NCBI RefSeq assembly: GCF_003173715.1
Contig: NZ_CP029550.1
Location: forward strand, 1,116,001 to 1,180,000
Direction of reading: 5' to 3'
Length of the DNA stretch: 64,000 nucleotides
Source: Methylobacterium durans
GTDB lineage: Bacteria > Pseudomonadota > Alphaproteobacteria > Rhizobiales > Beijerinckiaceae
Both the position numbers and the translations under genes were made by a program. Shown in pieces: positions 1-64,000 of this stretch. The notes under the pieces are model-generated. The model saw only the letters and a list, made by a program, of their open reading frames with translations. It was not told where the DNA came from and did not search any database. The stretch's first letter is position 1; every line of letters begins with the position of its first letter.

Positions 1-529
1 CGTCCGGCGCGATGCGGACGTCGTTGAGGTAGGAGGCCTGGAGCACGGTGCCGGTGTCGAACGGGATCGTTCTGACGACCCGGTTCGTCTTCAGATCGAT
101 GCCGACGAGCTTCGGACCGTCCTTGATGACGTTCGCCATCGCGGGGGCGGCCGCATCCACCACCCAGAGCCGGTCCTGCCCGTCGGCGACAACGCTCTGC
201 ACGCAGACGAAATGGTCCTTCGGCGAGATCTCGTCGGCCTTCGCGTTGCGCCAGGCATTCCAGGCCTCGTCCGGGTATGGCACGGGCTTGCCATCCTTCA
301 GTTCGGCGACGGAGACCGGCGCATCCTCGCTCCAGCGCGGGAAATTGATGAAGATCCGGCCGTCCCGCGACACGGTCACGCCGGTCACCTGATGCTCGAA
401 GGTCGCGACCTTCGTCAGCTGGACCTGACCGGTCGTCGAGGTCTCGGCCCGCGCGGGCAGGCCCAGCGGCGCCGCGCCGGCCAGAAGCAATGCGGCCAGC
501 CCGGTGCGGGCGCAGAAAACTCTCATCAT
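1..529 (-). CDS. Secreted SMP-30/major royal jelly-like beta-propeller protein (partial)
   Basis: The frame begins ATG-ATG at 529 and runs off the left edge, so only the first 176 residues are visible. Residues 1-28 form a signal peptide (MMRVF start, hydrophobic core, cleavage near PARAE). The mature part has the repeating strand pattern of the SMP-30/gluconolactonase and major royal jelly/L-dopachrome tautomerase-related propellers, including GVTVSRDGRIFINFPRW and DGQDRLWVVDAAAP. Proteins of this kind act in the periplasm or outside the cell, usually with unknown substrate. The family is recognised from the sequence pattern; the substrate is not inferable. The next gene upstream lies on the same strand 110 bp away. 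Confidence 0.72.
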   Translation of the reverse strand, partial: MMRVFCARTGLAALLLAGAAPLGLPARAETSTTGQVQLTKVATFEHQVTGVTVSRDGRIFINFPRWSEDAPVSVAELKDGKPVPYPDEAWNAWRNAKADEISPKDHFVCVQSVVADGQDRLWVVDAAAPAMANVIKDGPKLVGIDLKTNRVVRTIPFDTGTVLQASYLNDVRIAPD

Positions 530-639
530 GCTGGGGCGACCTCTCGGGAAACGGGACATCCGTCCGAGGGCCAACGCAGCCGTATCCGGCCAAGCTCCCG
601 CCGGCAGGCGCGGCGTCACGGCGCGAGGCCGGCCGCTGA

Positions 640-1053
640 TCAGTAGCCTTTCCAGAGGCCCGGCGTCGCGAGTTCCAGGAGGTGCCCGTCCGGATCGCGG
701 AAATAGAGGCTGGTGCCGCCCCGCGGCCAGTGCGTGCGGCCCTCGATCGCGATGCCCGTCTCCGCGAGGTGGCCCTCCCAGGCGGGCAAAGCGTCCGCGG
801 CGATCGAGAAGGCGACGTGGTGCGGCCCGCTGCCGTCGTGCGGTGGGATTGTGCCGCCGGGCGTCTCGATTGGGTGCAGCGAGCCGCCGCGCGGAAACAG
901 CAGCAGGACGCCCCGGCCCGCCACGTCGTAACCGCGCATCCGGGCATCGCTGTGCAGGCAGGGAAGGTTCATCACCCCGCCATAGAAGGCGTCGGCGCGG
1001 TCGAGGTCCGTGACGTAGAGCACGGTTTCCAGAACGCCACTCAGTGCCGGCAT
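640..1053 (-). CDS. VOC-family (glyoxalase/dioxygenase fold) protein
   Basis: The 137-residue protein starts at ATG 1053 because a strong AGGAGG lies just upstream; an in-frame ATG 66 bases earlier has no such site. It shows one vicinal-oxygen-chelate module: LETVLYVTDLDRADAFY at the start, GSGPHHVAFSI in the middle with a candidate metal His, and TSLYFRDPDGHLLELATPG at the end with the typical metal Glu. VOC proteins include glyoxalase I, dioxygenases and fosfomycin or bleomycin resistance proteins; a single module normally dimerises. The substrate cannot be read from the sequence. It is divergent from glpD, with the two 5' ends about 165 bp apart. Confidence 0.85.
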   Translation of the reverse strand: MPALSGVLETVLYVTDLDRADAFYGGVMNLPCLHSDARMRGYDVAGRGVLLLFPRGGSLHPIETPGGTIPPHDGSGPHHVAFSIAADALPAWEGHLAETGIAIEGRTHWPRGGTSLYFRDPDGHLLELATPGLWKGY

Positions 1054-1217
1054 ACGCGAGCCCTCCTGCGCTGCGACCCCTCGGTCGGTTAACCGTCGGG
1101 CCAGCGTCATTTTTCCCACAGGCTTCCGAATGCGCCGGGCGACTGCCCGTCCGCCAGCGCGTTGGCTATCTTGGCCACGCGCAGATCTGCGATGCGCCGC
1201 GAAGTCGGGGATCGGGA

Positions 1218-2726
1218 TTGGATCAGGACGGCGTCGACCTTCTCATCATCGGAGGGGGCATCAACGGCACAGGCATCGCCCGGGATGCCGCGGGCCGCGG
1301 CCTGCGGGTGATGCTGTGCGAACAGGGCGACCTCGCGCAAGCCACCTCCTCGTCGAGCACCAAGCTGATCCACGGCGGGCTCCGCTACCTGGAACAGTAC
1401 GAGTTCCGGCTGGTGCGTGAGGCCCTAGCCGAGCGCGAGCGCCTGCTCCGGCTCGCGCCGCACATCATCTGGCCGCTGCGCTTCGTGCTGCCCCACGACG
1501 AGGGCCTGCGCCCCGCCTGGATGCTACGGCTCGGCCTCTTCCTCTACGACCACCTGACGCAGCTGCGGGCGCTGCCCGGATCCGCGAGCGTGCGATTGCG
1601 CGAGTCCGACCTCGGCGCGCCCTTGCAGCCGCGGCTGACACGAGGCTTCGCCTATTCGGATTGCTGGGTCGAGGACAGCCGGCTCGTCGTCCTCAACGCC
1701 CGCGACGCGGCCGATCGCGGCGCCCGGATCCGGACCCGCACCCGCGTGGAGGATGCGCGTCGGGGAGGTGGAACCTGGACGGTGCGCTTGCGCGATCAGG
1801 CGACGGGCCTCGGCGAGAGCGTCCGCGCGCGGGCAATCGTGAATGCCGCCGGCCCCTGGGTCGCCGACATCCTCGGCGCCAGGCTCGGCCTCGACGCCCG
1901 CGCGTCGCTTCGGCTCGTGAAGGGCAGCCACATCGTCGTCCGGCGGCTCTACGCGGGGGAACAGGCCTACATCCTGCAGCAGCCGGACCGGCGCATCATC
2001 TTCGCGATCCCCTACGAGCGCGATTTCACGCTGATCGGCACCACGGACATCGCCTATGCGGGCGCCCCCGGCCCCGTAGCGATCTCGCCCGAGGAGACGG
2101 ACTATCTCTGCGCTTGCATCAACCGCTCCTTCGCGCGGGCGATCAGCCCCGCCGACGTGGTCTGGAGCTATTCGGGCGTGCGCCCGCTCTACGACGACGA
2201 CGCCCTGAACGCCTCCTCGGTGACTCGGGATTACGTGCTCGACCTCGCCGGCGAGGCGGGCACGGCCCCCGTACTCTCGGTCTTCGGCGGCAAGATCACG
2301 ACCTACCGACGGCTCGCGGAGCACGCGCTGGAGAAGCTGAAGTCTCATTTTCCGGGTCTCGGGCCGGCCTGGACGGGAGCCGCCCCCCTGCCCGGCGGCG
2401 ACCTTGCAGGGACCGATTTCGCGACCTTCCGCGCCCGCTTCTCGGCCGACCACCCCTTCCTGCCGCCCGAGATGGCCCTGCGCCTCGCCCGCGCCTACGG
2501 CACGCGCGCGGAGCGCGTCCTCTCCGGAGCGCACGGCCTCGACGATCTCGGCGAGACCTTCGAGGCGGGCCTCACGGCGGCCGAGATCGCCTATCTGAAA
2601 CGGGAGGAATGGGCCCGTACGGCCGACGACATCCTCTGGCGCCGCACCAAGCTCGGGCTGCGCACGAGCGCCGAGGGCGTTGCCCGGCTCGAACGCCACC
2701 TCGCCCGCGCGGAGGCCGCCGCCTGA
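1218..2726 (+). CDS. glpD: Aerobic glycerol-3-phosphate dehydrogenase
   Basis: GlpD oxidises sn-glycerol 3-phosphate to dihydroxyacetone phosphate at the inner membrane and passes electrons to quinone through FAD. The N-terminal dinucleotide motif IIGGGINGTGIARDAAGRG is followed by the family signature SSSTKLIHGGLRYLEQYEF and, further on, GTTDIAYAG, VLSVFGGKITTYRRLAEHAL and a C-terminal helical domain. I chose TTG 1218 because it puts the FAD motif at residue 12 and gives the usual length of about 500 residues; the same frame is open to an ATG at 1044, but that would add 58 low-complexity residues. glpK follows after 48 bp on the same strand, so the two form a glycerol catabolic operon. Confidence 0.93.
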   Translation: MDQDGVDLLIIGGGINGTGIARDAAGRGLRVMLCEQGDLAQATSSSSTKLIHGGLRYLEQYEFRLVREALAERERLLRLAPHIIWPLRFVLPHDEGLRPAWMLRLGLFLYDHLTQLRALPGSASVRLRESDLGAPLQPRLTRGFAYSDCWVEDSRLVVLNARDAADRGARIRTRTRVEDARRGGGTWTVRLRDQATGLGESVRARAIVNAAGPWVADILGARLGLDARASLRLVKGSHIVVRRLYAGEQAYILQQPDRRIIFAIPYERDFTLIGTTDIAYAGAPGPVAISPEETDYLCACINRSFARAISPADVVWSYSGVRPLYDDDALNASSVTRDYVLDLAGEAGTAPVLSVFGGKITTYRRLAEHALEKLKSHFPGLGPAWTGAAPLPGGDLAGTDFATFRARFSADHPFLPPEMALRLARAYGTRAERVLSGAHGLDDLGETFEAGLTAAEIAYLKREEWARTADDILWRRTKLGLRTSAEGVARLERHLARAEAAA

Positions 2727-2774
2727 GATCAACGGTCCGGCGCCGGGACGACGCGCCGAAGGGAGGAAGCAGCC

Positions 2775-4280
2775 ATGACGCGCTATGTCGGCGCCATCGA
2801 CCAGGGCACCACCAGCACCCGCTTCATCGTGTTCGACCGCGAGGGCGAGATGATCGCCTGCGCGCAGCGGGAGCACACGCAGATCTACCCGAAGCCCGGC
2901 CATGTCGAGCACTGCCCGAAGGAGATCTGGGCGAACACGCAAGCCGTGATGCGCGAAGCCCTGGACGCCGCCGGCCTGACCCCGACGGACCTCCTCTCGA
3001 TCGGCATTACCAACCAGCGCGAGACGACACTCCTCTGGGACCGCCGCACGGGCGAGCCATTGCACAACGCGCTCGTCTGGCAGGACACGCGGGTCGAGCC
3101 GCTGGTCGCGAGCCTCGCCCGCGAGGGCGGGCGGGACCGGTTCCGAGCCCAGACCGGCCTGCCGCTCGCGAGCTACTTCTCCGGCCTCAAGCTCGCGTGG
3201 CTCCTTGACCACGTGGACGGCGCCCGCGCTCGAGCCGACGCCGGTGAGATCCTGTTCGGGAACGTCGACACCTGGCTCGTCTGGAACCTTACCGGTGGGC
3301 CGGAGGGCGGCCTCCACGTCACCGACGTGACGAACGCGAGCCGCACGCTGCTGATGTCGCTCGCCGACCTCACCTGGGACCCGGACCTCTGCCGCAGCCT
3401 CGGTGTCCCGGAGGCGATCCTGCCGCGCATCGTCTCGTCGAGCGAGGTCTACGGCGAGACGCGCGCCCCGTTTCCGGGCGTCCCCATCGCCGGCATCCTG
3501 GGCGATCAGCAGGCCGCCCTGTTCGGGCAGACCTGCTTCCGGGCGGGCGAGGCCAAGAACACCTACGGGACGGGCTGCTTCCTCCTCATGAATACCGGGG
3601 CGGAGCCCGTCCCCTCGACCTGCGGCCTCGTGACGACGGTGGGCTACCGGCTCGACGGGCAGGCGCCCGTCTACGCCCTCGAAGGGTCGATCGCGATCAC
3701 CGGCGCCCTCGTGCAATGGCTGCGCGACAACCTGGGCCTGATCCGCGACAGCGCCGAGATCGAGAGCCTCGCCGCCGGCGTCGCGGACAACGGCGGCCTC
3801 TACTTCGTGCCCGCCTTCTCAGGGCTCTACGCGCCGCACTGGTGCGAGAGCGCCCGCGGCCTGATCATCGGGCTGACGCGCTATGCCAACCGCGGTCACA
3901 TCGCCCGCGCGGCGTTGGAGGCCACCGCCTTCCAGACCCGCGAGGTGGTCGAGGCGATGGTCGAGGATTCTGGCATCGACATCCGGGAGTTGCGCACCGA
4001 CGGCGGCATGGTCGGGAACGACCTGCTCATGCAGTTCCAGGCCGACATCCTCGACGTGGCGGTGGTGCGCCCGAAGGTGACCGAGACCACGGCCCTCGGC
4101 GCCGCCTACGCTGCCGGCCTCGCCACCGGGTACTGGAACAGCCTCGACGACCTTGTCGCCAATTGGGGCGTCGACCGCCGCTGGGAACCCGGCATGGCGG
4201 CGGGACCGCGCGAATGGCTTTACGCGGGCTGGAGCCGGGCCGTGAAGCGCTCCTTCGACTGGGCCGAGCCGGAGGCCTGA
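2775..4280 (+). CDS. glpK: Glycerol kinase
   Basis: This 501-residue FGGY-family kinase phosphorylates glycerol to glycerol 3-phosphate, the substrate of the adjacent GlpD. The phosphate-binding DQGTTSTR is at residues 9-16; GITNQRETT, the second nucleotide-binding segment [10 protein letters not shown] and the C-terminal [18 protein letters not shown] signature are all present. Length is normal for the family. A clear GGGAGGAAG lies 7 bases before the ATG. The stop codon is only 4 bp from the end of the convergent EamA gene, so the transcripts probably meet here. No glycerol facilitator or glpR regulator is visible nearby. Confidence 0.96.
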
Positions 4281-4284
4281 GGCC

Positions 4285-5193
4285 TCAGGCCGGCCTGCGC
4301 CCGAGACGCTCCGCCACGACGATACCGCCGAGGACGAGGCCCAGCGCCAGCGCGTCGTTCCAGCCGAATGGCTCGCCGACGAGGAGGACGGCGAGCCCCG
4401 CTCCGAAGACCGGGACGAGATTGACGAACAGCCCGGCCCGGTTCGGGCCGATCAGCTCGACGCCCCGCATGAAGAAGAGCTGCGCCGTGAGCGAGGGCCC
4501 GAGGCCCACGAAGGCAACGATGAGCCAGCCCTTCGGCGTCGGCCAGATCAGGTGGCCGGTAGCCCATTCCGCCGCGAGGAGCGGCAGGGAGGTGACGAGG
4601 GCCGCCGCCGCCATCGCCGTGAAGAAGGTCAGCGCCGAGACCTTGGGGCGGGAGGGAAGCGCCACGGTGTAGCCGGCATAGAGCACGCAGGCCGCGAGCA
4701 TCAGCAGGTCGCCGCCGTTGAAGGCGAGCGTCGCGAGCACCCGCCAGTCGCCGTGACTCGCCGCGACCGCCGCCCCGAACAACGTAATCGCGACGCCGAT
4801 CGCCTGCCCCGAACTCACCGCCCGGCGGTAGAACGCGACGTTGAGGAGGATGACGAGGACGGGGATCGCGCCCTGCAGCAGGGCGAGGTTGACGCCGCTC
4901 GTGAGGGTGCCGGCCGCGTAGAACAGGCTCGCGTAGAGCGTGTAGCCGCAGGCACCCATCGCGAGCACTCGGCGCCAGCTCGGCACGAGCCGGTCCCACT
5001 CCGCGAGCAGGGGCCGCCGCGCGATCACCGCGAGCACCGCGCAGGCCACCGCCCAGCGCAGGCAGGTCAGCGCCTGCGGCGAGACTTCGCCCACCGCCAT
5101 CTTTCCCGCCGCCGCGTTGCCCGCCCAGAGGAGGGCCGTCAGGGTGAGGAGCGCGTAGGCCTTGCGGCCGGCGGCGGTGGAGGACGGTGACAT
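4285..5193 (-). CDS. EamA/DMT-family transporter
   Basis: The 302-residue protein has about ten hydrophobic helices arranged as two EamA repeats: a first half starting LTLTALLWAGNAAAGKMAVGE and a second half around LIVAFVGLGPSLTAQLFFMRG, ending with IGPNRAGLFVNLVPVFGAGLAVLLVGE. Members of the drug/metabolite transporter superfamily export metabolites or amino acids across the inner membrane; the substrate cannot be predicted. The start at 5193 sits just before the first helix; an in-frame ATG at 5262 would add 23 hydrophilic residues and is possible. It lies between the convergent glpK and the codirectional ada. Confidence 0.85.
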   Translation of the reverse strand: MSPSSTAAGRKAYALLTLTALLWAGNAAAGKMAVGEVSPQALTCLRWAVACAVLAVIARRPLLAEWDRLVPSWRRVLAMGACGYTLYASLFYAAGTLTSGVNLALLQGAIPVLVILLNVAFYRRAVSSGQAIGVAITLFGAAVAASHGDWRVLATLAFNGGDLLMLAACVLYAGYTVALPSRPKVSALTFFTAMAAAALVTSLPLLAAEWATGHLIWPTPKGWLIVAFVGLGPSLTAQLFFMRGVELIGPNRAGLFVNLVPVFGAGLAVLLVGEPFGWNDALALGLVLGGIVVAERLGRRPA

Positions 5194-5296
5194 CTCCGAG
5201 GGGGTCTCGCGGTGGCGGGCGCTGCGGTCTGTTAGGGGATCGGTAGCCGGCGGAACAGGCATCCTGGCGCAGGGCAGCTCCCGTTCCGGCAGACCC

Positions 5297-6373
5297 TCAG
5301 CCCTCGCCGCTCTCGCGTGCGAGCAGGCGCCGCTTGCGCTCGACGCCGAAGCGGTATCCGGACAGGGCGCCGTCGGAGCGCACCACCCGGTGGCAGGGGA
5401 TCGCGACCGCGATGCCGTTCGCGCCGCAGGCCTGCGCCACCGCCCGCACCGCGGCGGGCTCCCCGATGGCGCGGGCGATCTCGGCATAGCTCGCCGTGGC
5501 GCCGGGCGGGATCTTGCGCAGGGCCTCCCAGACCCGCTGCTGGAATGCGGTTCCGCCGATGTCGAGCGGCAGGTCGAGGCTCGTTGCCGGCGCTTCGACG
5601 AAGGCGACGACCTGCGCGATCAGCCGCTCGAAATCAGGATCGCCCTCCTGGATGTCGGCCTTGGGGAAGCGTCGGCGGAGATCCTGCACCAGTTCGTCCG
5701 GCGCGTCTCCGAGGAGGATCGCGCAGATGCCGCGCTCGGTCGTCGCCACCAGGATGACACCGAGGTAGCAGGTGGTCGCCGCGAAGCGGATGGCGGCGCC
5801 GGTGCCGCCCGCCCGGTAGGCCCGCGGGCTCATCCCGAGGCGTGCGCCCGCGCCGGCGTAGAAGCGGCTCGCCGAGTTGTAGCCGGCCTCGTAGACGGCT
5901 TCCGTCACGCTGCCGGCCCGCTGCAGGCCGTCCGCGACGCGGGCGGCCCGGCGCGCCTCGGCGAAGGCCGCCGGCGTGACGCCAGCGATCATCCGGAAGA
6001 CCCTGTGAAAGTAGTGCGCGCTCATCCCGGCGGCGCGTGCGAGGTCGGCGAGCGGCGGCGCGCTCTCCGAGGCTTCGATCATTCGGCAGGCGCGGGCCAC
6101 GGCCTCCGCCTGTCGCGCCTGCCGGGACGGCTCGTTCGGACGGCAGCGCCGGCACGCACGGAAGCCCGCGGCCTCCGCCGCCGCGCAGGAGATGTGGAAG
6201 GCGATGTTCTCTGGGTTCGCCCGCCGTGCCCGGCAACTCGGGCGGCAGTAGATGCCGGTCGTGCGGACGGAATAGACGAAGTGTCCGTCCGCGTCCGGGT
6301 CGCGCCTTTCGAGAGCGGCCCAGCGCGCGGCCTCCTCGGTGACGATCATCCGCTCGGCTTCGGCCATCAGCAT
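5297..6373 (-). CDS. ada: Ada: methylphosphotriester sensor, activator and O6-alkylguanine-DNA methyltransferase
   Basis: This is a full-length 358-residue Ada with three parts. Residues 15-80 form the zinc domain with Cys43, Cys47, Cys74 and Cys77 in the usual spacing; methylation of this site by DNA phosphotriesters activates the protein. Residues about 90-185 are an AraC-type helix-turn-helix region (LADLARAAGMSAHYFHRVF). The C-terminal half is the suicide methyltransferase with the active-site IPCHRVV motif. The ATG at 6373 has GAAGGA upstream. It lies 82 bp downstream of alkA on the same strand, which fits an adaptive-response operon induced by alkylated DNA. Confidence 0.93.
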   Translation of the reverse strand: MLMAEAERMIVTEEAARWAALERRDPDADGHFVYSVRTTGIYCRPSCRARRANPENIAFHISCAAAEAAGFRACRRCRPNEPSRQARQAEAVARACRMIEASESAPPLADLARAAGMSAHYFHRVFRMIAGVTPAAFAEARRAARVADGLQRAGSVTEAVYEAGYNSASRFYAGAGARLGMSPRAYRAGGTGAAIRFAATTCYLGVILVATTERGICAILLGDAPDELVQDLRRRFPKADIQEGDPDFERLIAQVVAFVEAPATSLDLPLDIGGTAFQQRVWEALRKIPPGATASYAEIARAIGEPAAVRAVAQACGANGIAVAIPCHRVVRSDGALSGYRFGVERKRRLLARESGEG

Positions 6374-6455
6374 CGCGCATCCTTCCGCGAAAGGGAGGCG
6401 GCGCGCAACGGAGCGCGCCGGGACCATCCCACGATCGCCGATCCGCTTCGGTGTT

Positions 6456-7373
6456 TCATCCCGCCCCTTGCTCGGCAATCCGCGCGGCATCCCCGGTCCA
6501 GAGATGAAGCGCTGCATAGGCCCGCCACGGCCGCCAGCCCTCCGCCTGGGCGAGCAACGCGGCAGGCGACGGGCGTCCCCGCCCTCGATCGAGGGCCCGC
6601 AGCAGCCCGATGTCGCCGACCGGCAAGGCATCGGGCTCGCGCAGGGCCCGCATCGCGATGTACTGCGCCGTCCACGGGCCGATCCCGGGCAGCGCCGTCA
6701 GCCGCGCCAGAGCCGCCTCCAGCCCCTGCCCCTCGGCGAACAGATCGGGCTCCCGCAGCACGGCCGCCGCGAGGGCCGAGATCGCGCGGCCGCGGGCCCG
6801 CGGCATGTTGAGAGCGGCAGCGACATCCGCCCCCGCGAGCACCTCCGGATTCGGAAAGAGATGTGTGAGACCCACCGCTCGGGTGGCGACCGCCGACGCC
6901 AGCGGCGTTCCAAAGGCGGCGACGAGCCTGCCGGCGAGACCGGTCGCGGCCGCGACCGAGACTTGCTGGCCGAGGATGGCCCGAACCGCCATCTCGAACC
7001 CGTCGAAGGCCCCCGGAACGCGCAATCCCGGCCGAGCCTTCACCAGCGGGGCGAGTGCCGGGTCGACCGCGAGGCGTGCCGCGATCGGACCGGGATCGGC
7101 GAGCGTGTCGAACAGGGCGGCGAGGCGGGCGAGGATCGCGGCGCGACCATCCCGGTCCGGGAGGTCGAGGAACACGCGAAGCTCGCTCTCGCCGGGCTCG
7201 ATCGTCACCGCGCCGTGCCGGCCGCCGCGGCACAGAGTGCGGCGATAGCGGTCCGCCTCCACGACCTCGACGCCGGGGATCGCTCTCGCGGCGAGGAAGG
7301 CGACGAGGGCCGCCCAGTCGTACGGGGCGTTGACGGGAAGCGTGGCGCGATGGCCGTCGTCCATCATCGGCAT
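6456..7373 (-). CDS. alkA: DNA-3-methyladenine glycosylase II (AlkA type)
   Basis: The 305-residue protein removes alkylated purines from DNA in base excision repair. An N-terminal AlkA-type domain (residues 1-105, starting near YDWAALVAFLAARAIPG) precedes the helix-hairpin-helix glycosylase domain, with the hairpin LPGIGPWTAQYIAMRAL and the catalytic Asp in LPVGDIGLLRAL. The C-terminal GWRPWRAYAALHLW is typical. The start at 7373 has AGGA five bases upstream; further ATGs follow within four codons. It is directly upstream of ada, so the two probably share a transcript under Ada control, as known from enterobacterial alkylation response genes. An Ada box was not identified. Confidence 0.92.
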   Translation of the reverse strand: MPMMDDGHRATLPVNAPYDWAALVAFLAARAIPGVEVVEADRYRRTLCRGGRHGAVTIEPGESELRVFLDLPDRDGRAAILARLAALFDTLADPGPIAARLAVDPALAPLVKARPGLRVPGAFDGFEMAVRAILGQQVSVAAATGLAGRLVAAFGTPLASAVATRAVGLTHLFPNPEVLAGADVAAALNMPRARGRAISALAAAVLREPDLFAEGQGLEAALARLTALPGIGPWTAQYIAMRALREPDALPVGDIGLLRALDRGRGRPSPAALLAQAEGWRPWRAYAALHLWTGDAARIAEQGAG

Positions 7374-7504
7374 CGGTCCTGCGCGCGCGCTCGACCGCAA
7401 CGTTGGGAGCGGCGAATCTCGGAAACCGGACGGAGCCCGTCCGAGAGTCGACGCGACGCGGGTGCACGTGGCACAAGCCGGAGAGGCCTGTGGGGTACGG
7501 TATC

Positions 7505-7900
7505 GTGAGCGAGAGCGGAACACCGCCCGGCGTGAGTTTCAAGGTCGAGATGGGGCCGAACAACCCACGAATCCGGGTTCAGATCGGAGGACGGTCGATC
7601 CCGGTGGACATCGCGCCGGAGCAGGCAGCCCATCTCGGCCTCTCGCTGCTCGCCGCGAGCGCGATCTGCTCGCCCGGCCATCCGCGCCCGAAGCAGGGAG
7701 AGGCGATCGAGCCGGCTCACCTGCCGGTCATCGGCTGGCAGACGGGCAGCCTCAGCGCCTCGCGCCTTCCCGTGATGGTCGCGCATCTGCTCGGCGGGGC
7801 GCAGCTCGTCCTGCGCTTCTCGGTCGACCAGGCGATCGCCTGCGCGAGCGCCCTTCACTCCGTCGGCGAGAGCCTGCGCTCACCGCCTCCGGCAGCCTGA
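7505..7900 (+). CDS. Conserved hypothetical protein
   Basis: I do not recognise a named family. From the GTG at 7505 the product is 131 residues with alternating strands (VSFKVEMGPNNPRIRVQI, SIPVDIAPEQAAHLGLSLL) and no signal peptide or membrane helix, which suggests a small cytosolic alpha/beta protein. The frame is open further upstream to 7403, but that extension is basic and low in hydrophobic residues and reaches into the alkA promoter region. The gene diverges from alkA, and its last 46 bp overlap the end of the convergent membrane-protein gene. Codon usage matches the neighbours, so it is probably expressed. Confidence 0.6.
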   Translation: MSESGTPPGVSFKVEMGPNNPRIRVQIGGRSIPVDIAPEQAAHLGLSLLAASAICSPGHPRPKQGEAIEPAHLPVIGWQTGSLSASRLPVMVAHLLGGAQLVLRFSVDQAIACASALHSVGESLRSPPPAA

Positions 7901-8337
7901 CCGATCCGGCGCAGGCCGGACGGAAAGAAATCCGGGTCGGTTAGCGCCGCGGCGAGGAAGCCGAACAGACCGGCATGCAGCACGATCGACGCGGGACCGA
8001 ATGCCTGCATCTGCCAGAGCGCGGCGGCGCCGGCGAGCATCAGGGCGGGCGCCGCGAGGTAGACCGCCTCGCGCCAGGGAGCGGCCGGACGGGCGATGCG
8101 CCACAGCCCGACCACCAGGGCGGCGAGCGCGAAGCCGGCCTTGAGCAGCGCCATGAAGCGGATCAGCCGGGCGAGATCGGGCTCGGTCGCCGCAGCGTCA
8201 CCGCCGAGGGCGAACACGGCGGCGGGTGCCGCCAGCGCGAGGCCGAGCACGGCCAACCTGCGGCCGCGCCGCTGCAGGCGGATGCCCGCGGCTGCCATAC
8301 CCGAGGAATCGGTCGAGAGAATCGCGGCCTGAACCAT
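7855..8337 (-). CDS. Four-helix membrane protein, unknown function
   Basis: The 160-residue protein has four predicted membrane helices (LAVLGLALAAPAAVFAL; ALLKAGFALAALVVGLW; AVYLAAPALMLAGAAALW; ASIVLHAGLFGFLAAAL), with charged arginine-rich loops between them. A strong GGGAGG lies 6 bases before the ATG, which fixes the start. It is immediately downstream of the LuxR-type regulator gene (8389-9036) on the same strand, 51 bp away, so cotranscription is possible. I see no catalytic motif. A role in stress or envelope physiology would be a guess. Confidence 0.65.
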   Translation of the reverse strand: MVQAAILSTDSSGMAAAGIRLQRRGRRLAVLGLALAAPAAVFALGGDAAATEPDLARLIRFMALLKAGFALAALVVGLWRIARPAAPWREAVYLAAPALMLAGAAALWQMQAFGPASIVLHAGLFGFLAAALTDPDFFPSGLRRIGQAAGGGERRLSPTE

Positions 8338-8388
8338 GCGGCACCTCCCTTTCGGCGGAGGGTAGACGCCGGAGGCGCCGAGCGGAAG

Positions 8389-9036
8389 TCAGGACGTCTC
8401 GGCCCATTTCATCGCGCCCGAGCGGTCTCGGACGCCGAGCGCGCGGTAGAGGGCGTTCGCGTGGACCTTCACGGTGTTCTCGGTGAGACCGAGCGCCTTC
8501 GCGATCTCCTTGTTCGACAGGCCGGATCGGATCAGGTGCAGCACGTCGAGCTGGCGCGGCGTCAGCCGGAAGGGCTGCGCGCTCCGTCGCTCCGAACCGG
8601 GCTCGCCGACGGCTTCGGGCGCTAGCGGGAGGGCGACGAGGGCATTGGGCACGAACAGGTCGCCGCCCATGATCCGCGTCACCGCGCCGACGATCTCGCT
8701 GGGCTCGAAGGTCTTCGGCACGTAGCCGTGGAGGCCCGCGCGCAGGGCGAGGAAGATGTCCTCGCGCCGCGAGGCGGTCGCGAGCGCGGCGAGACGGAGA
8801 TCCGGATAAACCTCGCGTACGCTGCGGAGGCTGAGCGGCGTCCCGATACCGGGCGTCGCGAGGTCGAAGGCGGCGAAGGCGCAGTCCCGTCGCTCGTCGA
8901 GCGTCTGAAGCGCCTCGTCGAGGGAACCGGTCTCCCGAACGTCCAGGAATCCGCATTCCCGCCGCAGAAGCGCGGCGAAGGCTTCGCGATACAGGCGATG
9001 GGTGTCGACGACGAGAGCGAGGGTGTGATCGGCCAT
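8389..9036 (-). CDS. LuxR/NarL-type response regulator
   Basis: A two-domain transcription factor of 215 residues. The receiver part (residues 1-120) has the acidic start VVDTHRLYREAFAALL, a candidate phospho-acceptor Asp in FAAFDLATPG, and the conserved Lys in GLHGYVPKTF. The C-terminal LuxR-type helix-turn-helix is clear: FRLTPRQLDVLHLIRSGLSN followed by KEIAKALGLTENTVKVHANAL. The first acidic pocket has only one Asp (VVDTHR) where two are usual, so phosphorylation may be atypical. No partner kinase is adjacent. The ATG at 9036 and a GTG at 9045 are both possible starts. Confidence 0.87.
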   Translation of the reverse strand: MADHTLALVVDTHRLYREAFAALLRRECGFLDVRETGSLDEALQTLDERRDCAFAAFDLATPGIGTPLSLRSVREVYPDLRLAALATASRREDIFLALRAGLHGYVPKTFEPSEIVGAVTRIMGGDLFVPNALVALPLAPEAVGEPGSERRSAQPFRLTPRQLDVLHLIRSGLSNKEIAKALGLTENTVKVHANALYRALGVRDRSGAMKWAETS

Positions 9037-9618
9037 GCCGGTCACTTTCCGCGAACGTTACCGCGCCACGCCCACGAGCGGCAGGCGCGGCATCCGCATC
9101 GGCCGCGAATGCACGTCAATTCAATGACCTCGATATCTTTCTCTCCAGCGATATGCTGGACCATGTACCGCCAAGCATGACAAGCATGAGATGCGGATGA
9201 ATCCATTTATCGCTGTTACTTTTGCACTAACATAGCATCAAATGATGACTTCCGTACGCTAGTGTACAACTTTATGTGATCTTGAGATATTTTGCCTGCG
9301 TCTTGGATGACATTGACAACTGGACCGGTTTGCCGCGAGCACGGCGTTGATAAGCCTTTCGGGCTATGCTTGCGGACACCAAGCTCAGCGCTCCCTGTGC
9401 AGGCCGCTCGACAATACATGGCGCGTGCCCGGAAAGCGGATGGCGGCAGCGCCGGGCGACTTCGGGCCGATGGATAGTAATGTTCCGTTAAGCTTCACCC
9501 TAAACGTCAAAAATGACACTGATGATTAGGGATTAGTTCGTAGGATTAGCGACAGATTGCGCTGGATTCCCATCGTACGAACCGTCTACAAAACCTCGGC
9601 TTCGGAGGATCGATCGCC
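9037..9618. other. Long intergenic region upstream of the type I secretion genes
   Basis: About 580 bp separate the divergent regulator gene and the secretion operon. Base composition becomes clearly richer in A and T between about 9120 and 9600 than in flanking genes, as expected for a long regulatory region. Short open frames here lack ribosome binding sites and have no family resemblance. I see no RNA gene. Promoters for both divergent genes must lie here, but I could not assign -35/-10 boxes with confidence. Confidence 0.4.
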
Positions 9619-11499
9619 GTGAAGAGTGACCGCAACTCGATGGAGATTGTCTCGGCGTTGAGCCGGTGCCGTTCGGCGTTCATCGGCGTCGGTGTGATGA
9701 GCGGGCTGGTCAACGTGCTCTACCTGACCGGCTCGTTCTTCATGCTGGAGGTCTACGACCGCGTCATCCCGAGCCGCTCGGTGCCGACGCTGGTCGGCCT
9801 GATGGCCCTGGCGCTGGTCCTCTACGCCTTCCAGGGCCTCCTCGAGATGATCCGCTCGCGCATCCTGGCCCGGGTCGGCGCGGCGCTCGACGAGGCGCTC
9901 TCCGCCCGCGTCTTCGACCTCGTCGTGCGCGCGCCGCTGAAGGGCGCCACCCCCGGCGACGGCCTCCTGCCGCTGCGCGACCTCGATGCCCTGCGCGGCT
10001 TCCTCTCGGGCGCCGGGCCCGGCGCCTTCTTCGACCTGCCCTGGATGCCGATCTACCTCGTCATCTGCTTCCTGTTCCATCCCCTGATCGGCGTCGCCGC
10101 CATCGTCGGCGCCCTGGTGCTGGCCCTCGTCACCTACGTCACCGACCGCTCCACCCGCACCCCCGCCCAGGCCGCCACCGGCCATGGGCTTCGCCGCAAC
10201 GGCCTGGCCGAGGCCGGCCGGCGCAACGCCGAGGTGCTGGCCGCGCTGGGCATGCAGGGCCGGGTCGGGGCCCGCTGGGCTAGCGCCAACCGCGACTACA
10301 TGGAGGCCCAGCAGCGCGTCTCGGACGTGGCCGGCGGCTTCGGGGCCGGCTCCAAGGTCTTCCGCATGGCCCTGCAATCGGGCGTGCTGGCGCTCGGCGC
10401 CTGGCTGGTGATCAACAACATGGCCACCGCCGGCATCATCATCGCGAGCTCGATCCTGGTCTCGCGCGCGCTCGCCCCGGCCGAGCTGGCGATCGCCAAC
10501 TGGAAGGGCTTCGTGCAGGCCCGCCAGGCCTGGGGCCGGCTCTCCGAGCTGCTCGCCCGCATCCCCGCCGTCAGCCAGCCCCACGCCCTGCCCGCGCCCA
10601 CCCGCTCGCTGGCGGTCGAGGGGGTGAGCGTCGCCCCTCCCGGCGCGCCCCGCCTCGTGGTGCAGGACCTCTCCTTCGCCCTCCAGGCCGGCCAGGGGCT
10701 CGGGGTGATCGGGCCGTCGGCGTCGGGCAAGTCCTCGCTGGTGCGCGCCCTCGTCGGCGTCTGGCCGCCGGTGCGCGGCAAGGTCCGGCTGGATGGCGCC
10801 GCCCTCGACCAATGGTCGAGCGCCGATCTCGGGCCGCATATCGGCTTCCTGCCCCAGGAGGTCGAGCTGTTTGCCGGCACGATCGCGGAGAACATCAGCC
10901 GCTTCGAGGTCAGCCCCGACCCCGAGCACGTGATCGCGGCCGCCCGGGCAGCGGGCGTGCACGAGCTGATCCTGCGGCTCTCCGAGGGCTACGACACCCG
11001 CATCGGCGAGGGCGGGGCCGGGCTCTCGGCCGGCCAGCGCCAGCGGGTCGGGCTGGCGCGCGCGCTCTACCGCGAGCCGTTCCTGGTGATCCTGGACGAG
11101 CCCAACGCCAACCTCGACAACGAGGGCGAGAACGCGCTGACGCAAGCCATCCTGGGGGTGCGCCAGCGCGGCGGCATCTGCGTGGTGGTGGCCCACCGCC
11201 CGAGCGCGCTCGCCGCGGTGGATCTCGTTCTGATGATGGCGGACGGGCGCGCCCAGGCGTTCGGGCCCAAGGACGAGGTGTTCAAGCGGGTGCTGCGCCC
11301 GGCACCGGCCCCGGTGGCGGCCGAGCCACAGGCGCCGATGCCGCGGGCGATGGGGTTTGGAAGCGGTCCCGGCGGTAGTCAGGCCAGCGGTCAGGCAAGC
11401 GGCCTGGCAAGCGGCCTGGGAAGCGGCCAGGGCGGTCCCGGCGGCGGCCCGATGGGCGGTCCGGCCCAGCCGCCGGCCGGCCTGCAGGAGAGCGCGTGA
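9619..11499 (+). CDS. Type I secretion ABC transporter (PrtD/HlyB-like)
   Basis: This inner-membrane exporter ATPase (626 residues) powers type I secretion of C-terminally tagged proteins. The membrane domain occupies residues about 15-310 (first helices near FIGVGVMSGLVNVLYLTGSF, with the conserved FMLEVYDRVIPSRS). The nucleotide-binding domain shows Walker A GPSASGKSS at residue 365, signature LSAGQRQRVGLARAL near 470, and Walker B FLVILDEPNANLD near 490. There is no N-terminal C39 domain, as in the PrtD group. A GTG start is supported by GGAGGA nine bases upstream. The last 60 residues are an unusual Gly/Ser/Gln/Ala-rich tail of short repeats (SGQASGLASGLGSGQG). The HlyD-type adaptor follows after 103 bp that hold a tandem repeat. 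Confidence 0.92.
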   Translation: MKSDRNSMEIVSALSRCRSAFIGVGVMSGLVNVLYLTGSFFMLEVYDRVIPSRSVPTLVGLMALALVLYAFQGLLEMIRSRILARVGAALDEALSARVFDLVVRAPLKGATPGDGLLPLRDLDALRGFLSGAGPGAFFDLPWMPIYLVICFLFHPLIGVAAIVGALVLALVTYVTDRSTRTPAQAATGHGLRRNGLAEAGRRNAEVLAALGMQGRVGARWASANRDYMEAQQRVSDVAGGFGAGSKVFRMALQSGVLALGAWLVINNMATAGIIIASSILVSRALAPAELAIANWKGFVQARQAWGRLSELLARIPAVSQPHALPAPTRSLAVEGVSVAPPGAPRLVVQDLSFALQAGQGLGVIGPSASGKSSLVRALVGVWPPVRGKVRLDGAALDQWSSADLGPHIGFLPQEVELFAGTIAENISRFEVSPDPEHVIAAARAAGVHELILRLSEGYDTRIGEGGAGLSAGQRQRVGLARALYREPFLVILDEPNANLDNEGENALTQAILGVRQRGGICVVVAHRPSALAAVDLVLMMADGRAQAFGPKDEVFKRVLRPAPAPVAAEPQAPMPRAMGFGSGPGGSQASGQASGLASGLGSGQGGPGGGPMGGPAQPPAGLQESA

Positions 11500-11573
11500 T
11501 GCTGGGCGAGCGCGTGATGCTGGGCGAGCGCGTGATGCTGGGCGAGCGCCGGATGCTGGGCGAGCGCGTGATG
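11494..11573 (+). repeat. 18-bp tandem repeat across the end of the ABC transporter gene
   Basis: Four complete 18-bp units (GCGTGATGCTGGGCGAGC; the fourth with CCGG instead of CGTG) start at 11494, 11512, 11530 and 11548, followed by an 8-base partial unit. The first unit contains the stop codon of the transporter gene. Four of the five copies contain TGATG, an overlapping stop-start signal. Being 18 bp long, each extra unit keeps the frame, and an alternative frame through the array is open, encoding (RARDAG)n. Confidence 0.9.
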
Positions 11574-11602
11574 GGTGGGGCTGAGATGCGGGGGATCGTG
11601 AG

Positions 11603-12952
11603 ATGTCGGTGAGCATGAGCCCGGGCCTGGCCGCCCCCGGCCTGATCGGCCCGCCGCGCCCGCGCGCGCTCGGCTCGATCCGGCGCCACCTGGCCCTGGC
11701 CATCGGCCTGTCGGCGGCCCTGATCGTCGGGGTCGGCGGCTGGGCGACCTTCACCCAGATCTCGGGGGCGGTGATCGCGCCGGGCCAGCTCGTGGTGGAG
11801 TCGGACGTCAAGAAGGTGCAGCACCCGACCGGCGGGGTGGTCGGCGAGCTGCGGGTGCGCGAGGGCCAGCGGGTCAAGGCCGGCGACGTGCTGATCCGGC
11901 TCGACGAGACCCAGACCCGGGCCAACCTCGACATCGTGCTCAAAGCCCTCGACGAATTGTCCGCGCGCCGCGCCCGCGACGAGGCGGAGCGGGACGGGGC
12001 GGGCCGCGTGACGTTCGGGCCCGAGCTGCTGGCGCGCTCCTCCGACCCGGCGGTGGCGCACCTGCTCGAGGGCGAGGGGCGGCTGTTTGCGGCCCGCGTG
12101 GCCGCGCGGGAGGGCCAGAAGGCGCAGCTGCGCGAGCGGGTGGCGCAGCTCGGCCAGGAGATCAGGGGGCTGACCGAGCAGGCGGCGGCCAAGGACCGGG
12201 AGATCCGGCTGATCGGCTCGGAGCTGAAAGGGGTGCGCGAGCTGTTTGCCAAGAACCTGGTGCCGTTCTCGCGGGTGACCGCGCTGGAGCGGGACGCGGC
12301 GCGGCTGGAGGGGGAGCGGGGCCAGCTGATCGCCTCGACGGCCTCGGCGCGGGGCAAGATCACCGAGACGGAGCTGCAGATCCTGCAGGTGGACGGGGAC
12401 ATGCGCACGGAGGTGGGCAAGGAGCTCGCTGAGATCCGGGGTCGCTGGTCGGAACTCGTGGAGAAGCGGGTGGCGGCCGAGGACCAGTTGAAGCGCATCG
12501 ACCTGCGCGCGCCCCAGGACGGGACGGTGCACCAGCTGGCCGTGCACACGATCGGGGGTCTGGTGGTGCCGAGCGAGCCGGCGATGCTGATCGTGCCGTC
12601 GGCCGACCAGCTGGCGGTGGAGGTGAAGATCCAGCCGCAGGACATCGACAACGTGCGGGTGGGCCAGGCGGCGGTGCTGCGCTTCCCGGCCTTCAACCAG
12701 CGGGTGACGCCGGAGATCGACGGGGTGGTGAGCCGGGTCTCGGCGGACGTGACGAGCGATCCGAAGACGGGGATGAGCTACTACGTGGCGCGGATCCAGG
12801 TGCCGGAGGAGCAGACGGCGCGGCTGGGGGGCTCGAAGCTGGTGCCGGGCATGCCGGTGGAGAGCTTCATGCAACTCGGCGAGCGCTCCGTGCTCAGCTA
12901 CCTCACCAAGCCCCTCACCGACCAGATCGCCAAAGCCTGGAAAGAACGATAG
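11603..12952 (+). CDS. HlyD/PrtE-family membrane fusion protein
   Basis: The periplasmic adaptor (449 residues) couples the ABC exporter to an outer-membrane channel such as TolC, which is not encoded in the window. One membrane helix at residues about 27-50 (HLALAIGLSAALIVGVGGWA) is followed by a lipoyl-like half motif (GELRVREGQRVKAGDVLIRLDE), long coiled-coil segments (residues about 100-285) and the C-terminal beta-barrel region with GMPVESFMQLGERSVLSYL. The ATG follows GGGGGATCGTGAG. It is the second gene of the secretion operon, separated from the ATPase gene by the 18-bp repeat array. Confidence 0.92.
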   Translation: MSVSMSPGLAAPGLIGPPRPRALGSIRRHLALAIGLSAALIVGVGGWATFTQISGAVIAPGQLVVESDVKKVQHPTGGVVGELRVREGQRVKAGDVLIRLDETQTRANLDIVLKALDELSARRARDEAERDGAGRVTFGPELLARSSDPAVAHLLEGEGRLFAARVAAREGQKAQLRERVAQLGQEIRGLTEQAAAKDREIRLIGSELKGVRELFAKNLVPFSRVTALERDAARLEGERGQLIASTASARGKITETELQILQVDGDMRTEVGKELAEIRGRWSELVEKRVAAEDQLKRIDLRAPQDGTVHQLAVHTIGGLVVPSEPAMLIVPSADQLAVEVKIQPQDIDNVRVGQAAVLRFPAFNQRVTPEIDGVVSRVSADVTSDPKTGMSYYVARIQVPEEQTARLGGSKLVPGMPVESFMQLGERSVLSYLTKPLTDQIAKAWKER

Positions 12953-13014
12953 CCGAGAAGCGGGGGCCGCCGATCCCCGGCTGCCAAGCCTGACTTGGCG
13001 CGGTATGCTCGACC

Positions 13015-14124
13015 ATGAGCCGCGCGCGTCTGTCCATCCTCGTCGTCGGTGCCGGCATCGTCGGCCTGGCCTCGGCCCGCGCGCTGGCCCTGCGCGGACA
13101 CGACGTCGTCGTCGCCGAGGCCGCGGACTCGATCGGGACCGGGATCTCCTCGCGCAATTCCGAGGTGATTCACGCCGGGCTCTATTATCCGACGGATTCG
13201 CTCCGGGCGCGCCATTGCGTCGAGGGGCGCCGTCGCCTCTACGCCTTCTGCGAGAGCCACGGCGTGCCGCACGCGCGCCTCGGCAAGCTCGTCGTCGCGA
13301 CGGCGGAGGCCGAGGAGCTGGCCATCGTCGCCATCCACGAGCGCGCCCGCCGGAACGGCGTCGAGGGCCTGCGCCTCCTGACGGGCGCCGAGGCGCGCGA
13401 GATCGAGCCGAACCTCGCCTGCACGCGCGCCCTCCACTCGCCCGAGACCGGGATCATCGACAGCCACGCCCTCATGCTGGCGCTCCAGGGCGAAATCGAA
13501 ACGCGCGGCGGGATGCTCGCCTTCCGCACGCCCGTCGAGCGCCTGCTCCGCGATGGCGATGCCTGGATCGCGCTGACCGGCGGCGAGGCAGCGGGCGAGA
13601 TGCCGTTCGACGCCGTCGTGAACGCGGCAAGCTTCGGCGCACCGGCCCTCGCCGCGCGCACGGAGGGCTACGAGCCGGCGCGACCGCCCCGCCTCGTCCT
13701 CGCCAAGGGCAGCTACTTCTCGTACGCCGGCAAGCCCGCCTTCCGGCGGCTCGTCTACCCCGCACCGGTCGAGGGCGGGCTCGGCATCCACCTCACCCTC
13801 GACCTCGCCGGCCGGATGCGCTTCGGCCCCGACGTCGAGTGGACGGACGGGCTCGACTTCACCGTCGACCCCTCCCGCGCGGACGCCTTCTACGGGGCGA
13901 TCCGCCGCTACTGGCCGGCGCTCCCGGACGGCAGCCTCGTGCCCGATTACGCGGGCATCCGGCCGAAGCTGACCGGGCCCGGCGAGCCAGCGGAGGATTT
14001 CCGCATCGACGGTCCGCGCGAGCACGGCCTGCCCGGCCTCGTGCACCTGTTCGGCATCGAGAGCCCCGGCCTGACCGCGAGCCTGTCGCTCGCGGAGGAT
14101 GTGGCCGACAGGCTGAACGCCTGA
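13015..14124 (+). CDS. FAD-dependent oxidoreductase, L-2-hydroxyglutarate oxidase-like
   Basis: A 369-residue DAO-fold flavoprotein. The FAD-binding GAGIVGLASARALALRG is at residues 12-28, followed by SSRNSEVIHAGLYYP, which is characteristic of the LhgO/YgaF group and probably contacts the flavin. Later motifs KGSYFSYAG, GLGIHLTLDLAGRMRFGPD and PDYAGIRPKL also match that group. LhgO oxidises L-2-hydroxyglutarate to 2-oxoglutarate, feeding electrons to the quinone pool. Substrate assignment by family resemblance is reasonable but unproven. It stands 62 bp after the HlyD-type gene on the same strand, and no functional link with secretion is apparent. Confidence 0.8.
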   Translation: MSRARLSILVVGAGIVGLASARALALRGHDVVVAEAADSIGTGISSRNSEVIHAGLYYPTDSLRARHCVEGRRRLYAFCESHGVPHARLGKLVVATAEAEELAIVAIHERARRNGVEGLRLLTGAEAREIEPNLACTRALHSPETGIIDSHALMLALQGEIETRGGMLAFRTPVERLLRDGDAWIALTGGEAAGEMPFDAVVNAASFGAPALAARTEGYEPARPPRLVLAKGSYFSYAGKPAFRRLVYPAPVEGGLGIHLTLDLAGRMRFGPDVEWTDGLDFTVDPSRADAFYGAIRRYWPALPDGSLVPDYAGIRPKLTGPGEPAEDFRIDGPREHGLPGLVHLFGIESPGLTASLSLAEDVADRLNA

Positions 14125-14137
14125 GCGAGCCCCTCCC

Positions 14138-16396
14138 CTACTTGGTCTCGGCGACGTGGACGCCGGCCCAATCCTCCGGTGGCGGCGCGCGCTCGAAGGC
14201 CACGATGCGGGCGGCGTAGAGGTCGTAGAGCGCATCGAGACCGAAGCCGAGGGCCCGGCAGGTTTCGAGGTGGTCGCGGGCGCCCGCCCAGTCGCACCCG
14301 CGGTAGCAGGCAAGCAGTGCAGCGTGGGCGGTGGAAAGCCGCGCGAACGTCTCCGAGGCACGCATCTCGGCGTCTCCGAGCAGCACCGAGATCGTCTCGG
14401 GCAGCAGCTTGCCCTTCACCCGGATCCGATCGATCTCGAGCAACGCGAAGCGGTCCGAGACCGCCGAGGCGGTGGCATCGCCGAGGATGATCTGCACGCC
14501 GTAGGTCTTCGATTGGCCTTCGAGGCGCGAGGCGACGTTCACCGTGTCGCCGAGGACCGAATAGTCGAAGCGCTGGGCCGAGCCCATGTTTCCGACGACG
14601 CAGCGCCCGGTGTTGATGCCGATGCCGACGTTGAGGGGCAGGACGGGGTGGCCGCCGGCCTCGGCTTCCGCCCGCCGCTCGGCGTTGAGCGCGTTCATGC
14701 GGGCGATCATCTCCAGGGCGGCCGCGCAGGCATTCGCCTCTTGGTCCGGATCGTCGAGCGGCGCGTTCCAGAACGCCATGATGGCGTCGCCCATGTATTT
14801 GTCGATGGTGCCCCGCCGCCCGATGATCGCGTCGGTGAGCGGCGTCAGGAAGCGATTCATCAAGGTCGTGAGGCCGGCCGGATCCGCCCGGTAGAATTCC
14901 GAGATCGCCGTGAATCCGCGAACATCGCTGAACATGATGGTGAGGGGCCGCTCCTCGCCGCCGAGGCGCAGCTTCTCGGGCGAGGCCGCGAGTTCGTCGA
15001 CGAGGGCCGGCGAGAGGTACTGGCTGAAGGCCGAGCGGATGCGCTGCCGGCCCATCTGCTCGCGGGTGTAATTCGTGAAGACGAGCACCGCGTAGACGCC
15101 GAAGCTCGCCCCCAGCGGGAAAGTCGGGTCGAGCAGGATGCCGAGTTCGGTGAAGCGGAGCCACGAGATCGCGGCGATGAAGATCGCGACCACCGCGCCG
15201 AGCACGAGGAGCCATGCGGCCCCGAGCACCGGTGCGAAGGCGATGATCCCGGCCGAGACGGCGATCGCGAGCAGCACCTCCACCACGATGGCGTAACTCG
15301 GATAGGACAGCGTCGCGCGGGTGAGCACGCTCTCCAGAACCTGCGCGTGGATCTCGACGCCGGGGATGATGCGGTCGACGGGCGTGGTCTTGTTGTCGAG
15401 GAGCCCGATCGCGGACGTTCCGATCAGCACGATCTTCTGGGCGACCCGCTCCCTGTCGAAGCTGCCGTCGAGGACGGCGCGCGCCGGGACGAAGCGGGCC
15501 GGATCGTGGTGGTTGAAGTGCAGCCAGACCGATCCGCTCGCGTCGGTCGGCACTTCGAAGCCCGGCACGGCGGCGGCGCTGACGCCGCCTTCGTCGGTGC
15601 GCAGCATCACGGCGCCGCTGCCGGTGAGCACCCGCAGTACCTCCAGCGACAGGGCTGGCACCATCCGCCCCTCGGCGATCAGAACGAGGGGCACCCGGCG
15701 CACGATACCGTCGCGCTCCGGCACGATGGTGAAGAGCCCGCGCCCCGCCGCCGCTTGCTCCAGCTCCGGCACGTTGCGCAGGAGGCCGGGGAAATGCGCG
15801 ATGTGGGCGGAGGCGTCAGGGCCAATCTGCGCGAAGCCGGTCTCGGGCAGGGCGGCATCGTTGCCCGAGGGCTGCGCCAGGGCCGTCTGCCCGAGGACGA
15901 CCCGCGAGGCGGCCACCGCCTCTGCGAGAATCCGATCGTTGCTGGGCAGCCGGGCGAGCGTCGCCCGGCTCTCCGCGTCGAGCCCGGCGACGCTCTCCGC
16001 AACGAGGGCCGGCGAGAGGCGGTCGGGTTCGGGAAAGACGGCGTCGAAGGCGATCGCCGCAGCCCCGGCCTCGGTCAGGCGCCGGACCAGGTCGGCGACG
16101 CGGGTACGGGCCCAGGGCCACTGCCCGAGGGCGCGGATGCTAGCCTCGTCAATGTCGACGATGGTGACCGGCCGCAACGTCGCCGGGCGCGGTCGCAGGA
16201 TCTGAAAGGCGTCGAAGGTGCGAAGCCTGAAGGTCTCGACCGGCGGCGGGTCACAGAGCCGCAGCACCACGAAGAGGACGAGGACCGATGTCGCCAGCAC
16301 CCGGTCGAGGCCGATCCGGCCGACGAGTCCCCGGCGCGCGGCGGCGTGGCGGGCGGTGAAGCCGGGAGGTATGCCTGTTTGGCCCGCTTCCCTCAC
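14138..16396 (-). CDS. CHASE2-domain class III adenylate cyclase
   Basis: A 752-residue membrane cyclase. After an N-terminal helix (residues about 32-45) there is a large periplasmic CHASE2 sensor (residues about 50-340; start VTIVDIDEASIRALGQWPW, end VLIGTSAIGLLDNKTTP). Three closely spaced membrane helices follow, then a class III catalytic domain (residues about 490-690) with the metal-binding Asp residues in IMFSDVRGFTAISEF and DKYMGDAIMAFWNAP and the substrate region DYSVLGDTVNVASRLEG. Conversion of ATP to cAMP is expected from the Lys in DKYMGD. The start codon overlaps the stop of the FecR-domain gene by 4 bases (ATGA), so translation is coupled. CHASE2 cyclases and FecR-domain proteins are known neighbours in many bacteria. 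Confidence 0.9.
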   Translation of the reverse strand: MREAGQTGIPPGFTARHAAARRGLVGRIGLDRVLATSVLVLFVVLRLCDPPPVETFRLRTFDAFQILRPRPATLRPVTIVDIDEASIRALGQWPWARTRVADLVRRLTEAGAAAIAFDAVFPEPDRLSPALVAESVAGLDAESRATLARLPSNDRILAEAVAASRVVLGQTALAQPSGNDAALPETGFAQIGPDASAHIAHFPGLLRNVPELEQAAAGRGLFTIVPERDGIVRRVPLVLIAEGRMVPALSLEVLRVLTGSGAVMLRTDEGGVSAAAVPGFEVPTDASGSVWLHFNHHDPARFVPARAVLDGSFDRERVAQKIVLIGTSAIGLLDNKTTPVDRIIPGVEIHAQVLESVLTRATLSYPSYAIVVEVLLAIAVSAGIIAFAPVLGAAWLLVLGAVVAIFIAAISWLRFTELGILLDPTFPLGASFGVYAVLVFTNYTREQMGRQRIRSAFSQYLSPALVDELAASPEKLRLGGEERPLTIMFSDVRGFTAISEFYRADPAGLTTLMNRFLTPLTDAIIGRRGTIDKYMGDAIMAFWNAPLDDPDQEANACAAALEMIARMNALNAERRAEAEAGGHPVLPLNVGIGINTGRCVVGNMGSAQRFDYSVLGDTVNVASRLEGQSKTYGVQIILGDATASAVSDRFALLEIDRIRVKGKLLPETISVLLGDAEMRASETFARLSTAHAALLACYRGCDWAGARDHLETCRALGFGLDALYDLYAARIVAFERAPPPEDWAGVHVAETK

Positions 16397-19300
16397 ACCA
16401 GCGGTGCCTGAGCGTTCAGCCGGACGAGGTGATCGGTCCAGATCAGAGTCACGTCGGTGGCGGACGCCGGCAGGCTCGTCAGATGCGCCAGGATGTGCCA
16501 GTCGCCGCCCGACCCGTCGCTCACCTCCAGCGCCGCGTGATCGCCCTCCGTCACGAGGCGGGCGAAGGCCGCGAGGTTCTCGTATGTCACGTTTCCGCCG
16601 AACACGCCGGTGAGGTCGATCGCGTCGCCCGACGCGCCCGCAGCGAAATCCGTGATGGTGCGGGCCGTGCCGGCATCAGCGAAGACGAACACGTCGCGGC
16701 CGGCTCCGCCCGTCAGGACTTCCGTGGTAGCCGACGCGATCAGGATCTCCGCAGCGGCCGTGCCGACGAGGTGACGCGCCTCGCCGCGGGTCACGACGGC
16801 CTCCACCGCCTGCACCGCCGGCGTGCCGTGCTCATCCTGCACGACGTAGCTGAAATGGCCGCCGTCGCCCGTGCCCTGATAGCGGATCGCGTCGCCGGAT
16901 GGAGCGAATTGCGCGTCCGTCACGCTCACCACCCCGAGGCGCGCGCCGGAATCCGGATCGCGGTCGTTGAAGAGCAGTGCCGATATCGGCACGGTGAGGG
17001 AGGCATCGGGTGCGGCGACGATGTGGTCTTGACCGCCGATCGGGGCGTCGTTGTCCCCCGAGACGGTGAAGAACGCCGTCGCCGAGGCCGTGGCGCCCGT
17101 GCTGTTCGCGATCGTGTAGACGAAGGAATCCGTCGCCGTCTCGCCCTGGGCCAGATGATCGAAGGCCGCGCGCGGATCGTAGGTGATGGTGCCGTCCGGG
17201 TTGAGGGTGACGGCGGCGCCGTGCGCGCTCGTGCCGGCTACCGAGACGAGGTGGATTGGCAACCCGCTCGGATCGCTGTCGTTGGCGAGGAGTTCCGCCG
17301 GCTGGATGACGAGCGGCATGTCCTCGCGGATGCGGGGCACGACGCCGGCGTAGTCGATGACGAGCTCGGCACCGACGACCTGCCCGAACGTCGAATCGTA
17401 CGACCCGACCTGGAATTCGATGTAGTAGGTCCCGCCCGACGGAAGGACGAAGGTCTTCGTCTGCCATCCGGTCGAGCCGGACACGATGCTGTCTTCCTGC
17501 AGCACGGTCGCGACGATCTGGCCGTTCGACGCATCGCGCAGGTATCCGCGGCCGCGAGCGTGGTCCTCGCCGCTCGACAATTGCCAGTCGAACTTGATCG
17601 CGTCACCGGCCGAGGCCGAGAACGTGGCGCTACGGATCGACGGCCCCCAGGCCGTGCCGCCGCGTGTGTCGATCGTGCCCTCGAAGGCCAGCACCGCGAC
17701 GGCGTCGGCGCCCGCGAGATACGTGCCGCTGCGATCGACGACGATCTGCGGCCGGTAGGAATTGTTGATGAAATTCCCGGAATTCACGGTGGATTGGGTC
17801 CAGCCGGAGAAATCCGGTGCGGCGCCGAATCCGCTGTTCACCAAGAGGCTCGGATGCAGGTCGAGGTCGTCGGCGGCGACGGGCGGCCGCTCGCCGGCTC
17901 CGGCCAGCGTCACCGAGACGACCTGGGTCGTGCTCCCGCCGAGACTGTCCGAGATCCGGACCGAGTAGGTCTGCACGCGGGTCTCGCCGGCGGAAAGCGC
18001 GTCGATCGCACCGTCCGGCACCGCGAAGTTCCAGGCCAGGGTTCCGGACGCCTCGTCGATCGCACCGAGCGTGAGCGTGCCGAGATACCCGGTTCCGTCC
18101 GCGACGACGGTCGCGCCGTGGACGTCACCGAAATCGGGATCGCTGAAGGCGATCGTGCCCGAGCGGCTGTGCAGGAGTGTCCCGCTGCCGGGTGCGCCGT
18201 AGGCCACCTCGTCCACGCGCGCCGCAGCGCTCGTGGCGTCAGGCCGGATGACGGGCGCGTCGTTGACGGGCGCGATCTGGAACCGGGCGGTCTGCGCGAC
18301 GTCGCCGCCATGGCCGTCCGTGATCGTGTAGGCGAGCGTCACCGGCCCATTGGCATTCGCGGCGGGCCGATAAGCGTAGCGCCCGTCGCCCAGATCCTCG
18401 ATCGTGCCGCCGCCGCCAACGATCTTCAGGCCGGTCAGGGCGAGGACGTCCCCATCGACGTCGCCCGCGCCGGCAAGGAGTTCGGCGGCGGTGATCACGC
18501 GCGCGGTATCCTCGAGGCTCGCCGCCAGCACGAGCGGGCCGCCGATCGTCGGTGCATCGTTGACCGGGATGACATCGAAGCGGGCGGTCTGCGCGACGCT
18601 GCCGCCGTGGCCATCAGTGATCGTGTAGGCGAGCGTCACCGGCCCGCTCGCATTCGAGTCGGGCCGGTAGGCGTAGTGGCCGTTGCCCAGATCCTCGATC
18701 GTGCCGTCGCCGCTCACGATCCTCAACGCGGTCACGGCGAGCGCGTCGCCGTCCGCATCCGTCGCCCCGGCGAGCAGATCGAGCGGACTGATCGGGCGAA
18801 GGGTGTCCTCGGGACTCGACCGGAGCGACAGCGCCCGCGCGACGACCGGTGCATCGTTGACGGGCGAGACCTCGAAACTCGCAATCTGCTCGACGCCGCC
18901 GCCGTGCCCGTCCGTGATCGCGTAGGCGAGCGTCACGCGTCCGCTCGCATCTGCCGCCGGCCGGTAGATGAAGCGGCCGTCGCCGAGATCCTCGATCGTA
19001 CCGCCGCCACTCACGACGCGCAGCCCGCTCACCCGCAGTGCATCGCCGTCGACGTCGCTCGCGCCGGCGAGGAGGTCCGCGGCCGAGACGATCCGCGAGG
19101 CATCCTCTGCGCCCGCCGCGAGGACGATTGCGAGGGGCGCGACGGGCGCATCGTTGACCCCGGTCACGTCCATCGTGAGCGTCGTCGTGGCACTCACGCC
19201 CGTCTTGTCCTCGACGCGGTAGGTGAAGACGTCCGCGCCCTGCTGCCCCTCGGCGAGGCCGGCGGCCTTGTCGGCCCGGTAGACATAGGTGCCGTCGTCC

Positions 19301-20664
19301 CGCAGCAGCAGCGTGCCGTAGCGGCCCTGCAGGGTGACGGTGCCCCCCGAGAGGCCCTCCATCGGCGCCTCGATGCCGGCCCGCGCCGCCACGATGTGCG
19401 CCGTCGTCGCGCCGAGGACGCCCTGGCCGACGGTCGCCGCGACGAGGGCGTTGCCCTGCACGACCGTGAAGGTGCGGGGCGTGAGGACGAGGGGATCGTC
19501 CTGCGGCGAGCCGCCCGGCGGAAGCGGGGCGGTCAGCGGATCCACGGGCGGCTGGCTCGATCCGCGCGGCGCCGAGCCGGAGAGCGGATCGACCGGCGGC
19601 GTCTCGACGGGCCCGTTCGGCGCGCCGGGCGGGGCGGTGTCCGGCTGGACGATGTTCGGTTCGGTGCTCGAACCGCCGCCGCCGCCGGTCGAGGGTCCCT
19701 GGAACACGGGCAGGCGGGGCGCCTCGGCGATCGCCTTGAAGATCGCCTGGACGAGGCCGGCCTCGAACTGAAGATCGGCGGGCGTCTTGGCGACCTGCTC
19801 GAACTTGACCTGCAGCGGGCCGTTCGGGCTGACGATGAAGGCGTTGCCGGGATCCGACACCGTGAAGAGGAGGCGGGTCGGGTCGTCGCGGTCGTAGACC
19901 TCGAAGCGGCCGGTGTGTCCGTCCGGCTCCGTCATCACGGAGAGGCGTGTTGTGCCGTTGTCCGCATCGATCTGGACGTGGACCGCCGTGCCGCGGATGC
20001 CCATCGTGGCGACGGGGGTGCCGATCTTCATGTCGCCGGTCTTGGCGACCTTGCCGGCCACGAAGGTGATCGAGCCCTGTACGAGGCTGAACAGGGCCGA
20101 GTTGCTCTCCCCCTCCGCCTTGTAGACCATCTCGTTCAGGAGCATCCGCGCGCTGGCGGAGAGGCTGAACAGGGTGCCGTCGAGGAAGGAGACGGCAAGC
20201 GAGGAGCCACGCTCCGTCTGGACGACGTCCCCCTTGTAGACGAGATCGCCCACGTGGAGCGCGACCGTGACGCCGTTGCGCACGACGCTCGCCGAGCCGG
20301 TCACCGTCTGAACGCGGCCGATCGCGGCCGAGGCGTCGGAGGCCTGCGGCGCACCGGCCTGCGCGTAGCGCTCGCCGCCGAGCGGCAGGCTGAGGGCGTC
20401 GATGACCGCGTCGGACAGGGAGGCCCCGTCCGGCGCGACGAGCTTGGGGCGCCGCCCGACCTCGAAGTAATCGTGGACGACGAGGCGGTGCGTCTCGTCG
20501 CTGATGATCAGATCGGCGCCCGCACGGACGTAGTGGCCACGGAAGAGAAGGGCCGCGTCGTCGACCCGGATGGTGCCGCCGGCCTCCGCCTCGACCTCGC
20601 GCACGTCCGCGAGGCCGAAGGACGGCCCCTGCGAAGATGATCTGATGTCGGCTGCGCTCTTCAC
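16393..20664 (-). CDS. Giant FecR-domain protein with VCBS/cadherin-like repeats, probable type I secretion substrate
   Basis: The 1423-residue protein has no classical signal peptide. Residues about 118-230 form a FecR-like domain (GRVQTVTGSASVVRNG, GTPVATMGIRGTAVHV). A Pro/Gly-rich linker (330-395) leads to a VCBS-type unit (TLQGRYGTLLLRDDGTYVY), three near-identical 99-residue units each closing in VNDAP, another VCBS unit, a jelly-roll-like region (residues about 930-1110), further Big_9-type units and a C-terminal segment VLTGGAGRDVFVFADAG typical of type I secretion tails. It is likely a surface or biofilm adhesin exported by an ABC system like that at 9619-12952. GTG start, no strong ribosome binding site. 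It overlaps the cyclase gene by 4 bases. Confidence 0.85.
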   Translation of the reverse strand: MKSAADIRSSSQGPSFGLADVREVEAEAGGTIRVDDAALLFRGHYVRAGADLIISDETHRLVVHDYFEVGRRPKLVAPDGASLSDAVIDALSLPLGGERYAQAGAPQASDASAAIGRVQTVTGSASVVRNGVTVALHVGDLVYKGDVVQTERGSSLAVSFLDGTLFSLSASARMLLNEMVYKAEGESNSALFSLVQGSITFVAGKVAKTGDMKIGTPVATMGIRGTAVHVQIDADNGTTRLSVMTEPDGHTGRFEVYDRDDPTRLLFTVSDPGNAFIVSPNGPLQVKFEQVAKTPADLQFEAGLVQAIFKAIAEAPRLPVFQGPSTGGGGGSSTEPNIVQPDTAPPGAPNGPVETPPVDPLSGSAPRGSSQPPVDPLTAPLPPGGSPQDDPLVLTPRTFTVVQGNALVAATVGQGVLGATTAHIVAARAGIEAPMEGLSGGTVTLQGRYGTLLLRDDGTYVYRADKAAGLAEGQQGADVFTYRVEDKTGVSATTTLTMDVTGVNDAPVAPLAIVLAAGAEDASRIVSAADLLAGASDVDGDALRVSGLRVVSGGGTIEDLGDGRFIYRPAADASGRVTLAYAITDGHGGGVEQIASFEVSPVNDAPVVARALSLRSSPEDTLRPISPLDLLAGATDADGDALAVTALRIVSGDGTIEDLGNGHYAYRPDSNASGPVTLAYTITDGHGGSVAQTARFDVIPVNDAPTIGGPLVLAASLEDTARVITAAELLAGAGDVDGDVLALTGLKIVGGGGTIEDLGDGRYAYRPAANANGPVTLAYTITDGHGGDVAQTARFQIAPVNDAPVIRPDATSAAARVDEVAYGAPGSGTLLHSRSGTIAFSDPDFGDVHGATVVADGTGYLGTLTLGAIDEASGTLAWNFAVPDGAIDALSAGETRVQTYSVRISDSLGGSTTQVVSVTLAGAGERPPVAADDLDLHPSLLVNSGFGAAPDFSGWTQSTVNSGNFINNSYRPQIVVDRSGTYLAGADAVAVLAFEGTIDTRGGTAWGPSIRSATFSASAGDAIKFDWQLSSGEDHARGRGYLRDASNGQIVATVLQEDSIVSGSTGWQTKTFVLPSGGTYYIEFQVGSYDSTFGQVVGAELVIDYAGVVPRIREDMPLVIQPAELLANDSDPSGLPIHLVSVAGTSAHGAAVTLNPDGTITYDPRAAFDHLAQGETATDSFVYTIANSTGATASATAFFTVSGDNDAPIGGQDHIVAAPDASLTVPISALLFNDRDPDSGARLGVVSVTDAQFAPSGDAIRYQGTGDGGHFSYVVQDEHGTPAVQAVEAVVTRGEARHLVGTAAAEILIASATTEVLTGGAGRDVFVFADAGTARTITDFAAGASGDAIDLTGVFGGNVTYENLAAFARLVTEGDHAALEVSDGSGGDWHILAHLTSLPASATDVTLIWTDHLVRLNAQAPLV
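18250..19146 (-). repeat. Three tandem 297-bp coding repeats inside the FecR/VCBS gene
   Basis: The phrase CAGATCCTCGATCGT and close variants recur at 18391, 18688 and 18985, exactly 297 bp apart, and VNDAP codons recur at the same period. Each unit encodes 99 residues of a cadherin/VCBS-like domain (GGGTIEDLGDGRYAYRP, VTLAYTITDGHGG). High nucleotide similarity between units suggests recent duplication or gene conversion, a known route to length variation in adhesins. Confidence 0.88.
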
Positions 20665-20997
20665 GTTTCGTGCACCGAATCCGAATGGAGCGTCTCGCGA
20701 CGCCTGTTCATGGCTGCGCTACGGGAAGTATCGGAGCGTGTTGGTGCGCCCCGTCACACGAAAAGACGGCTTCACCGCGCACCCACAAGCGTCGCCGGCG
20801 CCGGCACGCCCGAAGACCCGAACCGTCCGTATCCGTACAGTTCAATTCCCTTCGCCCGACAGGCTCGCGCAGGTTCATCCGAGGGGCCTGAAGATTTCAA
20901 GTGTTCCGAGAGCACAGAGGCGCCAATTCGCGAGCCCGAACATGGCGTTGCCGGCAGCCGCCGGCCCCGCGCGGCGGCCATCGGTCGACGGAATCGC
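20665..20997. other. Intergenic region between the FecR/VCBS gene and lrgB
   Basis: This 333-bp stretch lies between two genes on the minus strand and must hold the promoter of the FecR-cyclase operon. I see no convincing gene, RNA or clear terminator in it. Short open frames here lack ribosome binding sites and recognisable motifs. Confidence 0.4.
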
Positions 20998-21714
20998 TCA
21001 GGGAACGAGGGTCAGCACCAACGGTACCAGGATCGCGGTCAACAGAGCGTTGAGACCCATCGCGATTCCGGCGAATGTGCCCGCGACCTCGCTGACCTGG
21101 AAGGCGCGGGCTGTGCCGACGCCGTGGGCAGCGAGGCCCGCCGCGAAACCCCGCGCCCGCATGTCCCGGATCCGCAGCGCGTCCATCAGCGGCGTGACGA
21201 GGATCGCACCCGTGACGCCCGTCAGCATCACGATCACGGCCGTCAGCGTCGGGTCACCGCCAAGCGTCTCGGAGACGCCCATCGCGACGCCCGAGGTGAT
21301 GGATTTCGGGCTGAGCGCGGTGATCACTGGACGCGGGATGTCGAGGAGGCGCGCGAGCCCGACCGCGGAGATGAGGGCCACGACGCACCCGACGACGAGT
21401 GCGGCCAGCATCGGCAGGAGGGCGCGCATCACGGTCGCCCGGTGCTCGTAGAGCGGCAGGGCGAGCATCACCGTCGCCGGTCCGAGCAGGAAATGCACGA
21501 ACTGCGCGCCCTGGAAGTAATCCGCGTATGGCGTACCCGTCAGCGCCAGCACGGCGCCCGTCAGCACGATCGCGATCAGCACCGGGTTGGCCAAGGGGCT
21601 GCGGCCCGTCGCCGCCGCGATCCGGTCGGCCACGAGGTAGGCGACGAGGGTGACCGTCAGCCAGAGCAGCGGGGTGCGGGAGAGATAGACCCAGACCGCG
21701 AACTCGCCGCTCAT
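20998..21714 (-). CDS. lrgB: LrgB-family membrane protein (CidB/LrgB, plastidic glycolate transporter family)
   Basis: A 238-residue protein with about seven helices and the LrgB signature ALSPKSITSGVAMGVSETLGG followed by AHGVGTARAFQ. LrgB works with LrgA in murein hydrolase regulation or in export of small organic acids such as glycolate and pyruvate in different organisms. The ATG at 21714 overlaps the stop of lrgA (ATGA) and has GGGGCGG upstream. Because its partner lrgA carries a frameshift, coupled translation from lrgA would normally fail, although lrgB itself is intact. Confidence 0.9.
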   Translation of the reverse strand: MSGEFAVWVYLSRTPLLWLTVTLVAYLVADRIAAATGRSPLANPVLIAIVLTGAVLALTGTPYADYFQGAQFVHFLLGPATVMLALPLYEHRATVMRALLPMLAALVVGCVVALISAVGLARLLDIPRPVITALSPKSITSGVAMGVSETLGGDPTLTAVIVMLTGVTGAILVTPLMDALRIRDMRARGFAAGLAAHGVGTARAFQVSEVAGTFAGIAMGLNALLTAILVPLVLTLVP

Positions 21715-22117
21715 CGTTCCGCCCCCCGCTTCCCGCGCGGCTCCAGCCACCGCGAGACGGCGACGAAGGTCAGCGCGGTCGCGCCGAGCGCCGCGAGCGT
21801 CGACACCACCAGCACGACGGCGAGCTTCAGCCCCTGCACCTGCAGCACGTCGAGGCGGCCGACGATGCCGGCGCCGGCCGGTACGAACATCAGGGATAGG
21901 TTGGCGAGGAGCCCCGGCCGGTCCGCTCCAAAGTGCCGTCCGTCAGCGGGCGCGGCAGCGTGCGCGGCACGATCGCGGGCCCCTGATCGCGCAGCACGAG
22001 GAAGCCGAGCAGCAGCACCATGCCGAGCACGGGCCCCGGCAAGGGCAACCCGCTGCTGCGCGCGACGACCTCTCCGGCGAGCTGTGCGAGCAGGACAAGG
22101 GCGAAGCTCGCGATCAC
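21711..22117 (-). pseudogene. lrgA: lrgA (CidA/LrgA family) with a single-base frameshift
   Basis: The first part, from a GTG at 22117, encodes VIASFALVLLAQLAGEVVAR and the LrgA signature LPLPGPVLGMVLLLGFLVLRD. After ERTGRG the frame ends early in SSPTYP and stop, while the expected continuation LLANLSLMFVPAGAGIVGRL and the C-terminal helix are encoded in the next frame and reach a stop overlapping lrgB. The total length, 407 bp, is one short of a multiple of three. The deletion falls in the run of four C at 21912-21915 (GGGG on the coding strand), a typical site for either a natural slip or a sequencing error. Confidence 0.85.
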
Positions 22118-22148
22118 GGGCTGCGCTCCGCCGCCCGGACGGACGGCC

Positions 22149-22628
22149 TCACGCCCGCGCCGCCGCGCCGTCGCGGCCTGCGAGCCCCTCCTCGCGGGCG
22201 CTCGCGATGGCGGATTCATCGAGGCCGAGAAGCTTGCCGAGCCGCCAGACGAGGGCCTCCTCGAACTCGTCGACGGTGCCGTCCGCTCCGGCGACGGACC
22301 ATGCCATCGCAAGGAGCCGCGCCCGCTCCGCCTCGCCGCCCTCGCGCCCGATCAGCTCCACCAGAATGGCGACATCGCGGGTCTCCGCGTCGAAGGCGGT
22401 GGCGCGCGCGATCAGTGCGTCCGCCGCCTCGCCCGAATCCGCGTAGCGCCGGCGCACCAGACGCGTCAGGCGCTCCGCTTCAGGGGCCGCGAGCACGCCG
22501 TCGACGCGAGCCACGTGGACGAGCAGCGCGGTCGCCGCGAGGTGCTCGTCGTCGACGGGCAGGTCGGCGGCCGGCGCGATCCCGAAGGCGTCGGCGGCAT
22601 AGGCCCGGAGGCGCGCGATCAGGGACAT
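22149..22628 (-). CDS. TerB-like (tellurite resistance/co-chaperone DjlA N-terminal fold) protein
   Basis: The 159-residue all-helical protein shows two acidic helix-loop segments typical of TerB-type domains: LVHVARVDGVLAAPEAERL (residues about 37-55) and MAWSVAGADGTVDEFEEALV with WRLGKLLGLDES near the end. TerB-fold proteins bind metals through such acidic loops and are linked to stress responses, but the function of stand-alone members is unclear. It is upstream of lrgAB on the same strand, 31 bp away, and is the last ordinary gene before the tRNA boundary. The start at 22628 (MSLIARLRAYA) fits the family better than longer alternatives. Confidence 0.8.
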   Translation of the reverse strand: MSLIARLRAYAADAFGIAPAADLPVDDEHLAATALLVHVARVDGVLAAPEAERLTRLVRRRYADSGEAADALIARATAFDAETRDVAILVELIGREGGEAERARLLAMAWSVAGADGTVDEFEEALVWRLGKLLGLDESAIASAREEGLAGRDGAAARA

Positions 22629-22838
22629 GGGCAGAGATCTCGAGAGGGGCGGCCGACAGTCTCGATCGCCTTGAGCCCCGTCAAGCGCTCGGGATCGTCT
22701 GCGCGCGCGGCGCCCTCGCGGCGTGGCGCGGCTGCATCGGATCGCGCCGGCTGCCGCCTCCCGCCTTGCCAATACGGAGCCGTCCGGATATGAGCCTCAC
22801 CCGAACGATCGAACGATGCCCCACGGCGCGTCGATCGC

Positions 22839-22877
22839 GCCGCAATAGCTCAGCTGGTAGAGCACCTCATTCGTAAT
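22839..22877 (+). repeat. Orphan 5' half of tRNA-Thr (direct repeat of 22963-23001)
   Basis: Thirty-nine bases starting GCCGCAATAGCTCAGC are identical to the 5' acceptor strand, D arm and 5' anticodon arm of the intact tRNA-Thr at 22963. Identity stops inside the anticodon arm (after CGTAAT), where the next bases are unrelated. The segment cannot fold into a tRNA. It resembles the half-copy left when an element integrates in or near an anticodon loop. Confidence 0.9.
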
Positions 22878-22962
22878 TGGCGGGTTAACCGTTAAAATCG
22901 AAATGGTCTCAACGAGTTGACGGACCGACGATCGATTTAGTATGGCCTTAATAGGGCCGGAG

Positions 22963-23038
22963 GCCGCAATAGCTCAGCTGGTAGAGCACCTCATTCGTAA
23001 TGAGGGGGTCGGGGGTTCGAATCCCTCTTGCGGCACCA
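22963..23038 (+). tRNA. tRNA-Thr(CGT)
   Basis: The 76-base sequence folds as a standard cloverleaf. The acceptor stem GCCGCAA pairs with TTGCGGC, and the anticodon arm CCTCA-TTCGTAA-TGAGG carries CGT, reading ACG (Thr). The T arm GGGGGTTCGAATCCCTC has the normal TTCGAAT loop, and ACCA is encoded at the 3' end. It marks the junction between compact chromosomal genes to the left and IS-rich accessory DNA to the right. Confidence 0.96.
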
Positions 23039-23305
23039 TTTTTTCACTTCTCTAACAATGCCTTCGATCGACCTGGCAGAATGAGTTCAGGATCGGAGCT
23101 CCGTCTGGTGACCATCGGGTGACCACGTCAGAGAAGCTCGATCCGCCGGGAAAGGCATTTGTGTCTGTCGTACCAGCTGTGGACTGAGGCGGGTCAGGCT
23201 AAACCTTTGCATCTATTCAAGTGTCCGCCGTCAGCGCTCCTGAGACACATCGAGGCCCTTCACGAACGGAGGATGGCTGGTTCATCGTAGTCCTGAGGCA
23301 CGACG

Positions 23306-23680
23306 ATGAAGCAGACATCCGGACTGGCACGCAAGCCGGCAGACGCGGTGATCAAAGACATCCGCCGGGCCACCCGCCGGCAGTTCTCGGCCGAGGAGAA
23401 GATCCGCATCGTGCTGGAGGGCCTGCGCGGCGAGGACAGTATCGCCGAGCTGTGTCGGCGCGAGGGCATCGCCAGCTCGATGTACTACGGCTGGTCCAAG
23501 GAGTTCCTGGAAGCCGGTAAGAAGCGGCTGGCGGGCGACACGGCGCGGGCGGCGACAGCAGACGAAGTCAAGGAGCTGCGCCGCGAGGCGGGCGCGCTGA
23601 AGGAGGTTGTGGCCGATCTCCTCCTGGAGAACCGCCTGCTCAAAAAAAGCATGAGCGGGGCTGGGGACGACGAGGCATGA
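23306..23680 (+). CDS. IS3-family transposase OrfA (first copy)
   Basis: The 124-residue DNA-binding subunit has a helix-turn-helix (RQFSAEEKIRIVLEGLRGED then IAELCRREGIASSMYYGWSK) and a C-terminal leucine-rich helix (EVKELRREAGALKEVVADLL). Its stop overlaps the orfB start by 4 bases (ATGA). A run of seven A at 23642-23648 (LLKK codons) lies just before the overlap. In the -1 frame, translation from this run stays open into orfB, so a fused OrfAB transposase by frameshifting is expected, as known for IS3 elements. Confidence 0.9.
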   Translation: MKQTSGLARKPADAVIKDIRRATRRQFSAEEKIRIVLEGLRGEDSIAELCRREGIASSMYYGWSKEFLEAGKKRLAGDTARAATADEVKELRREAGALKEVVADLLLENRLLKKSMSGAGDDEA

Positions 23681-24657
23681 GGTACCCAGCCCCTGAGAAG
23701 CTGGAGATCATCCGGCTGGTTGAGCAATCCCACCTGCCGGTGCGCCGCACCCTGGAGAAGCTCGGCATCACCCGATCGACGTTCTACCGCTGGTACGACG
23801 CCTACCTGAGAGGCGGTCCCGAGGCATTGGCTGACCGACCATCCCGGCCCAGCCGGGTCTGGAACCGTCTACCGACAGAGATCCGCGAGCAGATCGTCGC
23901 CCTCGCGCTGGAGGAGCCGGAACTCAGCCCACGCGAACTGGCGGTGCGCTTCACCGACGAGCGGCGCTACTTCGTCTCGGAAGCCAGCGTCTACCGCCTG
24001 CTCAAGGCCCAGGACCTGATCACCAGCCCCGCTTACATCGTCGTCAAGGCCGCCGACGCGTTCCGCGACAAGACCACGGCGCCCAACCAGCTCTGGCAGA
24101 CCGACTTCACCTACCTGAAGGTTGTCGGCTGGGGCTGGTACTACCTGTCGACGGTGCTGGACGACTTCTCGCGCTTCATCGTGGCCTGGAAGCTCTGCGC
24201 CACGATGCAGGCCAGCGACGTCACCGCCACGCTCGATCTGGCGCTGACCGCGGCCGGGCTCGATCAGGTGCCGGTGGCGCATCGCCCGCGGCTGCTGACC
24301 GACAACGGATCGAGCTACGTCGCGGGTGACTTGGCGACATGGCTCGGCAGCCGAGGCATGACCCACATCCGCGGTGCGCCGCGCCATCCCCAGACGCAGG
24401 GCAAGATCGAGCGCTGGCACCAGACGCTCAAGAACCGCATCCTGCTCGAACACGCCTACCTGCCGGGCGAGTTGGAGGCCCGGGTTGCCGCCTTCGTGGA
24501 GCACTACAACCACGTCCGAGCTCACGAGAGCCTGGGCAATCTCACCCCCGCTGACGTCTATCTCGGCCGCGGCGAGGGCATCCTGCGCGAGCGGGCGCAG
24601 ATCAAGCGTCAGACCCTCATCGACCGCCGCTTGCGCCACCACGCGCGGGCTGCCTAA
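23677..24657 (+). CDS. IS3-family transposase OrfB (first copy)
   Basis: A 326-residue integrase-core protein. After an N-terminal helix-turn-helix part (RRTLEKLGITRSTFYRWYDAY) comes the rve domain with DDE residues in LWQTDFTYLK, LLTDNGSSYVAGD and the Glu of TQGKIERWHQTLKN, then FVEHYNHVRAHESLGNLTPADVY. The catalytic triad and length look intact, so the element may be active when supplied as the OrfAB fusion. Confidence 0.93.
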   Translation: MRYPAPEKLEIIRLVEQSHLPVRRTLEKLGITRSTFYRWYDAYLRGGPEALADRPSRPSRVWNRLPTEIREQIVALALEEPELSPRELAVRFTDERRYFVSEASVYRLLKAQDLITSPAYIVVKAADAFRDKTTAPNQLWQTDFTYLKVVGWGWYYLSTVLDDFSRFIVAWKLCATMQASDVTATLDLALTAAGLDQVPVAHRPRLLTDNGSSYVAGDLATWLGSRGMTHIRGAPRHPQTQGKIERWHQTLKNRILLEHAYLPGELEARVAAFVEHYNHVRAHESLGNLTPADVYLGRGEGILRERAQIKRQTLIDRRLRHHARAA

Positions 24658-24718
24658 CCTCTCAACCCAGGTGGACCAGAGCCTCCGTTCCTGAGCGTCC
24701 CAGATCGTCTCAAATCAT

Positions 24719-24916
24719 CTGACGACGGACAGGCATCGCCTCCTCCATGTACTACGGCTGGTCCAAGGAGTTCTTGGAGGCTGGCCGGAAGCGGCTGGCC
24801 GGCGACACGGCCCGTGCTGCCACCGCCGACGAGGTCAAGGAGCTGCGCCGTGAGGCGGGTGCGCTGAAGGAGGTCGTGGCCGATCTCGTCCTGGAGAACC
24901 GCCTGCTCAAAAAAAC
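24719..24916 (+). pseudogene. Truncated second copy of the same IS3-type orfA
   Basis: From ggcatcgcctcc onward this matches the orfA at 23306 in protein (GIASSMYYGWSKEFLEAG, EVKELRREAGALKEVVADL, VLENRLLKK) with scattered base changes. The 5' half is missing because the complete IS3 ends at 24712. The 3' end is cut within the A run by the IS110 element starting at about 24920. It is therefore an internal slice of an older IS3 copy. Confidence 0.85.
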
Positions 24917-24931
24917 GTATGGCCCGCCCCG

Positions 24932-25187
24932 TCTGCAAGGTGGTCGATGAAGACGCCTGTATCCGGTCTGCACAAACGTATCCGGCATGTCGGCACAATG
25001 GCCGCCGCCAAGATGGAGAGCCGCACGTCCCGGGCCTCATAAGCACGTCGGCCTCGCTGAGCCGCTTTTTTTGCCAGGCTTCCGGGACGCCGCTCGACCG
25101 TCAGGCCATCTTCACTGTCCTCCCGCAGACCTCGTGGACCCGCGCCGAGTGGTCCGGCTCGAACTCGGGTCGACCTCTCTCCACGCC
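24932..25187 (-). ncRNA. Candidate bridge-RNA region of the IS110 element
   Basis: This is the long noncoding end downstream of the IS110-type transposase, where IS1111-like members carry the structured guide RNA that pairs with target and donor DNA. The assignment is by position only; I did not fold the sequence or identify the guide loops. No protein-coding frame in this stretch looks real. Confidence 0.3.
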
Positions 25188-26228
25188 TCAGGCGAGGGCC
25201 GGCTCCAGATGCCGCTCGAAGCTCCCCCCTTTGCGCAACGTCGCCCAAGCGACCCGCGCGAGCTTGGCCGCGAGCGCGACGACCACGACGTTGTAGTGTG
25301 CCCGCGCCATTAGACCGCGCAGCCAACGTCCGGTCGCGTCCTCGGCCTTGGACAGCGAGGCCAGGGCCGCGCGCGCCCCATGGATGAAGAGCCCACGCAG
25401 GTAGGCGTTGCCTCGCTTGCTGATGCCGAGGAGCTTCGGTCTGCCGCCGGTCGTGTGCTGGCGCGGCACGAGGCCGAGCCAAGCGGGAAGGTCGCGGGCG
25501 GACGCGAAGGCGCTCCCGTCGTCGACGGCCGCACGCAGGGCCGTGGCCGTCATTGGCCCGACGCCCGGGATCGACACCAAGCGGCGCGTCGCTTCGTCGG
25601 CGCGTGCGCGCTCCACGAACTCTCGGTCGAGCGCCTCGATGCGGCGGTCGAGACCCGCCCACTCCTCGCGGATCTCGGCGACGAGGGCCCGGATGCGCGT
25701 GCCGACCCGCGCCTCGGGGTCCGTCAGGAGAACATCGACCGCCGTCTCGAACTTGCGCCGGCCCTGAGGGAAGGCGAGGCCGCGCTCCAGCAGGATCGCG
25801 CGGAGTTGGTTCATGAGCATGGTGCGCATGCCGACCAGCCGCGACCGGACCCGGTGCAGGCTCTGCATATCGAGCTGCTCTTGTGCCTTGAGAGGCACGA
25901 AGCGCATCGTGGGGCGCGAGGCGGCCTCGGCGATCGCCTCGGCATCGCGGTCATCGTTCTTCTGCGCCTTGACGTAGGGGCGGACGTACTCGGGCGACAT
26001 TAGTCGGATGACGTGTCCCTGCGCGGCGAGCAGCCGGCCGAGGTGATGGGCACCGCAGCAGGCTTCCATCGCGACAATGCAGGCTGGCAGCTTGGCCGTC
26101 AGGCCGACAATCGTCTCCCGCCGCGAACGCCGGCGCAGCACCACCGCCCCGGACGCGTCGAGGCCGACGAGGCTGCAGCTGTTCTTGCCGAGGTCGATGC
26201 CCAGCACCGCGATCGCACTCTTCGCCAT
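25188..26228 (-). CDS. IS110-family transposase (DEDD recombinase)
   Basis: The 346-residue protein has the N-terminal RuvC-like DEDD domain (GIDLGKNSCSLVGLD, ACIVAMEACCGAHHLG, KNDDRDAEAIAEAA) and the C-terminal transposase_20 domain with its catalytic Ser region (VSIPGVGPMTATAL ... LPAWLGLVPRQHTTGG ... GISKRGNAYLRGLFIHGARA). Length and motifs are complete. The start at 26228 follows GGAGGGATCTGGA; a longer in-frame start at 26267 lacks such a site. The enzyme cuts and joins DNA guided by a bridge RNA encoded in the element's noncoding end. Confidence 0.94.
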   Translation of the reverse strand: MAKSAIAVLGIDLGKNSCSLVGLDASGAVVLRRRSRRETIVGLTAKLPACIVAMEACCGAHHLGRLLAAQGHVIRLMSPEYVRPYVKAQKNDDRDAEAIAEAASRPTMRFVPLKAQEQLDMQSLHRVRSRLVGMRTMLMNQLRAILLERGLAFPQGRRKFETAVDVLLTDPEARVGTRIRALVAEIREEWAGLDRRIEALDREFVERARADEATRRLVSIPGVGPMTATALRAAVDDGSAFASARDLPAWLGLVPRQHTTGGRPKLLGISKRGNAYLRGLFIHGARAALASLSKAEDATGRWLRGLMARAHYNVVVVALAAKLARVAWATLRKGGSFERHLEPALA

Positions 26229-26293
26229 TCCAGATCCCTCCGTGTGTCCGTGGCAGCAAAATGCCACCGTCGGTTCCGTGAGGGGCGGGCCAT

Positions 26294-27224
26294 CCCATAA
26301 GCCATCGGCATCTTCGCGGAGGTGCCGAAATGACGTTTCGCTTCATCGAGCAGCATGGAAGCATCTGGCCGGTGCGTCTCATGTGCCGCGTGCTCGGGGT
26401 CTCGGCCAGTGGGTATTATGCCTGGCGCTCCCGGCCTGAGAGCCGCCGCGCCCAGGAGAACCGTGCCTTGCTGGCGGACGTGCGACGCCTGCAGGAACAG
26501 CACAAGAGCCGCTACGGCTCACCGCGGATGCATGCCGCTCTGCGCGCGGAGGGACGCGGCGTCAGCCGAGGCCGCATCGAGCGGCTGATGCGCCGACACG
26601 GCATCCGGGCTCTGGCAGGCCGCCGCTATCGCCCGTGCACCACCGACAGCAATCATCCCCTGCCGCTCGCTCCCAACCTCCTGCAGCAGACCTTCGTGGC
26701 GGCAGCCCCCAACCGCGTCTGGCTAGCCGACATCACCTACCTGGCGACTGGCGAGGGCTGGCTCTACCTCGCGGCCGTGCTGGATCTGGCCACCCGCAAG
26801 CTCGTGGGATGGGCCATGCGCGAGCACATGCGCATCGAGTTGACCCTGGCCGCGTTGATGATGGCCACCCAGCGGCAACGGCCAGCTGCCGGGCTCATCT
26901 GTCATTCGGATCGCGGGAGCCAATACGCTGCGGCAGCTTACGGCGAGCAACTCGCCGTCGTAGGGGCGGTCGCCTCGATGAGCCGGACAGGATGCTGCTT
27001 CGACAATGCCCCGATGGAAAGCTTCTTCCACACACTCAAGGTCGAACTCGTCCATCAGCGCCGATGGGCAACCCGCGACGAGGCACGTCGCGACCTGTTC
27101 GCCTACATCGAGGGCTACTACAACCGACAGCGCCTCCACTCCGCCCTCGGCTACCGTACGCCTGAGCAAGCTGAGCAGCGCTGGGCAACGTAACCTCCGT
27201 GTCCACTGAAACAGGGGAGGATCA
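26294..27224 (+). mobile_element. IS3-family element (second type), 5' end missing
   Basis: Only the last codons of orfA (AIGIFAEVPK then TGA), the whole orfB and the right end remain. The right terminus is read as ...CACTGAAACAGGGGAGGATCA ending at 27224, whose complement begins TGATCCTCCCC, a form common for IS3 elements. The left part was lost at the IS110 junction. To the right, a truncated IS5-type transposase gene begins at once, showing that this IS3 had inserted into it. Confidence 0.75.
26330..27193 (+). CDS. IS3-family transposase OrfB (second type)
   Basis: A 287-residue integrase-core protein beginning MTFRFIEQHGSIWPVRLMCR, with the HTH_21 region (LGVSASGYYAWRSRP, RYGSPRMHAALRAEG) and an rve domain with DDE residues in VWLADITYL, ICHSDRGSQYAAAAY and the Glu of FDNAPMESFFHTLK. 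The end YYNRQRLHSALGYRTPEQ is typical. The start overlaps the stop of the orfA remnant (ATGA). Without orfA this copy cannot make the fused transposase and is probably inactive. Confidence 0.9.
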   Translation: MTFRFIEQHGSIWPVRLMCRVLGVSASGYYAWRSRPESRRAQENRALLADVRRLQEQHKSRYGSPRMHAALRAEGRGVSRGRIERLMRRHGIRALAGRRYRPCTTDSNHPLPLAPNLLQQTFVAAAPNRVWLADITYLATGEGWLYLAAVLDLATRKLVGWAMREHMRIELTLAALMMATQRQRPAAGLICHSDRGSQYAAAAYGEQLAVVGAVASMSRTGCCFDNAPMESFFHTLKVELVHQRRWATRDEARRDLFAYIEGYYNRQRLHSALGYRTPEQAEQRWAT

Positions 27225-27703
27225 AAGCTCTTCATCGAGGCCCAGGCCTCGATCAGCGTGCCATCGACACTGAAGTGGTCGCTGGACAGGAGCCGCTTCA
27301 CCCGGGGCTGGGCCAGCACGGCTGCCAGGAACTTGGCGGCGATCTCGCCGGCCAGCAGCCGGTCCCGGTTCTTGGTGAAGCTCGTATGATCCCAGGGCGG
27401 ATCGTCGACACCCAGCCCCACGAACCAGCGCAACAACAGGTCGAACTCCAGCCGCTCCATCAACTGCCGCTCCGAGCGGATCGAGTAGAATGCCTGCAGG
27501 AGCATCGCTCGCAGCAGCATCTCAGGCGGGATCGACGGACGACCTATCCGGGCCGCATAGAGCGCAGAGAAGTCCTGGTTCAGCGCTGCGAGCGCCACAT
27601 CCGTGAGCTGCCGGATCGCCCGCAGAGGATGGTCGCGCCGCACCCGCGCCTCCAGGTCCACATACGAGAACAAGGTCCCCGACCGCTGATCCGAGCCGCG
27701 CAT
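27225..27703 (-). pseudogene. IS5-family transposase, N-terminal half only
   Basis: From 27703 the frame encodes about 159 residues of an IS5-type transposase (SGTLFSYVDLEARVRRDHPL, GRPSIPPEMLLRAMLLQAFY, LLSSDHFSVDGTLIEAWASM with the first catalytic Asp) and is then cut by the IS3 end after WASMKS. The DDE C-terminal half is absent. At 27760-27780 the sequence GGACTTCCTCAACAGCCTG looks like the terminal repeat of this IS5 element, so its 5' side is retained. Confidence 0.85.
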
Positions 27704-27784
27704 CCACCTGCCCCAAGCGTTACCGGGAAGGAGTGAATCATGCCCAGCTCGGCCACGCCACGGACTTCCTCAACAGCCTGCTAG

Positions 27785-29262
27785 TACTACTGTGTCACAA
27801 ACGAGCGATGGCAGCAGGGACATCGGTGAAGGGACAGGACCAGTGCACGCGCCAGTCTCAAGCGCAGGCTCTTGATGGAATCAGGCACGTGACGCTCTGG
27901 CCGGATCGGGGGCGCCGCGGGGTCTGTAACCGGCGGGTAGGACAGGGGTTTGGCGCCTGGTGATCTTCGGTCCTGAGGGGGGAAACCGGCCTCGCTCGGA
28001 GACCAAGAACCCGTACGCCGCGATGCACAAGCTGGCGTGATGATGGAAGCCGCGCCAGCTCCGCCCCTCGTAATGGCCGAGCCCGATCTCCTGCTTCAGC
28101 TCTTGATAGTCCCGCTCGATGCGCCAGCGCAGTTTGGTCTGGCTGACGAGCTCGGCCAGGGACGTCTCGGGCGGCAGGCTCGAGAGCCAATACTTCGTCG
28201 GCGCGGCCTCGCCCTGCGGCCACTCGATCAGGACCCACTCCTCGGCACGAGGCTCGTGTCGCAGCTCATCGCGATGCGCCGGGCGCGCCCGCACCGCCGC
28301 AAAGCGCGACGCCAACATCCCGTTCGGGCCCGCACGCCACCTGACCTGCTGCCAAGCCGCCTCCGGCAGAGACCGGGCCAGCTTCTCGGCCGAGAGCGGC
28401 TTTTGATCGGGGCTGCGCCGCACCCGGGTCGGTGGCCTGCCGCGCCCGCTCCACGCTTTGGGCGGCAAAGGAGCTGTTCCGGGTGGCCACAGGCTGGTCG
28501 AGGAGGAGATGCCGAGACTGTAGCGCAGACCCAACTCCGTCAGGGCCGTGCGGAAGGCTGTGTCGATCCCGTATCCGGCATCGGCCAGCACGAGACCGGG
28601 CGGCACCTGTTCGGCCTGGGCGGCACGGATCTGATCCAGCGCGATCTCCGGCTTGGTCTGGAAGAAGATCGCCTCGGGCACGCCAGCCTTCGTGCGCCGC
28701 TCGGGATCCTGGGCCCAGGCTTCGGGCAGGTAGAGGCGGTAGGCGATCGGCAGGCTGGCCTGCGCGTTGGCCAGCGAGAGCGTCACGGCGACTTGGCAGT
28801 TCTCCTGTTTGCCGATCTGCCCGCAGTATTGCCGCCACACCCCGACCGAGTGCCGGCCCTTCTTGGGAAAGCCCGTGTCATCGACGATCCAGGCCTGGAT
28901 CGGGCCTTGGCTCTCGATCATCGGCAGCACCGCGGCGCGGACCCGGGCCAACAAAGCGGCGTCTGACCAGTCGCCCTTGGCCACGAAATGGTGCAGCGCC
29001 TGATGGGTGGCCTGAACCCGAGCCGGTGCGATCCGGGCCGCCATGGGCTCGATGCTCTTGCGCGCGCCCGGCAAGAGCAGACCGGTGCAGTAAGCCTTCA
29101 GCGGCGCGACCCGATCAGCATGGCCGAGGACGTCCGAGAGGGTGTCGACATAGGCCGCAAAGCGCGGCTGGTCGGCCAACGGAGTGTTCAGGGCATCCAT
29201 GCCGCGCTCCTGCACGAGATCGGATCACCCCTCATACACCCCATTCTTGTGACACAGTAGTA
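27785..29262 (-). mobile_element. IS701-family element, complete
   Basis: Perfect inverted ends TACTACTGTGTCACAA (from 27785) and TTGTGACACAGTAGTA (to 29262) flank the transposase, and both are bordered by the tetranucleotide CTAG (27781-27784 and 29263-29266), the target duplication expected for this family. The element sits directly against the IS5 terminal sequence, so it probably inserted at the tip of that older IS. Exact ends plus an intact transposase suggest recent insertion. Confidence 0.93.
27881..29200 (-). CDS. IS701-family DDE transposase
   Basis: A 439-residue transposase starting MDALNTPLADQPRF with GGAG upstream. It shows the family's catalytic segments QAWIVDDTGFPKKGRHSVG, GLVLADAGYGIDTAFR and, near the C terminus, LRWRIERDYQELKQEIGLGHYEGRSW, which carries the catalytic Glu. 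Length is normal and no frame disruption is seen, so the enzyme should be functional. Confidence 0.94.
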   Translation of the reverse strand: MDALNTPLADQPRFAAYVDTLSDVLGHADRVAPLKAYCTGLLLPGARKSIEPMAARIAPARVQATHQALHHFVAKGDWSDAALLARVRAAVLPMIESQGPIQAWIVDDTGFPKKGRHSVGVWRQYCGQIGKQENCQVAVTLSLANAQASLPIAYRLYLPEAWAQDPERRTKAGVPEAIFFQTKPEIALDQIRAAQAEQVPPGLVLADAGYGIDTAFRTALTELGLRYSLGISSSTSLWPPGTAPLPPKAWSGRGRPPTRVRRSPDQKPLSAEKLARSLPEAAWQQVRWRAGPNGMLASRFAAVRARPAHRDELRHEPRAEEWVLIEWPQGEAAPTKYWLSSLPPETSLAELVSQTKLRWRIERDYQELKQEIGLGHYEGRSWRGFHHHASLCIAAYGFLVSERGRFPPSGPKITRRQTPVLPAGYRPRGAPDPARASRA

Positions 29263-29336
29263 CTAGTGCACAGCCCGCCCGCCTCGCCGCGGCTTTTCTT
29301 CGTGATAGGCGACGGATGAGGTGCGGTCTTCGCAGC

Positions 29337-30401
29337 TCAATCCGCACCGAATCCACCCGAGATGACGCGCTCGCCGAGTTTTCGGTCCACCATCCGGACC
29401 GTCCGGTCAATTTCGGCGTCAGGCGCGCCGAGCTGGTGCGAGATCAGCTTCACCAGCACGTCAACCCGCTCGATGAAGGGCGCCCCGCTCGCCACCGCCC
29501 GCGCCGCCGACGAGGGGTTGAGCAGGCTCTCGGCCGCCTTGGCGTACTTCTCGAAGGGCACCTGGTCCTTCGGGTCGGCGCCGAGCCGCTGGGCGATGGC
29601 GTCCACGTGCTCGTAGATCGCGCGGGACCGCGCTAGATCGCTATGCACTGCGTCGCGGATCGATTGCGGCTCCTCCGGTGTGACGCAGCGGTAGTTGCCT
29701 GTCAGCAGCATCGACCACTTCGCCAGCGGCACAAACAGCGAGTCGAACACCTTGAGCTTCACCGGCACGTCCTGCCCGTCGAGGCGCACCGCGTCGATGT
29801 CCGCCTCCAACTCGCGGAGCAGCTGGTTGTGCGCCTCGTCGGCGAACGCCGCCGCCTTGAAGTTCGTCGGCAGCCCGACGTGGAGAACATTCGCACCCTC
29901 ACCTGCCGGGCGGTAGGCCTGCGGATCGGGCGAGCAGAGCGTGACCAGCCCTGGCTCGAACCGATCCCAGACGCCGGCATTGGTGTAGGCAAACTCCAAG
30001 TCCATGTTGGCGAGCGCCGGGATGCGCCTGAGATACGGAAGGGGCGGCATGTTCATGAGTGAGAGACAAGGCCGCTTCGCCTCAGAAATCTTGATCATCA
30101 GGAGACGGATCGAATAGTCATTGTATTGCGGCTCCTGCATGGCGAGCCCAACCAAGTCATATCGGGAGACGTCGACGTCTTCGGGCGGCGTCGCGTCCAA
30201 GGTGCCAGGCAGATCACGCGAAAATATTGCTCGGTGGCCCGCTTCATCGCGCAGCTTGATGCGGACCTCGGTGCCCTCGCGGTTGATCAGGTCAGCCGTC
30301 TTCCTGCGGCAGACGAGGGTCACGTTGTGACCAGCCATCAGCAGCTTCGTGCCGAGCAGCGAGCCGTACGAGGCTCCAAGGATCAGAATATTGCGTGGCA
30401 T
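29337..30401 (-). CDS. Ketopantoate reductase (ApbA/PanE)-like protein
   Basis: The 354-residue protein begins with a Rossmann motif (ILILGASYGSLLGTKLLMAG, then HNVTLVCRRKTADLI), typical of the NADP-binding domain of 2-dehydropantoate 2-reductases. The C-terminal two thirds do not show the usual ketopantoate reductase Lys/Glu segments clearly, and the glycine pattern is GxxxGS rather than GxGxxG, so it may use another 2-oxoacid or be a divergent relative. It is the first cargo gene after the IS pile and has no clear operon partner. Function in CoA synthesis is uncertain. Confidence 0.7.
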   Translation of the reverse strand: MPRNILILGASYGSLLGTKLLMAGHNVTLVCRRKTADLINREGTEVRIKLRDEAGHRAIFSRDLPGTLDATPPEDVDVSRYDLVGLAMQEPQYNDYSIRLLMIKISEAKRPCLSLMNMPPLPYLRRIPALANMDLEFAYTNAGVWDRFEPGLVTLCSPDPQAYRPAGEGANVLHVGLPTNFKAAAFADEAHNQLLRELEADIDAVRLDGQDVPVKLKVFDSLFVPLAKWSMLLTGNYRCVTPEEPQSIRDAVHSDLARSRAIYEHVDAIAQRLGADPKDQVPFEKYAKAAESLLNPSSAARAVASGAPFIERVDVLVKLISHQLGAPDAEIDRTVRMVDRKLGERVISGGFGAD

Positions 30402-30627
30402 GCGCTTCTTCCCAAAATTTGTAGTGTTATTTCCACGAACGTAGCGATGTTCGACTCCTCAGCCTCAAGGCACGCTGGGCCTTCCACGTCCGGATTACAG
30501 CACGCAGCCAGGCCGTCTGCCCACCGCACTTTCAGCCGTAACAAGGGGCCGGATCTCACCTTCAGCCCGCCTGGCCCTCTCCATCGCCGCGCTGGGATGG
30601 GTCGGCACAGCTCCCGGATGATTGGCA

Positions 30628-31638
30628 TTATCGCCTGCGGCGTGGCCCGGTGGAGGCTGGGGTGTTGCCGCGGTTCTCGTTGAGGAGCTTGCGCCAGCGG
30701 GTCAGGCGCTCAGGGTCCAGCGTTCCGCCAGAGACGGCGGCCTGCACGGCGCAGCCGGGTTCGTGGGCGTGGGTGCAGTCGCGGAACCGGCACAGGGGCG
30801 CGAGCTCAGTGATCTCGGCAAACAGGGTCTCGATGCCTTGCGCGGCGTCGCTGACGTGCAGCGTTCGCATTCCCGGCGTGTCGATGACCCAGCCGCCGCC
30901 AGCAATGGCGTGCAGGGAGCGGGATGTCGTGGTGTGGCGGCCCTTGGCGTCGTGCTCGCGAATGCGTCCCGTCTCCTGAGGCACATTCTGGTCCGGACCA
31001 GCCAGCGTGTTGACCAGGGTCGATTTGCCGACACCGGAGGAGCCGACCAGCGCCACGGTTTGCCCCACGCCGCACCACCGGGCCAAGGCACTCACGGCCT
31101 CGGGCAGGCGAGGATTGATGGTCAGCACGGCGAGCCCGCGCTGCAACTGGGCAGCCTGGCGCTGATAAGCCCCCACATCGACCGCAGTGTCGGCTTTGGT
31201 GAGCAGGATCACCGGATTGGTGCCGCCCTGATTGGCCAGTGCCAGATAGCGCTCCAGCCGGGCGGGGTTGAATTCGGCGTTGCAGGAGGTGACGACGAAC
31301 AGGGTGTCGACGTTGGCCGCGGCGATCTGAAGGGGCCTGCTGCCTTCGGTACGCCGCGCCAGCACCGTCCTGCGGGTGAGGCGGCGGTGAAGCGTTTGGG
31401 TCTGGGGATCGACTAGCACCCAATCGCCCACAGCGTAATCGCCGGTGTTGGTGTGAGCCGGAAGTGTCAGCTTGACAGGCCCAGTGAGAGACAAGGCGGT
31501 CAGGCGGGAGCGGTGAACCGCAGCGATCCGCATCGGGGCGAGATCGGCCTCGTTGCGCTCACGCTGGTCCTCAAAAAAGTCGGACCAACCCAGGCTTGCA
31601 GGCGATACGGGATGAAGGAAGTCGGGATGACCGGTCAC
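30628..31638 (-). CDS. rsgA: Ribosome small subunit-dependent GTPase A
   Basis: RsgA is a circularly permuted GTPase that acts in late 30S subunit maturation. The 336-residue protein has an OB-fold region (residues about 40-105) and the permuted G motifs in the order G4 LLTKAD, G1 GSSGVGKSTLVN and G3 DTPGMR. A C-terminal zinc module follows (CRFRDCTHAHEPGC, with its Cys-Cys-His-Cys set). It starts with GTG and no strong ribosome binding site is visible. The gene is normally single-copy core, so its presence in an IS-rich region suggests an extra copy or a xenolog. Confidence 0.93.
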   Translation of the reverse strand: MTGHPDFLHPVSPASLGWSDFFEDQRERNEADLAPMRIAAVHRSRLTALSLTGPVKLTLPAHTNTGDYAVGDWVLVDPQTQTLHRRLTRRTVLARRTEGSRPLQIAAANVDTLFVVTSCNAEFNPARLERYLALANQGGTNPVILLTKADTAVDVGAYQRQAAQLQRGLAVLTINPRLPEAVSALARWCGVGQTVALVGSSGVGKSTLVNTLAGPDQNVPQETGRIREHDAKGRHTTTSRSLHAIAGGGWVIDTPGMRTLHVSDAAQGIETLFAEITELAPLCRFRDCTHAHEPGCAVQAAVSGGTLDPERLTRWRKLLNENRGNTPASTGPRRRR

Positions 31639-32126
31639 CGATTTGCCTATGACACGCTGTCACGCCCATGGCCAGCACCCTGCATTCTGGCGTGCTCTCG
31701 CCCCTGAAGCAGCAATGCAGAGCGTTCGGTGCTGTTGACCTAGATGCTTCCTCACAAGCGTCCCGCGCCCCTCACGAAGGCAGAGCATGTCTTCCGAAAG
31801 ACAGATGCAGCTACGGACCCGCTCGCTATTCCAGCCATCAGAATTCTCGCGCAAGGGCCTCTCGGGCTTGCCATGCCGGGTGTTCCGCGGGGAAAGGCAA
31901 GGCACAGATGTTCGATTGGCAACCCGAATGCCGCAGACAGCTGCTGCAGAAGCAGGACTTTGTGTCGGCCGACGCCCGAACTTTGCGTCAAACTGGGCAG
32001 TCGCCTCTTTATCCCTGAAGCGGAACATCGGGCGGATCCTTCAGATCAGCCTGGAACTCGGCGCCACTTGAACCGGGGCGGAACGGTCCCAGGTTCCACG
32101 ATGCGCCCCCAGCCAGCGCGGACCAT
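31639..32126. other. Gene-poor stretch
   Basis: About 490 bp between rsgA and the small secreted-protein gene. Several frames are open for 80-120 codons on both strands, but they have no ribosome binding site, odd codon usage and no family resemblance. I see no RNA gene or IS fragment. It may be decayed DNA plus the rsgA promoter. Confidence 0.4.
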
Positions 32127-32522
32127 TCACGGTACCTGCGCAGCCACGATCGAACGCCGGCTCGCAGCCCAGCGTCCGGAACAAAGAGCGGAGACCTTCC
32201 ACGTGCCGGAACCGGATCGCACCTGAAGGCGACCGAGCACAGAACCATTCATCGAGCCCTGCGAGACATTCAGGCCGACGGTTCCATCAGCACCGACGCG
32301 ACCGGACATCCGCGTTGCCTCGTCTGAGGCCGAGAGGAGACGAACCTGTCCCTCCTGTACGACGACCGAGTAGGTGTGGCGTCCATCGCAGAAGCCGCTC
32401 TCGGTCACGAGCTCGACCCTCCAAGTCCCGTTGTACGACGCCGCGTCCGCTGCACGTGCAGGTAGGAACGCTGCCAGTGACAGGCTCGACGCAAGCGCGA
32501 GCACAGCAGAGACCTTCAACAT
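32127..32522 (-). CDS. Small secreted hypothetical protein
   Basis: A 131-residue protein with a clear signal peptide (LKVSAVLALASSLSLAAFLPARA, cleaved near ARAADA). The mature part is short strands (YNGTWRVELVTESGFCDGRH, TYSVVVQEGQVRLL, VGLNVSQGSMNGSVLGRLQV) with two Cys residues that could form a disulfide in the periplasm. Proteins of this size and layout occur widely in Rhizobiales but have no defined role. The gene stands alone. Confidence 0.65.
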   Translation of the reverse strand: MLKVSAVLALASSLSLAAFLPARAADAASYNGTWRVELVTESGFCDGRHTYSVVVQEGQVRLLSASDEATRMSGRVGADGTVGLNVSQGSMNGSVLGRLQVRSGSGTWKVSALCSGRWAASRRSIVAAQVP

Positions 32523-33007
32523 GCGGGATCTTTCAGGGCAAGATGAAGGGCCACCGGCACGGTCGTGCGGCGGCCCAAGATGGAGAGAGCGTGAAAACGC
32601 GCCCTAATTGTCATTGTGGGGTAAACACAAGATGGTAGCTCGAAATACGAAATGCAAGTCTCTACCACCTGAAAAACATGCGACGTGCAAAATCTACGAC
32701 ACTCACAAGGCCGATAAGCTTGTCCGCACTCTTCCAGCAGAGACTGAGACTGGTCAATGACCTTCTGGAGGTGTGCTTAGTTTTGGCATCAGGAGCGCCT
32801 CAGCGGCCTGTAATGGGGCCGTCGCTTGCACCACCATGTTTCGGAGCGGATGAGGGAGCGCAGCTTCTCGTAGCGCCCTTCCATCAACGCCCTGCGGACG
32901 TGCGATTTCCATCCCCCGCCGTCATATCGCGCGGTCCGCTGTTCCGTCCCGCCGAGTGGGCGACCAAGTTCGGCGTCGATTCTGCCGCGGTCTGACCACA
33001 GCGACCC
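32523..33007. other. Gene-poor stretch
   Basis: About 485 bp without a gene I can support. The first part must carry the promoter of the secreted-protein gene at 32522. Frames open on the plus strand around 32678-32995 lack a ribosome binding site and show no motif. Confidence 0.4.
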
Positions 33008-34012
33008 CTACTTGGCGAGGAATGTCTTGTTCATGGTGAGAGTGGCGATGACGCCGGCCGGGTCCCATTCGCGAGTGATGGACCCGTCCAGCTGATGGGT
33101 CATCGCCCGGTTCAGCAACTTGCTGCCGTATCCCCCAGGGCCGGTCGGGCGAGTGACGGGCGGCCCGCCTCTTTCCGTCCATGCGATGACCACCACGTCC
33201 TCTTGCTCCGAGGACGACACGTCGAGGGTGCCCGTGGGAACCGAGAGAGCGCCATACTTGAGCGAGTTGGTCGCCAGTTCGTGCACGACCAGCGCCAGTG
33301 TCGTCGCGGCTGCCTCACCTACCCCCATCCTCGGCACCGAGACACGGATGCGTCCGCTGAAGGCACCCATGTCGTCGTAGGGAGCCAGAAGGATCGCGAT
33401 CAGGTCGCCGAGCAAAGCCGCCTTGCCCTCGTTGCCGGGGAGTGGGCGGACAAGGTCGTGCGCGCGTCCGAGCGCTGTGAGCCGTTGGGTGAGCTCGCGA
33501 GCCATGTCGACCGTGGTGGAGGTGGAGCGGGAGGTGATGGCGGTCAGGCCGCTGGCGATGGCGAGCAGGTTCTTGACGCGGTGGCTCATCTCGCCGGCGA
33601 GCAGCTCGTGTCCCTCCTCCGCCTGCTTGCGTCCGGTCACGTCGAGGAAGATCCCGAACATGACCCGTCCGACGATGCCTTGGTCGTCGCCGCGGCCCCG
33701 CGCGGAGATCCACTTCACCAGATCGCCATGCAGGATGCGGAAGTCGATCTCATAATCGCCCAGGATAGCGCGGGTCGCCGCGAAGGCGCCCCGGACGCGG
33801 TCACGGTCGGCTGGATGGATGCGCGAGGACAGGTCCTCGAAGGTGATGGATGCGCTCTTTGGCAGGCCCCAGAGGACGAACGCTCGCTCGTCCATGGTGA
33901 ACGCGTCGTTGTCCACGTTCCACGACCACAGGGCTACTCCCGCCGCGTCGATCGCGAGGCGTAGGTGTCGCTCTCCCCAAGCGGGCGATGACGCAGACTG
34001 GGCTTCTAACAT
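33008..34012 (-). CDS. HWE-family sensor histidine kinase with PAS domain
   Basis: A soluble 334-residue kinase. Residues about 20-130 form a PAS_3-type sensor (LRLAIDAAGVALWSWNVDND ... DVTGRKQAEEGH). The HWE kinase core follows: the H-box GEMSHRVKNLLAIASGL with the phospho-acceptor His, the N-box VVHELATNSLKYGAL, and the WTERGGPPV segment that gives the family its W-E name. No membrane helix, so it senses a cytosolic cue. HWE kinases control general stress and light responses in alphaproteobacteria. No response regulator is adjacent. Its 5' end overlaps an IS66 fragment, which suggests that its original upstream region was replaced. Confidence 0.9.
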   Translation of the reverse strand: MLEAQSASSPAWGERHLRLAIDAAGVALWSWNVDNDAFTMDERAFVLWGLPKSASITFEDLSSRIHPADRDRVRGAFAATRAILGDYEIDFRILHGDLVKWISARGRGDDQGIVGRVMFGIFLDVTGRKQAEEGHELLAGEMSHRVKNLLAIASGLTAITSRSTSTTVDMARELTQRLTALGRAHDLVRPLPGNEGKAALLGDLIAILLAPYDDMGAFSGRIRVSVPRMGVGEAAATTLALVVHELATNSLKYGALSVPTGTLDVSSSEQEDVVVIAWTERGGPPVTRPTGPGGYGSKLLNRAMTHQLDGSITREWDPAGVIATLTMNKTFLAK

Positions 34013-34143
34013 GAGAATTCCATGAACCTCATTCGGCGCACCTTCTCCTGCGTGGTCCAGTGCCGCCGGCGCTGGACGGAGGTGATCACCTCGACGCGCT
34101 CGGCGCGGGGCGGGTCGTTAAAACTCACCATGGGGTCGGTCAT
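34006..34143 (-). pseudogene. IS66-family accessory protein TnpA, N-terminal fragment
   Basis: The 45-codon frame starting at ATG 34143 encodes MVSFNDPPRAERVEVITSVQ followed by RRRHWTTQEKVR, the start of IS66 TnpA proteins, and then breaks into unrelated residues ending FMEFSC. The helix-turn-helix that should follow is missing. The breakpoint lies about 25 bases before the start codon of the histidine kinase. Confidence 0.75.
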
Positions 34144-34167
34144 AGGCACACACTTCCACAAGCGTGA

Positions 34168-34395
34168 GCCCCGGTCCGGTCATTCACGGGGCTACCTCAC
34201 ACAGGCGCTCGCTCGCACCAAGGCCCACCGCTCGAGCGCAAGCTGGAAACGGCCCCTCGCGATCACGGCACCACCTTCCACGTCGGTGCCAACCTCGCCG
34301 CCTTCTGTCAGCGCTGCCACACGTTGCACGACCGATCCGAACATCAGCGGCGACAATGGCGCACGCTGTTTCAGAGGAGGGCTCTCGGCAGTTAA
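34168..34395 (+). pseudogene. Fragment of an HNH-like/CxxCH protein upstream of pqqA
   Basis: The open frame encodes a C-terminal piece with VGANLAAFCQRCHTLHDRSE followed by HQRRQWRTLFQRRALGS, resembling the end of small HNH-type proteins (C-x-x-C-H then LHD). It has no start codon of its own and no upstream half, so it is probably a remnant. A related fragment (FCHRCHMLRDLPDHH) precedes the second, inverted pqqA at 36420-36533. Confidence 0.45.
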
Positions 34396-34572
34396 TTCCG
34401 AGGTTCATACCGACTAGCTCTGGCGTAAAAAGAAATCTAAGGGAAATCTTCGCTCCACAAACATGCGCGCTTGATTTGTTTTTAGGATCGGCGCATACAA
34501 GAAATATAGAGGTGGCGCCGCCACTTCGCTTTCTTATAATCTTCTCATGAAGATAAAACAAGGAGAAACACT

Positions 34573-34662
34573 ATGGCTTGGTCTGCCCCCGTCGTTCAGG
34601 AAGTTTGTGTCGGCATGGAAGTCACCAGCTACGAGTCGGCTGAGATCGACACCTTCCACTAA
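34573..34662 (+). CDS. pqqA: PqqA, precursor peptide of pyrroloquinoline quinone
   Basis: The 29-residue peptide has the family core GMEVTSYESAEIDTFH; Glu16 and Tyr20 occupy the positions that PqqE cross-links to build PQQ in known systems. An AGGAGA lies 7 bases before the ATG, and a strong terminator follows 43 bases after the stop. The gene is too short for routine gene finding. No pqqB, C, D, E or F gene is present in the window, so this is an orphan precursor that would depend on modification enzymes encoded elsewhere. The stretch upstream is A/T-rich (CTTATAATCTTCTCATG), plausible as a promoter region. Confidence 0.92.
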   Translation: MAWSAPVVQEVCVGMEVTSYESAEIDTFH

Positions 34663-34704
34663 GCAGCCACTCGGGCGTTCGCGCTTCACAACTCTGATAC
34701 TTGA

Positions 34705-34727
34705 GAGCCGCCTGAGGGCGGCTTTTC
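34705..34727 (+). terminator. Rho-independent terminator after pqqA
   Basis: A perfect 7-bp stem AGCCGCC/GGCGGCT with a TGAG loop is followed by TTTTCTCG. It lies 43-65 bases after the pqqA stop, so pqqA is transcribed as a short single-gene RNA. Confidence 0.9.
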
Positions 34728-34994
34728 TCGTTTCGACCAGGACGGCCTGCAGAATGGTGAACTGCGCCTAACCCTGTCGACCATGCCTGTGACGCGGCGA
34801 TGCGCGCGAGGCCGAATACGCTCGTGGACAACACGAACCCCTAGGCCCAGTCCTCCCCCGGATTGCGACGGCAGACACCGCGAGTGTGCCTCTCGATCTC
34901 TGCCAGTGCGGCGTCGAGGGAGTGACCTTGACCTGACCGGCTGGCTTTGGACCGGGCTGATTGCGAGGATCAGCCAGGATCGGAGGAGCTGGAA

Positions 34995-35276
34995 ATGAGG
35001 AGAGGACAGAGGCCGAGTGCCGAGCAGGTGGTGCTGACGTTGCGCCAGATCGAGGTGCAGACAGCCCAGGGCAAGAGCATCGCCATTGCCTGCAAAGAGG
35101 CGGGCATCTGCGAGCAGAGCTACTATCGCTGGCGCAAGGAGTACGGCGGCCTGCAGGTCGATCAGGCGCGTCGGATGAAGGATCTGGAGCGTGAGAACGC
35201 CCGCCTGCGGCGCCTTGTGGCGGACCTGTCCCTGGAGAAGCAGGTGCTCAAGGACGTCGCGGCGGGAAACTTGTAG
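34995..35276 (+). CDS. IS3-family transposase OrfA (third type)
   Basis: The 93-residue OrfA starts at ATG 34995 after GGAGGAGCTGGAA. It has a helix-turn-helix (EVQTAQGKSIAIACKEAGIC then EQSYYRWRKEYGG) and a leucine-zipper-like helix (MKDLERENARLRRLVADLSL). Its last codons contain GGGAAAC in phase G-GGA-AAC at 35264-35270, a textbook -1 slippery heptamer just before the stop, so most transposase is expected as an OrfAB fusion. Confidence 0.93.
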   Translation: MRRGQRPSAEQVVLTLRQIEVQTAQGKSIAIACKEAGICEQSYYRWRKEYGGLQVDQARRMKDLERENARLRRLVADLSLEKQVLKDVAAGNL

Positions 35277-36136
35277 CCCCCGAGCGACGCCGGCAGGCGG
35301 TCTCTGGCATCCGGGAGAAGTACGGCCTCTCGGAACGTCACGCCTGCCGGATCGTCGGCCAGCACCGCGGCACGCAGCGCTACGTGCCCACCGTGCTAGC
35401 CGACGAGGATGCGCTGACCCGCGCCATCATCAGCCTGGCGTCCGAGTACGGGCGCTACGGCTACCGCCGTGTCACGGCTCTGCTGCAGGCAGGTGGTTGG
35501 CAGGTGGGCAAGGATCGGGTTCAGCGCATCTGGCGTCGTGAGGGGCTGAAGGTCCCGCACAAGCACCGGCCACGCAGCCGGCTGTGGCTGAACGACGGCT
35601 CCTGCGTGCGGCTGCGGCCGCAGCATCGCAACCACGTCTGGAGCTTCGACTTCGTGCAGGCGCAGACCCACGATGGCCGCAGCTTGCGCATCCTGACGCT
35701 GATCGACGAGCACAGCCGAGCCTGCTTGGCGCTGAAGGTGGCGCGGCGCATCAACAGCCTGGGCGTGATCGAGGCGCTGGCGGAGGCGATGTGCCTGCAC
35801 GGCATCCCGGAGAACGTCCGCTGCGACAATGGCCCTGAGATGGTTGCGAAGGCGCTGCGCAAGTGGGTCGCCCAAGCTGGATCACAGATCCAGTACATCG
35901 CGCCGGGCTCACCGTGGGAGAACGGCTATTGTGAGAGCTTCAACGGCAAGCTGCGCGACGAGTGCCTGCGCCAGGAGATCTTCTACTCGCTCAAAGAGGC
36001 ACAAGCTGTGATCGGGCTTTGGCAAGCCACTTACAACCGCGTCCGGCCGCACTCGTCCTTGGGGTATCGACCGCCCGCGCCCGTCAGCTTCCCGGATCTG
36101 GCCTTCCGCCTACCCATGGCCGCTACCATGCAGTAG
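35264..36136 (+). CDS. IS3-family transposase OrfB part of the -1 frameshift fusion (third type)
   Basis: The frame has no good start codon near its beginning and continues from OrfA by a -1 shift: GKLVAPERRRQAVSGIREKY follows the slip. It contains HTH_21-like residues (YGRYGYRRVTALLQ), the rve domain with DDE residues in VWSFDFVQAQT, VRCDNGPEMV and the Glu in SPWENGYCESFNGKLRDECL, and the usual end YNRVRPHSSLGYRPPAPV. All catalytic residues are present, so the element may be active. An internal ATG at 35684 would give only a truncated protein. Confidence 0.9.
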   Translation, partial: GKLVAPERRRQAVSGIREKYGLSERHACRIVGQHRGTQRYVPTVLADEDALTRAIISLASEYGRYGYRRVTALLQAGGWQVGKDRVQRIWRREGLKVPHKHRPRSRLWLNDGSCVRLRPQHRNHVWSFDFVQAQTHDGRSLRILTLIDEHSRACLALKVARRINSLGVIEALAEAMCLHGIPENVRCDNGPEMVAKALRKWVAQAGSQIQYIAPGSPWENGYCESFNGKLRDECLRQEIFYSLKEAQAVIGLWQATYNRVRPHSSLGYRPPAPVSFPDLAFRLPMAATMQ

Positions 36137-36174
36137 CCTCGCAACTGGCTCGGTCCAAAATGCCGGTCAGGTCA

Positions 36175-36239
36175 GACTCGTAGCTGGTGACTTCCATGCC
36201 GACGCAGACTTCCTGGACGATCGGGGCAGACCAAACCAT
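36175..36239 (-). pseudogene. pqqA: Second pqqA, disrupted by the IS3 element
   Basis: Starting at ATG 36239 with AGGAGAGGTAAT upstream, the frame encodes MVWSAPIVQEVCVGMEVTSY followed by ES, matching the intact pqqA in 20 of 22 positions, including Glu16 and Tyr20. It is then joined to the IS end and reads through DLTGILDRASCEATAW to a stop at 36123. The normal tail AEIDTF is lost. Base differences from the first copy are concentrated at third codon positions, showing that both were under selection as peptides before the disruption. It lies in inverted orientation to copy 1. Confidence 0.9.
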
Positions 36240-36419
36240 ATTACCTCTCCTAAACGATCTTCCTGAGAAGATTATAAAAACTTCAGGCAGCGACACCGCC
36301 GCAATGACTTTTGTATGCGCCCTGTGAGACAATAAAACAAGCCCTGACACTACAGAACTCGTAAGAAATATTATTTTTACCTTCGCCCCGTCCTTGGCTG
36401 CGCCGCCCAAATCAGTCGC

Positions 36420-36533
36420 TCAGCGCTCTCCTTCGGGACAGCGCGGCCCACCGCCGGCGTGATGATCTGGCAGGTCACGCAGCATATGACACCGGTGGCA
36501 GAAAGACGCGAAGTCAGCATTCTTCTTGTTCAT
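36420..36533 (-). CDS. Small CxxCH-containing frame upstream of the disrupted pqqA
   Basis: The 37-codon frame begins MNKKNADFASFCHRCHMLRD and ends PRCPEGER. Its FCHRCHMLRD resembles FCQRCHTLHD before the intact pqqA, so both are probably related pieces of HNH-like proteins. It may instead be a remnant rather than a translated gene. About 180 bp of A/T-rich sequence separate it from the disrupted pqqA and should include that gene's promoter. Confidence 0.35.
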   Translation of the reverse strand: MNKKNADFASFCHRCHMLRDLPDHHAGGGPRCPEGER

Positions 36534-36758
36534 GGTTTCATGATGGTGCGGTCTGTACCCGCCGAGCATGCCGCGCGGTATTACGTTGACTAAGCTCCTG
36601 TCTGACGACACCTCCGCTGAAGACTCATTTACGTCCATCGAAGCTGCTTCAGCAGTATGTTCCATCGTTTTGCTTAGGAATTATATGAACCCTCCGTGGC
36701 ATGAGTGCGTTTCTCTATGCGTACCGAATCGATGGATTCGGCGCCAGGAGTAAACGAC

Positions 36759-37016
36759 ATGCGTATATTTCCAGCTGCACTAATGGCTCTCGCCTTGGCC
36801 ACGGCTGCGCCTGCTCTCGCTCAGAACACGACTGCAAATCCGGGTGCCCCGAGTACGGCGAACCCTCCCACCCACGTGGCTGATCATGACGACAGCGGCA
36901 AGTGGGGGTGGCTCGGTCTACTCGGGCTGATAGGACTTGCAGGGTTGATGCCTCGCAAGGACCGCGTTGCCGCGCGAACCACGTTGGACAATACATCTGG
37001 AGCTGTCAGGCGCTAA
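36759..37016 (+). CDS. WGxxGxxG-type small secreted/membrane protein
   Basis: The 85-residue protein starts at ATG 36759 with AGGAG upstream. A signal peptide (MRIFPAALMALALATAAPAL) is followed by a disordered Asn/Pro/Thr-rich stretch and then a short C-terminal helix WGWLGLLGLIGLAGLMPRKD flanked by basic residues. The Trp-Gly start, Gly-spaced helix and basic end recall WGxxGxxG proteins and the protein-sorting CTERM tails, but no matching processing enzyme is visible here. A terminator follows. Function unknown. Confidence 0.75.
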   Translation: MRIFPAALMALALATAAPALAQNTTANPGAPSTANPPTHVADHDDSGKWGWLGLLGLIGLAGLMPRKDRVAARTTLDNTSGAVRR

Positions 37017-37025
37017 CACTGAGGA

Positions 37026-37048
37026 GGGGGCTGGGTCGGCTCCCTTTT
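37026..37048 (+). terminator. Probable terminator after the WGxxGxxG gene
   Basis: GGGGGCT and GGCTCCC can pair over 7 bp (two G-U pairs in RNA) around a GGGTC loop and are followed by TTTTCCCTTTT. It starts 10 bases after the stop codon. Confidence 0.6.
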
Positions 37049-37094
37049 CCCTTTTGGGCATACCAAGGAATGATGCGCCCTCTCGCTCCGCCGC

Positions 37095-37381
37095 GGGCAG
37101 CATCGTCGGCGCGACTGGCCAGATGGTGAAGGCAGGTATGAACACCTCCGGAGCTGGTGGCCGATAGGCCAATTGCCTGTGCACTCTGATTGTGTGTAGT
37201 GACGTCTCCATCCCCCGATCACGGTCTGCGCGTTTCTCAGCGTGTAGAAGATCTTGCCGCTGAGGAGTTCGTCACCCCGCTCACGCCGGCCGCCTTGGCC
37301 ACGCTCTGGCCTTGGGAGATTAGCACGATTGGCCTGCCGCAGATTGGCAACGATCTCGTTTGGGCTTGTGTCCTTTGCCAC
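37095..37381 (-). pseudogene. Internally deleted, frameshifted IS3-family transposase remnant
   Basis: From 37381 the frame opens like an IS3 orfA (MAKDTSPNEIVANLRQA), then jumps within about 20 codons to the C-terminal part of orfB (ERGDELLSGKIFYTLRNAQT, VIGGWRRHYTQ), then shifts frame to YRPPAPEVFIPAFTIWPVAP. The integrase core is gone. This is an old deletion derivative that cannot move by itself. Confidence 0.75.
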
Positions 37382-37716
37382 CTCGTCCGTTCTCCAGGCT
37401 CAAACGCCCTACAAGAGGGCGGACCACTTCTGTCCGGACGAATCAGACTGCCCACTAGGAATAGCTGGCGAGACAAGCCGGGGCCGAAATCAGCGAATGA
37501 GAAGCAGCCTGCCTAAACACATATTGAGCTGGCGAAGCCAGATGCACATTTCTCAGACTGCACCGGGACGTGGCCGCCGAACACCTCTTCCGGGCGAAAC
37601 CGCAAGGAACTCCGCTGGTTCAACACACTTCCGTCGGCTTAGATCACAGCATGCAACCAGCTCTGGCGGACCGGTGGTTTGCGTGCGGGAGCAAAGTCGG
37701 GCAGGTATCCGCTCCC
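37382..37716. other. Gene-poor stretch
   Basis: About 335 bp in which I see no supported gene. Frames open on the plus strand lack ribosome binding sites and show irregular codon usage. Confidence 0.35.
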
Positions 37717-37917
37717 TCAATATGGAGGCGCGTTCGCCTCGGCCAGCACGTCTCCTTGCGAGGCCGCAACCTCAACGGCGGCGTTCACGAATTTTGCCGC
37801 AAGACTGCTTAGGACCGTGATTTGGCGGTCGGCTTCGAAGCGGGCATTGGTGCGCGGTGATGGCCCAAAGTCTACGGCCGCAGTCGCGTCAGTAGATTGC
37901 TCCAAGCGGATCGCCAC
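37717..37917 (-). CDS. Small hypothetical protein
   Basis: A GTG-started frame of 66 codons (AIRLEQSTDATAAVDFGPSP ... VLSSLAAKFVNAAVEVAASQ ... ANAPPY). It has balanced composition, a mid-protein amphipathic helix and high GC at third positions, which favours real coding. No family is recognised and the ribosome binding site is weak. Confidence 0.45.
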   Translation of the reverse strand: MAIRLEQSTDATAAVDFGPSPRTNARFEADRQITVLSSLAAKFVNAAVEVAASQGDVLAEANAPPY

Positions 37918-37984
37918 GCGTTGTAGGGATTGCAGACTGACGATAGCACGGACGGAGAAGGCCCGCGATCAAAGTGTCCCACAT

Positions 37985-38167
37985 ATGGCCGGCACGACCG
38001 CGATCTCGATTGAGGCTGGCGACACCGTTGACGAACTCCACCGCGCCGAGCGCGGCCCTGACGCCCTGCCCCGATCCGCCGAGGCCCTGCGCCAGCTCGC
38101 CCCTATCGACCGCATGCATGTGCTGGCGCCGTTCGCAGCCCTTCATCGACAGGAGCCGCGCCCGTGA
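37985..38167 (+). CDS. Small hypothetical protein
   Basis: A 60-residue acidic-to-neutral protein (MAGTTAISIEAGDTVDELHR ... EALRQLAPIDRMHVLAPFAA). Codon usage has strong GC bias at third positions. Its end overlaps the antiparallel frame at 38103-38531, so only one of the two may be real in that part. No family recognised. Confidence 0.4.
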   Translation: MAGTTAISIEAGDTVDELHRAERGPDALPRSAEALRQLAPIDRMHVLAPFAALHRQEPRP

Positions 38168-38531
38168 AGAGGGGCGACACTGATTGCGCGGTCACGTATC
38201 TGGCAGGAGGACCTGCCCGCCTGATTGTGCTCTGGTCCCCGAGTAGGCGCCTCCCAGATGCTATGATCTGGATGGTTTCGGCACGGTCGCATTCCGCCCG
38301 CGCCACCTTCTCCAGATCCCGCAGATACAAAATCAGCGTCTCATTGTCGCCGTCACGCTTGCTGAGGGCAACGCCTACCTTGGCCGAAACGGTGCGCTCA
38401 AGCTTGCGCCAGTATGCGGCCGACCTGCTGATTTGGTTTTTCATCGCAGCCACCGCTGTGTCGAGGGCGGCAGATACTTCGAGCATCCGCGATGATGTCG
38501 CACTCAATTTTGTTAGCTTTGACCGCCTCAA
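38103..38531 (-). CDS. Hypothetical helical protein
   Basis: A TTG-started frame of 142 codons. The middle (SSRMLEVSAALDTAVAAMKN, AYWRKLERTVSAKVGVAL, ETLILYLRDLEKVARAECDR) is helical and amphipathic, which looks like coding, while the last 40 residues are less convincing. A start at ATG 38486 would give a shorter version. No family is recognised. Confidence 0.35.
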   Translation of the reverse strand: MRRSKLTKLSATSSRMLEVSAALDTAVAAMKNQISRSAAYWRKLERTVSAKVGVALSKRDGDNETLILYLRDLEKVARAECDRAETIQIIASGRRLLGDQSTIRRAGPPARYVTAQSVSPLFTGAAPVDEGLRTAPAHACGR

Positions 38532-38545
38532 TGTGAGCCAGTGAC

Positions 38546-38689
38546 ATGACCAGAAATGAACATGCCACCTTCAACGCTGGCATCCGAGCAGCCCTCGACG
38601 TGGCACGGATGGCCGCTGTTACGATTAAAGTCGGCGGAGGCGCCAACGGTCTATGGCGCGCCGAATGCAACCCAACCGCTCTGCCTTGA
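38546..38689 (+). CDS. Small hypothetical protein
   Basis: A 47-residue frame (MTRNEHATFNAGIRAALDVA, RMAAVTIKVGGGANGLWRAE) with regular codon usage. The start resembles many short alphaproteobacterial proteins of unknown role. It lies 96 bp before the next hypothetical gene on the same strand and may belong to one transcript with it. Confidence 0.4.
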   Translation: MTRNEHATFNAGIRAALDVARMAAVTIKVGGGANGLWRAECNPTALP

Positions 38690-38785
38690 CCAGCCGAGGC
38701 GCGGCACCGCCTCAACGCACGTCGACCGACAACACGTGCCAGCGAACTTCAGAGCCCTTCATCGGCAAGCCTGAGAGATCCATCA

Positions 38786-39334
38786 TTGACCCGCGCCAAG
38801 CAGACGCCGCCGGCACCCACCGAGAACCTGACCGAGCTGCGCGCCCAGGTTCTGCGCCAGCCGATCAGGGCCCTTCACACCGCAGCGATCTGGGGAGCGG
38901 GCCGCGACAATGCCGTAGAAGCCATTGCCGCGGTTCGAAGGGACTATCCGGATCTGCACCCGGCCGGCATCGGGCACGATCCGTCGTACGGCTGGAACTG
39001 GGAGCCGCATCAGCTTGAGCGCGAGCGCGACGGCATGACGGGACGCGGGCTGGTGGCGGCATTCGAGCGCGCCGCGCGCTTTCTCAGCTACGCGAGCCCC
39101 TTTGCGCAGACCGCGATCAACCGCGAGCGGACCAGTCACTCTTGGATGTCCGCGGCTGAGCGGATCACGGGCGGCAACGTGCCGAACGGCATGTTCCTCG
39201 CGGCAGCCTACGCTCTGGGTTTTCGCGTCCGGCAGGCGCCCGGAACTCCCTATGCCTTCATCAATCTCGGTGAGAGAGCCGTTAAGCTCGATACACAGAG
39301 AACGTCCCACCGAGCCAAACGAACGTTGAGCTGA
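38786..39334 (+). CDS. Hypothetical protein
   Basis: A TTG-started 182-residue protein with no signal peptide. Notable stretches are RAQVLRQPIRALHTAAIWGA, GIGHDPSYGWNWEPHQLE and TGGNVPNGMFLAAAYALGF. The last resembles ends of small proteins often found on mobile DNA of Methylobacterium-like genomes, but I do not recognise a domain with a known function. GAGAGATC before the start can serve as ribosome binding site. Confidence 0.6.
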   Translation: MTRAKQTPPAPTENLTELRAQVLRQPIRALHTAAIWGAGRDNAVEAIAAVRRDYPDLHPAGIGHDPSYGWNWEPHQLERERDGMTGRGLVAAFERAARFLSYASPFAQTAINRERTSHSWMSAAERITGGNVPNGMFLAAAYALGFRVRQAPGTPYAFINLGERAVKLDTQRTSHRAKRTLS

Positions 39335-39431
39335 ATGTTGCGCCGCAACAGAAAATAGGCATTTGTGCGACTATGGAGCACATGTTGTGTAGGCTGCTGG
39401 AGAGGCGGCAAGCCGACGGATGACCGATCTT

Positions 39432-39845
39432 TCAGGGCATTGATTTCTTATAAACTGCACGGAACAAACCTTTCGCCTGGCTCTCCAGATAAGCAACGTC
39501 CGCATCGGTGAGACTTCCCGTGCAATTCGCACTAAAATAGTCTTCGTCAATATTTTTTGATTCACTTGCCGTGGATTTGATGATCATTAGCCTCCAAGCG
39601 CAGCCTAACACACGATCTCTCTGAACTGCGTCCTCGCAACCATTCGTCAAACAAGACGACACATTGCGCTGAGCTTCGCGCTCTCCCGCGAGGGCTCTTG
39701 GAAAAAATCCCTTGAATTCTTTCTGTGCCTCCTGACAGGAGTGATCCGCCTGCTCGCAAATCTGCAAATGCTTATCTGGCGATTGGGCCAACGCCACGCT
39801 TGATCCGAGTAAAAGTAAAAGCGGAAATGCTGCGAAGTTTCTCAT
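39432..39845 (-). CDS. Small secreted protein with four cysteines
   Basis: From ATG 39845 the product is 137 residues with a signal peptide (MRNFAAFPLLLLLGSSVALA) and a mature helical part in which Cys residues recur (LQICEQADHSCQEA, VSSCLTNGCEDAVQ, LGCAWRLMIIK, SANCTGSLTDADV), likely forming disulfides in the periplasm. The helical pairs recall Sel1/TPR-like small proteins, but no repeat is clear. Base composition is lower in GC than in most of the window, suggesting acquisition. Confidence 0.7.
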   Translation of the reverse strand: MRNFAAFPLLLLLGSSVALAQSPDKHLQICEQADHSCQEAQKEFKGFFPRALAGEREAQRNVSSCLTNGCEDAVQRDRVLGCAWRLMIIKSTASESKNIDEDYFSANCTGSLTDADVAYLESQAKGLFRAVYKKSMP

Positions 39846-40223
39846 GGCTTGCACCCTAAGGATATCGGACAACTGTGCGGCAATGTCTGTCTCCAAGGGC
39901 AACGTTCGTCTTTCGACCTCGTGCCCATTTATTTTTTGGATTCGCGAACAGGTCCCTGTCCTCGCGAGCCGGTTCTGGCTCCCTTCACAGATCCGGAGCA
40001 GCGAAACGGCCGAAGGGTCAAATTGCTGGTCGCTCAGACGAGCTGACCGCGCTCTTCGCTCAGTAGACCGGCGCGTCAGTGCGAATTCGGACTGGTTCTC
40101 GGCCCACGGCCCCAAAAGCGCAGCGCGCTTCCAGCCTCGAAGAGAGGTCCGGCTGATGTCCTGCCGCCTCATCTGAGCGACTGGCAATTTGACCCTCGCA
40201 TCCTTTGGCTATCTAGCTGGCGG
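39846..40223. other. Divergent intergenic region
   Basis: This 378-bp stretch separates the divergent small secreted-protein gene and the Crp/Fnr gene and should hold both promoters. I see no gene in it and could not assign a palindromic operator with confidence. Confidence 0.4.
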
Positions 40224-40988
40224 ATGTCCGTGTTCGCCTCCGGCTTCCCCTGCCTTGAGCCACCGTCGAACCCGCTGATCCTGAAGCTTGAACATGGGGC
40301 CGCTCTCTCCGCGGCAGACAAGGCTACGCTGGAAGCGCTGTCGGCTCGCACACGGGAGGTCGAGGCGCGGAAGGATCTCATCCAGGAAGGCGAGCGGCCG
40401 GAGGTGGTCCACCTCGTCATGAGCGGACTGGCCTGCCGCTACAAAGTCCTGCCGGACGGCAAGCGCCAGATCCTGGCCTTCCTGATCCCGGGCGATTTCT
40501 GCGATCTGCACGTCGCCATCCTCGGCTTCATGGATCACAGCATCTGCACGCTGAGCCGGTGCACGATGGTGGCGATCTCAAGCGAGAGCATTGCGGAACT
40601 GACCTTGAACCATCCCCGCATCACCCGCGCCTTGTGGTGGGCGACGCTGGTCGATGAGGGCATACTGCGCGAGTGGCTCACCGGCATGGGCCAACGCTCC
40701 TCGGAAGCCCAGACAGCTCACCTCTTCTGCGAGCTTCTGGTGCGGCTCCAGGCTGTCGGACTTGCGGCACCAGACAGCTGTTACCTTCCGCTGACGCAGA
40801 ACGAGCTGGCCGACGCGCTGGGGATCTCGCCCGTGCACATGAACCGCACCCTGCAGCAGCTGCGCGCGGATGGCCTGATCACTCTGGCCAAGGGCATGCT
40901 GACAGTTCCGGATGTTGCCCGACTGCAAGCCTTCGCTCACTTCAATCCGAACTACCTGCATCTTCTGCGCCGAACTGGGCAGGCGTGA
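40224..40988 (+). CDS. Crp/Fnr-family transcriptional regulator
   Basis: A 254-residue regulator with a cyclic-nucleotide-binding fold (residues about 25-145: RKDLIQEGERPEVVHLVMSG, ILAFLIPGDFCDLHVAILGF, CTMVAISSESIAEL) and a C-terminal winged helix (LPLTQNELADALGISPVHMN, RTLQQLRADGLITLAKGML). It lacks the N-terminal Cys cluster of Fnr, so oxygen sensing by an iron-sulfur cluster is unlikely. Related proteins in Methylobacterium and Bradyrhizobium are numerous and of unknown ligand. The small DUF6894-like gene follows 136 bp later. Confidence 0.92.
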   Translation: MSVFASGFPCLEPPSNPLILKLEHGAALSAADKATLEALSARTREVEARKDLIQEGERPEVVHLVMSGLACRYKVLPDGKRQILAFLIPGDFCDLHVAILGFMDHSICTLSRCTMVAISSESIAELTLNHPRITRALWWATLVDEGILREWLTGMGQRSSEAQTAHLFCELLVRLQAVGLAAPDSCYLPLTQNELADALGISPVHMNRTLQQLRADGLITLAKGMLTVPDVARLQAFAHFNPNYLHLLRRTGQA

Positions 40989-41124
40989 GGATTGCGGGCT
41001 GCTCCGGCGAATTGCGTGGCTATGCGGCTGAGCAGGGCCTAAGGTGGCTCACCGCCGATCTGATCCCTGGCAATCAGCCGCTGAGAGAGGCGTGTGCTCC
41101 CGCCGACGATCTGTGGGGAGCGAC

Positions 41125-41484
41125 ATGGCACGCTATTTCTTCGACCTTCACAACAGCAAGTTCTCGTCGCGCGACACCCGCGGGCAGGAGTGTGCGGGCC
41201 CGGACGCGGTGAGCGAGTACGCGCTGAAGCTGCTCTGCGACGTGGCGCGGGAACGTCCGCTTGAACACATGCACAGCCGCCTTGGCGCGACGGTGCGCGA
41301 CGAGAATGGCGCCGATCATGGGACGCCAGCAGCGCCTCGCGGGTCCACTGATGCACCGCTTGCTCGAGATACTCGAGGAGCCGCCTCCTACCGACTCCGG
41401 CTCCAAGCATCGGCTCTTCTGCGAGCTGCTGGAGTTGGAGGAGGCCGCGCGTGCGGCATCCATCGAGCAATGGCTGCTCGATGA
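41125..41484 (+). CDS. DUF6894-like small protein
   Basis: The N-terminal 65 residues (MARYFFDLHNSKFSSRDTRG, then QECAGPDAVSEYALKLLCDV) match the DUF6894 pattern: RYFFDLH start, a conserved D-x-x-G turn and an alphabetical helix. These proteins are usually about 70-80 residues and unknown in function. Here the frame continues to 119 codons, but after about residue 60 the sequence becomes Arg/Ala-rich and overlaps another frame, so the true protein may end earlier or be frameshifted. GGGAG lies before the ATG. Confidence 0.65.
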   Translation: MARYFFDLHNSKFSSRDTRGQECAGPDAVSEYALKLLCDVARERPLEHMHSRLGATVRDENGADHGTPAAPRGSTDAPLARDTRGAASYRLRLQASALLRAAGVGGGRACGIHRAMAAR

Positions 41485-41554
41485 GATCCAGGTAGCTCGC
41501 GAGACTGCCGGCGAGGCCATGCTCCTCACAGCCAGCGAGATCCTGAAGCACTGA
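41306..41554 (+). CDS. Small helical hypothetical protein overlapping the DUF6894-like gene
   Basis: The frame +1 to the upstream gene encodes about 82 residues (MGRQQRLAGPLMHRLLEILE, KHRLFCELLELEEAARAASI, LLDEIQVARETAGEAMLL). The regular helix pattern and acidic composition look like real coding in the part beyond 41340. It may be a separate gene translated by overlap, or the continuation of the upstream frame after a frameshift. Confidence 0.5.
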   Translation: MAPIMGRQQRLAGPLMHRLLEILEEPPPTDSGSKHRLFCELLELEEAARAASIEQWLLDEIQVARETAGEAMLLTASEILKH

Positions 41555-41754
41555 TGCTTCACGCTCGCGACCTTACCTCTATCTTTGGCGAGCGGTGAGG
41601 GCAGGCGCGCTTCACGGCTGCCAATCGATTTCGCGTAATCGAAGCGGCCCTGATTAAAGCGTGCGCTTATGAACCGATGTGCGACAATCGGTCGACATGT
41701 TTCCGGAAGGCATCTAAGCATCCGTGACGTGCCTGCACGACCGAAGGCGGCGTC

Positions 41755-42048
41755 ATGACTTTGAGCGACGCAAAACATGCTGAGGTTGTCAATGAGCTTG
41801 GCGTTGTTTTTCTTTCCAAATCGCTCGGATCACTGATCATCGCTTGTGAACAATTGAACCCGCGCGTCAGCCCGCATCTCCGTCCTGCCTTGTTGGCGGG
41901 TATCCGACGCGACCTGCAGCTAATCCGTGACACATACCCGGATACGCAGGTGCCAGCTCAGAGTCTGAGCACTCTCGACGAGTACCTGTGCTTCGTCGTG
42001 GAAACGGCTTTGGCCGATGAGGATCTGCCTTCGCCTCAAGCCCACTGA
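41755..42048 (+). CDS. Small hypothetical protein
   Basis: The 97-residue protein (MTLSDAKHAEVVNELGVVFL ... LIIACEQLNPRVSPHLRPAL ... LSTLDEYLCFVVETALADED) is helical and soluble, with no family recognised. GGCGTC lies before the ATG as a weak ribosome binding site. Codon usage is slightly less GC-biased than in the core region. Confidence 0.6.
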   Translation: MTLSDAKHAEVVNELGVVFLSKSLGSLIIACEQLNPRVSPHLRPALLAGIRRDLQLIRDTYPDTQVPAQSLSTLDEYLCFVVETALADEDLPSPQAH

Positions 42049-42099
42049 TCTTCTGATTGGGCCACGCGCCTGCGCAGGAATGGCCCATGCGGCTGAGCA

Positions 42100-42256
42100 A
42101 AAGAAGCGCAGGCTGTGATTGGCCTCTGGCAGAACACCTACAACCGCGACCGGCCGCCCTCGCCTGTCATCATCCCGGACTCAGCCTTCCATCTACGCAT
42201 GGCCGCTACCATGCATTAGGGTCGCAATCGGCTCGGTCCGAAATACCGGTCAGGTC
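42100..42256 (+). pseudogene. Solo right end of an IS3 element of the third type
   Basis: This segment matches the last 170 bp of the element at 34929-36174: the orfB end (GCAGGCTGTGATTGGCCTC..., PSTHGRYHA in another frame), the ATGCATTAG stop, and the terminal repeat GGCTCGGTCC...CCGGTCAGGTC. The rest of the element is absent and the coding frame is broken. It shows that this IS type visited the region more than once. Confidence 0.85.
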
Positions 42257-42291
42257 GCCCGGGGGCAGGCTTGCCGCATAGATCGACACCA

Positions 42292-42936
42292 TCAGTTCTG
42301 CCGAACGTCAGTCAAGATCGACTGCTTGTCCAGTACTGCTCCAGCCTCGTCGAAGCGATAGACGAGGATTTGACTTGTTGCGAGGTGCACCTCCGCCACG
42401 TCCTCTGCGCTGAGGCCGTCTAGGTGCATGACGAGAGATCGCAATGAGTTGCCGTGAGCCACTACAAGCGTACGCCTGCCTTCTTGTACCTGCGGCGCAA
42501 TCTCTCGCCTGTAGTACGGCACCAGCCGCTCGGCGGTCATGGCGAGGCTCTCACCACCCGGAGGCACAGCATCATATGACTTCCGCCATAGACGGACCTG
42601 CTGCACCCCCCATCGTGCCCGGGCCTCCTCCTTGTTCAGACCGGCGAGCTCTCCATAGTCGCGCTCGTTCAGCGCCCCAGCCCGTCGGACGGTGAGAGTG
42701 GATTGCCCGAGTTCCGCCAGCATGAGGGACAATGTGCGCTGGGCACGCGTGAGCTCGCTGGTGAACGCGACGTCGAAACAGAATCCAAGTTTTCCGAGCT
42801 GATGCCCAGCCTGGATGGCTTCGGCCACGCCTTGGCTGGTGAGATCAGAGTTTCGCAAGCCAGAGAAGAGATCCTGCTGGTTATCGTAGCTTTGCCCGTG
42901 GCGCACGAGCACGAGAGTTCGTTCAGTCGCCGTCAT
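42292..42936 (-). CDS. 2,3-bisphosphoglycerate-dependent phosphoglycerate mutase-like protein
   Basis: A 214-residue histidine phosphatase-superfamily protein. His13 in LVLVRHGQSYDNQQDLF is the phospho-acceptor; the family also requires the segments ERDYGELAGLNKEEARARWG and PPGGESLAMTAERLVPYY and the second His in TLVVAHGNSLRSLVMHLDGL, all present. This pattern is closer to GpmA than to general phosphatases, but the first motif is divergent (YDNQQDLFSG instead of WNLENRFTGW). It interconverts 3- and 2-phosphoglycerate if it is a true mutase. It may be an extra copy carried on accessory DNA. Confidence 0.85.
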   Translation of the reverse strand: MTATERTLVLVRHGQSYDNQQDLFSGLRNSDLTSQGVAEAIQAGHQLGKLGFCFDVAFTSELTRAQRTLSLMLAELGQSTLTVRRAGALNERDYGELAGLNKEEARARWGVQQVRLWRKSYDAVPPGGESLAMTAERLVPYYRREIAPQVQEGRRTLVVAHGNSLRSLVMHLDGLSAEDVAEVHLATSQILVYRFDEAGAVLDKQSILTDVRQN

Positions 42937-43264
42937 CTCACCGCCGCCCTTTGCGAAGCCGGGCATATAGCAAACGGCGCGGTTCATTCACCGGGGGATC
43001 CGCGTCGCGGGGCAGATAAGGAAGGCAGACACCCTGATCCTGCCAGGCACGCCATCGTCGGCACGCTTGTTCTCGGCTCAAGGCAGGGGCAGCACTGTCG
43101 CTTGAGAAGGCCTTTCAGCCGCTAAAGTCCTCGCCAGTGCCGAGGCCATCATCTGCAGTGAAACGTCAGCCGCGCACCAGCGCTTGGCATCCCTCCTCAC
43201 CCAGCTACATGCTTTGACCCCTCCGCTGCTCCTGCAGGGACTGACGAAGCGCTGCAATCGTGTT
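42937..43264. other. Gene-poor stretch
   Basis: This 328-bp stretch lies between the mutase-like gene and a small minus-strand gene. I see no gene, RNA or IS fragment in it. Confidence 0.35.
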
Positions 43265-43420
43265 CTACTGCGCCGGGTTTGGGTCTCGCCCTGCGATGTA
43301 GTTGAGCGTCACCAAGGCAATTTGCAGGGCTGCGGCTGGATCCCGTCCTTCTCGGCGTGCTTGCTCGAGAATGCCGGCGACGTTCTCCATGGCTTCTGCA
43401 GTCGCTTCGTAGCTGCGCAT
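43265..43420 (-). CDS. Small hypothetical protein (51 aa)
   Basis: From ATG 43420 with GAGGTGAGAG upstream, the frame encodes MRSYEATAEAMENVAGILEQ, then ARREGRDPAAALQIALVTLN, ending NPAQ. It is a well-formed helical protein with a good ribosome binding site and regular codon usage, so it is likely translated. No family recognised. Confidence 0.6.
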   Translation of the reverse strand: MRSYEATAEAMENVAGILEQARREGRDPAAALQIALVTLNYIAGRDPNPAQ

Positions 43421-43512
43421 CTCTCACCTCGGTGCGCTCGGCTCCACATGCGGCAAGCCTGGCTGCTCCTGTTTTCCGCTGCATCACCGAACGCTTGCTG
43501 GGCCGCAGCTCC

Positions 43513-43641
43513 ATGAGACACTGGCGGTGGTTTGTCCGGGTTGACGGCGAAATTCGAGACGCCCTGCGGAAGGCCAAAGTGGCTATGGGACGCTACGGAT
43601 GGCTTGTGAAATCCACTGATGATGCCGCTCCTCCGACGTGA
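43513..43641 (+). CDS. Small hypothetical protein (42 aa)
   Basis: A basic 42-residue frame (MRHWRWFVRVDGEIRDALRK, then AKVAMGRYGWLVKS). It has codon bias like other small genes here, but no strong ribosome binding site. It may be a remnant. Confidence 0.35.
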   Translation: MRHWRWFVRVDGEIRDALRKAKVAMGRYGWLVKSTDDAAPPT

Positions 43642-43691
43642 CATAATGGCTGACACGGTCGCAACCCGCCCAGTGTCGGAGCGAGGGCAGC

Positions 43692-43892
43692 ATGCCGAAG
43701 AGGGTGTTCCAGGTTAAGCTGGACGACGCCGAGGCGGCGGATCTCGAGTAGTTGGCGGCTTCGTTGAAGGTGACGGTCAGCCAGTTCCTGTACAATGCCG
43801 TGACCGACGCTATTCGTGCCAAGCACCGCGACCGCGACCGTTGGGCGTCGCCTGCCGACGATAATCCCGCCGCGGATGCATTGGACGACTGA
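43692..43892 (+). pseudogene. Ribbon-helix-helix-like protein with an in-frame amber codon
   Basis: The frame starts at ATG 43692 with GGAGCGAGGG upstream and encodes MPKRVFQVKLDDAEAADLE, then TAG at 43749-43751, then LAASLKVTVSQFLYNAVTDA and on to TGA at 43890. Reading through the single amber gives a 66-residue protein with a ribbon-helix-helix-like layout (short strand, helix, VTVSQFL turn, helix), as in small DNA-binding antitoxins. Codon usage is regular on both sides of the stop, so the mutation is recent, or the stop is suppressed. Confidence 0.65.
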
Positions 43893-44201
43893 GTGCCGCG
43901 TCGCGCAATCAGATCCGCGGGCCACTTGCGCGCCGAGCTTTGCCGCGCTGGTGGCCCGCAACGCAGGGCTGTCGAAACGTCTGCAGGTATAAACTGCGCT
44001 TGCGGCAGCCGAGTTCTGCTCAGCGAAAAAAGCACTGTAGTAAGCAATGTGCAACTGGAGCAGGCAACCTAAGCTGAAGCGCAATAAAATCGGTGCTGGC
44101 CGAGGCAACTAGGCGATATTTTGCTTTCTCGTCCGCTAAAAGTGGAACCGCGCTCCGCGAGCGGACTTGTTCTTACTGGCAACAATTTTGGAGGAACGCC
44201 C
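43893..44201. other. Gene-poor stretch
   Basis: This 309-bp stretch precedes the repeat-containing secreted protein gene. It is partly A/T-rich (44080-44130) and should include that gene's promoter. I see no other gene. Confidence 0.35.
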
Positions 44202-44585
44202 GTGAAAATTTCGTTGATCGTCGGTGCAGCTGCCATTCTCGCGCTAACGGCAGGGACATCCCTGGCAGCGCCTTGCAATACTGGCTCCACGGCGGGCCAG
44301 CAGACTTCAAACGACAGAAATTCGCGTGCTGATCCAGGCGCCAAGAACCTGGCCGGCGGCGAGCAGCCGGCCTCGCCTGGCACGGTGGGCGCGATGAACA
44401 ATGTCGGCGCCAACCAGGGCCTGGGTGAAAAGCAGGTGGCTAACACCGTGACGGAGAAGGGCCGCGAGGACCCGGCCAGCAAGAACATGGCTGGTGGTCA
44501 GCAGCCGGCCTCGCCTGGAACCGTTGGCGCGCTCAACAACGTCGGTGAGTATCAGGCGCTCGGCAAGAAGGACGACAATTGCTGA
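44202..44585 (+). CDS. Secreted protein with two internal repeats
   Basis: A GTG-started 127-residue protein with a strong TTGGAGGAACG ribosome binding site. A signal peptide (VKISLIVGAAAILALTAGTS, cleaved near LAAPC) is followed by two similar units: NLAGGEQPASPGTVGAMNNV and NMAGGQQPASPGTVGALNNV, separated by a charged spacer. The mature protein is Gly/Asn/Pro-rich and probably disordered in the periplasm or outside the cell. A strong terminator follows. No known domain. Confidence 0.7.
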   Translation: MKISLIVGAAAILALTAGTSLAAPCNTGSTAGQQTSNDRNSRADPGAKNLAGGEQPASPGTVGAMNNVGANQGLGEKQVANTVTEKGREDPASKNMAGGQQPASPGTVGALNNVGEYQALGKKDDNC

Positions 44586-44614
44586 GCGCCCGGATGGACA
44601 GCTCCGCCCAGATC

Positions 44615-44645
44615 GCCCGCCCGGCTCGCGCCGCGGCGGGCTTTT
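44615..44645 (+). terminator. Rho-independent terminator after the repeat protein gene
   Basis: GCCCGCC and GGCGGGC form a perfect 7-bp stem around a G/C-rich loop, followed by TTTTC. It begins 29 bases after the stop codon. Confidence 0.85.
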
Positions 44646-44727
44646 CATGCGCAGAGTTGCACGCACGTGATCGCGCGGCTTGCTGATGTCGTGACCATGA
44701 AGCGGCACAGACGTACGGAGTACTGCC

Positions 44728-44922
44728 ATGTCTAGTCAAGAAAAACATACCCCGTGTCGCGGCGGCTTCCGCTCCTTCCATACGGCGCGACGCACCATCC
44801 AGGGCTTCGAGGCCATGCTTTGGCTGCGCAAGGGCTTCGGCTTTGCCGGCGCGTGGACCGTCCGCGAGCAGAACCATCTGCTCGCAACCTGCTTCGGACT
44901 TCCCGCCGCGAATAAAGCATGA
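44728..44922 (+). pseudogene. IS6-family transposase, C-terminal remnant
   Basis: The frame encodes CRGGFRSFHTARRTIQGFEA, then MLWLRKGFGFAGAWTVREQN and stops at LPAANKA. The phrase RTARRTIxGFEAMxxLRKG is the end of IS6-type DDE transposases. The catalytic core is missing, and an IS5-type remnant follows within 60 bases. Confidence 0.7.
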
Positions 44923-44977
44923 GAGCGGGGCGGTAGACGCCCTTTTGCGGCGCGCATCCGGGTTTGCGACGCGCCCA

Positions 44978-45304
44978 GTCAGCGACTACAAGGGTGCCGC
45001 CACCATGCTGCCCGCCATGCCGGAGGCGCCCATGCTCATCGCTGATCAGGGCTACGACGCCGACTGGTTCCGCCAAGCGCTGCGCGACTACGGCAGGCGC
45101 CCCTGCATCCCTGGGCGCTCGGGCCGCTCACGTCTAATCCGCCACGGCAAGCAGCTCTACCGGCAGCGTCACAAGATCGAGATCATGTTCGGTCGACTGA
45201 AGGACTGGCGGCGCATAGCCACCCGCTACGACCGGTGCGCGCACACCTTCATGTCCGCCATCGCGCTCGCCGCCACCGTGCTCTTTTGGCTGCCGAGGTT
45301 GTGA
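44978..45304 (+). pseudogene. IS5-family transposase, C-terminal remnant
   Basis: About 108 codons match the C-terminal half of IS5-type transposases: VSDYKGAATML, APMLIADQGYDADWFRQALR with a catalytic Asp, then QRHKIEIMFGRLKDWRRIAT with the catalytic Glu, and SAIALAATVLFWLPRL. The N-terminal half has been lost at the junction with the IS6-like remnant. Confidence 0.85.
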
Positions 45305-45485
45305 GTCCTGAGCCTACAGCAGGCTCTCAGTGGTTTTGGAGCGTTCCGCTAGGACAAGCCCTATTGGAGCGACATGAGCCGAGGTGGGCGGCCGACTTGA
45401 ACTTCCGCTAGCCCTTTCGCGCTCTGCTGCATTGTAGGAGAAAGGTGGTCAAAGATCGCCGGCCGGAAACCAGGACAGAACGCTC

Positions 45486-45974
45486 ATGATGGCCAACCTC
45501 CGGCTGCACTTTACTCTCGCAGCCCTGCTGACCGGCACAGCTGCTTACGCAGAGCCGCCCAAAGCAGCCGTGTTCGACTTCCAACTAGCTGATCAAGGCA
45601 TGCTCGGCCCGACAGAGGCCGACCGGGCACGCTTAGCACCTCTCAGCGGCCTGTTTCGCTCCCTGCTCAAAGACAGCGGTCGCTATGAGATCGTGTCGAC
45701 GGATCCGGTGAAGGAAGAGGTGATTAAAGGATCCGACCTACGCCGCTGCAACGGCTGCGCTGAGGAATATGCCCGGAAACTTGGGGCTGATGTCGCCATC
45801 ACGGGCGAGATCCAGAAAGTCTCCAACTTGATCCTTAACATCAACGTCTACGTGAAGGATCTTAAGAGCGGCAAGCCAGAGCAGGCCTACAGCGTGGACA
45901 TCCGCGGCAATAATGACACGTCGTTCGACCGTGGCCTCAGGTACCTCGTGAAGAACAACTTACCTACACCGTAG
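45486..45974 (+). CDS. Secreted DUF2380/DUF3280-like protein
   Basis: A 162-residue protein with a signal peptide (LRLHFTLAALLTGTAAYAEP). The mature protein has an alpha/beta pattern: AAVFDFQLADQG, LSGLFRSLLKDSGRYEIVST, then CNGCAEEYARKLGADVAITG and VSNLILNINVYVKDLKSG. This resembles the DUF2380/DUF3280 group of periplasmic proteins found in methylotrophs and rhizobia, related to the N-terminal part of CsgG/TolB-like domains. A CNGC pair may form a disulfide. The function is unknown. Confidence 0.7.
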   Translation: MMANLRLHFTLAALLTGTAAYAEPPKAAVFDFQLADQGMLGPTEADRARLAPLSGLFRSLLKDSGRYEIVSTDPVKEEVIKGSDLRRCNGCAEEYARKLGADVAITGEIQKVSNLILNINVYVKDLKSGKPEQAYSVDIRGNNDTSFDRGLRYLVKNNLPTP

Positions 45975-46160
45975 GTGAAATCGGTCCACATAACTGCCCC
46001 TCGCGGATCGATAGATGTCTACGAGCCATGCGCTCTGATGCTGGCCCAGGCGTGCTGTTCCATAACTTCCAGCCCGCGAACCTGGGCGCTTGCCGCTTTC
46101 ACACTCTTTCTCACCCCGGATAATGGTTGCGTATCGGGGTCAGGCGGAGCGGAGCGAGGC

Positions 46161-46376
46161 GTGACGCGATCAATCGAAGATCAGTTGGATGCCCTCGACC
46201 GTCTCATCGCGGAAGGCGAGAAGCGCCACGGCGAGCAGGTCGCGCGGATCGAGCAGCTGAACGAGAACGGGCAGTGTGCGATCGGGGCCAGGGGCGTGTT
46301 GCAGAACATCAAGACCAACCTCGCGACACTGCGCACCCGCCGGGCGCATCTTCACACTATGCGGACGAAGTCGTGA
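46161..46376 (+). CDS. Small coiled-coil hypothetical protein
   Basis: From GTG 46161 the 71-residue product (TRSIEDQLDALDRLIAEGEK, RHGEQVARIEQLNENGQCAI, NIKTNLATLRTRRAHLHTMR) is entirely helical with heptad-like spacing. GCGAGGC lies upstream as a weak ribosome binding site. No family recognised; similar short frames are common on alphaproteobacterial mobile DNA. Confidence 0.5.
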   Translation: MTRSIEDQLDALDRLIAEGEKRHGEQVARIEQLNENGQCAIGARGVLQNIKTNLATLRTRRAHLHTMRTKS

Positions 46377-46614
46377 CTGCCCTCGCCGCCAGAGAGGGAC
46401 CGCCTGCGCGGGAGGAGAAGGGACGTGATCGAGCAGGCGTGCGAGCAGCCCGAGTGGCGAGTTTCCGATGAGCCAGCTCCCGCTGCACAGCGGTTGACGC
46501 GCGCCGAACGGCGTCGTCAGCGGCCCTGTTGCGCGACGGCTGCTGAGAGGTAGAGGTAGGGGGTGCACGAGCATGACCCTCGTGCAGCTCGCATCGCTAG
46601 GAGGTGACCACGTC

Positions 46615-46824
46615 ATGGCTCCGATCAAGAGACTGGCCCGTGTTCTCACCGACGAGGTCCACGGCGAGTTTCACATCACCCTTGAGGCTGAGGGTGGTGA
46701 GACCTTCCAGGTCGCCGCGACCGAGCAGCAGATCGCTGACCTGATTGACGAGCTCGATGATCTTCTCGGCGATGATGCCGATGAGGATGAGGTCACGGAA
46801 CACAAGGAGATGGGCGACGAGTAA
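46615..46824 (+). CDS. Small acidic hypothetical protein
   Basis: From ATG 46615, preceded by TAGGAGGTGACC, the product is 69 residues: MAPIKRLARVLTDEVHGEFH, ITLEAEGGETFQVAATEQQI, then the acidic tail LIDELDDLLGDDADEDEVTE. The strong ribosome binding site and codon bias support expression. The strongly acidic C-terminus could bind metals or a basic partner; the next gene's product is secreted and has a basic middle part, but a link is speculative. Confidence 0.65.
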   Translation: MAPIKRLARVLTDEVHGEFHITLEAEGGETFQVAATEQQIADLIDELDDLLGDDADEDEVTEHKEMGDE

Positions 46825-46904
46825 CACTCGCGGCCTATCTGTGCACTCACCGGAACGTCCCCTCCTTGGCCCGGTTGATCTCGACGATACCCGAGGAGGG
46901 GATC

Positions 46905-47150
46905 ATGAAAGTCCTTTTGGCGTCATCGGTGCTGGCGGTCGGCTTACTTGCCGCCGGGCCGGTATCTGCCCAGAGCATTGAGGTCGGTCCTGGTGGCCCG
47001 TCGGTCGACTTTCGATCCAGAGGACAGCGCGAGCGCGACATCGATCGCGTAGAGAGACGACGTGACATCGAACGTGGCGGAGTGGTCCGGGAGCGGCGCG
47101 AAATCCAGCGCGCTCCGGGGGCGGCCGATGACGACGATGACGAGGAGTGA
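46905..47150 (+). CDS. Small secreted charged protein
   Basis: From ATG 46905, with GAGGAGGGGATC upstream, the 81-residue product has a signal peptide (MKVLLASSVLAVGLLAAGPV, cleavage after VSAQ). The mature part is highly charged: an Arg/Glu/Asp-rich stretch (QRERDIDRVERRRDIERGGV) and an acidic end (DDDDDEE). Such proteins are frequent in Methylobacterium and likely disordered in the periplasm. No function known. Confidence 0.65.
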   Translation: MKVLLASSVLAVGLLAAGPVSAQSIEVGPGGPSVDFRSRGQRERDIDRVERRRDIERGGVVRERREIQRAPGAADDDDDEE

Positions 47151-47791
47151 GATCCCGCCAACAGCCCACACCGTCTGGTAGCTCTGGCTGCAGCAGGTTA
47201 TTCTGATCAGTGCGCCGCCCTCGCCAGCACCTCAGTCAAGTGGCCTGTCGCAAAGTCTTCTGGATCGCTGCTTCAGCTGGGATTGTTATCTGCCGAGCCT
47301 GCCTCGGCACAACCCAAGGCAGCCATCTCACTGCCTTCTGACCTGAGCGTACAACGAGACGTGAGACAGCGCTGCGTTCTCAGGCACCTCGTCGAGTGAC
47401 CGAAGAAATTTTGCGACAGGCTCGTAGAGGCGCACCGCACCCCATCCGTCAGGGGATCGGCTGACGGCAAACCACGGCTAAGGTGCTGATGAGGCGCGTT
47501 CATTTTCTCAGGTTAAGCAGTGGTGCTGGATCTGCGGCTTCTCCGCAGTTTTGTGTGAAACCCCCAGTTTGGCTGATTGGCGTGTCTTCTCTGTGCCCAT
47601 CGCGATGGCCGCGAGCGCAGGACGCTGACGTTCCAATAGGGCTTGGCCTATCCGGACTGAGCCGGCGCTTTGAGCCGCGCGCATGGCGGATTAGAGATTG
47701 TGTAGGACAACGAGCCGGAACAAACCCGACTGGTTTCCGCTAGGCGCGCCGCGGGCTGACAGCGCGCGTGTTTCCCCAGGGAGGGACATCC
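47151..47791. other. Gene-poor stretch
   Basis: About 640 bp lie between the charged secreted protein gene and the CBS-domain gene. A small hairpin TGCGG-CTTCT-CCGCA followed by GTTTTG lies at about 47536-47555 and could be a weak terminator on the plus strand. I see no supported gene; open frames here lack ribosome binding sites. The end of the stretch holds the promoter of the CBS gene. Confidence 0.4.
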
Positions 47792-48223
47792 ATGACCGTC
47801 GCCCATATTCTGGCCGAGAAGGGCTCCTCCGTTGTCACGGTGCAGCCCGAGCGCACCCTCGATGATGCAATCCACCTGCTGGCCGATAAGGGCATCGGCG
47901 CCTTAGTCGTCTGTGACACTGAGGGGCACATTGCCGGCATCCTCTCGGAGCGCGACATCACGCGGGCGTTGGCGCACCAGGGCGCTACTGCACTCGATGC
48001 TCTCGTCTCAAGCCACATGACTGCCGACGTGACCACCTGCCGCCGCGAGACCACCAATGAGGAGATCATGCGGCTGATGACGGACGGGCGTTTCCGCCAC
48101 ATGCCAGTCTGCGAGAACGGTAGGCTCGTCGGACTCGTCTCGATCGGGGACGTGGTCAAGCGTCGCCTTCCCACCTTGCAGGCCGAGCAGCGGGCGATGC
48201 GCGACTACATCACGGGAGCTTGA
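47792..48223 (+). CDS. CBS-domain pair protein
   Basis: The 143-residue protein consists of two CBS motifs. The first spans residues about 8-62 (VVTVQPERTLDDAIHLLADK, GIGALVVCDTEGHIAGILSE, RDITRAL) and the second residues about 75-130 (MTADVTTCRRETTNEEIMRL, FRHMPVCENGRLVGLVSIGD). Such stand-alone pairs bind adenosine nucleotides and act as energy sensors. GGGAGGGACATCC lies before the ATG. Stress- or redox-linked CBS proteins of this layout are common in rhizobia. Confidence 0.9.
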   Translation: MTVAHILAEKGSSVVTVQPERTLDDAIHLLADKGIGALVVCDTEGHIAGILSERDITRALAHQGATALDALVSSHMTADVTTCRRETTNEEIMRLMTDGRFRHMPVCENGRLVGLVSIGDVVKRRLPTLQAEQRAMRDYITGA

Positions 48224-48304
48224 GGCAGCCGTTTTGGCCGCTCAAATGTAATCGTGGGCGTAGCGCTCATTGTGGCGGGTGCCACCGAACTTTGCGGCAT
48301 TCCG

Positions 48305-49252
48305 CTAGGTGTCATTACCGAGGAGGTTGTCCTTGGTGATGCGGCTGATGGGCGGTTGTCCACCGAGGGCGGCGTGGGGTCGGCTGTGGTTGTAGGCTCC
48401 GATCCAGGGCCGCATGGCCTGGGTTCGCTTGGCCGAGGTGGCGAAAGGGCGGGCGTAGGCCCATTCGCGCAAGTTCGACTGGATGAAGCGCTCGGCCTTG
48501 CCGTTGGTGCGCGGTGTGTAGGGCCGGGTGCGGACGTGGCGCAGGCCGCCCGTCCGGATGACGGCCGCGAAGGCGCGCGAGCGGTAAGCCGAGCCGTTGT
48601 CGGTCATGACGCGCTCCACCGCGATCCCGTGCCAGCCGAAGAAGCCGATCGCCCGGGTCAGGAAGCCCGTCGCGCTATCCTGGCGATCGTTCGGCAGGAT
48701 CTCGGTGTAGGCGAGCCAGGATGCAGCATCGACGGCCACGTGCAAGTGGTCCCAGCCGATGCCGCGGTTCCTGACCATGCCGACATGGTGGCCCGTGATG
48801 CGACGGCCGACCCCGTCGATGCGGCCGAGCTTCCTCGTGTCGATGTGGATCAACTCGCCCGGCGGCTCCCGCTCGTAGCGAGTGACCGGCGGCCTCGGGT
48901 CGAGCGCCGCCAACCGCCCGAGACCGAGCCGGCGCAGCACGGCGCCCACTATCGAGAGAGGCCGCCGGGCCTGGCCGGCAATGGACGGCCCGGACAGGTG
49001 CTCCCGTCGGAGCCGCGCGATCTCAGCTTCCGCTCCCGCGTCGAGCCGGGTCGGCGAGCGATGCGGACGGGAGGAGCGGTCCTGCAAGCCCGCCGCGCCC
49101 TCCGCCGCGAACCGGTCCCGCCACTTGCGCACCGTCTTCGGATCGATCCCCATCGCATCCGCCACGATGGCCACCGTCCAGCCCTGGGCCAGCCGGTCCA
49201 CAATCCGGCGTCGACCCAGCGGTGTCGTGCGGGCATCCTGGTGCGCGTCCAT
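48305..49252 (-). CDS. IS481-family transposase
   Basis: A 315-residue transposase from ATG 49252 (MDAHQDARTTPLGRRRIVDR), the usual start of this family; an in-frame start at 49327 would add 25 atypical residues. There is an N-terminal helix-turn-helix (TVAIVADAMGIDPKTVRKWR, then AAGLQDRSSRPHRSP) and an rve domain with DDE residues in LIHIDTRKLG, VERVMTDNGSAYRS and the Glu of RTNGKAERFIQSNLRE. The end YNHSRPHAALGGQPP is typical. No disruption is seen. I could not fix the terminal repeats of the element with confidence. Confidence 0.92.
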   Translation of the reverse strand: MDAHQDARTTPLGRRRIVDRLAQGWTVAIVADAMGIDPKTVRKWRDRFAAEGAAGLQDRSSRPHRSPTRLDAGAEAEIARLRREHLSGPSIAGQARRPLSIVGAVLRRLGLGRLAALDPRPPVTRYEREPPGELIHIDTRKLGRIDGVGRRITGHHVGMVRNRGIGWDHLHVAVDAASWLAYTEILPNDRQDSATGFLTRAIGFFGWHGIAVERVMTDNGSAYRSRAFAAVIRTGGLRHVRTRPYTPRTNGKAERFIQSNLREWAYARPFATSAKRTQAMRPWIGAYNHSRPHAALGGQPPISRITKDNLLGNDT

Positions 49253-49409
49253 CCGAGGCTCCGGGTCCAGAGCTGTAGGCTTCGCAACCACAGAGGACGC
49301 AGAAGAGGCTCTGCTGCCCGCTTTCATGCTTTGTTCGTGGTGAGAAGTCCGCTTGGTCGCGCATCCTTTTGGGCTGGCATATGATCAACACCAAGCAGGA
49401 GACAGCGCC

Positions 49410-49610
49410 GTGGACAATCAGACCGCATTGGACGCCTTAGCGCTTCAGCATCAGCGTTTCACGGACATGCTCCGCTCAGCCGACAGCGGTATCTGGTGGT
49501 CGTCGGATGCTGCTGCCGGGCTGAATGCTGAAAAGATCAAGGCCCAAGCTGACCTGATTGGCGCCGCCTTGGACGAACTGGAAAGCCTCATCAAAAAGAT
49601 CAACGCGTAG
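49410..49610 (+). CDS. Small hypothetical protein
   Basis: A GTG-started 66-residue protein with CAGGAGACAG upstream. The sequence (VDNQTALDALALQHQRFTDM, LRSADSGIWWSSDAAAGLNA, LIGAALDELESLIKKINA) is helical and acidic, with no known domain. It lies directly beyond the IS481 region. Confidence 0.5.
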   Translation: MDNQTALDALALQHQRFTDMLRSADSGIWWSSDAAAGLNAEKIKAQADLIGAALDELESLIKKINA

Positions 49611-49772
49611 CTTCCGGCGAGGATATGGGACCAGTACGCACGCCCGCGCGAGAGGCGGTCTCACATGGCGCAATCGGGAGCAATACGCGCGAGCGCGCGA
49701 GGCCGTCTCTCAATGCTCGGTGCAGTAGCGGACCGCCCATTCCTCGGCCGTCATCTCGGGCGAGATCTGAGC

Positions 49773-49892
49773 TTAGGCGTTCCCCTGCAGGGTCTTGCGG
49801 CCGGCGGCAACCTGCTGGCCCCAATCCGCCGGGATCTCGGCCGATCCAGCCTCGCGCTCCTCGACCGTCAGCAGCTCGTCGCAGAGGAACAC
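49773..49892 (-). CDS. Very small hypothetical frame
   Basis: From GTG 49892 the frame encodes 39 residues (VFLCDELLTVEEREAGSAEI, PADWGQQVAAGRKTLQGNA). The codon pattern is strongly GC-biased and the residues look natural, but there is no clear ribosome binding site and no family. Just beyond its stop a second short coding-like frame (AQISPEMTAEEWAVRYCTEH) follows, so both may be pieces of a decayed gene. Confidence 0.3.
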   Translation of the reverse strand: MFLCDELLTVEEREAGSAEIPADWGQQVAAGRKTLQGNA

Positions 49893-50335
49893 CTTTGATC
49901 TCGCAAGTCTGGCGGACTGTGCTCTTCTAGGCCCGTCGGCACGCGGCGCTGTGGCAGCCGAGTTGAACCGGCGGAAGATGGCGACGTCGCAGGGCGACCG
50001 CTGGCACGAGCAGAGGGCCATCCGGATTCAGGAGCGCCTCTGAGAGGCAGTTCAGATCATGCCTCGGCCCTGCCTGTCGCAACTCTTCTTCTCGAACGGC
50101 CCCGCCATTGTGCAACGCTATCAGAAGCTTGCCTCCCGAGCCTGACGTTTGATAAAATTCGTCACACTTTAAATAAAAACAAATGGTACATGCGGCACTT
50201 GAAAATAACCGCTTCAATTGCAATTTAGGTGCAGTGCAGCATATGCGGCAGAATGCTTCGCTGCCTAAGATGAATGTGCTTATTGTCTCATTTATAAGCG
50301 CCACGAATTCATAATCCATAGGGAAGGAAGCCACC
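49893..50335. other. Intergenic region upstream of the phasin gene
   Basis: About 440 bp without a supported gene. The second half (50140-50320) is markedly A/T-rich and probably contains the promoter of the phasin gene. Confidence 0.4.
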
Positions 50336-50935
50336 ATGGCCTTCAATCAGAATTCCAATCAAAGCAAGCAGTCCGAGCAGAGCGACAAGGCCGCCGACGC
50401 TGCGGAAGCGGGCCTCGACAAGGCCGCTGAGCAGGGCAAGCAGTTCGCTGACGCCGCGCGTGACGGGGTGAACAAGCTGGTCGATCTGCAGGAGCAGGCG
50501 TCCGAGAACACCAAGCAGATCGTGCAGCGGAACGTCGAGATCGCCTCGCAGCAGGCCCGTGAGGCTACGGAGCGCCTCACCAAGACACTGGGCTTCACCG
50601 GTGAGGACAGCGAGCGTCTCGCCCGCCAGTCCAAGCAGAACATGGAAGCGGTCACGCGCTGCGGCACGGTTCTGACCCAAGCCTTCCAAGACGCATCGCG
50701 TGGTTGGTTCGGTCTGGCTCAGAGCCAGTGGCAGCGCAACCTCGACGGAGTGAACAAGCTGGCTCGGGCGAAGTCGATCCAGGAGTTTGCCGCGATCCAG
50801 AGCGAGCTGGCTCGCGAGAGCCTGCAGCACATCGTGCAGGACAGCCGCTCCATCACTGAGAGCTCGACGCGTACCGTCGAGGAGGCCAGCAAGACTTTCG
50901 CCAGCGTCGCGCAGACCCCAACGATCGTCCGCTGA
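50336..50935 (+). CDS. Phasin-family protein
   Basis: The 199-residue helical protein has a Gln/Ser-rich start (MAFNQNSNQSKQSEQSDKAA) followed by the Phasin_2 pattern (FADAARDGVNKLVDLQEQAS ... IVQRNVEIASQQAREATERL ... DGVNKLARAKSIQEFAAIQS). Phasins coat polyhydroxyalkanoate granules and limit their size; related proteins also act in stress. GGGAAGGAAGCCACC precedes the ATG, and a strong terminator follows. A large A/T-rich upstream region suggests regulated, strong expression. Confidence 0.88.
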   Translation: MAFNQNSNQSKQSEQSDKAADAAEAGLDKAAEQGKQFADAARDGVNKLVDLQEQASENTKQIVQRNVEIASQQAREATERLTKTLGFTGEDSERLARQSKQNMEAVTRCGTVLTQAFQDASRGWFGLAQSQWQRNLDGVNKLARAKSIQEFAAIQSELARESLQHIVQDSRSITESSTRTVEEASKTFASVAQTPTIVR

Positions 50936-50990
50936 ATCACACAGCTTCTGAGCTGGCCATGTGTGTTCAGGCTCGACAACAAACCAGAGT

Positions 50991-51013
50991 GGCGGTCGTT
51001 TTGACCGCCCTTT
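50991..51013 (+). terminator. Rho-independent terminator after the phasin gene
   Basis: GGCGGTC and GACCGCC form a perfect 7-bp stem around GTTTT, followed by CTTT. It lies 55 bases after the stop codon. Confidence 0.85.
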
Positions 51014-51153
51014 AGGTGATCACCTAGCACTAAGAATGGCAGATCTCGCAATCATGCCGCTCGTAAACCTCGGAGCGCCACTGGCCCGAGCGGCACGATC
51101 GCCGTTCTAGTTTTGCGTCGGCGGTCCCTTCTTCTCACATTTATGAGGCAAAC

Positions 51154-52341
51154 ATGACCACGATCCGGCAGTTGATTCAGACCAGCCCCACGAAAGCAAA
51201 CGAGCTCTTCGCCGCACTCGCCGACACCTCGAACAATGCCGTTAAAACGCGCGAGCGCCTCCTGGGCGACCTCAAGGATGAGCTGGAGCTCCTGGCCAAG
51301 CTGGAGGAGGAGCACCTGTTCCCAGTCCTTCGGAAGCACAAGGAAACCAAAGACCTTGTGACCCCTGCGTTGAACGACAACAAACAAACCCGCAAGCTGC
51401 TGGCTGAGCTGGAGGAGACGCCCAAGGGCAGCGAGGAGTTTGGCCCGAAGGTCGTCGAGTTGCGGAAGGTCTTCCAGCAGAGCGTGCGCGATGAACGCAA
51501 GGACCTGCTGCCAGCGGTCCTGAAGGCGCTGAGTGACGAGGAGGCCCAGGCCATCGTCGAGAAGATCGAGGAGGGGAAGGCCGAGGTCGAGGAAGCGAGG
51601 CGGGCCGAGGCTGAGCAGCGCCGGGCCGAGCAAAGGCAAGAGCGTGAGCAGGCCGAGAAGCTCCTGGCCGAGCAGAGGGAAGCCGCCGATCGCGAGCGGG
51701 AGAGCCGAGAGGCTGTGCGGCGGACTGCCGAGCAGGTGGCACGAACCGCCGAAGCGGCCGCTGAGAGCACCCGCAAGGTGACCCAGAGCGCTGCCGAGAC
51801 CGCTCAGCGTGTCGCGACCGCCCCGTTGAGCACAGGCTCGCTGTTCTTTGATGCGATGTTCGGGCTGTGGGGCGTGCCGTCTGGCCGCTCCCTCGCGCGG
51901 TCCGGCAGTGCCTCGGCATCCAGGACCCAGGTGTCGAGCCAGGAAGAGGAGGTCATCCCGCTCGCCGAAGAGACGCTGATCGTGGGCAAGCGCACCGAGA
52001 CCAGCGGCACGACCACGGTGCGCCGCTATGTCGTCGAGGTGCCGGCCGAGCAGCAGGTGACGCTGTATGACGAGAAGGTGGTGGTTGAGCGGCGCAGACC
52101 TGTGACCGATCAGGCAACCGGGGAGACCTTGACGGAGCTCACCGTCGAGATGGTTGAGACCTCCGAAGTGCCGCTCGTGGCCAAGGGGGTCAGGGTCCGG
52201 GAAGAGGTCGTGGTCCGTCGGGAGCGCACGAAGCGTGTTGAGACGGTGCGGGACACGATCCGGCGGGATGAGGTTGAGATCTCGAACGCTGGTAGGCGCT
52301 CCGGCAACAAGCGGGCCGCACTCGCTGACAGCCGCAAGTAG
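51154..52341 (+). CDS. Hemerythrin (HHE)-like and DUF2382 fusion protein
   Basis: A 395-residue fusion. Residues 1-145 form a four-helix HHE cation-binding-like domain (LLGDLKDELELLAKLEEEHL, FPVLRKHKETKDL, SVRDERKDLLPAVLKALSDE), although the usual paired His ligands are sparse. Residues about 145-230 are a long charged coiled coil (EEARRAEAEQRRAEQRQERE). The C-terminal part (about 265-385) is a DUF2382/AvaK-type domain (VIPLAEETLIVGKRTETSGT, VRREEVVVRRERTK type strands). Similar stress proteins occur in actinobacteria and rhizobia. It follows the phasin gene, and a perfect 9-bp hairpin lies after its stop. Confidence 0.85.
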   Translation: MTTIRQLIQTSPTKANELFAALADTSNNAVKTRERLLGDLKDELELLAKLEEEHLFPVLRKHKETKDLVTPALNDNKQTRKLLAELEETPKGSEEFGPKVVELRKVFQQSVRDERKDLLPAVLKALSDEEAQAIVEKIEEGKAEVEEARRAEAEQRRAEQRQEREQAEKLLAEQREAADRERESREAVRRTAEQVARTAEAAAESTRKVTQSAAETAQRVATAPLSTGSLFFDAMFGLWGVPSGRSLARSGSASASRTQVSSQEEEVIPLAEETLIVGKRTETSGTTTVRRYVVEVPAEQQVTLYDEKVVVERRRPVTDQATGETLTELTVEMVETSEVPLVAKGVRVREEVVVRRERTKRVETVRDTIRRDEVEISNAGRRSGNKRAALADSRK

Positions 52342-52366
52342 GTCCCGGCAACTGACGCAAGGCGGA

Positions 52367-52390
52367 CTGCGGTCGCTGTACCGACCGCAG
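52367..52390 (+). terminator. Hairpin after the HHE-DUF2382 gene
   Basis: CTGCGGTCG and CGACCGCAG form a perfect 9-bp stem around a 6-base loop, 25 bases after the stop. The downstream run of T is weak (CCTTGCTCATTTG), so termination may be partial. Confidence 0.65.
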
Positions 52391-52497
52391 CCTTGCTCAT
52401 TTGTGGGCTGTTCCAAAGCCCTTCCGCATGATCAGCGACTGTTGAAGGCAGCGAGGCTGGAGCCGCGGGCGAGGCGATCTGGGCCAACTCCTCGGCC

Positions 52498-52641
52498 GTG
52501 CAAGGGCTCGACGCACAGACCATTGCGCTCGGTGAGCTCAGCAAGGCCGTCACTCGGCTCAACCCGACCTCGCCCTTCATGCCGATCCTGATGGACACCA
52601 TTGACCGGCATTGGCAGAGGCTGACTGCTCCGCCAGCCTGA
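52498..52641 (+). CDS. Small hypothetical frame, possibly a gene remnant
   Basis: From GTG 52498 the frame encodes 47 residues (VQGLDAQTIALGELSKAVTR, LNPTSPFMPILMDTIDRHWQ). The same frame is coding-like for a further 20 codons upstream to a stop at about 52430, without a start codon, so this is perhaps the C-terminal end of a lost gene. Confidence 0.3.
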   Translation: MQGLDAQTIALGELSKAVTRLNPTSPFMPILMDTIDRHWQRLTAPPA

Positions 52642-52711
52642 CATTCCGGGCCGTGCTAACCGTCCGATGATCGCACTTGTGAGGGCGTGCACATAGTCTG
52701 CCGAGCCCGGC

Positions 52712-53053
52712 TCAGATGTCCCCCAAGTAACGGTTCTGCGCTTGGTCAAACCGCTCCGTCCAGCCATTGATGGCGTCACGCATCACGCGCGCGCCATCCC
52801 TAAAGGCTGATCCATACGTCAACTGTCTGTCACAGTTGACGTAGCTTTTCACGGATTGCACAGTGCGGCGGGGCATCACCGTCAAATCTCCAGCCAGAGC
52901 ATCACACAGCCGTAGCAGTGTTTGCTCACCTGTCTCAACATTTATTCCAACAGCAACTTGCTCGTTCTCGTGATCGACAAGCTTGCAGAACGCCTCCTCC
53001 AATGATCCAAGATCGGCGCTGCTGGCCAACTTCATCACATGATGCTCGCTCAT
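52712..53053 (-). CDS. Hypothetical protein
   Basis: A 113-residue soluble protein (MSEHHVMKLASSADLGSLEE, AFCKLVDHENEQVAVGINVE, CDALAGDLTVMPRRTVQSVK, GWTERFDQAQNRYLGDI) with AGAGGGCGAGC upstream. I do not recognise a family. Codon usage is less GC-biased than in core genes. Confidence 0.6.
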   Translation of the reverse strand: MSEHHVMKLASSADLGSLEEAFCKLVDHENEQVAVGINVETGEQTLLRLCDALAGDLTVMPRRTVQSVKSYVNCDRQLTYGSAFRDGARVMRDAINGWTERFDQAQNRYLGDI

Positions 53054-53267
53054 GCTCGCCCTCTGTTTTGGTCATTCCTATCGGCGCAATATGATCAACA
53101 CAGCAGCGCCCTGCATGGCAATTTGGAAATCGGGCTGTCGCTCAAAAAGGGATCCTTTTAGAGACGCCCGAATGCGAGCGTTCCCAAAGGCATACCCCCA
53201 TTCCGAATAAAGAAACCGGGTCCCTTTTACGGGAGGTGGCAAAGGGGCCCGGCAGGCTGGCGCTGGA

Positions 53268-53545
53268 TCAGAGCTGCGGCTTGTCGGCGCTGCTCGGGTC
53301 GAAGCGAGCGCGGTACGCATAGACCTCGTCCAATTCGGCGCGGCCGATCCCCTTGAGGGCTCCGATCTCCGTCACCTTCATGAAAAGGAGGCGTTCGGGA
53401 GCGTCGATGCCAGCCCGCACGAATGCCTCCGCGACCCGCGGGAAAACCGGCCGTGGAATAAACGCTCTTGCTCGGACCTTCCGAAAGCGGCGCTGACGCC
53501 ATCCGCAAGAGCGGCGACGATTTTGCGTGGATCGTAGGTGCTCAT
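53268..53545 (-). pseudogene. Frameshifted small helix-hairpin-helix-like gene
   Basis: The 5' part from ATG 53545 encodes MSTYDPRKIVAALADGVSAA followed by FG; the 3' part, in another frame, encodes ARAFIPRPVFPRVAEAFVRA, GIDAPERLLFMKVTEIGALK and GIGRAELDEVYAYRARF. The latter resembles the helix-hairpin-helix of RNA polymerase alpha C-terminal domains (GIGxxxLxEV). Total length 278 is one short of a multiple of three, with the shift near 53480. The continuous gene would encode about 92 residues. Confidence 0.65.
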
Positions 53546-53668
53546 GCGTGATCCTGTGGCTTTGGCAGACTACGCTCAGGTCAAGCTTTGGGCGTGCTGC
53601 GCTCGCGGAACCGGATGCCGGCCCCTCCCCCATTCTCGGGGATGAGTTCAATGCCGACAGGGATGATG

Positions 53669-53911
53669 TCAGGCATGGCCGGCATTATCGGCAAAGGCGC
53701 GGCGCGCTTCGGCTCGCAGCAGGTCCAGCTCGTCTTGCAGACCGTTGATCTGTCCTTCGAACTCGTCAAGCGTCACGCAGTCCGGGCTGAGATGGATGAC
53801 CGTTTGCTCATCCTGTGGAGCGCCGGAAACCACGATGGAGACACGCGTGGGCGTGGCTGTGGTTGCGGGCTCGATCTGAAGAGCGAAGGTGCCGATCTGG
53901 CGCATGGTCAT
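53669..53911 (-). CDS. Small hypothetical protein coupled to the XRE gene
   Basis: An 80-residue protein (MTMRQIGTFALQIEPATTAT, RVSIVVSGAPQDEQTVIHLS, EGQINGLQDELDLLRAEARR) with a strand-rich start and an acidic coiled C-terminus. Its start overlaps the stop of the upstream XRE-like gene (TGATG), implying coupled translation. No family recognised. Confidence 0.5.
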   Translation of the reverse strand: MTMRQIGTFALQIEPATTATPTRVSIVVSGAPQDEQTVIHLSPDCVTLDEFEGQINGLQDELDLLRAEARRAFADNAGHA

Positions 53912-54154
53912 CACTCCATCATCGGCTCACGGAGCCGGACACCAGGGCGCCCGTGGTTCAGGAACTCAATACCGGCGGCTTCAAGGGCAGACTGTACCTT
54001 GTGAACGATAGCGACACCGCTCGTCAGCGTGGCCGATCCCTTCGCCTCCATCTTACGAACGGTGTTCACGTGCACATCCGCGCGCGTTGCGAGGTCAGCC
54101 TGTTCAACCCCTAGCAGGGCGCGCGGCTTTGAGCTGATTGCCCGTCACGAGCAT
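53911..54154 (-). pseudogene. XRE-type helix-turn-helix regulator with a 2-base frameshift
   Basis: From ATG 54154 the frame encodes MLVTGNQLKAAR and then runs into a stop. The expected continuation LLGVEQADLATRADVHVNTV, RKMEAKGSATLTSGVAIVHK and ALEAAGIEFLNHGRPGVRLR is in another frame and ends next to the downstream gene. Restoring one GC in the GCGCGC run near 54120 rebuilds an 81-residue XRE/Cro-type regulator of the sort found as an antitoxin or element regulator. Total length, 244, is two short of a multiple of three. Confidence 0.75.
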
Positions 54155-54384
54155 TGACGTTTCTCGCACCCGCTTAGAGGTGTACTGCACATACTGGCAC
54201 GGCTATAGGTATCACCCACACGGCAGGGTTTCCAGCCGACACAGTCGGGTCACTAAAAATGTCCTTCCGCCGCTCCCTCTCCTGGTCTGCCGCTCTCGCC
54301 GACATCCGCTCTGATCGTGCCGTGGCCGCTCCCGGCCCGCGCGAGAGGCGATCTCACAGGCTTGGGCAGTCCGGCAGGCTCACC

Positions 54385-55434
54385 TTACCCGCGGTGCTCT
54401 GCAATCGCTGGCCCGTGAAGAGTGACGTAGTTGAAGCGCCGACGATCAGTTTCGCGGGCCTCTAGCCGCTCCAGACCACCGATGGCGTCACGTGCGCCTG
54501 CCGCCCAGCGGTCGCGGATCGAGGACGGTGAGTAGTCGAAGCTTTTAGCGGAGAGTTCGTGAGCGCCAGCTTGGTAGACGAGATGAAGAAGGGTCACGGC
54601 CGGACCATTCGGATCCAGTTTCTGCCGCAGATCGTATTCGCGGGTTAGACCCGCCACCGCGCGGCGTGCCGCGCTGGCGAAGATGAGGTCGTTGGCTCGC
54701 TCCAGCACAGCGTCGAGAGAGCGTGGACGCGGTGCCTGCAGGCTGAACAGGTCCGATGCGATGCAGAGAAGATCGCTCTCCGGCTCCGTCGCGAAGATCG
54801 GGTCAAGGGGGAGATTGTTCGTGAAGCCGGCGTCGCACAGGACGCGGCCGTCCAACTCCACGGGCGGAAAGGCGGGGAGAATGGCCGTACTGGCCAGGAT
54901 GTGCTCGGGCCGGATCGCCTGGCGAGCGGTGTCGAAGTAGACCTCCTCACCGGTCTCGACGTCGACGCAGCCGACCGTGAGGCGCGTCTCACCTCGGTTC
55001 AGCCGCTCGAAGTCGACGAGGCGGTTCAAGGTCTTGAGAAGGGGCGCGTTGTCGAACAGGGCCACATCGTTCGGCACCCACGGCAGGGCCGACCAGAAGC
55101 CGGGTAGGCGGTGCCGGTAGATGTTCGGTCGCCCCACGGCAAGCGCCAGGAGAGCGTGCAGACCGTTGTAGACCTGACGCGGCTTTAGCATCCTGGTCGG
55201 GCTTGGAGCAGTGAACTGGGTCGCTTCGTTCCAGAACTGGCGGAGCTTGGCGACGCGATCCTCAGGTGCATTGCCCGCGACAATGGCGGCGGTGACCGCG
55301 CCGATGGAGCACCCAACGACCCAGTGCGGTTGAAGACCACGAGTGTGCAGGGCCTCGTAGGCTCCCGCATGATAGGCGCCGAGCGCATTGCCGCCCGCAA
55401 AGACCCAAGCGAGGTTGTTCGTGTTGGCTGGCAT
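54385..55434 (-). CDS. Patatin-like phospholipase
   Basis: A 349-residue serine lipase of the patatin/RssA fold. The oxyanion segment AWVFAGGNALGAYHAGAYEA and the nucleophile Ser in VVGCSIGAVTAAIVAGNAPE form the expected G-x-S-x-G motif. The partner Asp is in GRVLCDAGFTNNLPLDPIFA (D-A-G). It should hydrolyse phospholipids or acylglycerols in the cytosol or at the membrane. There is no signal peptide. The C-terminal region (LEARETDRRRFNYVTLHGPA) is typical of the DUF3734-bearing alphaproteobacterial group. The gene stands alone. Confidence 0.9.
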   Translation of the reverse strand: MPANTNNLAWVFAGGNALGAYHAGAYEALHTRGLQPHWVVGCSIGAVTAAIVAGNAPEDRVAKLRQFWNEATQFTAPSPTRMLKPRQVYNGLHALLALAVGRPNIYRHRLPGFWSALPWVPNDVALFDNAPLLKTLNRLVDFERLNRGETRLTVGCVDVETGEEVYFDTARQAIRPEHILASTAILPAFPPVELDGRVLCDAGFTNNLPLDPIFATEPESDLLCIASDLFSLQAPRPRSLDAVLERANDLIFASAARRAVAGLTREYDLRQKLDPNGPAVTLLHLVYQAGAHELSAKSFDYSPSSIRDRWAAGARDAIGGLERLEARETDRRRFNYVTLHGPAIAEHRG

Positions 55435-55561
55435 CCGCCTCCCCAGTCCTTCGTGTCTGACGCTTCAGCAGCGTTCGTCAAGCCGCCCAACCGCAGACCC
55501 GCATGGTGAGGTTTGCGGCATCACCAGTGTCAGCATGTTGGAAGGCCGGCGTTGGACGCAC

Positions 55562-55861
55562 TCAGGAATTGTAGGTGACGAGTGAGGTCACCAACGAGCC
55601 GTGATGGTGGATCAAAGCCTGCGCCGCCGCGTCGCTCGCTGTGGCGCTGTCGGGAGCAGAGTGCGGGATCTCGTAGATGTCGTAATGCGCGGACTGGCTA
55701 TCGGCTTTGACGTAGCCGAAGCCGCGAGCGGCGCGGCCGGCGTGGCGGTCGAACAGGCAAACCGCATCGGCCGGCGAAACCACGTTCCCCGCCGAGCCAA
55801 ATCGAGCCGTGTCGCCGTAGACGCGGCCTGTACCTCTCTCAACCGCAATGAAACGTGCCAT
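55562..55861 (-). CDS. Small hypothetical protein
   Basis: A 99-residue protein (MARFIAVERGTGRVYGDTAR, DRHAGRAARGFGYVKADSQS, SAHYDIYEIPHSAPDSATAS). It has a strand-rich first half and a GAGAGGATCGGC ribosome binding site. The family is not recognised; similar proteins are found in Methylobacterium-like genomes. The small membrane protein gene follows upstream on the same strand, 21 bp away. Confidence 0.6.
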   Translation of the reverse strand: MARFIAVERGTGRVYGDTARFGSAGNVVSPADAVCLFDRHAGRAARGFGYVKADSQSAHYDIYEIPHSAPDSATASDAAAQALIHHHGSLVTSLVTYNS

Positions 55862-55882
55862 GCCGATCCTCTCGGTCGCGAC

Positions 55883-56035
55883 TCAGTGTGCCTGCGGCGG
55901 CATCGGAGAAGGGATCATCACGAAGTAGATCCCGTAGGCGATGAGGGCAGCAAACAGCAGCGCGGCCGCAATCAGGCCGAAGCGGTTTATCCTCTGGCTT
56001 GCCGGCTTTCTGTTCATGTCATTGGGCGCAACCAT
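55883..56035 (-). CDS. Small single-helix membrane protein (50 aa)
   Basis: From ATG 56035, preceded by AGGAGGTCCG, the frame encodes MVAPNDMNRKPASQRINRFG, then one membrane helix (LIAAALLFAALIAYGIYFVM) and a short Pro-rich end. The strong ribosome binding site supports expression. It is probably cotranscribed with the 99-residue gene downstream. Confidence 0.65.
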   Translation of the reverse strand: MVAPNDMNRKPASQRINRFGLIAAALLFAALIAYGIYFVMIPSPMPPQAH

Positions 56036-56236
56036 CGGACCTCCTGCTGTTCCACCGAGCCAACCGCGGAGGGCTCTGCGAGTTCGCACGGAATGCCAAG
56101 CCTGCCACCACGTAGAACGCCTCACGTCTGGCTGGAGCACTTCCGAGCGTTGCGGAAGCGGACGAGGGCGGCGCCTGCCCGTCCTGAGCTGCCGGCGGCT
56201 CTGCAAGGCTCGGATCTGCGCCCTAGCTTCGCCAGC

Positions 56237-56509
56237 ATGACAGAAGATCAGACCATCGGCGTGCTGCTGCGGCAGGGGCTCATCTCTCAGGGCGAAGTAG
56301 ACGCGGCTGTAGACGCTGTCTGGAGCTTGCCGGAGCGTGGAGTTGGCGCCTTCGCGGGCTCATCGGCATGTGGTAGCCCTGTCTCTGAAGCTGCACGGGT
56401 GGCAAATGACCCTCATCGTTGGCGCACTGCTCCTAGCTATGGGCATTGGGCTGGTTGTATTCGCAATGCCGAAGAGAAGCGGCAAGCAGCCCGCTTTCCT
56501 GCGCCGTGA
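56237..56509 (+). CDS. Small hypothetical protein, probably frameshifted near its end
   Basis: The frame starts MTEDQTIGVLLRQGLISQGE, VDAAVDAVWSLPERGVGAFA and has natural codon usage for about 40 codons. After GAFAG it becomes Ser/Arg-rich and overlaps the next gene in another frame. Restoring one base near 56357 would instead end the protein in AGLIGMW and a TAG at 56374-56376, which would remove the overlap. I therefore suspect a one-base deletion. Confidence 0.4.
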   Translation: MTEDQTIGVLLRQGLISQGEVDAAVDAVWSLPERGVGAFAGSSACGSPVSEAARVANDPHRWRTAPSYGHWAGCIRNAEEKRQAARFPAP

Positions 56510-56591
56510 TGCGGCGTTCGTTCCCTATCCTGCGATTTGTCTCGTGTTTGTAGCTTTTGGTGCTGCGCTGATTATCTCTTCGATCGTCTAA
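56406..56591 (+). CDS. Small two-helix membrane protein
   Basis: From ATG 56406 the 61-residue protein has two membrane helices (MTLIVGALLLAMGIGLVVFA and YPAICLVFVAFGAALIISSI) joined by a basic loop (MPKRSGKQPAFLRRDA). GGGTGGC lies upstream as ribosome binding site. No family recognised. Confidence 0.5.
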   Translation: MTLIVGALLLAMGIGLVVFAMPKRSGKQPAFLRRDAAFVPYPAICLVFVAFGAALIISSIV

Positions 56592-56666
56592 TTAGGTTCA
56601 CGCGCACGCGGCCCGAAGCCAATCGGCGCCCCGTTAAGGCGGCCGTACACCACCCGTGCCACAGCT

Positions 56667-56876
56667 ATGCGTAAGCCGCCCATGTCCATAGCTGAGGTCG
56701 TTCGTAGACTTGAGGAGTCAAAGCACCTCTTTGAAGTGGTGGTCACCGCAGGTCCCAGAATGAAGGTGCGCATGCGGGCGCTACAACTTCGGGAGTTCGA
56801 ATTAGCTCGTCGCGGGGTGGCTGGGCGAGGCGAGCTCAAGATCGGAGACCTGTGTCGAACTCATCGCGGAGAATGA
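56667..56876 (+). CDS. Small basic hypothetical frame
   Basis: A 69-codon frame (MRKPPMSIAEVVRRLEESKH, LFEVVVTAGPRMKVRMRALQ) with natural-looking helices and a basic character, but no ribosome binding site. The region 56592-57040 otherwise holds nothing I can identify. Confidence 0.3.
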   Translation: MRKPPMSIAEVVRRLEESKHLFEVVVTAGPRMKVRMRALQLREFELARRGVAGRGELKIGDLCRTHRGE

Positions 56877-57040
56877 CAGTGGGCCGGGCAGCACCCGGGA
56901 GAGGCAGGAGCCGCAGGAAGTGTTCTGGGCTGGTTTGATCTGCGAGTACCGCCGGTGCGGCCCGAGCGTAGCTGATCAGCTGCAACGCCCCCTGCCCAGT
57001 TACAAACCGTCACCGCTCCCCGTGACACCGCCGCAAATAC

Positions 57041-58867
57041 TCATGCTGAGACGCTACCTGCCCGCTGATCGGCTGGAGCTTCGCCTCTGTTGTGAAAGAG
57101 ATTATGGGCTGTGTTGATCAGCGCGAGATGTGAAAACGCCTGCGGTACATTGCCGACTTGGCGCCTCAACACCGGGTCATACTCCTCGGAGAGCAGTCCA
57201 ACGTCATTGCAGAGCGTCAGCAGACGTTCAAAGAGCACCGTTGCCTCTTCATGACGTCCGAGCAGGACGTAAGCATCCGCAAGCCAGAAACTGCAGGCCA
57301 GGAACGCCCCCTCGCCCGCCGGGAGGCCGTCCGATGTCGTGCTGGTGTCATAGCGCAGAACAAGACCATCCCGCACAAGCTCGTGCTCAACAGCTTGGAG
57401 GGTGCCGACGATCCTCGGATCCGACGCAGGCAAAAAGCCGACAGCGGGCAGCAGGAGAAGGCTCGCATCGAGATCTTGCGAGCCGTAGGCCTGAACGAAG
57501 CTGCCGCGCGAAGAATCGTACCCTCGGGTGCATACGTCTTCGTGAATCTCTCGACGGATCCGCCGCCACTCCTCCAACGGGCCGCCAAGCCCGAATGCTT
57601 CGGCACTCCGAATGCCGCGATCGAAGGCGACCCAGGCCATCACCTTCGAGTGGACAAAGTGCTGGCGCGGCCCCCGGATCTCCCAGATCCCCTCGTCAGG
57701 CTCGTGCCACATCGTTGAAAGATGGGCCAGCAGGGCGCATTGCAGCGCCCATGCGGCAGCATTCTCCGGCAATCCGCCTCGCCGCGCCTGATGAAGAGCA
57801 TCCATCAGTTCGCCGATGACGTCGAGCTGATGCTGCCCGTGCGCAGCGTTGCCGATCCGTACGGGCCGCGATCCGCCATAGCCGGGCAACCATGGCACCT
57901 CCCATTCGGTCAGCCGTCGCTCGCCGGCAAGGCCGTACATGATCTGCATCTGGTTCGGGCTGCCGGCCACAGCGCGGAGGAGCCAGTCCCGCCACGCTCT
58001 CGCTTCATCGAAGAAGCCCGCGTCCATGAGCGCCAGCAGGGTCAACGTGGCGTCCCGCAGCCAACAGAAGCGGTAATCCCAATTCCGTGACCCGCCGATC
58101 AGTTCTGGCAACGAGGTGGTCGCGGCCGCGACGATGCCGCCTGTGGGAGCGTACGTGAGGGCTTTGAGCGTTATGAGCGAGCGCTTCACCGCTTCCGACC
58201 AAGGCCCCGCCTCTTTGCAGCGGCCCACCCACTCACGCCAGAACGCTTCGGTTGAGGACAGAGCTGTGAGCGGATCGATGGAGTCAAGCGGCCCACGGTG
58301 CGACGGTCCGTATGTGAGCACGAAAGGGATGGTCTCACCGGCGCGGACCTCAAACGAGGCCGTCGTGCGTAGATCGTGGCCATGGAGCGGCACGGATGTG
58401 TGGAGCATGGCCATGTCCGGTCCGGCGACGGCCTGCAGGACTCCCCGTTCAGGTTGTGTCACCCAGGGCACGGTTGCCCCGTAGCCAAAGCGCAGGATGA
58501 ACTCCATCTGCATGGAGACGCGGCCCCGTTCACCAATGACGAGGCGAACAACATCCGAGTTGAGCGTCCGCGGCGGCATGAAGTCGATGAGTCGAACGGC
58601 GCCGCCTGCCGTCTCAAAGCAAGTCTCCAGGATCAAGGTGCCTTCGCGGTAGCGCCGGCTGACTGCCTTGATGTCGTCAGCGGGACCAAGGTGCCAGCGA
58701 CCATGCTCGGCAGTGCCCAGGAGAGCAGCGAAGCAGGCGTCGGAATCGAAGCGTGGCCAGCACAGCCAATCGATCGAACCGTCGCGCCCGACAAGAGCGG
58801 CAGTTTCGCAGTCGCCGATGAGCGCATAATCCTCGATATTTGAGGCTGGTTCAGCTGACATCGGCAT
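57041..58867 (-). CDS. GH15-family glycoside hydrolase (glucoamylase/trehalase-like)
   Basis: A 608-residue protein: an N-terminal beta domain (residues about 10-230, starting IEDYALIGDCETAALVGRDG, then SIDWLCWPRFDSDACFAALL) and a C-terminal alpha/alpha barrel with GSRNWDYRFCWLRDATLTLL, IRGPRQHFVHSKVMAWVAFD and YGSQDLDASLLLLPAVGFLP. Family members hydrolyse alpha-linked glucans or trehalose; acidic residues in the barrel act as catalysts, including the Glu in EGIWEIRG, a candidate general acid. No signal peptide, so it is cytosolic. A role in trehalose or glycogen turnover during stress is plausible. The gene stands alone next to the IS630 stack. Confidence 0.93.
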   Translation of the reverse strand: MPMSAEPASNIEDYALIGDCETAALVGRDGSIDWLCWPRFDSDACFAALLGTAEHGRWHLGPADDIKAVSRRYREGTLILETCFETAGGAVRLIDFMPPRTLNSDVVRLVIGERGRVSMQMEFILRFGYGATVPWVTQPERGVLQAVAGPDMAMLHTSVPLHGHDLRTTASFEVRAGETIPFVLTYGPSHRGPLDSIDPLTALSSTEAFWREWVGRCKEAGPWSEAVKRSLITLKALTYAPTGGIVAAATTSLPELIGGSRNWDYRFCWLRDATLTLLALMDAGFFDEARAWRDWLLRAVAGSPNQMQIMYGLAGERRLTEWEVPWLPGYGGSRPVRIGNAAHGQHQLDVIGELMDALHQARRGGLPENAAAWALQCALLAHLSTMWHEPDEGIWEIRGPRQHFVHSKVMAWVAFDRGIRSAEAFGLGGPLEEWRRIRREIHEDVCTRGYDSSRGSFVQAYGSQDLDASLLLLPAVGFLPASDPRIVGTLQAVEHELVRDGLVLRYDTSTTSDGLPAGEGAFLACSFWLADAYVLLGRHEEATVLFERLLTLCNDVGLLSEEYDPVLRRQVGNVPQAFSHLALINTAHNLFHNRGEAPADQRAGSVSA

Positions 58868-59076
58868 CTTAGCCCCGGGCCATCCCGACCTCTCAGGACA
58901 TCCTGCGACAGCGACTCCGGTGTGAATGAGATAAGCGAAGCCGCGGATGCGAAATCATATATTGACTCAGCAAACCCACCGATAGTCAGGGTTGCGCACC
59001 AACCAGCCGCGAAGCTGATCGCAGGATGCTCTGCAAACCAACAGCCACGTTTGGCCCCTGGTCCCTGGCGCATACC

Positions 59077-59095
59077 TAGTGATCTGAGTTAGACC
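59077..59095. repeat. Duplicated tip of the IS630 element
   Basis: The 19 bases TAGTGATCTGAGTTAGACC directly precede a second copy of TAGTGATCTGAGTTAGA that begins the IS630 element at 59096. Both copies start with the TA target. This is a solo end of a related element or a slip during transposition. Confidence 0.8.
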
Positions 59096-60186
59096 TAGTG
59101 ATCTGAGTTAGAAATCTGCTTGCAGAAACGTGCGACGTTGGCCAGGACCTCGTCGGCGGTCTTCGTCCAAACGAACGGCTTGGGATGAGCGTTCGTCTCA
59201 GCGATGTAGCCTTGAATGGCTGCCTCCAAGTCTGCCGTGCTGGTGAAAGCACTGCGCTGCAGACGGCGCCTGCTCAGCACCGCAAACCAGCACTCAACCA
59301 AGTTCAGCCACGATGCACTCGTCGGCGTAAAATGCAGATGAACCCGCGGGTGCCGCACCAGCCAGTCATGAACCAGTTGCGTCTTGTGCGTCTTCAGATT
59401 GTCGAGCACGAGATGCACCTCAAGCTCAGGTTCAACGCTGCTGTCGACCTGCTCCAAGAACTTGCGAAACTCCACACTGCGATGACGCTGCTCGCAGCAG
59501 CCGATCACCGTGCCAGCTTTCACATCAAGTGCCGCGAACAGGTCGAGTGTGCCATGCCGGCGGTCGTCGTGGGTGGCGCGTTCGGGCTGGCCCGGCCGCA
59601 AGGGGAAGGTCGGAGCTGTGCCTTGTGCCGCCTGGATCTGGGGCTTCTCGTCCACGCATAGAACCAAAGCCCGGTCAGGCGGCGCGAGGTAGAGCCCCAC
59701 GACGTCCCGCACCTTCTCGACGAAGGCCGGATCAGAGGAGAGCTTGAAGGTCTCAGCCTGGTGCGGCCGCAGGCCGAACGCGCGCCAGATGCGCGACACC
59801 GCAGTCTGGCTCATGCCTGTGCGGCGCGCCATCGTGCGCGTGCTCCAATGGGTTGCGTTGTTGGGTGCCTCCTCCAGAGTGAGGGTGATCACGCGCTCAA
59901 CAGCCTCGTCCCCGATGCTGCGCGGGGCGCCAGGCCGAGGAGCGTCGACCAACCCCTCCAGGCGGTGTGCAGCAAAGCGGCTCCGCCATAAGGCGACGGT
60001 CTGCCGGCCCACGCCCAAAACCGCGGCGACGCCCAGGTTTGTCGCTTCGGGCTGGGCACAGGCCAGGATGATGCGCACGCGTTGAGCCAGGGCCTGACCG
60101 GTCCCGTGCCGCCGTAACAGACGCTGCAAGGCAGCGTGCTCGTTCTCGCTCAGATCCGGAGCGACGGCCTTGGGTCCACGCGACAT
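59095..60186 (-). CDS. IS630-family transposase (single frame)
   Basis: A 363-residue transposase with an N-terminal helix-turn-helix (NLGVAAVLGVGRQTVALWRS), a linker ending ATHWSTRTMARRTGMSQTAV and the DDE catalytic segments VLCVDEKPQIQA, EVHLVLDNLKTHKTQLVHDW and the Glu of ASWLNLVECWFAVLSRR. The length is complete for a one-frame IS630 protein. GGAGG lies upstream of the ATG at 60186. The stop codon TAG is formed by the element's own tip. Confidence 0.94.
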   Translation of the reverse strand: MSRGPKAVAPDLSENEHAALQRLLRRHGTGQALAQRVRIILACAQPEATNLGVAAVLGVGRQTVALWRSRFAAHRLEGLVDAPRPGAPRSIGDEAVERVITLTLEEAPNNATHWSTRTMARRTGMSQTAVSRIWRAFGLRPHQAETFKLSSDPAFVEKVRDVVGLYLAPPDRALVLCVDEKPQIQAAQGTAPTFPLRPGQPERATHDDRRHGTLDLFAALDVKAGTVIGCCEQRHRSVEFRKFLEQVDSSVEPELEVHLVLDNLKTHKTQLVHDWLVRHPRVHLHFTPTSASWLNLVECWFAVLSRRRLQRSAFTSTADLEAAIQGYIAETNAHPKPFVWTKTADEVLANVARFCKQISNSDH

Positions 60187-60265
60187 CGCACACCTCCTGG
60201 CTCGGTGCGCTCCAGTCTGCGACCTTCGCTCGCAAATGCACTCACATTTCTAACTCAGACCACTA
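59096..60265 (-). mobile_element. IS630-family element, first copy
   Basis: Inverted ends TAGTGATCTGAGTTAGAAAT at 59096 and, on the other strand, TAGTGGTCTGAGTTAGAAAT from 60265 differ by one base. Both tips are TA, the target duplicated by IS630 elements. The transposase reads on the minus strand and its stop overlaps the left tip. The right TA (60264-60265) is shared with the next element. Confidence 0.9.
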
Positions 60266-60281
60266 AGTACAACCGCGGAAG

Positions 60282-60846
60282 TCATGTGGGATGCGCTCCG
60301 ATGATGGAGCAAACACCGCCTGGCTTGCGGTTGTAACGCTCGAAGAAAGCCCGGGCGGCTTCAACCAGGGCGTCGATGCTGGCGAACAACTCACAGTGTG
60401 TGACCTCGCGGCGGAACTGGCGCCAGAGCATCTCGATCGGGTTCAGCCATGGGCTGTAGGTCGGGAGGTAAAGCAGGACGAGGCGCCCGGCCGCGCCGCG
60501 CAGCACCGCCTCGACCTCGTCGTCCTCGTGCGTGCTGGCATTGTCCCAGGCGACGTAGATGGTCTCGGTCGGGTGCTTGGTCAGGAGCGTTCCGAGTAGT
60601 TCAGCGACCTCGCGTCGCCGCTTATGAGGGCGGGTGAGGACCACCGTCTGGCCGCTATGCCAATCGACCGCCCCAAGCCCATAGCGCCGCGCCGGCTGCA
60701 TCGGGGTCGGGATCATCACCTGCTGTCCCTTCGGCCCCCACATCGGCCGCAAGGTCGGGTGCCAACTGATGTTGAACTCGTCGGCGTAGTAGAAGACGGA
60801 TCCTGGCTTCAGACCGTCGCGAGCGAGTTCGACCGCCTTTTTTTGA
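60282..60846 (-). CDS. IS630-family transposase, catalytic second frame
   Basis: Continuing from the A run as KKAVELARDGLKPGSVFYYA, this frame encodes the DDE domain: DEFNISWHPTLRPMWGPKGQ, IYVAWDNASTHEDDEVEAVL and the Glu of SPWLNPIEMLWRQFRREVTH. It has no good independent start at its beginning, so it should be made as a frameshift fusion with the first frame. All catalytic residues are present. Confidence 0.88.
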
Positions 60847-61330
60847 CAGCATAGTCCGGATCCGGGCTGCTGATCGTGTGCTGGGGACGACCGAACCCCA
60901 GACCAGCCGAGCGCAACAGCCGATGGATACTGGCCACGCTCATACGCAAGCCCGTCTCCTCCGCCAAGCGATCGGCCAGCCGGGCGGCGGTCCACATCGA
61001 GAACGGCAGGTCCAGGGCGCGTGGCCGTCGCCGCACCAGCTCGACCAGCCGCTCGCGGTAGGCGGCACCGGCTTTGGCCGGCTTGCCCGAGCGCGGCGCG
61101 TCGGAGAGGCCGTCGATGCCCTCGGCCTCGTAGCGATGGACCCAGCGTCGGACCGTCTCGCCGCTCTCGCGCACGATCGCGGCAACTTCGGAGACAGCGA
61201 GCCTCTGCTCGGCCGCGAGCAGGATCATCTGCGCACGCGTGCGAACCCGGACATCGCGCGTCGTTCGGTAGAGATCATCAAGCTCGCGCAGCTGATCGAC
61301 GTTCAGGCTGTCCAAACGCAGGGCGCGCAT
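60809..61330 (-). CDS. IS630-family transposase, first frame
   Basis: The 173-residue first frame holds helix-turn-helix domains (LAVSEVAAIVRESGETVRRW, VHRYEAEGIDGLSDAPRSGK, RMSVASIHRLLRSAGLGFGR). At a run of seven A (60838-60844 on the minus strand; DYAVKK codons) translation can slip by -1 into the catalytic frame; without the slip it ends after KRRSNSLATV. Two-frame IS630 elements with such A runs are known. Confidence 0.88.
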   Translation of the reverse strand: MRALRLDSLNVDQLRELDDLYRTTRDVRVRTRAQMILLAAEQRLAVSEVAAIVRESGETVRRWVHRYEAEGIDGLSDAPRSGKPAKAGAAYRERLVELVRRRPRALDLPFSMWTAARLADRLAEETGLRMSVASIHRLLRSAGLGFGRPQHTISSPDPDYAVKKRRSNSLATV

Positions 61331-61384
61331 CGCCGCCTCCCGGCTTAGCGCCCCAGCATACCACGAAACTTATAAGGACGTACT

Positions 61385-61491
61385 TAGTGCACTGACGCCG
61401 ACAGAACGTACAGCGGGCGTCGAAAATCCTCCCGCGGTTGCAGGCGGTTAGCGGACGAGCGCGTGGTGCGTTCGTCGGCGTCTGTGCACTA
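61385..61491. mobile_element. 107-bp MITE-like element with TA ends
   Basis: The left end TAGTGCACTGACGCCGAC and, on the other strand, TAGTGCACAGACGCCGAC starting at 61491 match over 23 of about 25 bases. Both tips are TA, as in MITEs moved by IS630/Tc1-type transposases. The interior is short and noncoding. Its tips do not match either adjacent IS630, so another transposase should drive it. Confidence 0.8.
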
Positions 61492-61810
61492 GCCCTGCAT
61501 TAACTTTGAACTCGGGCCACCCCGTGGGCTCCTCGCCAACTCTCGTGGAAATAGCGGAGAGTACGCCCGAATGCGGGTATCACCGATCACGCCGCGGCGG
61601 CGTGCTCTTCGGAGGCGTACGGAGCGTCATCGAGGGGCGTGGCAAAAGCTTTATGACCTGAGTGGCTTACAGCCCTCCACGAAACTCGGCGAAGAACCGC
61701 CTCGTGGGGGCCGATCAGCTGAGCTTGGGCTCAACGTCACATAACGTTCTCGGACTTTTCAGCGCACCAGCGAGTTGTAAGGTCTCAAACCTGCCTTCAC
61801 GAGGCTGTCC
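61492..61810. other. Intergenic region upstream of the AI-2E-type transporter
   Basis: About 320 bp with no supported gene. It holds the promoter of the transporter gene at 61811. Confidence 0.4.
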
Positions 61811-63760
61811 GTGCCCGCGTCCGACCCTCTCCTTGAGACCAGCAAGTCAAGCGCATCTGGACCAGCATCTTCTCAACTGAGGCCGCCCAACGCGGAATCT
61901 CGGTCCGGTACCACTGTCGGAGCGGGAGTCATCACCACCGGAAGCGTCGTCCTCGCTGTCGCAGTCCTGTACTTCGGCAGAGATATTTTCGTTCCCTTCG
62001 CTCTCGCTCTCCTGCTCAGCTTTGCGCTGGCGCCTCCCGTCCTGTGGCTGCGCAGGCTGAGGTTGCCCAAGGTCGCCGCGATTGCGATCACGGTCTCTCT
62101 GGCGTTCGGCCTCATCGGCGGCATCGGATTCATCGTTGCCGGGCAACTCGTGCAACTCGCCGGCAACCTTCCAGCCTACCAGGATACGATCAAAACCAAG
62201 CTGCAGACGCTGCGCACCGACGCTCCCGGGGGCGGCGTCGTCGCGCAGGTCACCGAGACAATCAAGGATCTCAGTCAGGAACTCTCGGAACCGAAGCCCG
62301 CTGGCAGCTCAGGTACCGTACCTGGAACCTTGACGCAGCCAAAGGCACGCGCTCCGATCCCGGTCACCATCGAGCAGGGCGCTGCCCAACCCATCCAGAT
62401 CATCCAGACAGTGCTTGGTCCCATCATTGCGCCGCTGGCCACAGCAGGCCTCGTCATCGTATTCGTCGTCTTCATTCTGATCGAGCGCGAGGACCTGCGG
62501 GACCGCTTCCTCAAGCTCGTGGGGGCTGATGACCTTCAGACCAGCAGTGAAGCGATCAACGATGCAGCAGCCCGGGTCAGCCGCTACCTGCTGATGCAGC
62601 TCGTCGTGAACCTGACCTACGGCGTTCCACTCGGCCTCGGGCTCTACCTGATCGGTGTTCCCAATCCCTTCCTCTGGGGACTGCTCGCAGCGCTGCTTCG
62701 CTTCGTTCCCTACTTGGGGCCTTTTCTGGCCGCTCTCTTCCCGGTAGCGCTCGCCTTCGCGGTCGACCCCGGCTGGTCGATGCTGGGGTGGACAATTGCG
62801 CTGTTTCTTGTCCTCGAGCTGATCAGCAACAACGTTGTTGAGCCCTGGCTGTACGGCACGAGCACTGGTCTCTCCTCGCTGGCCATTATCATGGCGGCGA
62901 TCTTCTGGACCTCCCTGTGGGGCCCGGTGGGTCTATTCCTCTCGACGCCGCTCACTGTATGCCTTGTGGTCATCGGCCGGTACGTACCGCAGCTGGAGTT
63001 CCTGGGTGTGCTGCTGGGCAGTGAACCTGTGCTGGCTCCCGAGCAGCGCTTCTACCAGCGTCTACTCTCGGGCAATGCCGAGGAGGCGGTCGAGATTGCC
63101 GAGAACTACGTTGACGAGAAGTCAGCCCTTGCCTTCTACGATGAGGTGGCCTTGCCTGCGTTGCGTCTGGCTGAAGTCGACCGACGCCGTACTACCAGCG
63201 ACAAGGATTTCCGCCTCATCGTCGCCGAAGGGACGATGGCGGTGGTTCGCGAAGTAGCCGAACATGTCCGCGAACGCCGCCCGACAGTGGCTACGGACGC
63301 GGCCGACAGCACCGAAGCTGCTGCGCAATCCGAGATCGCGGAGCCGGTGGAAGCTCCCGACCCGGTTCTCTGTGTCGCTGGACGGACGGAACTCGACGAA
63401 GCTGCGGCAGCGATGTTGGCCCAGATCCTTGTGGATGATGCGGGCGTCCAGTCGCGGGTCTTGCCTGCCAGCGCGATCAGTTTGGACGCGCTCGGCCGGC
63501 TTGATCTCACGAGCGTTAAGGTCGTGTGCTTGTCCTACTTTCATCCCAAGCCTGAGGTGTATGTGCGCTATGTATGCCGGCGCCTCAAGCGGCGCTCTCC
63601 GAAGCTGAAGATCGTAGCAGGTCTGTGGGGCCGAACGTCGGTGAAGGCAGATGACCTGGAAGACGTCGCGCGGGCACTGGCCGCAGACGCAGTTGCCCCA
63701 TCGATTGAGGAGGTTCGCCGCAACGTCCTGGCATGGCGTCAATCTCCTTCAGGGTTGTGA
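61811..63760 (+). CDS. AI-2E-family membrane transporter with an extra C-terminal domain
   Basis: A GTG-started 649-residue protein. The first 400 residues are an AI-2E/TqsA-type permease: N-terminal helices (VVLAVAVLYFGRDIFVPFAL), a soluble segment, and a C-terminal helical core with VIVFVVFILIEREDLRDRFL, NLTYGVPLGLGLYLIGVPNP and NNVVEPWLYGTSTGLSSLAI, the last being the family signature. Residues about 410-649 are a cytosolic extension: an all-helical stretch (YQRLLSGNAEEAVEIAENYV) and a Rossmann-like alpha/beta domain (DPVLCVAGRTELDEAAAAML ... VVCLSYFHPKPEVYVRYVCR). Family members include the AI-2 exporter TqsA but most have other, often ion-related roles, so quorum sensing should not be assumed. 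It may be regulated through the extension. Confidence 0.88.
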   Translation: MPASDPLLETSKSSASGPASSQLRPPNAESRSGTTVGAGVITTGSVVLAVAVLYFGRDIFVPFALALLLSFALAPPVLWLRRLRLPKVAAIAITVSLAFGLIGGIGFIVAGQLVQLAGNLPAYQDTIKTKLQTLRTDAPGGGVVAQVTETIKDLSQELSEPKPAGSSGTVPGTLTQPKARAPIPVTIEQGAAQPIQIIQTVLGPIIAPLATAGLVIVFVVFILIEREDLRDRFLKLVGADDLQTSSEAINDAAARVSRYLLMQLVVNLTYGVPLGLGLYLIGVPNPFLWGLLAALLRFVPYLGPFLAALFPVALAFAVDPGWSMLGWTIALFLVLELISNNVVEPWLYGTSTGLSSLAIIMAAIFWTSLWGPVGLFLSTPLTVCLVVIGRYVPQLEFLGVLLGSEPVLAPEQRFYQRLLSGNAEEAVEIAENYVDEKSALAFYDEVALPALRLAEVDRRRTTSDKDFRLIVAEGTMAVVREVAEHVRERRPTVATDAADSTEAAAQSEIAEPVEAPDPVLCVAGRTELDEAAAAMLAQILVDDAGVQSRVLPASAISLDALGRLDLTSVKVVCLSYFHPKPEVYVRYVCRRLKRRSPKLKIVAGLWGRTSVKADDLEDVARALAADAVAPSIEEVRRNVLAWRQSPSGL

Positions 63761-63899
63761 TGGCTCTGCAAAGGCGCCTACCTCATTGGCCGACTGGCGA
63801 TTGAGACCTGCAGCAGCACGTGAGCTCATGCAGAAGCAGGGCGCATTGACCCGCTCGCCAAGGGAAGCGCCAGCGTTTGTGAGTTTGGCGATGAGCGAG

Positions 63900-64000
63900 C
63901 TGCCCCGCCGCACGATCCGATCACGGACCGGTGGGGTGAGTTCGCACGCCAACGGTATGAGGCGTTCGTGACGACGCTCAAGCGCGACTACGCCCGCCTC
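63900..64000 (+). pseudogene. IS3-family OrfB fragment at the window edge
   Basis: In one frame VSSHANGM recalls the S-x-SNGMAE turn of IS3 transposases; after a frameshift AFVTTLKRDYARL matches their conserved AFVKTLKRDYAR helix with the catalytic Glu region. The match runs off the right end of the window. The broken frame suggests a remnant. Confidence 0.45.

Follow-up and report, generated by a model that had tools for sequence, protein, structure and literature searches.

An intact solo pqqA gene of Methylobacterium durans, its IS-truncated inverted twin and the upstream sites that they share

The window studied here, a stretch of 64,000 nucleotides, corresponds to positions 1,116,001-1,180,000 of the single 6.79-Mb contig of the Methylobacterium durans genome (genome G000, contig C1). 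ORF translation and profile matches revealed an intact solo pqqA gene (copy A) at positions 34573..34662 on the plus strand, whose 29-residue product (MAWSAPVVQEVCVGMEVTSYESAEIDTFH) was matched both by the NCBIfam equivalog model TIGR02107 (35.4 bits, cut-off 20) and by the Pfam PqqA model PF08042 (30.8 bits, cut-off 21.1). The Glu and Tyr residues of PqqA that are linked by PqqE stand in E-x-x-x-Y spacing, and Glu16 and Tyr20 are present in copy A and also in the remaining part of a second gene, copy B. Profile matches and the border of an insertion sequence place this truncated pqqA, reduced to its first 65 nt, at positions 36175..36239 on the minus strand; its ORF scored 32.3 bits against the Pfam model (residues 3-20, cut-off 21.1) and 35.5 bits against TIGR02107 (residues 3-22, cut-off 20). 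These data agree with the initial annotation, in which the first gene had been described as an intact 29-residue PqqA with both cross-linking residues, and both peptides pass the profile search for homology to PqqA. The Glu-Tyr cross-link introduced by PqqE has been reported (PMC9851590), and residues 12-29 of copy A are identical to those of the pqqA gene in the PQQ biosynthesis cluster; cross-linking by PqqE to yield PQQ would be the likeliest fate of the peptide.

The presence of a second, inverted pqqA cut by an IS3 element was also borne out, with a correction to the point of breakage, which had been placed after residue 22: it falls after nt 65, within codon 22, and Ser22 is completed by a T from the element. 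Insertion sequences of the IS3 family carry orfA (HTH_Tnp_1) and orfB (rve), have terminal inverted repeats that start with TG and end with CA, and are associated with a short target duplication. The element in the window (34929..36174, plus strand; 1246 bp, with 13-bp terminal inverted repeats) shows the HTH_Tnp_1, rve and TG...CA features of the family, with the orfA frame at 34947-35276 (HTH_Tnp_1 ORF) and orfB at 35384-36136 (rve ORF), both on the plus strand. Its borders, drawn from its ends and genomic copies, are firm because three further full-length copies in the genome match the span 34929-36174, the third one (L085) being one base longer. The bases flanking the window element (ACCT / GACT) form no target duplication; this is uninformative, since two of the three other full-length copies (L083 and L084) also have none, and only L085 is flanked by one (TGAT / TGAT). 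The heptamer GGGAAAC (read as G GGA AAC; 35264-35270), noticed by eye at the end of the orfA frame, is a possible -1 slippery site joining orfA to the orfB frame. About nine short relatives of the element (~415 bp; e.g. G000:C1 6475004-6475418, 985160-985575, 1840832-1841247 and 4888296-4888717) are also present in the genome, consisting of the first 193 and the last ~226 bases with about the same internal junction, and they resemble a family of MITE-like, non-autonomous deletion derivatives.

At its other border the element meets the 3′ end (28 codons plus stop; 34841..34928, minus strand) of a small hypothetical gene, recognized through a relative in M. oxalidis NBRC 107715 (G021), the congener whose locus is most similar. 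The front part of copy B and the tail of the small gene are now connected through the IS, an arrangement that fits either an insertion followed by an adjacent deletion or a recombination between IS copies; no undisturbed pre-IS site was found among the relatives compared. Copy B would once have been a second gene of the same type as copy A, from which the IS, together with a loss or rearrangement of the neighbouring DNA, would have removed the last seven codons, the stop codon and the terminator, and the gene would be dead because of the removal of these parts. In other respects the interrupted twin is a commonplace pseudogene.

The M. oxalidis locus also bears on which of the two copies is the older resident. 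In M. oxalidis the relative of the small gene (L044 5142-5390) follows the solo pqqA on the same strand, at a distance of 3.7 kb downstream, and the DNA upstream of the solo gene (L044 1-550) matches window positions 50531-49981; this match falls at a phasin gene and keeps the relative orientation, but is 14 kb away from copy B. Judged from both flanks, copy B appears to occupy the position of the M. oxalidis gene, and copy A to be an additional copy. Despite this positional match, it is copy A, and not copy B, that is closer in sequence to the M. oxalidis solo gene (88% over 210 bases for A, 82% over 169 for B). The histidine kinase encoded beside copy A and the one downstream of the M. oxalidis gene share 30% identity over 200 aa and do not look orthologous. 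The G+C content is 0.59-0.64 beyond 32 kb (32000-64000), as compared with ~0.71 at 1-20 kb, and a further transposase lies at 27881-29215; the drop in G+C and the transposase suggest that the 32000-64000 part of the window is an acquired or plastic stretch. The assignment of the locus to accessory DNA is plausible on this G+C drop and on the alignment with the 48-kb M. oxalidis contig C100, in which only seven short pieces of the window could be aligned. Elsewhere in the genus, a Pfam scan of ten ORFs around the solo gene of G008 revealed a luciferase-like enzyme, a DUF892 protein and a LuxR-type regulator, with no link to PQQ among these ten, and tblastx comparison of the type-iii flanks with the window and M. 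oxalidis gave, among the matches listed, chance-like similarity outside pqqA and none to the window.

Genome-wide searches identified six pqqA matches: copies A and B, a tandem array of three copies (G000:C1 1,389,520-1,389,920) located 0.24 Mb from the A/B pair, and a single copy (at 4,488,538), 3.3 Mb from the pair, that heads pqqB, pqqCD and pqqE. Four intact pqqA genes thus exist besides copy A, three in the array and one in the cluster, and the pqqA-B-CD-E cluster at 4.485-4.488 Mb shows that the PQQ biosynthesis genes are present in the genome without adjoining the solo gene. The reported lack of pqqB-E genes in the window held for pqqE and pqqC, for which genome-wide model searches were carried out; pqqB and pqqD were identified at the cluster only. 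A second pqqC match above cut-off (426 bits; L013, G000:C1:498474-499187) lies far from the pqq cluster. With regard to the array, an inverted repeat (AATATAAGTG-N7-CACTTGTATT, G000:C1:1389442-1389469) overlaps its likely -35 region, and blocks similar to this repeat were seen at the first array gene in other species, among the matches listed. A regulon defined by a shared operator was considered and rejected: the array dyad AATATAAGTG-N7-CACTTGTATTG, allowing up to three mismatches, occurs in the genome at the array only, and it therefore links the array to no other gene.

A single PqqE match above the cut-off of 381 was found in the whole genome (587.6 bits), the next one reaching 45.4 bits. 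Together with the identity to the cluster copy over residues 12-29, this result speaks against the proposal that the extra gene supplies a variant precursor for another modification enzyme. The idea that copy A feeds a different maturase, or has some other peptide role such as lanthanide handling, finds a precedent in the discussion of PMC11317620, where PqqA, in connection with the orphan copies of M. extorquens AM1, is considered as possibly part of an alternative lanthanide uptake system. We nevertheless judge such a role very improbable for copy A: the core of its peptide is that of the cluster copy, no second match comes near the PqqE cut-off, and no maturase was detected among the neighbouring ORFs that were scanned, a part of all.

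The regions upstream of copies A and B show one and the same order of parts, composed of promoter-like hexamers 17 bases apart, a G+C-rich dyad, a second dyad (ATCTTC-N4-GAAGAT), GGAGA and ATG. In copy A, on the plus strand, these correspond to the hexamers TTGATT and CATACA (34471..34499, by eye), dyad 1 (34510..34526, from folds and sequence), dyad 2 (ATCTTCTCATGAAGAT, 34539..34554, from a pattern scan) and the ribosome-binding site GGAGA (34562..34566). In copy B, on the minus strand, dyad 2 (ATCTTCTCAGGAAGAT, pattern scan) lies at 36257..36272, dyad 1 (folds and sequence) at 36286..36302, and the hexamers TTGTTT and CATACA, also recognized by eye and separated by 17 bases, at 36312..36340. 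The terminator ascribed to the solo gene was recovered as a terminator-like hairpin with a T run (34705..34733, plus strand), similar to those in the relatives aligned. Further upstream of both copies, at 34270-34390 (plus strand) and 36440-36530 (minus strand), a stretch possibly encoding FC-x-RCH-like residues was noticed by eye; a BLAST comparison of the copy A flank with the copy B flank did not detect it.

The core of dyad 2 (TCTTCNNNNGAAGA, TCTTC-N4-GAAGA) occurs at two sites in the 6.79-Mb genome, those of copies A and B, counting as two sites a core that matches on both strands; the reversed control pattern gave one site. When the dyad was combined with a ribosome-binding site and ATG, 10 occurrences were obtained in 9 of the 111 genomes of the genus, our own included, for the exact pattern, and none with the control. 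Comparison of coordinates with the pqqA searches showed that all 10 places are pqqA starts. A stricter dyad pattern was found at six places in the genome_contigs set, all in Methylobacterium, in a scan that may omit the window's own records. Eight loci (G021, G063, G086, G004, G008, G003, G033 and G084) were also found independently by DNA similarity. The single solo copy of M. oxalidis shows a comparable order of parts and a terminator (GCCGCC-NNNN-GGCGGC-TTTT), as does a second group formed by G003, G004, G008, G033, G063 and G086, the first four of which are mutually syntenic; in G084 the leader alone was inspected. The dispersed copies of G029 and G006, on the other hand, have no dyads and a different promoter block. 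The control region of the solo gene, found in few of the species searched, is less ordinary than the existence of spare copies.

The upstream dyads could act either as DNA or as RNA. Six leaders folded singly gave z-scores of -0.4 to -2.7 against shuffled sequences, and in folds of the 83-base leader the probability of dyad 2 was at least 0.9 in 8 of 10 sequences. Its low values in copy B (0.14) and in G084 (~0.3) led us to claim no proven RNA structure. RNAalifold predicted both stems from ten sequences with a covariation term of -0.18 kcal/mol, and 2 of 11 pairs were changed on both sides, in rows selected by the dyad and with stem 1 of two groups set in different columns, by which stem 1 is poorly tested; this stem is also weakened in G008 and G086. 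In stem 2, the five inner pairs are invariant, and inspection by eye shows three sequences with A-T and seven with G-C as the outer pair; the invariance of the core is circular because the ten rows were collected with the dyad pattern. The invariant dyad is explained as well by a protein operator as by an RNA hairpin. The search for a known RNA family gave, for positions 34000-36900, one chance-level Rfam match (Mnt IRES, 18.2 bits against a gathering threshold of 100), and no title on a pqqA leader appeared among the matches listed from the open-licence literature.

Silent sites provided a further line of evidence. The initial annotation had taken third-position differences between the copies as proof that both were selected as peptides; this view has only weak backing, the 21 codons compared containing 4 synonymous changes and 2 non-synonymous ones (nominal P = 0.019, assuming equal rates). 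Fourfold sites of pqqB, pqqCD and pqqE differ by 38-45% between the window's genome and G008 and by 21-26% between it and M. oxalidis. At such sites copy A and the G008 solo gene differ at 1 of 13 (P ~0.013 for at most one difference in 13 at a rate of 40%), and the operon copies of pqqA in M. durans and M. oxalidis at 0 of 13; copy B differs from the G008 and M. oxalidis solo genes at 3 of 8 each, approximately the background rate. On these small numbers, the intact pqqA genes seem nearly fixed even at silent sites, which could reflect either codon choice for high expression or a constraint at the RNA level. Codon usage was also recorded at the glutamates: Glu16 (34618-34620 in copy A) is GAA, and Glu21 is GAG, in 90 of 92 pqqA rows each (rows distinct by their flanks, copy B counted twice), the combined count for four genes of this genome (pqqB, pqqCD, pqqE and hemB) is 82 GAG to 8 GAA, and Glu16 at 21 loci of other genera in the order is GAA in 17 and GAG in 4. 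The silent-site conservation, the preference for GAA at Glu16 against the habit of the four genes just named, and the two stem-loops formed in many folds would suit a conserved unit that is itself RNA, the short pqqA transcript with its leader acting also as a regulatory RNA. We regard this as improbable: the covariation term is small, the invariant core of stem 2 fits an operator equally, the silent sites could be due to a choice of codons that favours high expression, and the leader belongs to no Rfam family.

The same comparison bears on whether copy A is a passive relic, that is, a duplicated and redundant pqqA in a plastic, IS-bearing region, nearing loss as copy B did. Copy B is already broken, the surrounding DNA has a reduced G+C content and contains transposases, and the upstream pattern is patchily spread (9 of 111), all of which would be expected of a relic. 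Copy A, however, is intact, its dyads, ribosome-binding site and terminator are common to other species, and its single fourfold difference from the G008 solo gene stands against the far higher divergence of the PQQ enzyme genes of the same two genomes. We consider the relic possible, although rather unlikely.

Spare pqqA genes are normal for the genus. Two or more were found in 58 of 59 sampled genomes, our own included, the remaining one (G050) having one match, and in at least 46 of the 59 two or three copies have starts less than 200 bases apart (by eye, among the matches listed). A DNA query covering positions 34380-34760 matched in all 111 genus genomes, mainly in the coding part among the matches listed. 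Multiple pqqA copies also exist beyond the genus: matches with E of at most 0.001 were obtained in 12 of 81 genomes of an order-level sample (our own included), two of which, G111 and G163, had five copies each. The setting is thus less exceptional than had been implied, and the orphan pqqA is of a known kind, since orphan or distant copies have been described in M. extorquens AM1 and M. oryzae. What is modestly new here is a solo pqqA lineage with its own control region.

In M. extorquens AM1, pqqA2 and pqqA3 are, like copy A, called orphan and proposed as an extra supply of PqqA, and their expression differs between lanthanide sources; these two genes may be of the array type or of the solo type, and in the portions of the two papers drawn upon dyads go unmentioned (PMC11317620, PMC6520949). 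The operon pqqA of this strain was reported to be unneeded for PQQ in studies that did not include the orphan copies, and orphan pqqA expression changes with the Nd source, in a direction that differs between the Results and the Discussion (PMC11317620). The map of transcription starts in M. extorquens DM4, as far as the consulted part of it goes, shows no start site immediately ahead of the pqqA of the operon (PMC9320726). The pqqA of M. oryzae CBMB20 resembles copy A in its distance from the biosynthetic genes, 930 kb from pqqBC/DE (PMC4161386), and M. aquaticum 22A has two pqqA genes, described without positions in the excerpt used, with pqqA1A2 upregulated under methanol and pqqBCDE only under methanol plus calcium (PMC5784242); a solo copy with an inverted, IS-cut twin is not described for either species in the sections consulted (PMC4161386, PMC5784242). 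Outside the genus, multiple pqqA genes are known in Methylovorus sp. MP688 (Ge et al. 2015, as cited in PMC6520949 and PMC11317620), and Hyphomicrobium denitrificans FJNU-6 has several, three of them lying separately (PMC9851590). In the lanthanide-using methylotroph strain RH AL1, three pqqA copies were down-, not upregulated with Nd (PMC10848612), and MP688, FJNU-6 and RH AL1 have three to five pqqA genes per genome, expressed differently (PMC6520949, PMC11317620, PMC9851590, PMC10848612).

On balance, copy A is probably a working gene under separate control, which provides standard PqqA for maturation in trans by the PQQ enzymes of the chromosome. A short RNA carrying this gene alone would begin at the gene's own promoter and end at the terminator behind it, the peptide would be matured by the PqqB-CD-E set encoded at the cluster, and control would be exerted at the dyads upstream of the start, either through an operator or through a hairpin in the leader. 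With a separate transcript and maturation in trans, the supply of precursor could rise without raising the enzymes. This reading draws on the PqqA family match, the one PqqE encoded 3.3 Mb away and the kept order of parts, on the restriction of the dyad-RBS-ATG pattern to pqqA starts and of the dyad core to copies A and B, on the resemblance of the flanks of B to those of the M. oxalidis solo gene, and on the published orphan or distant copies (PMC11317620, PMC6520949, PMC4161386). Direct observation covers the genes themselves, the one PqqE match, the parts common to the two upstream regions and the IS junctions. Against it, the four other intact pqqA genes already supply PqqA, so copy A may be dispensable; the exact pattern is limited to 9 of 111 genomes and the G029 and G006 copies lack the dyads; the bare dyad, when reversed as a control, also gave a genomic site; and the published expression data point in discordant directions (down with Nd in RH AL1, PMC10848612; inconsistent in AM1, PMC11317620). 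The further suggestion that extra pqqA genes could raise PQQ yield is supported in so far as an added supply of precursor is the likeliest role, the availability of PqqA being cited as rate-determining in MP688 (PMC11317620).

A bolder and doubtful proposal is that the solo pqqA genes of the nine Methylobacterium genomes form a distinct lineage in which a dedicated element gates PqqA apart from the PQQ enzymes and the array, this element consisting of the two dyads that separate the promoter from the ribosome-binding site, with dyad 2 unique to copies A and B within the window's genome. The gating might operate through a leader RNA or a one-target repressor reading PQQ, methanol or lanthanide state. 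With regard to the reasons for which methylotrophs maintain multiple pqqA genes, a solo copy that has control sites of its own, common to other species, makes it possible to ask whether cells regulate the supply of the precursor rather than the level of the enzymes.
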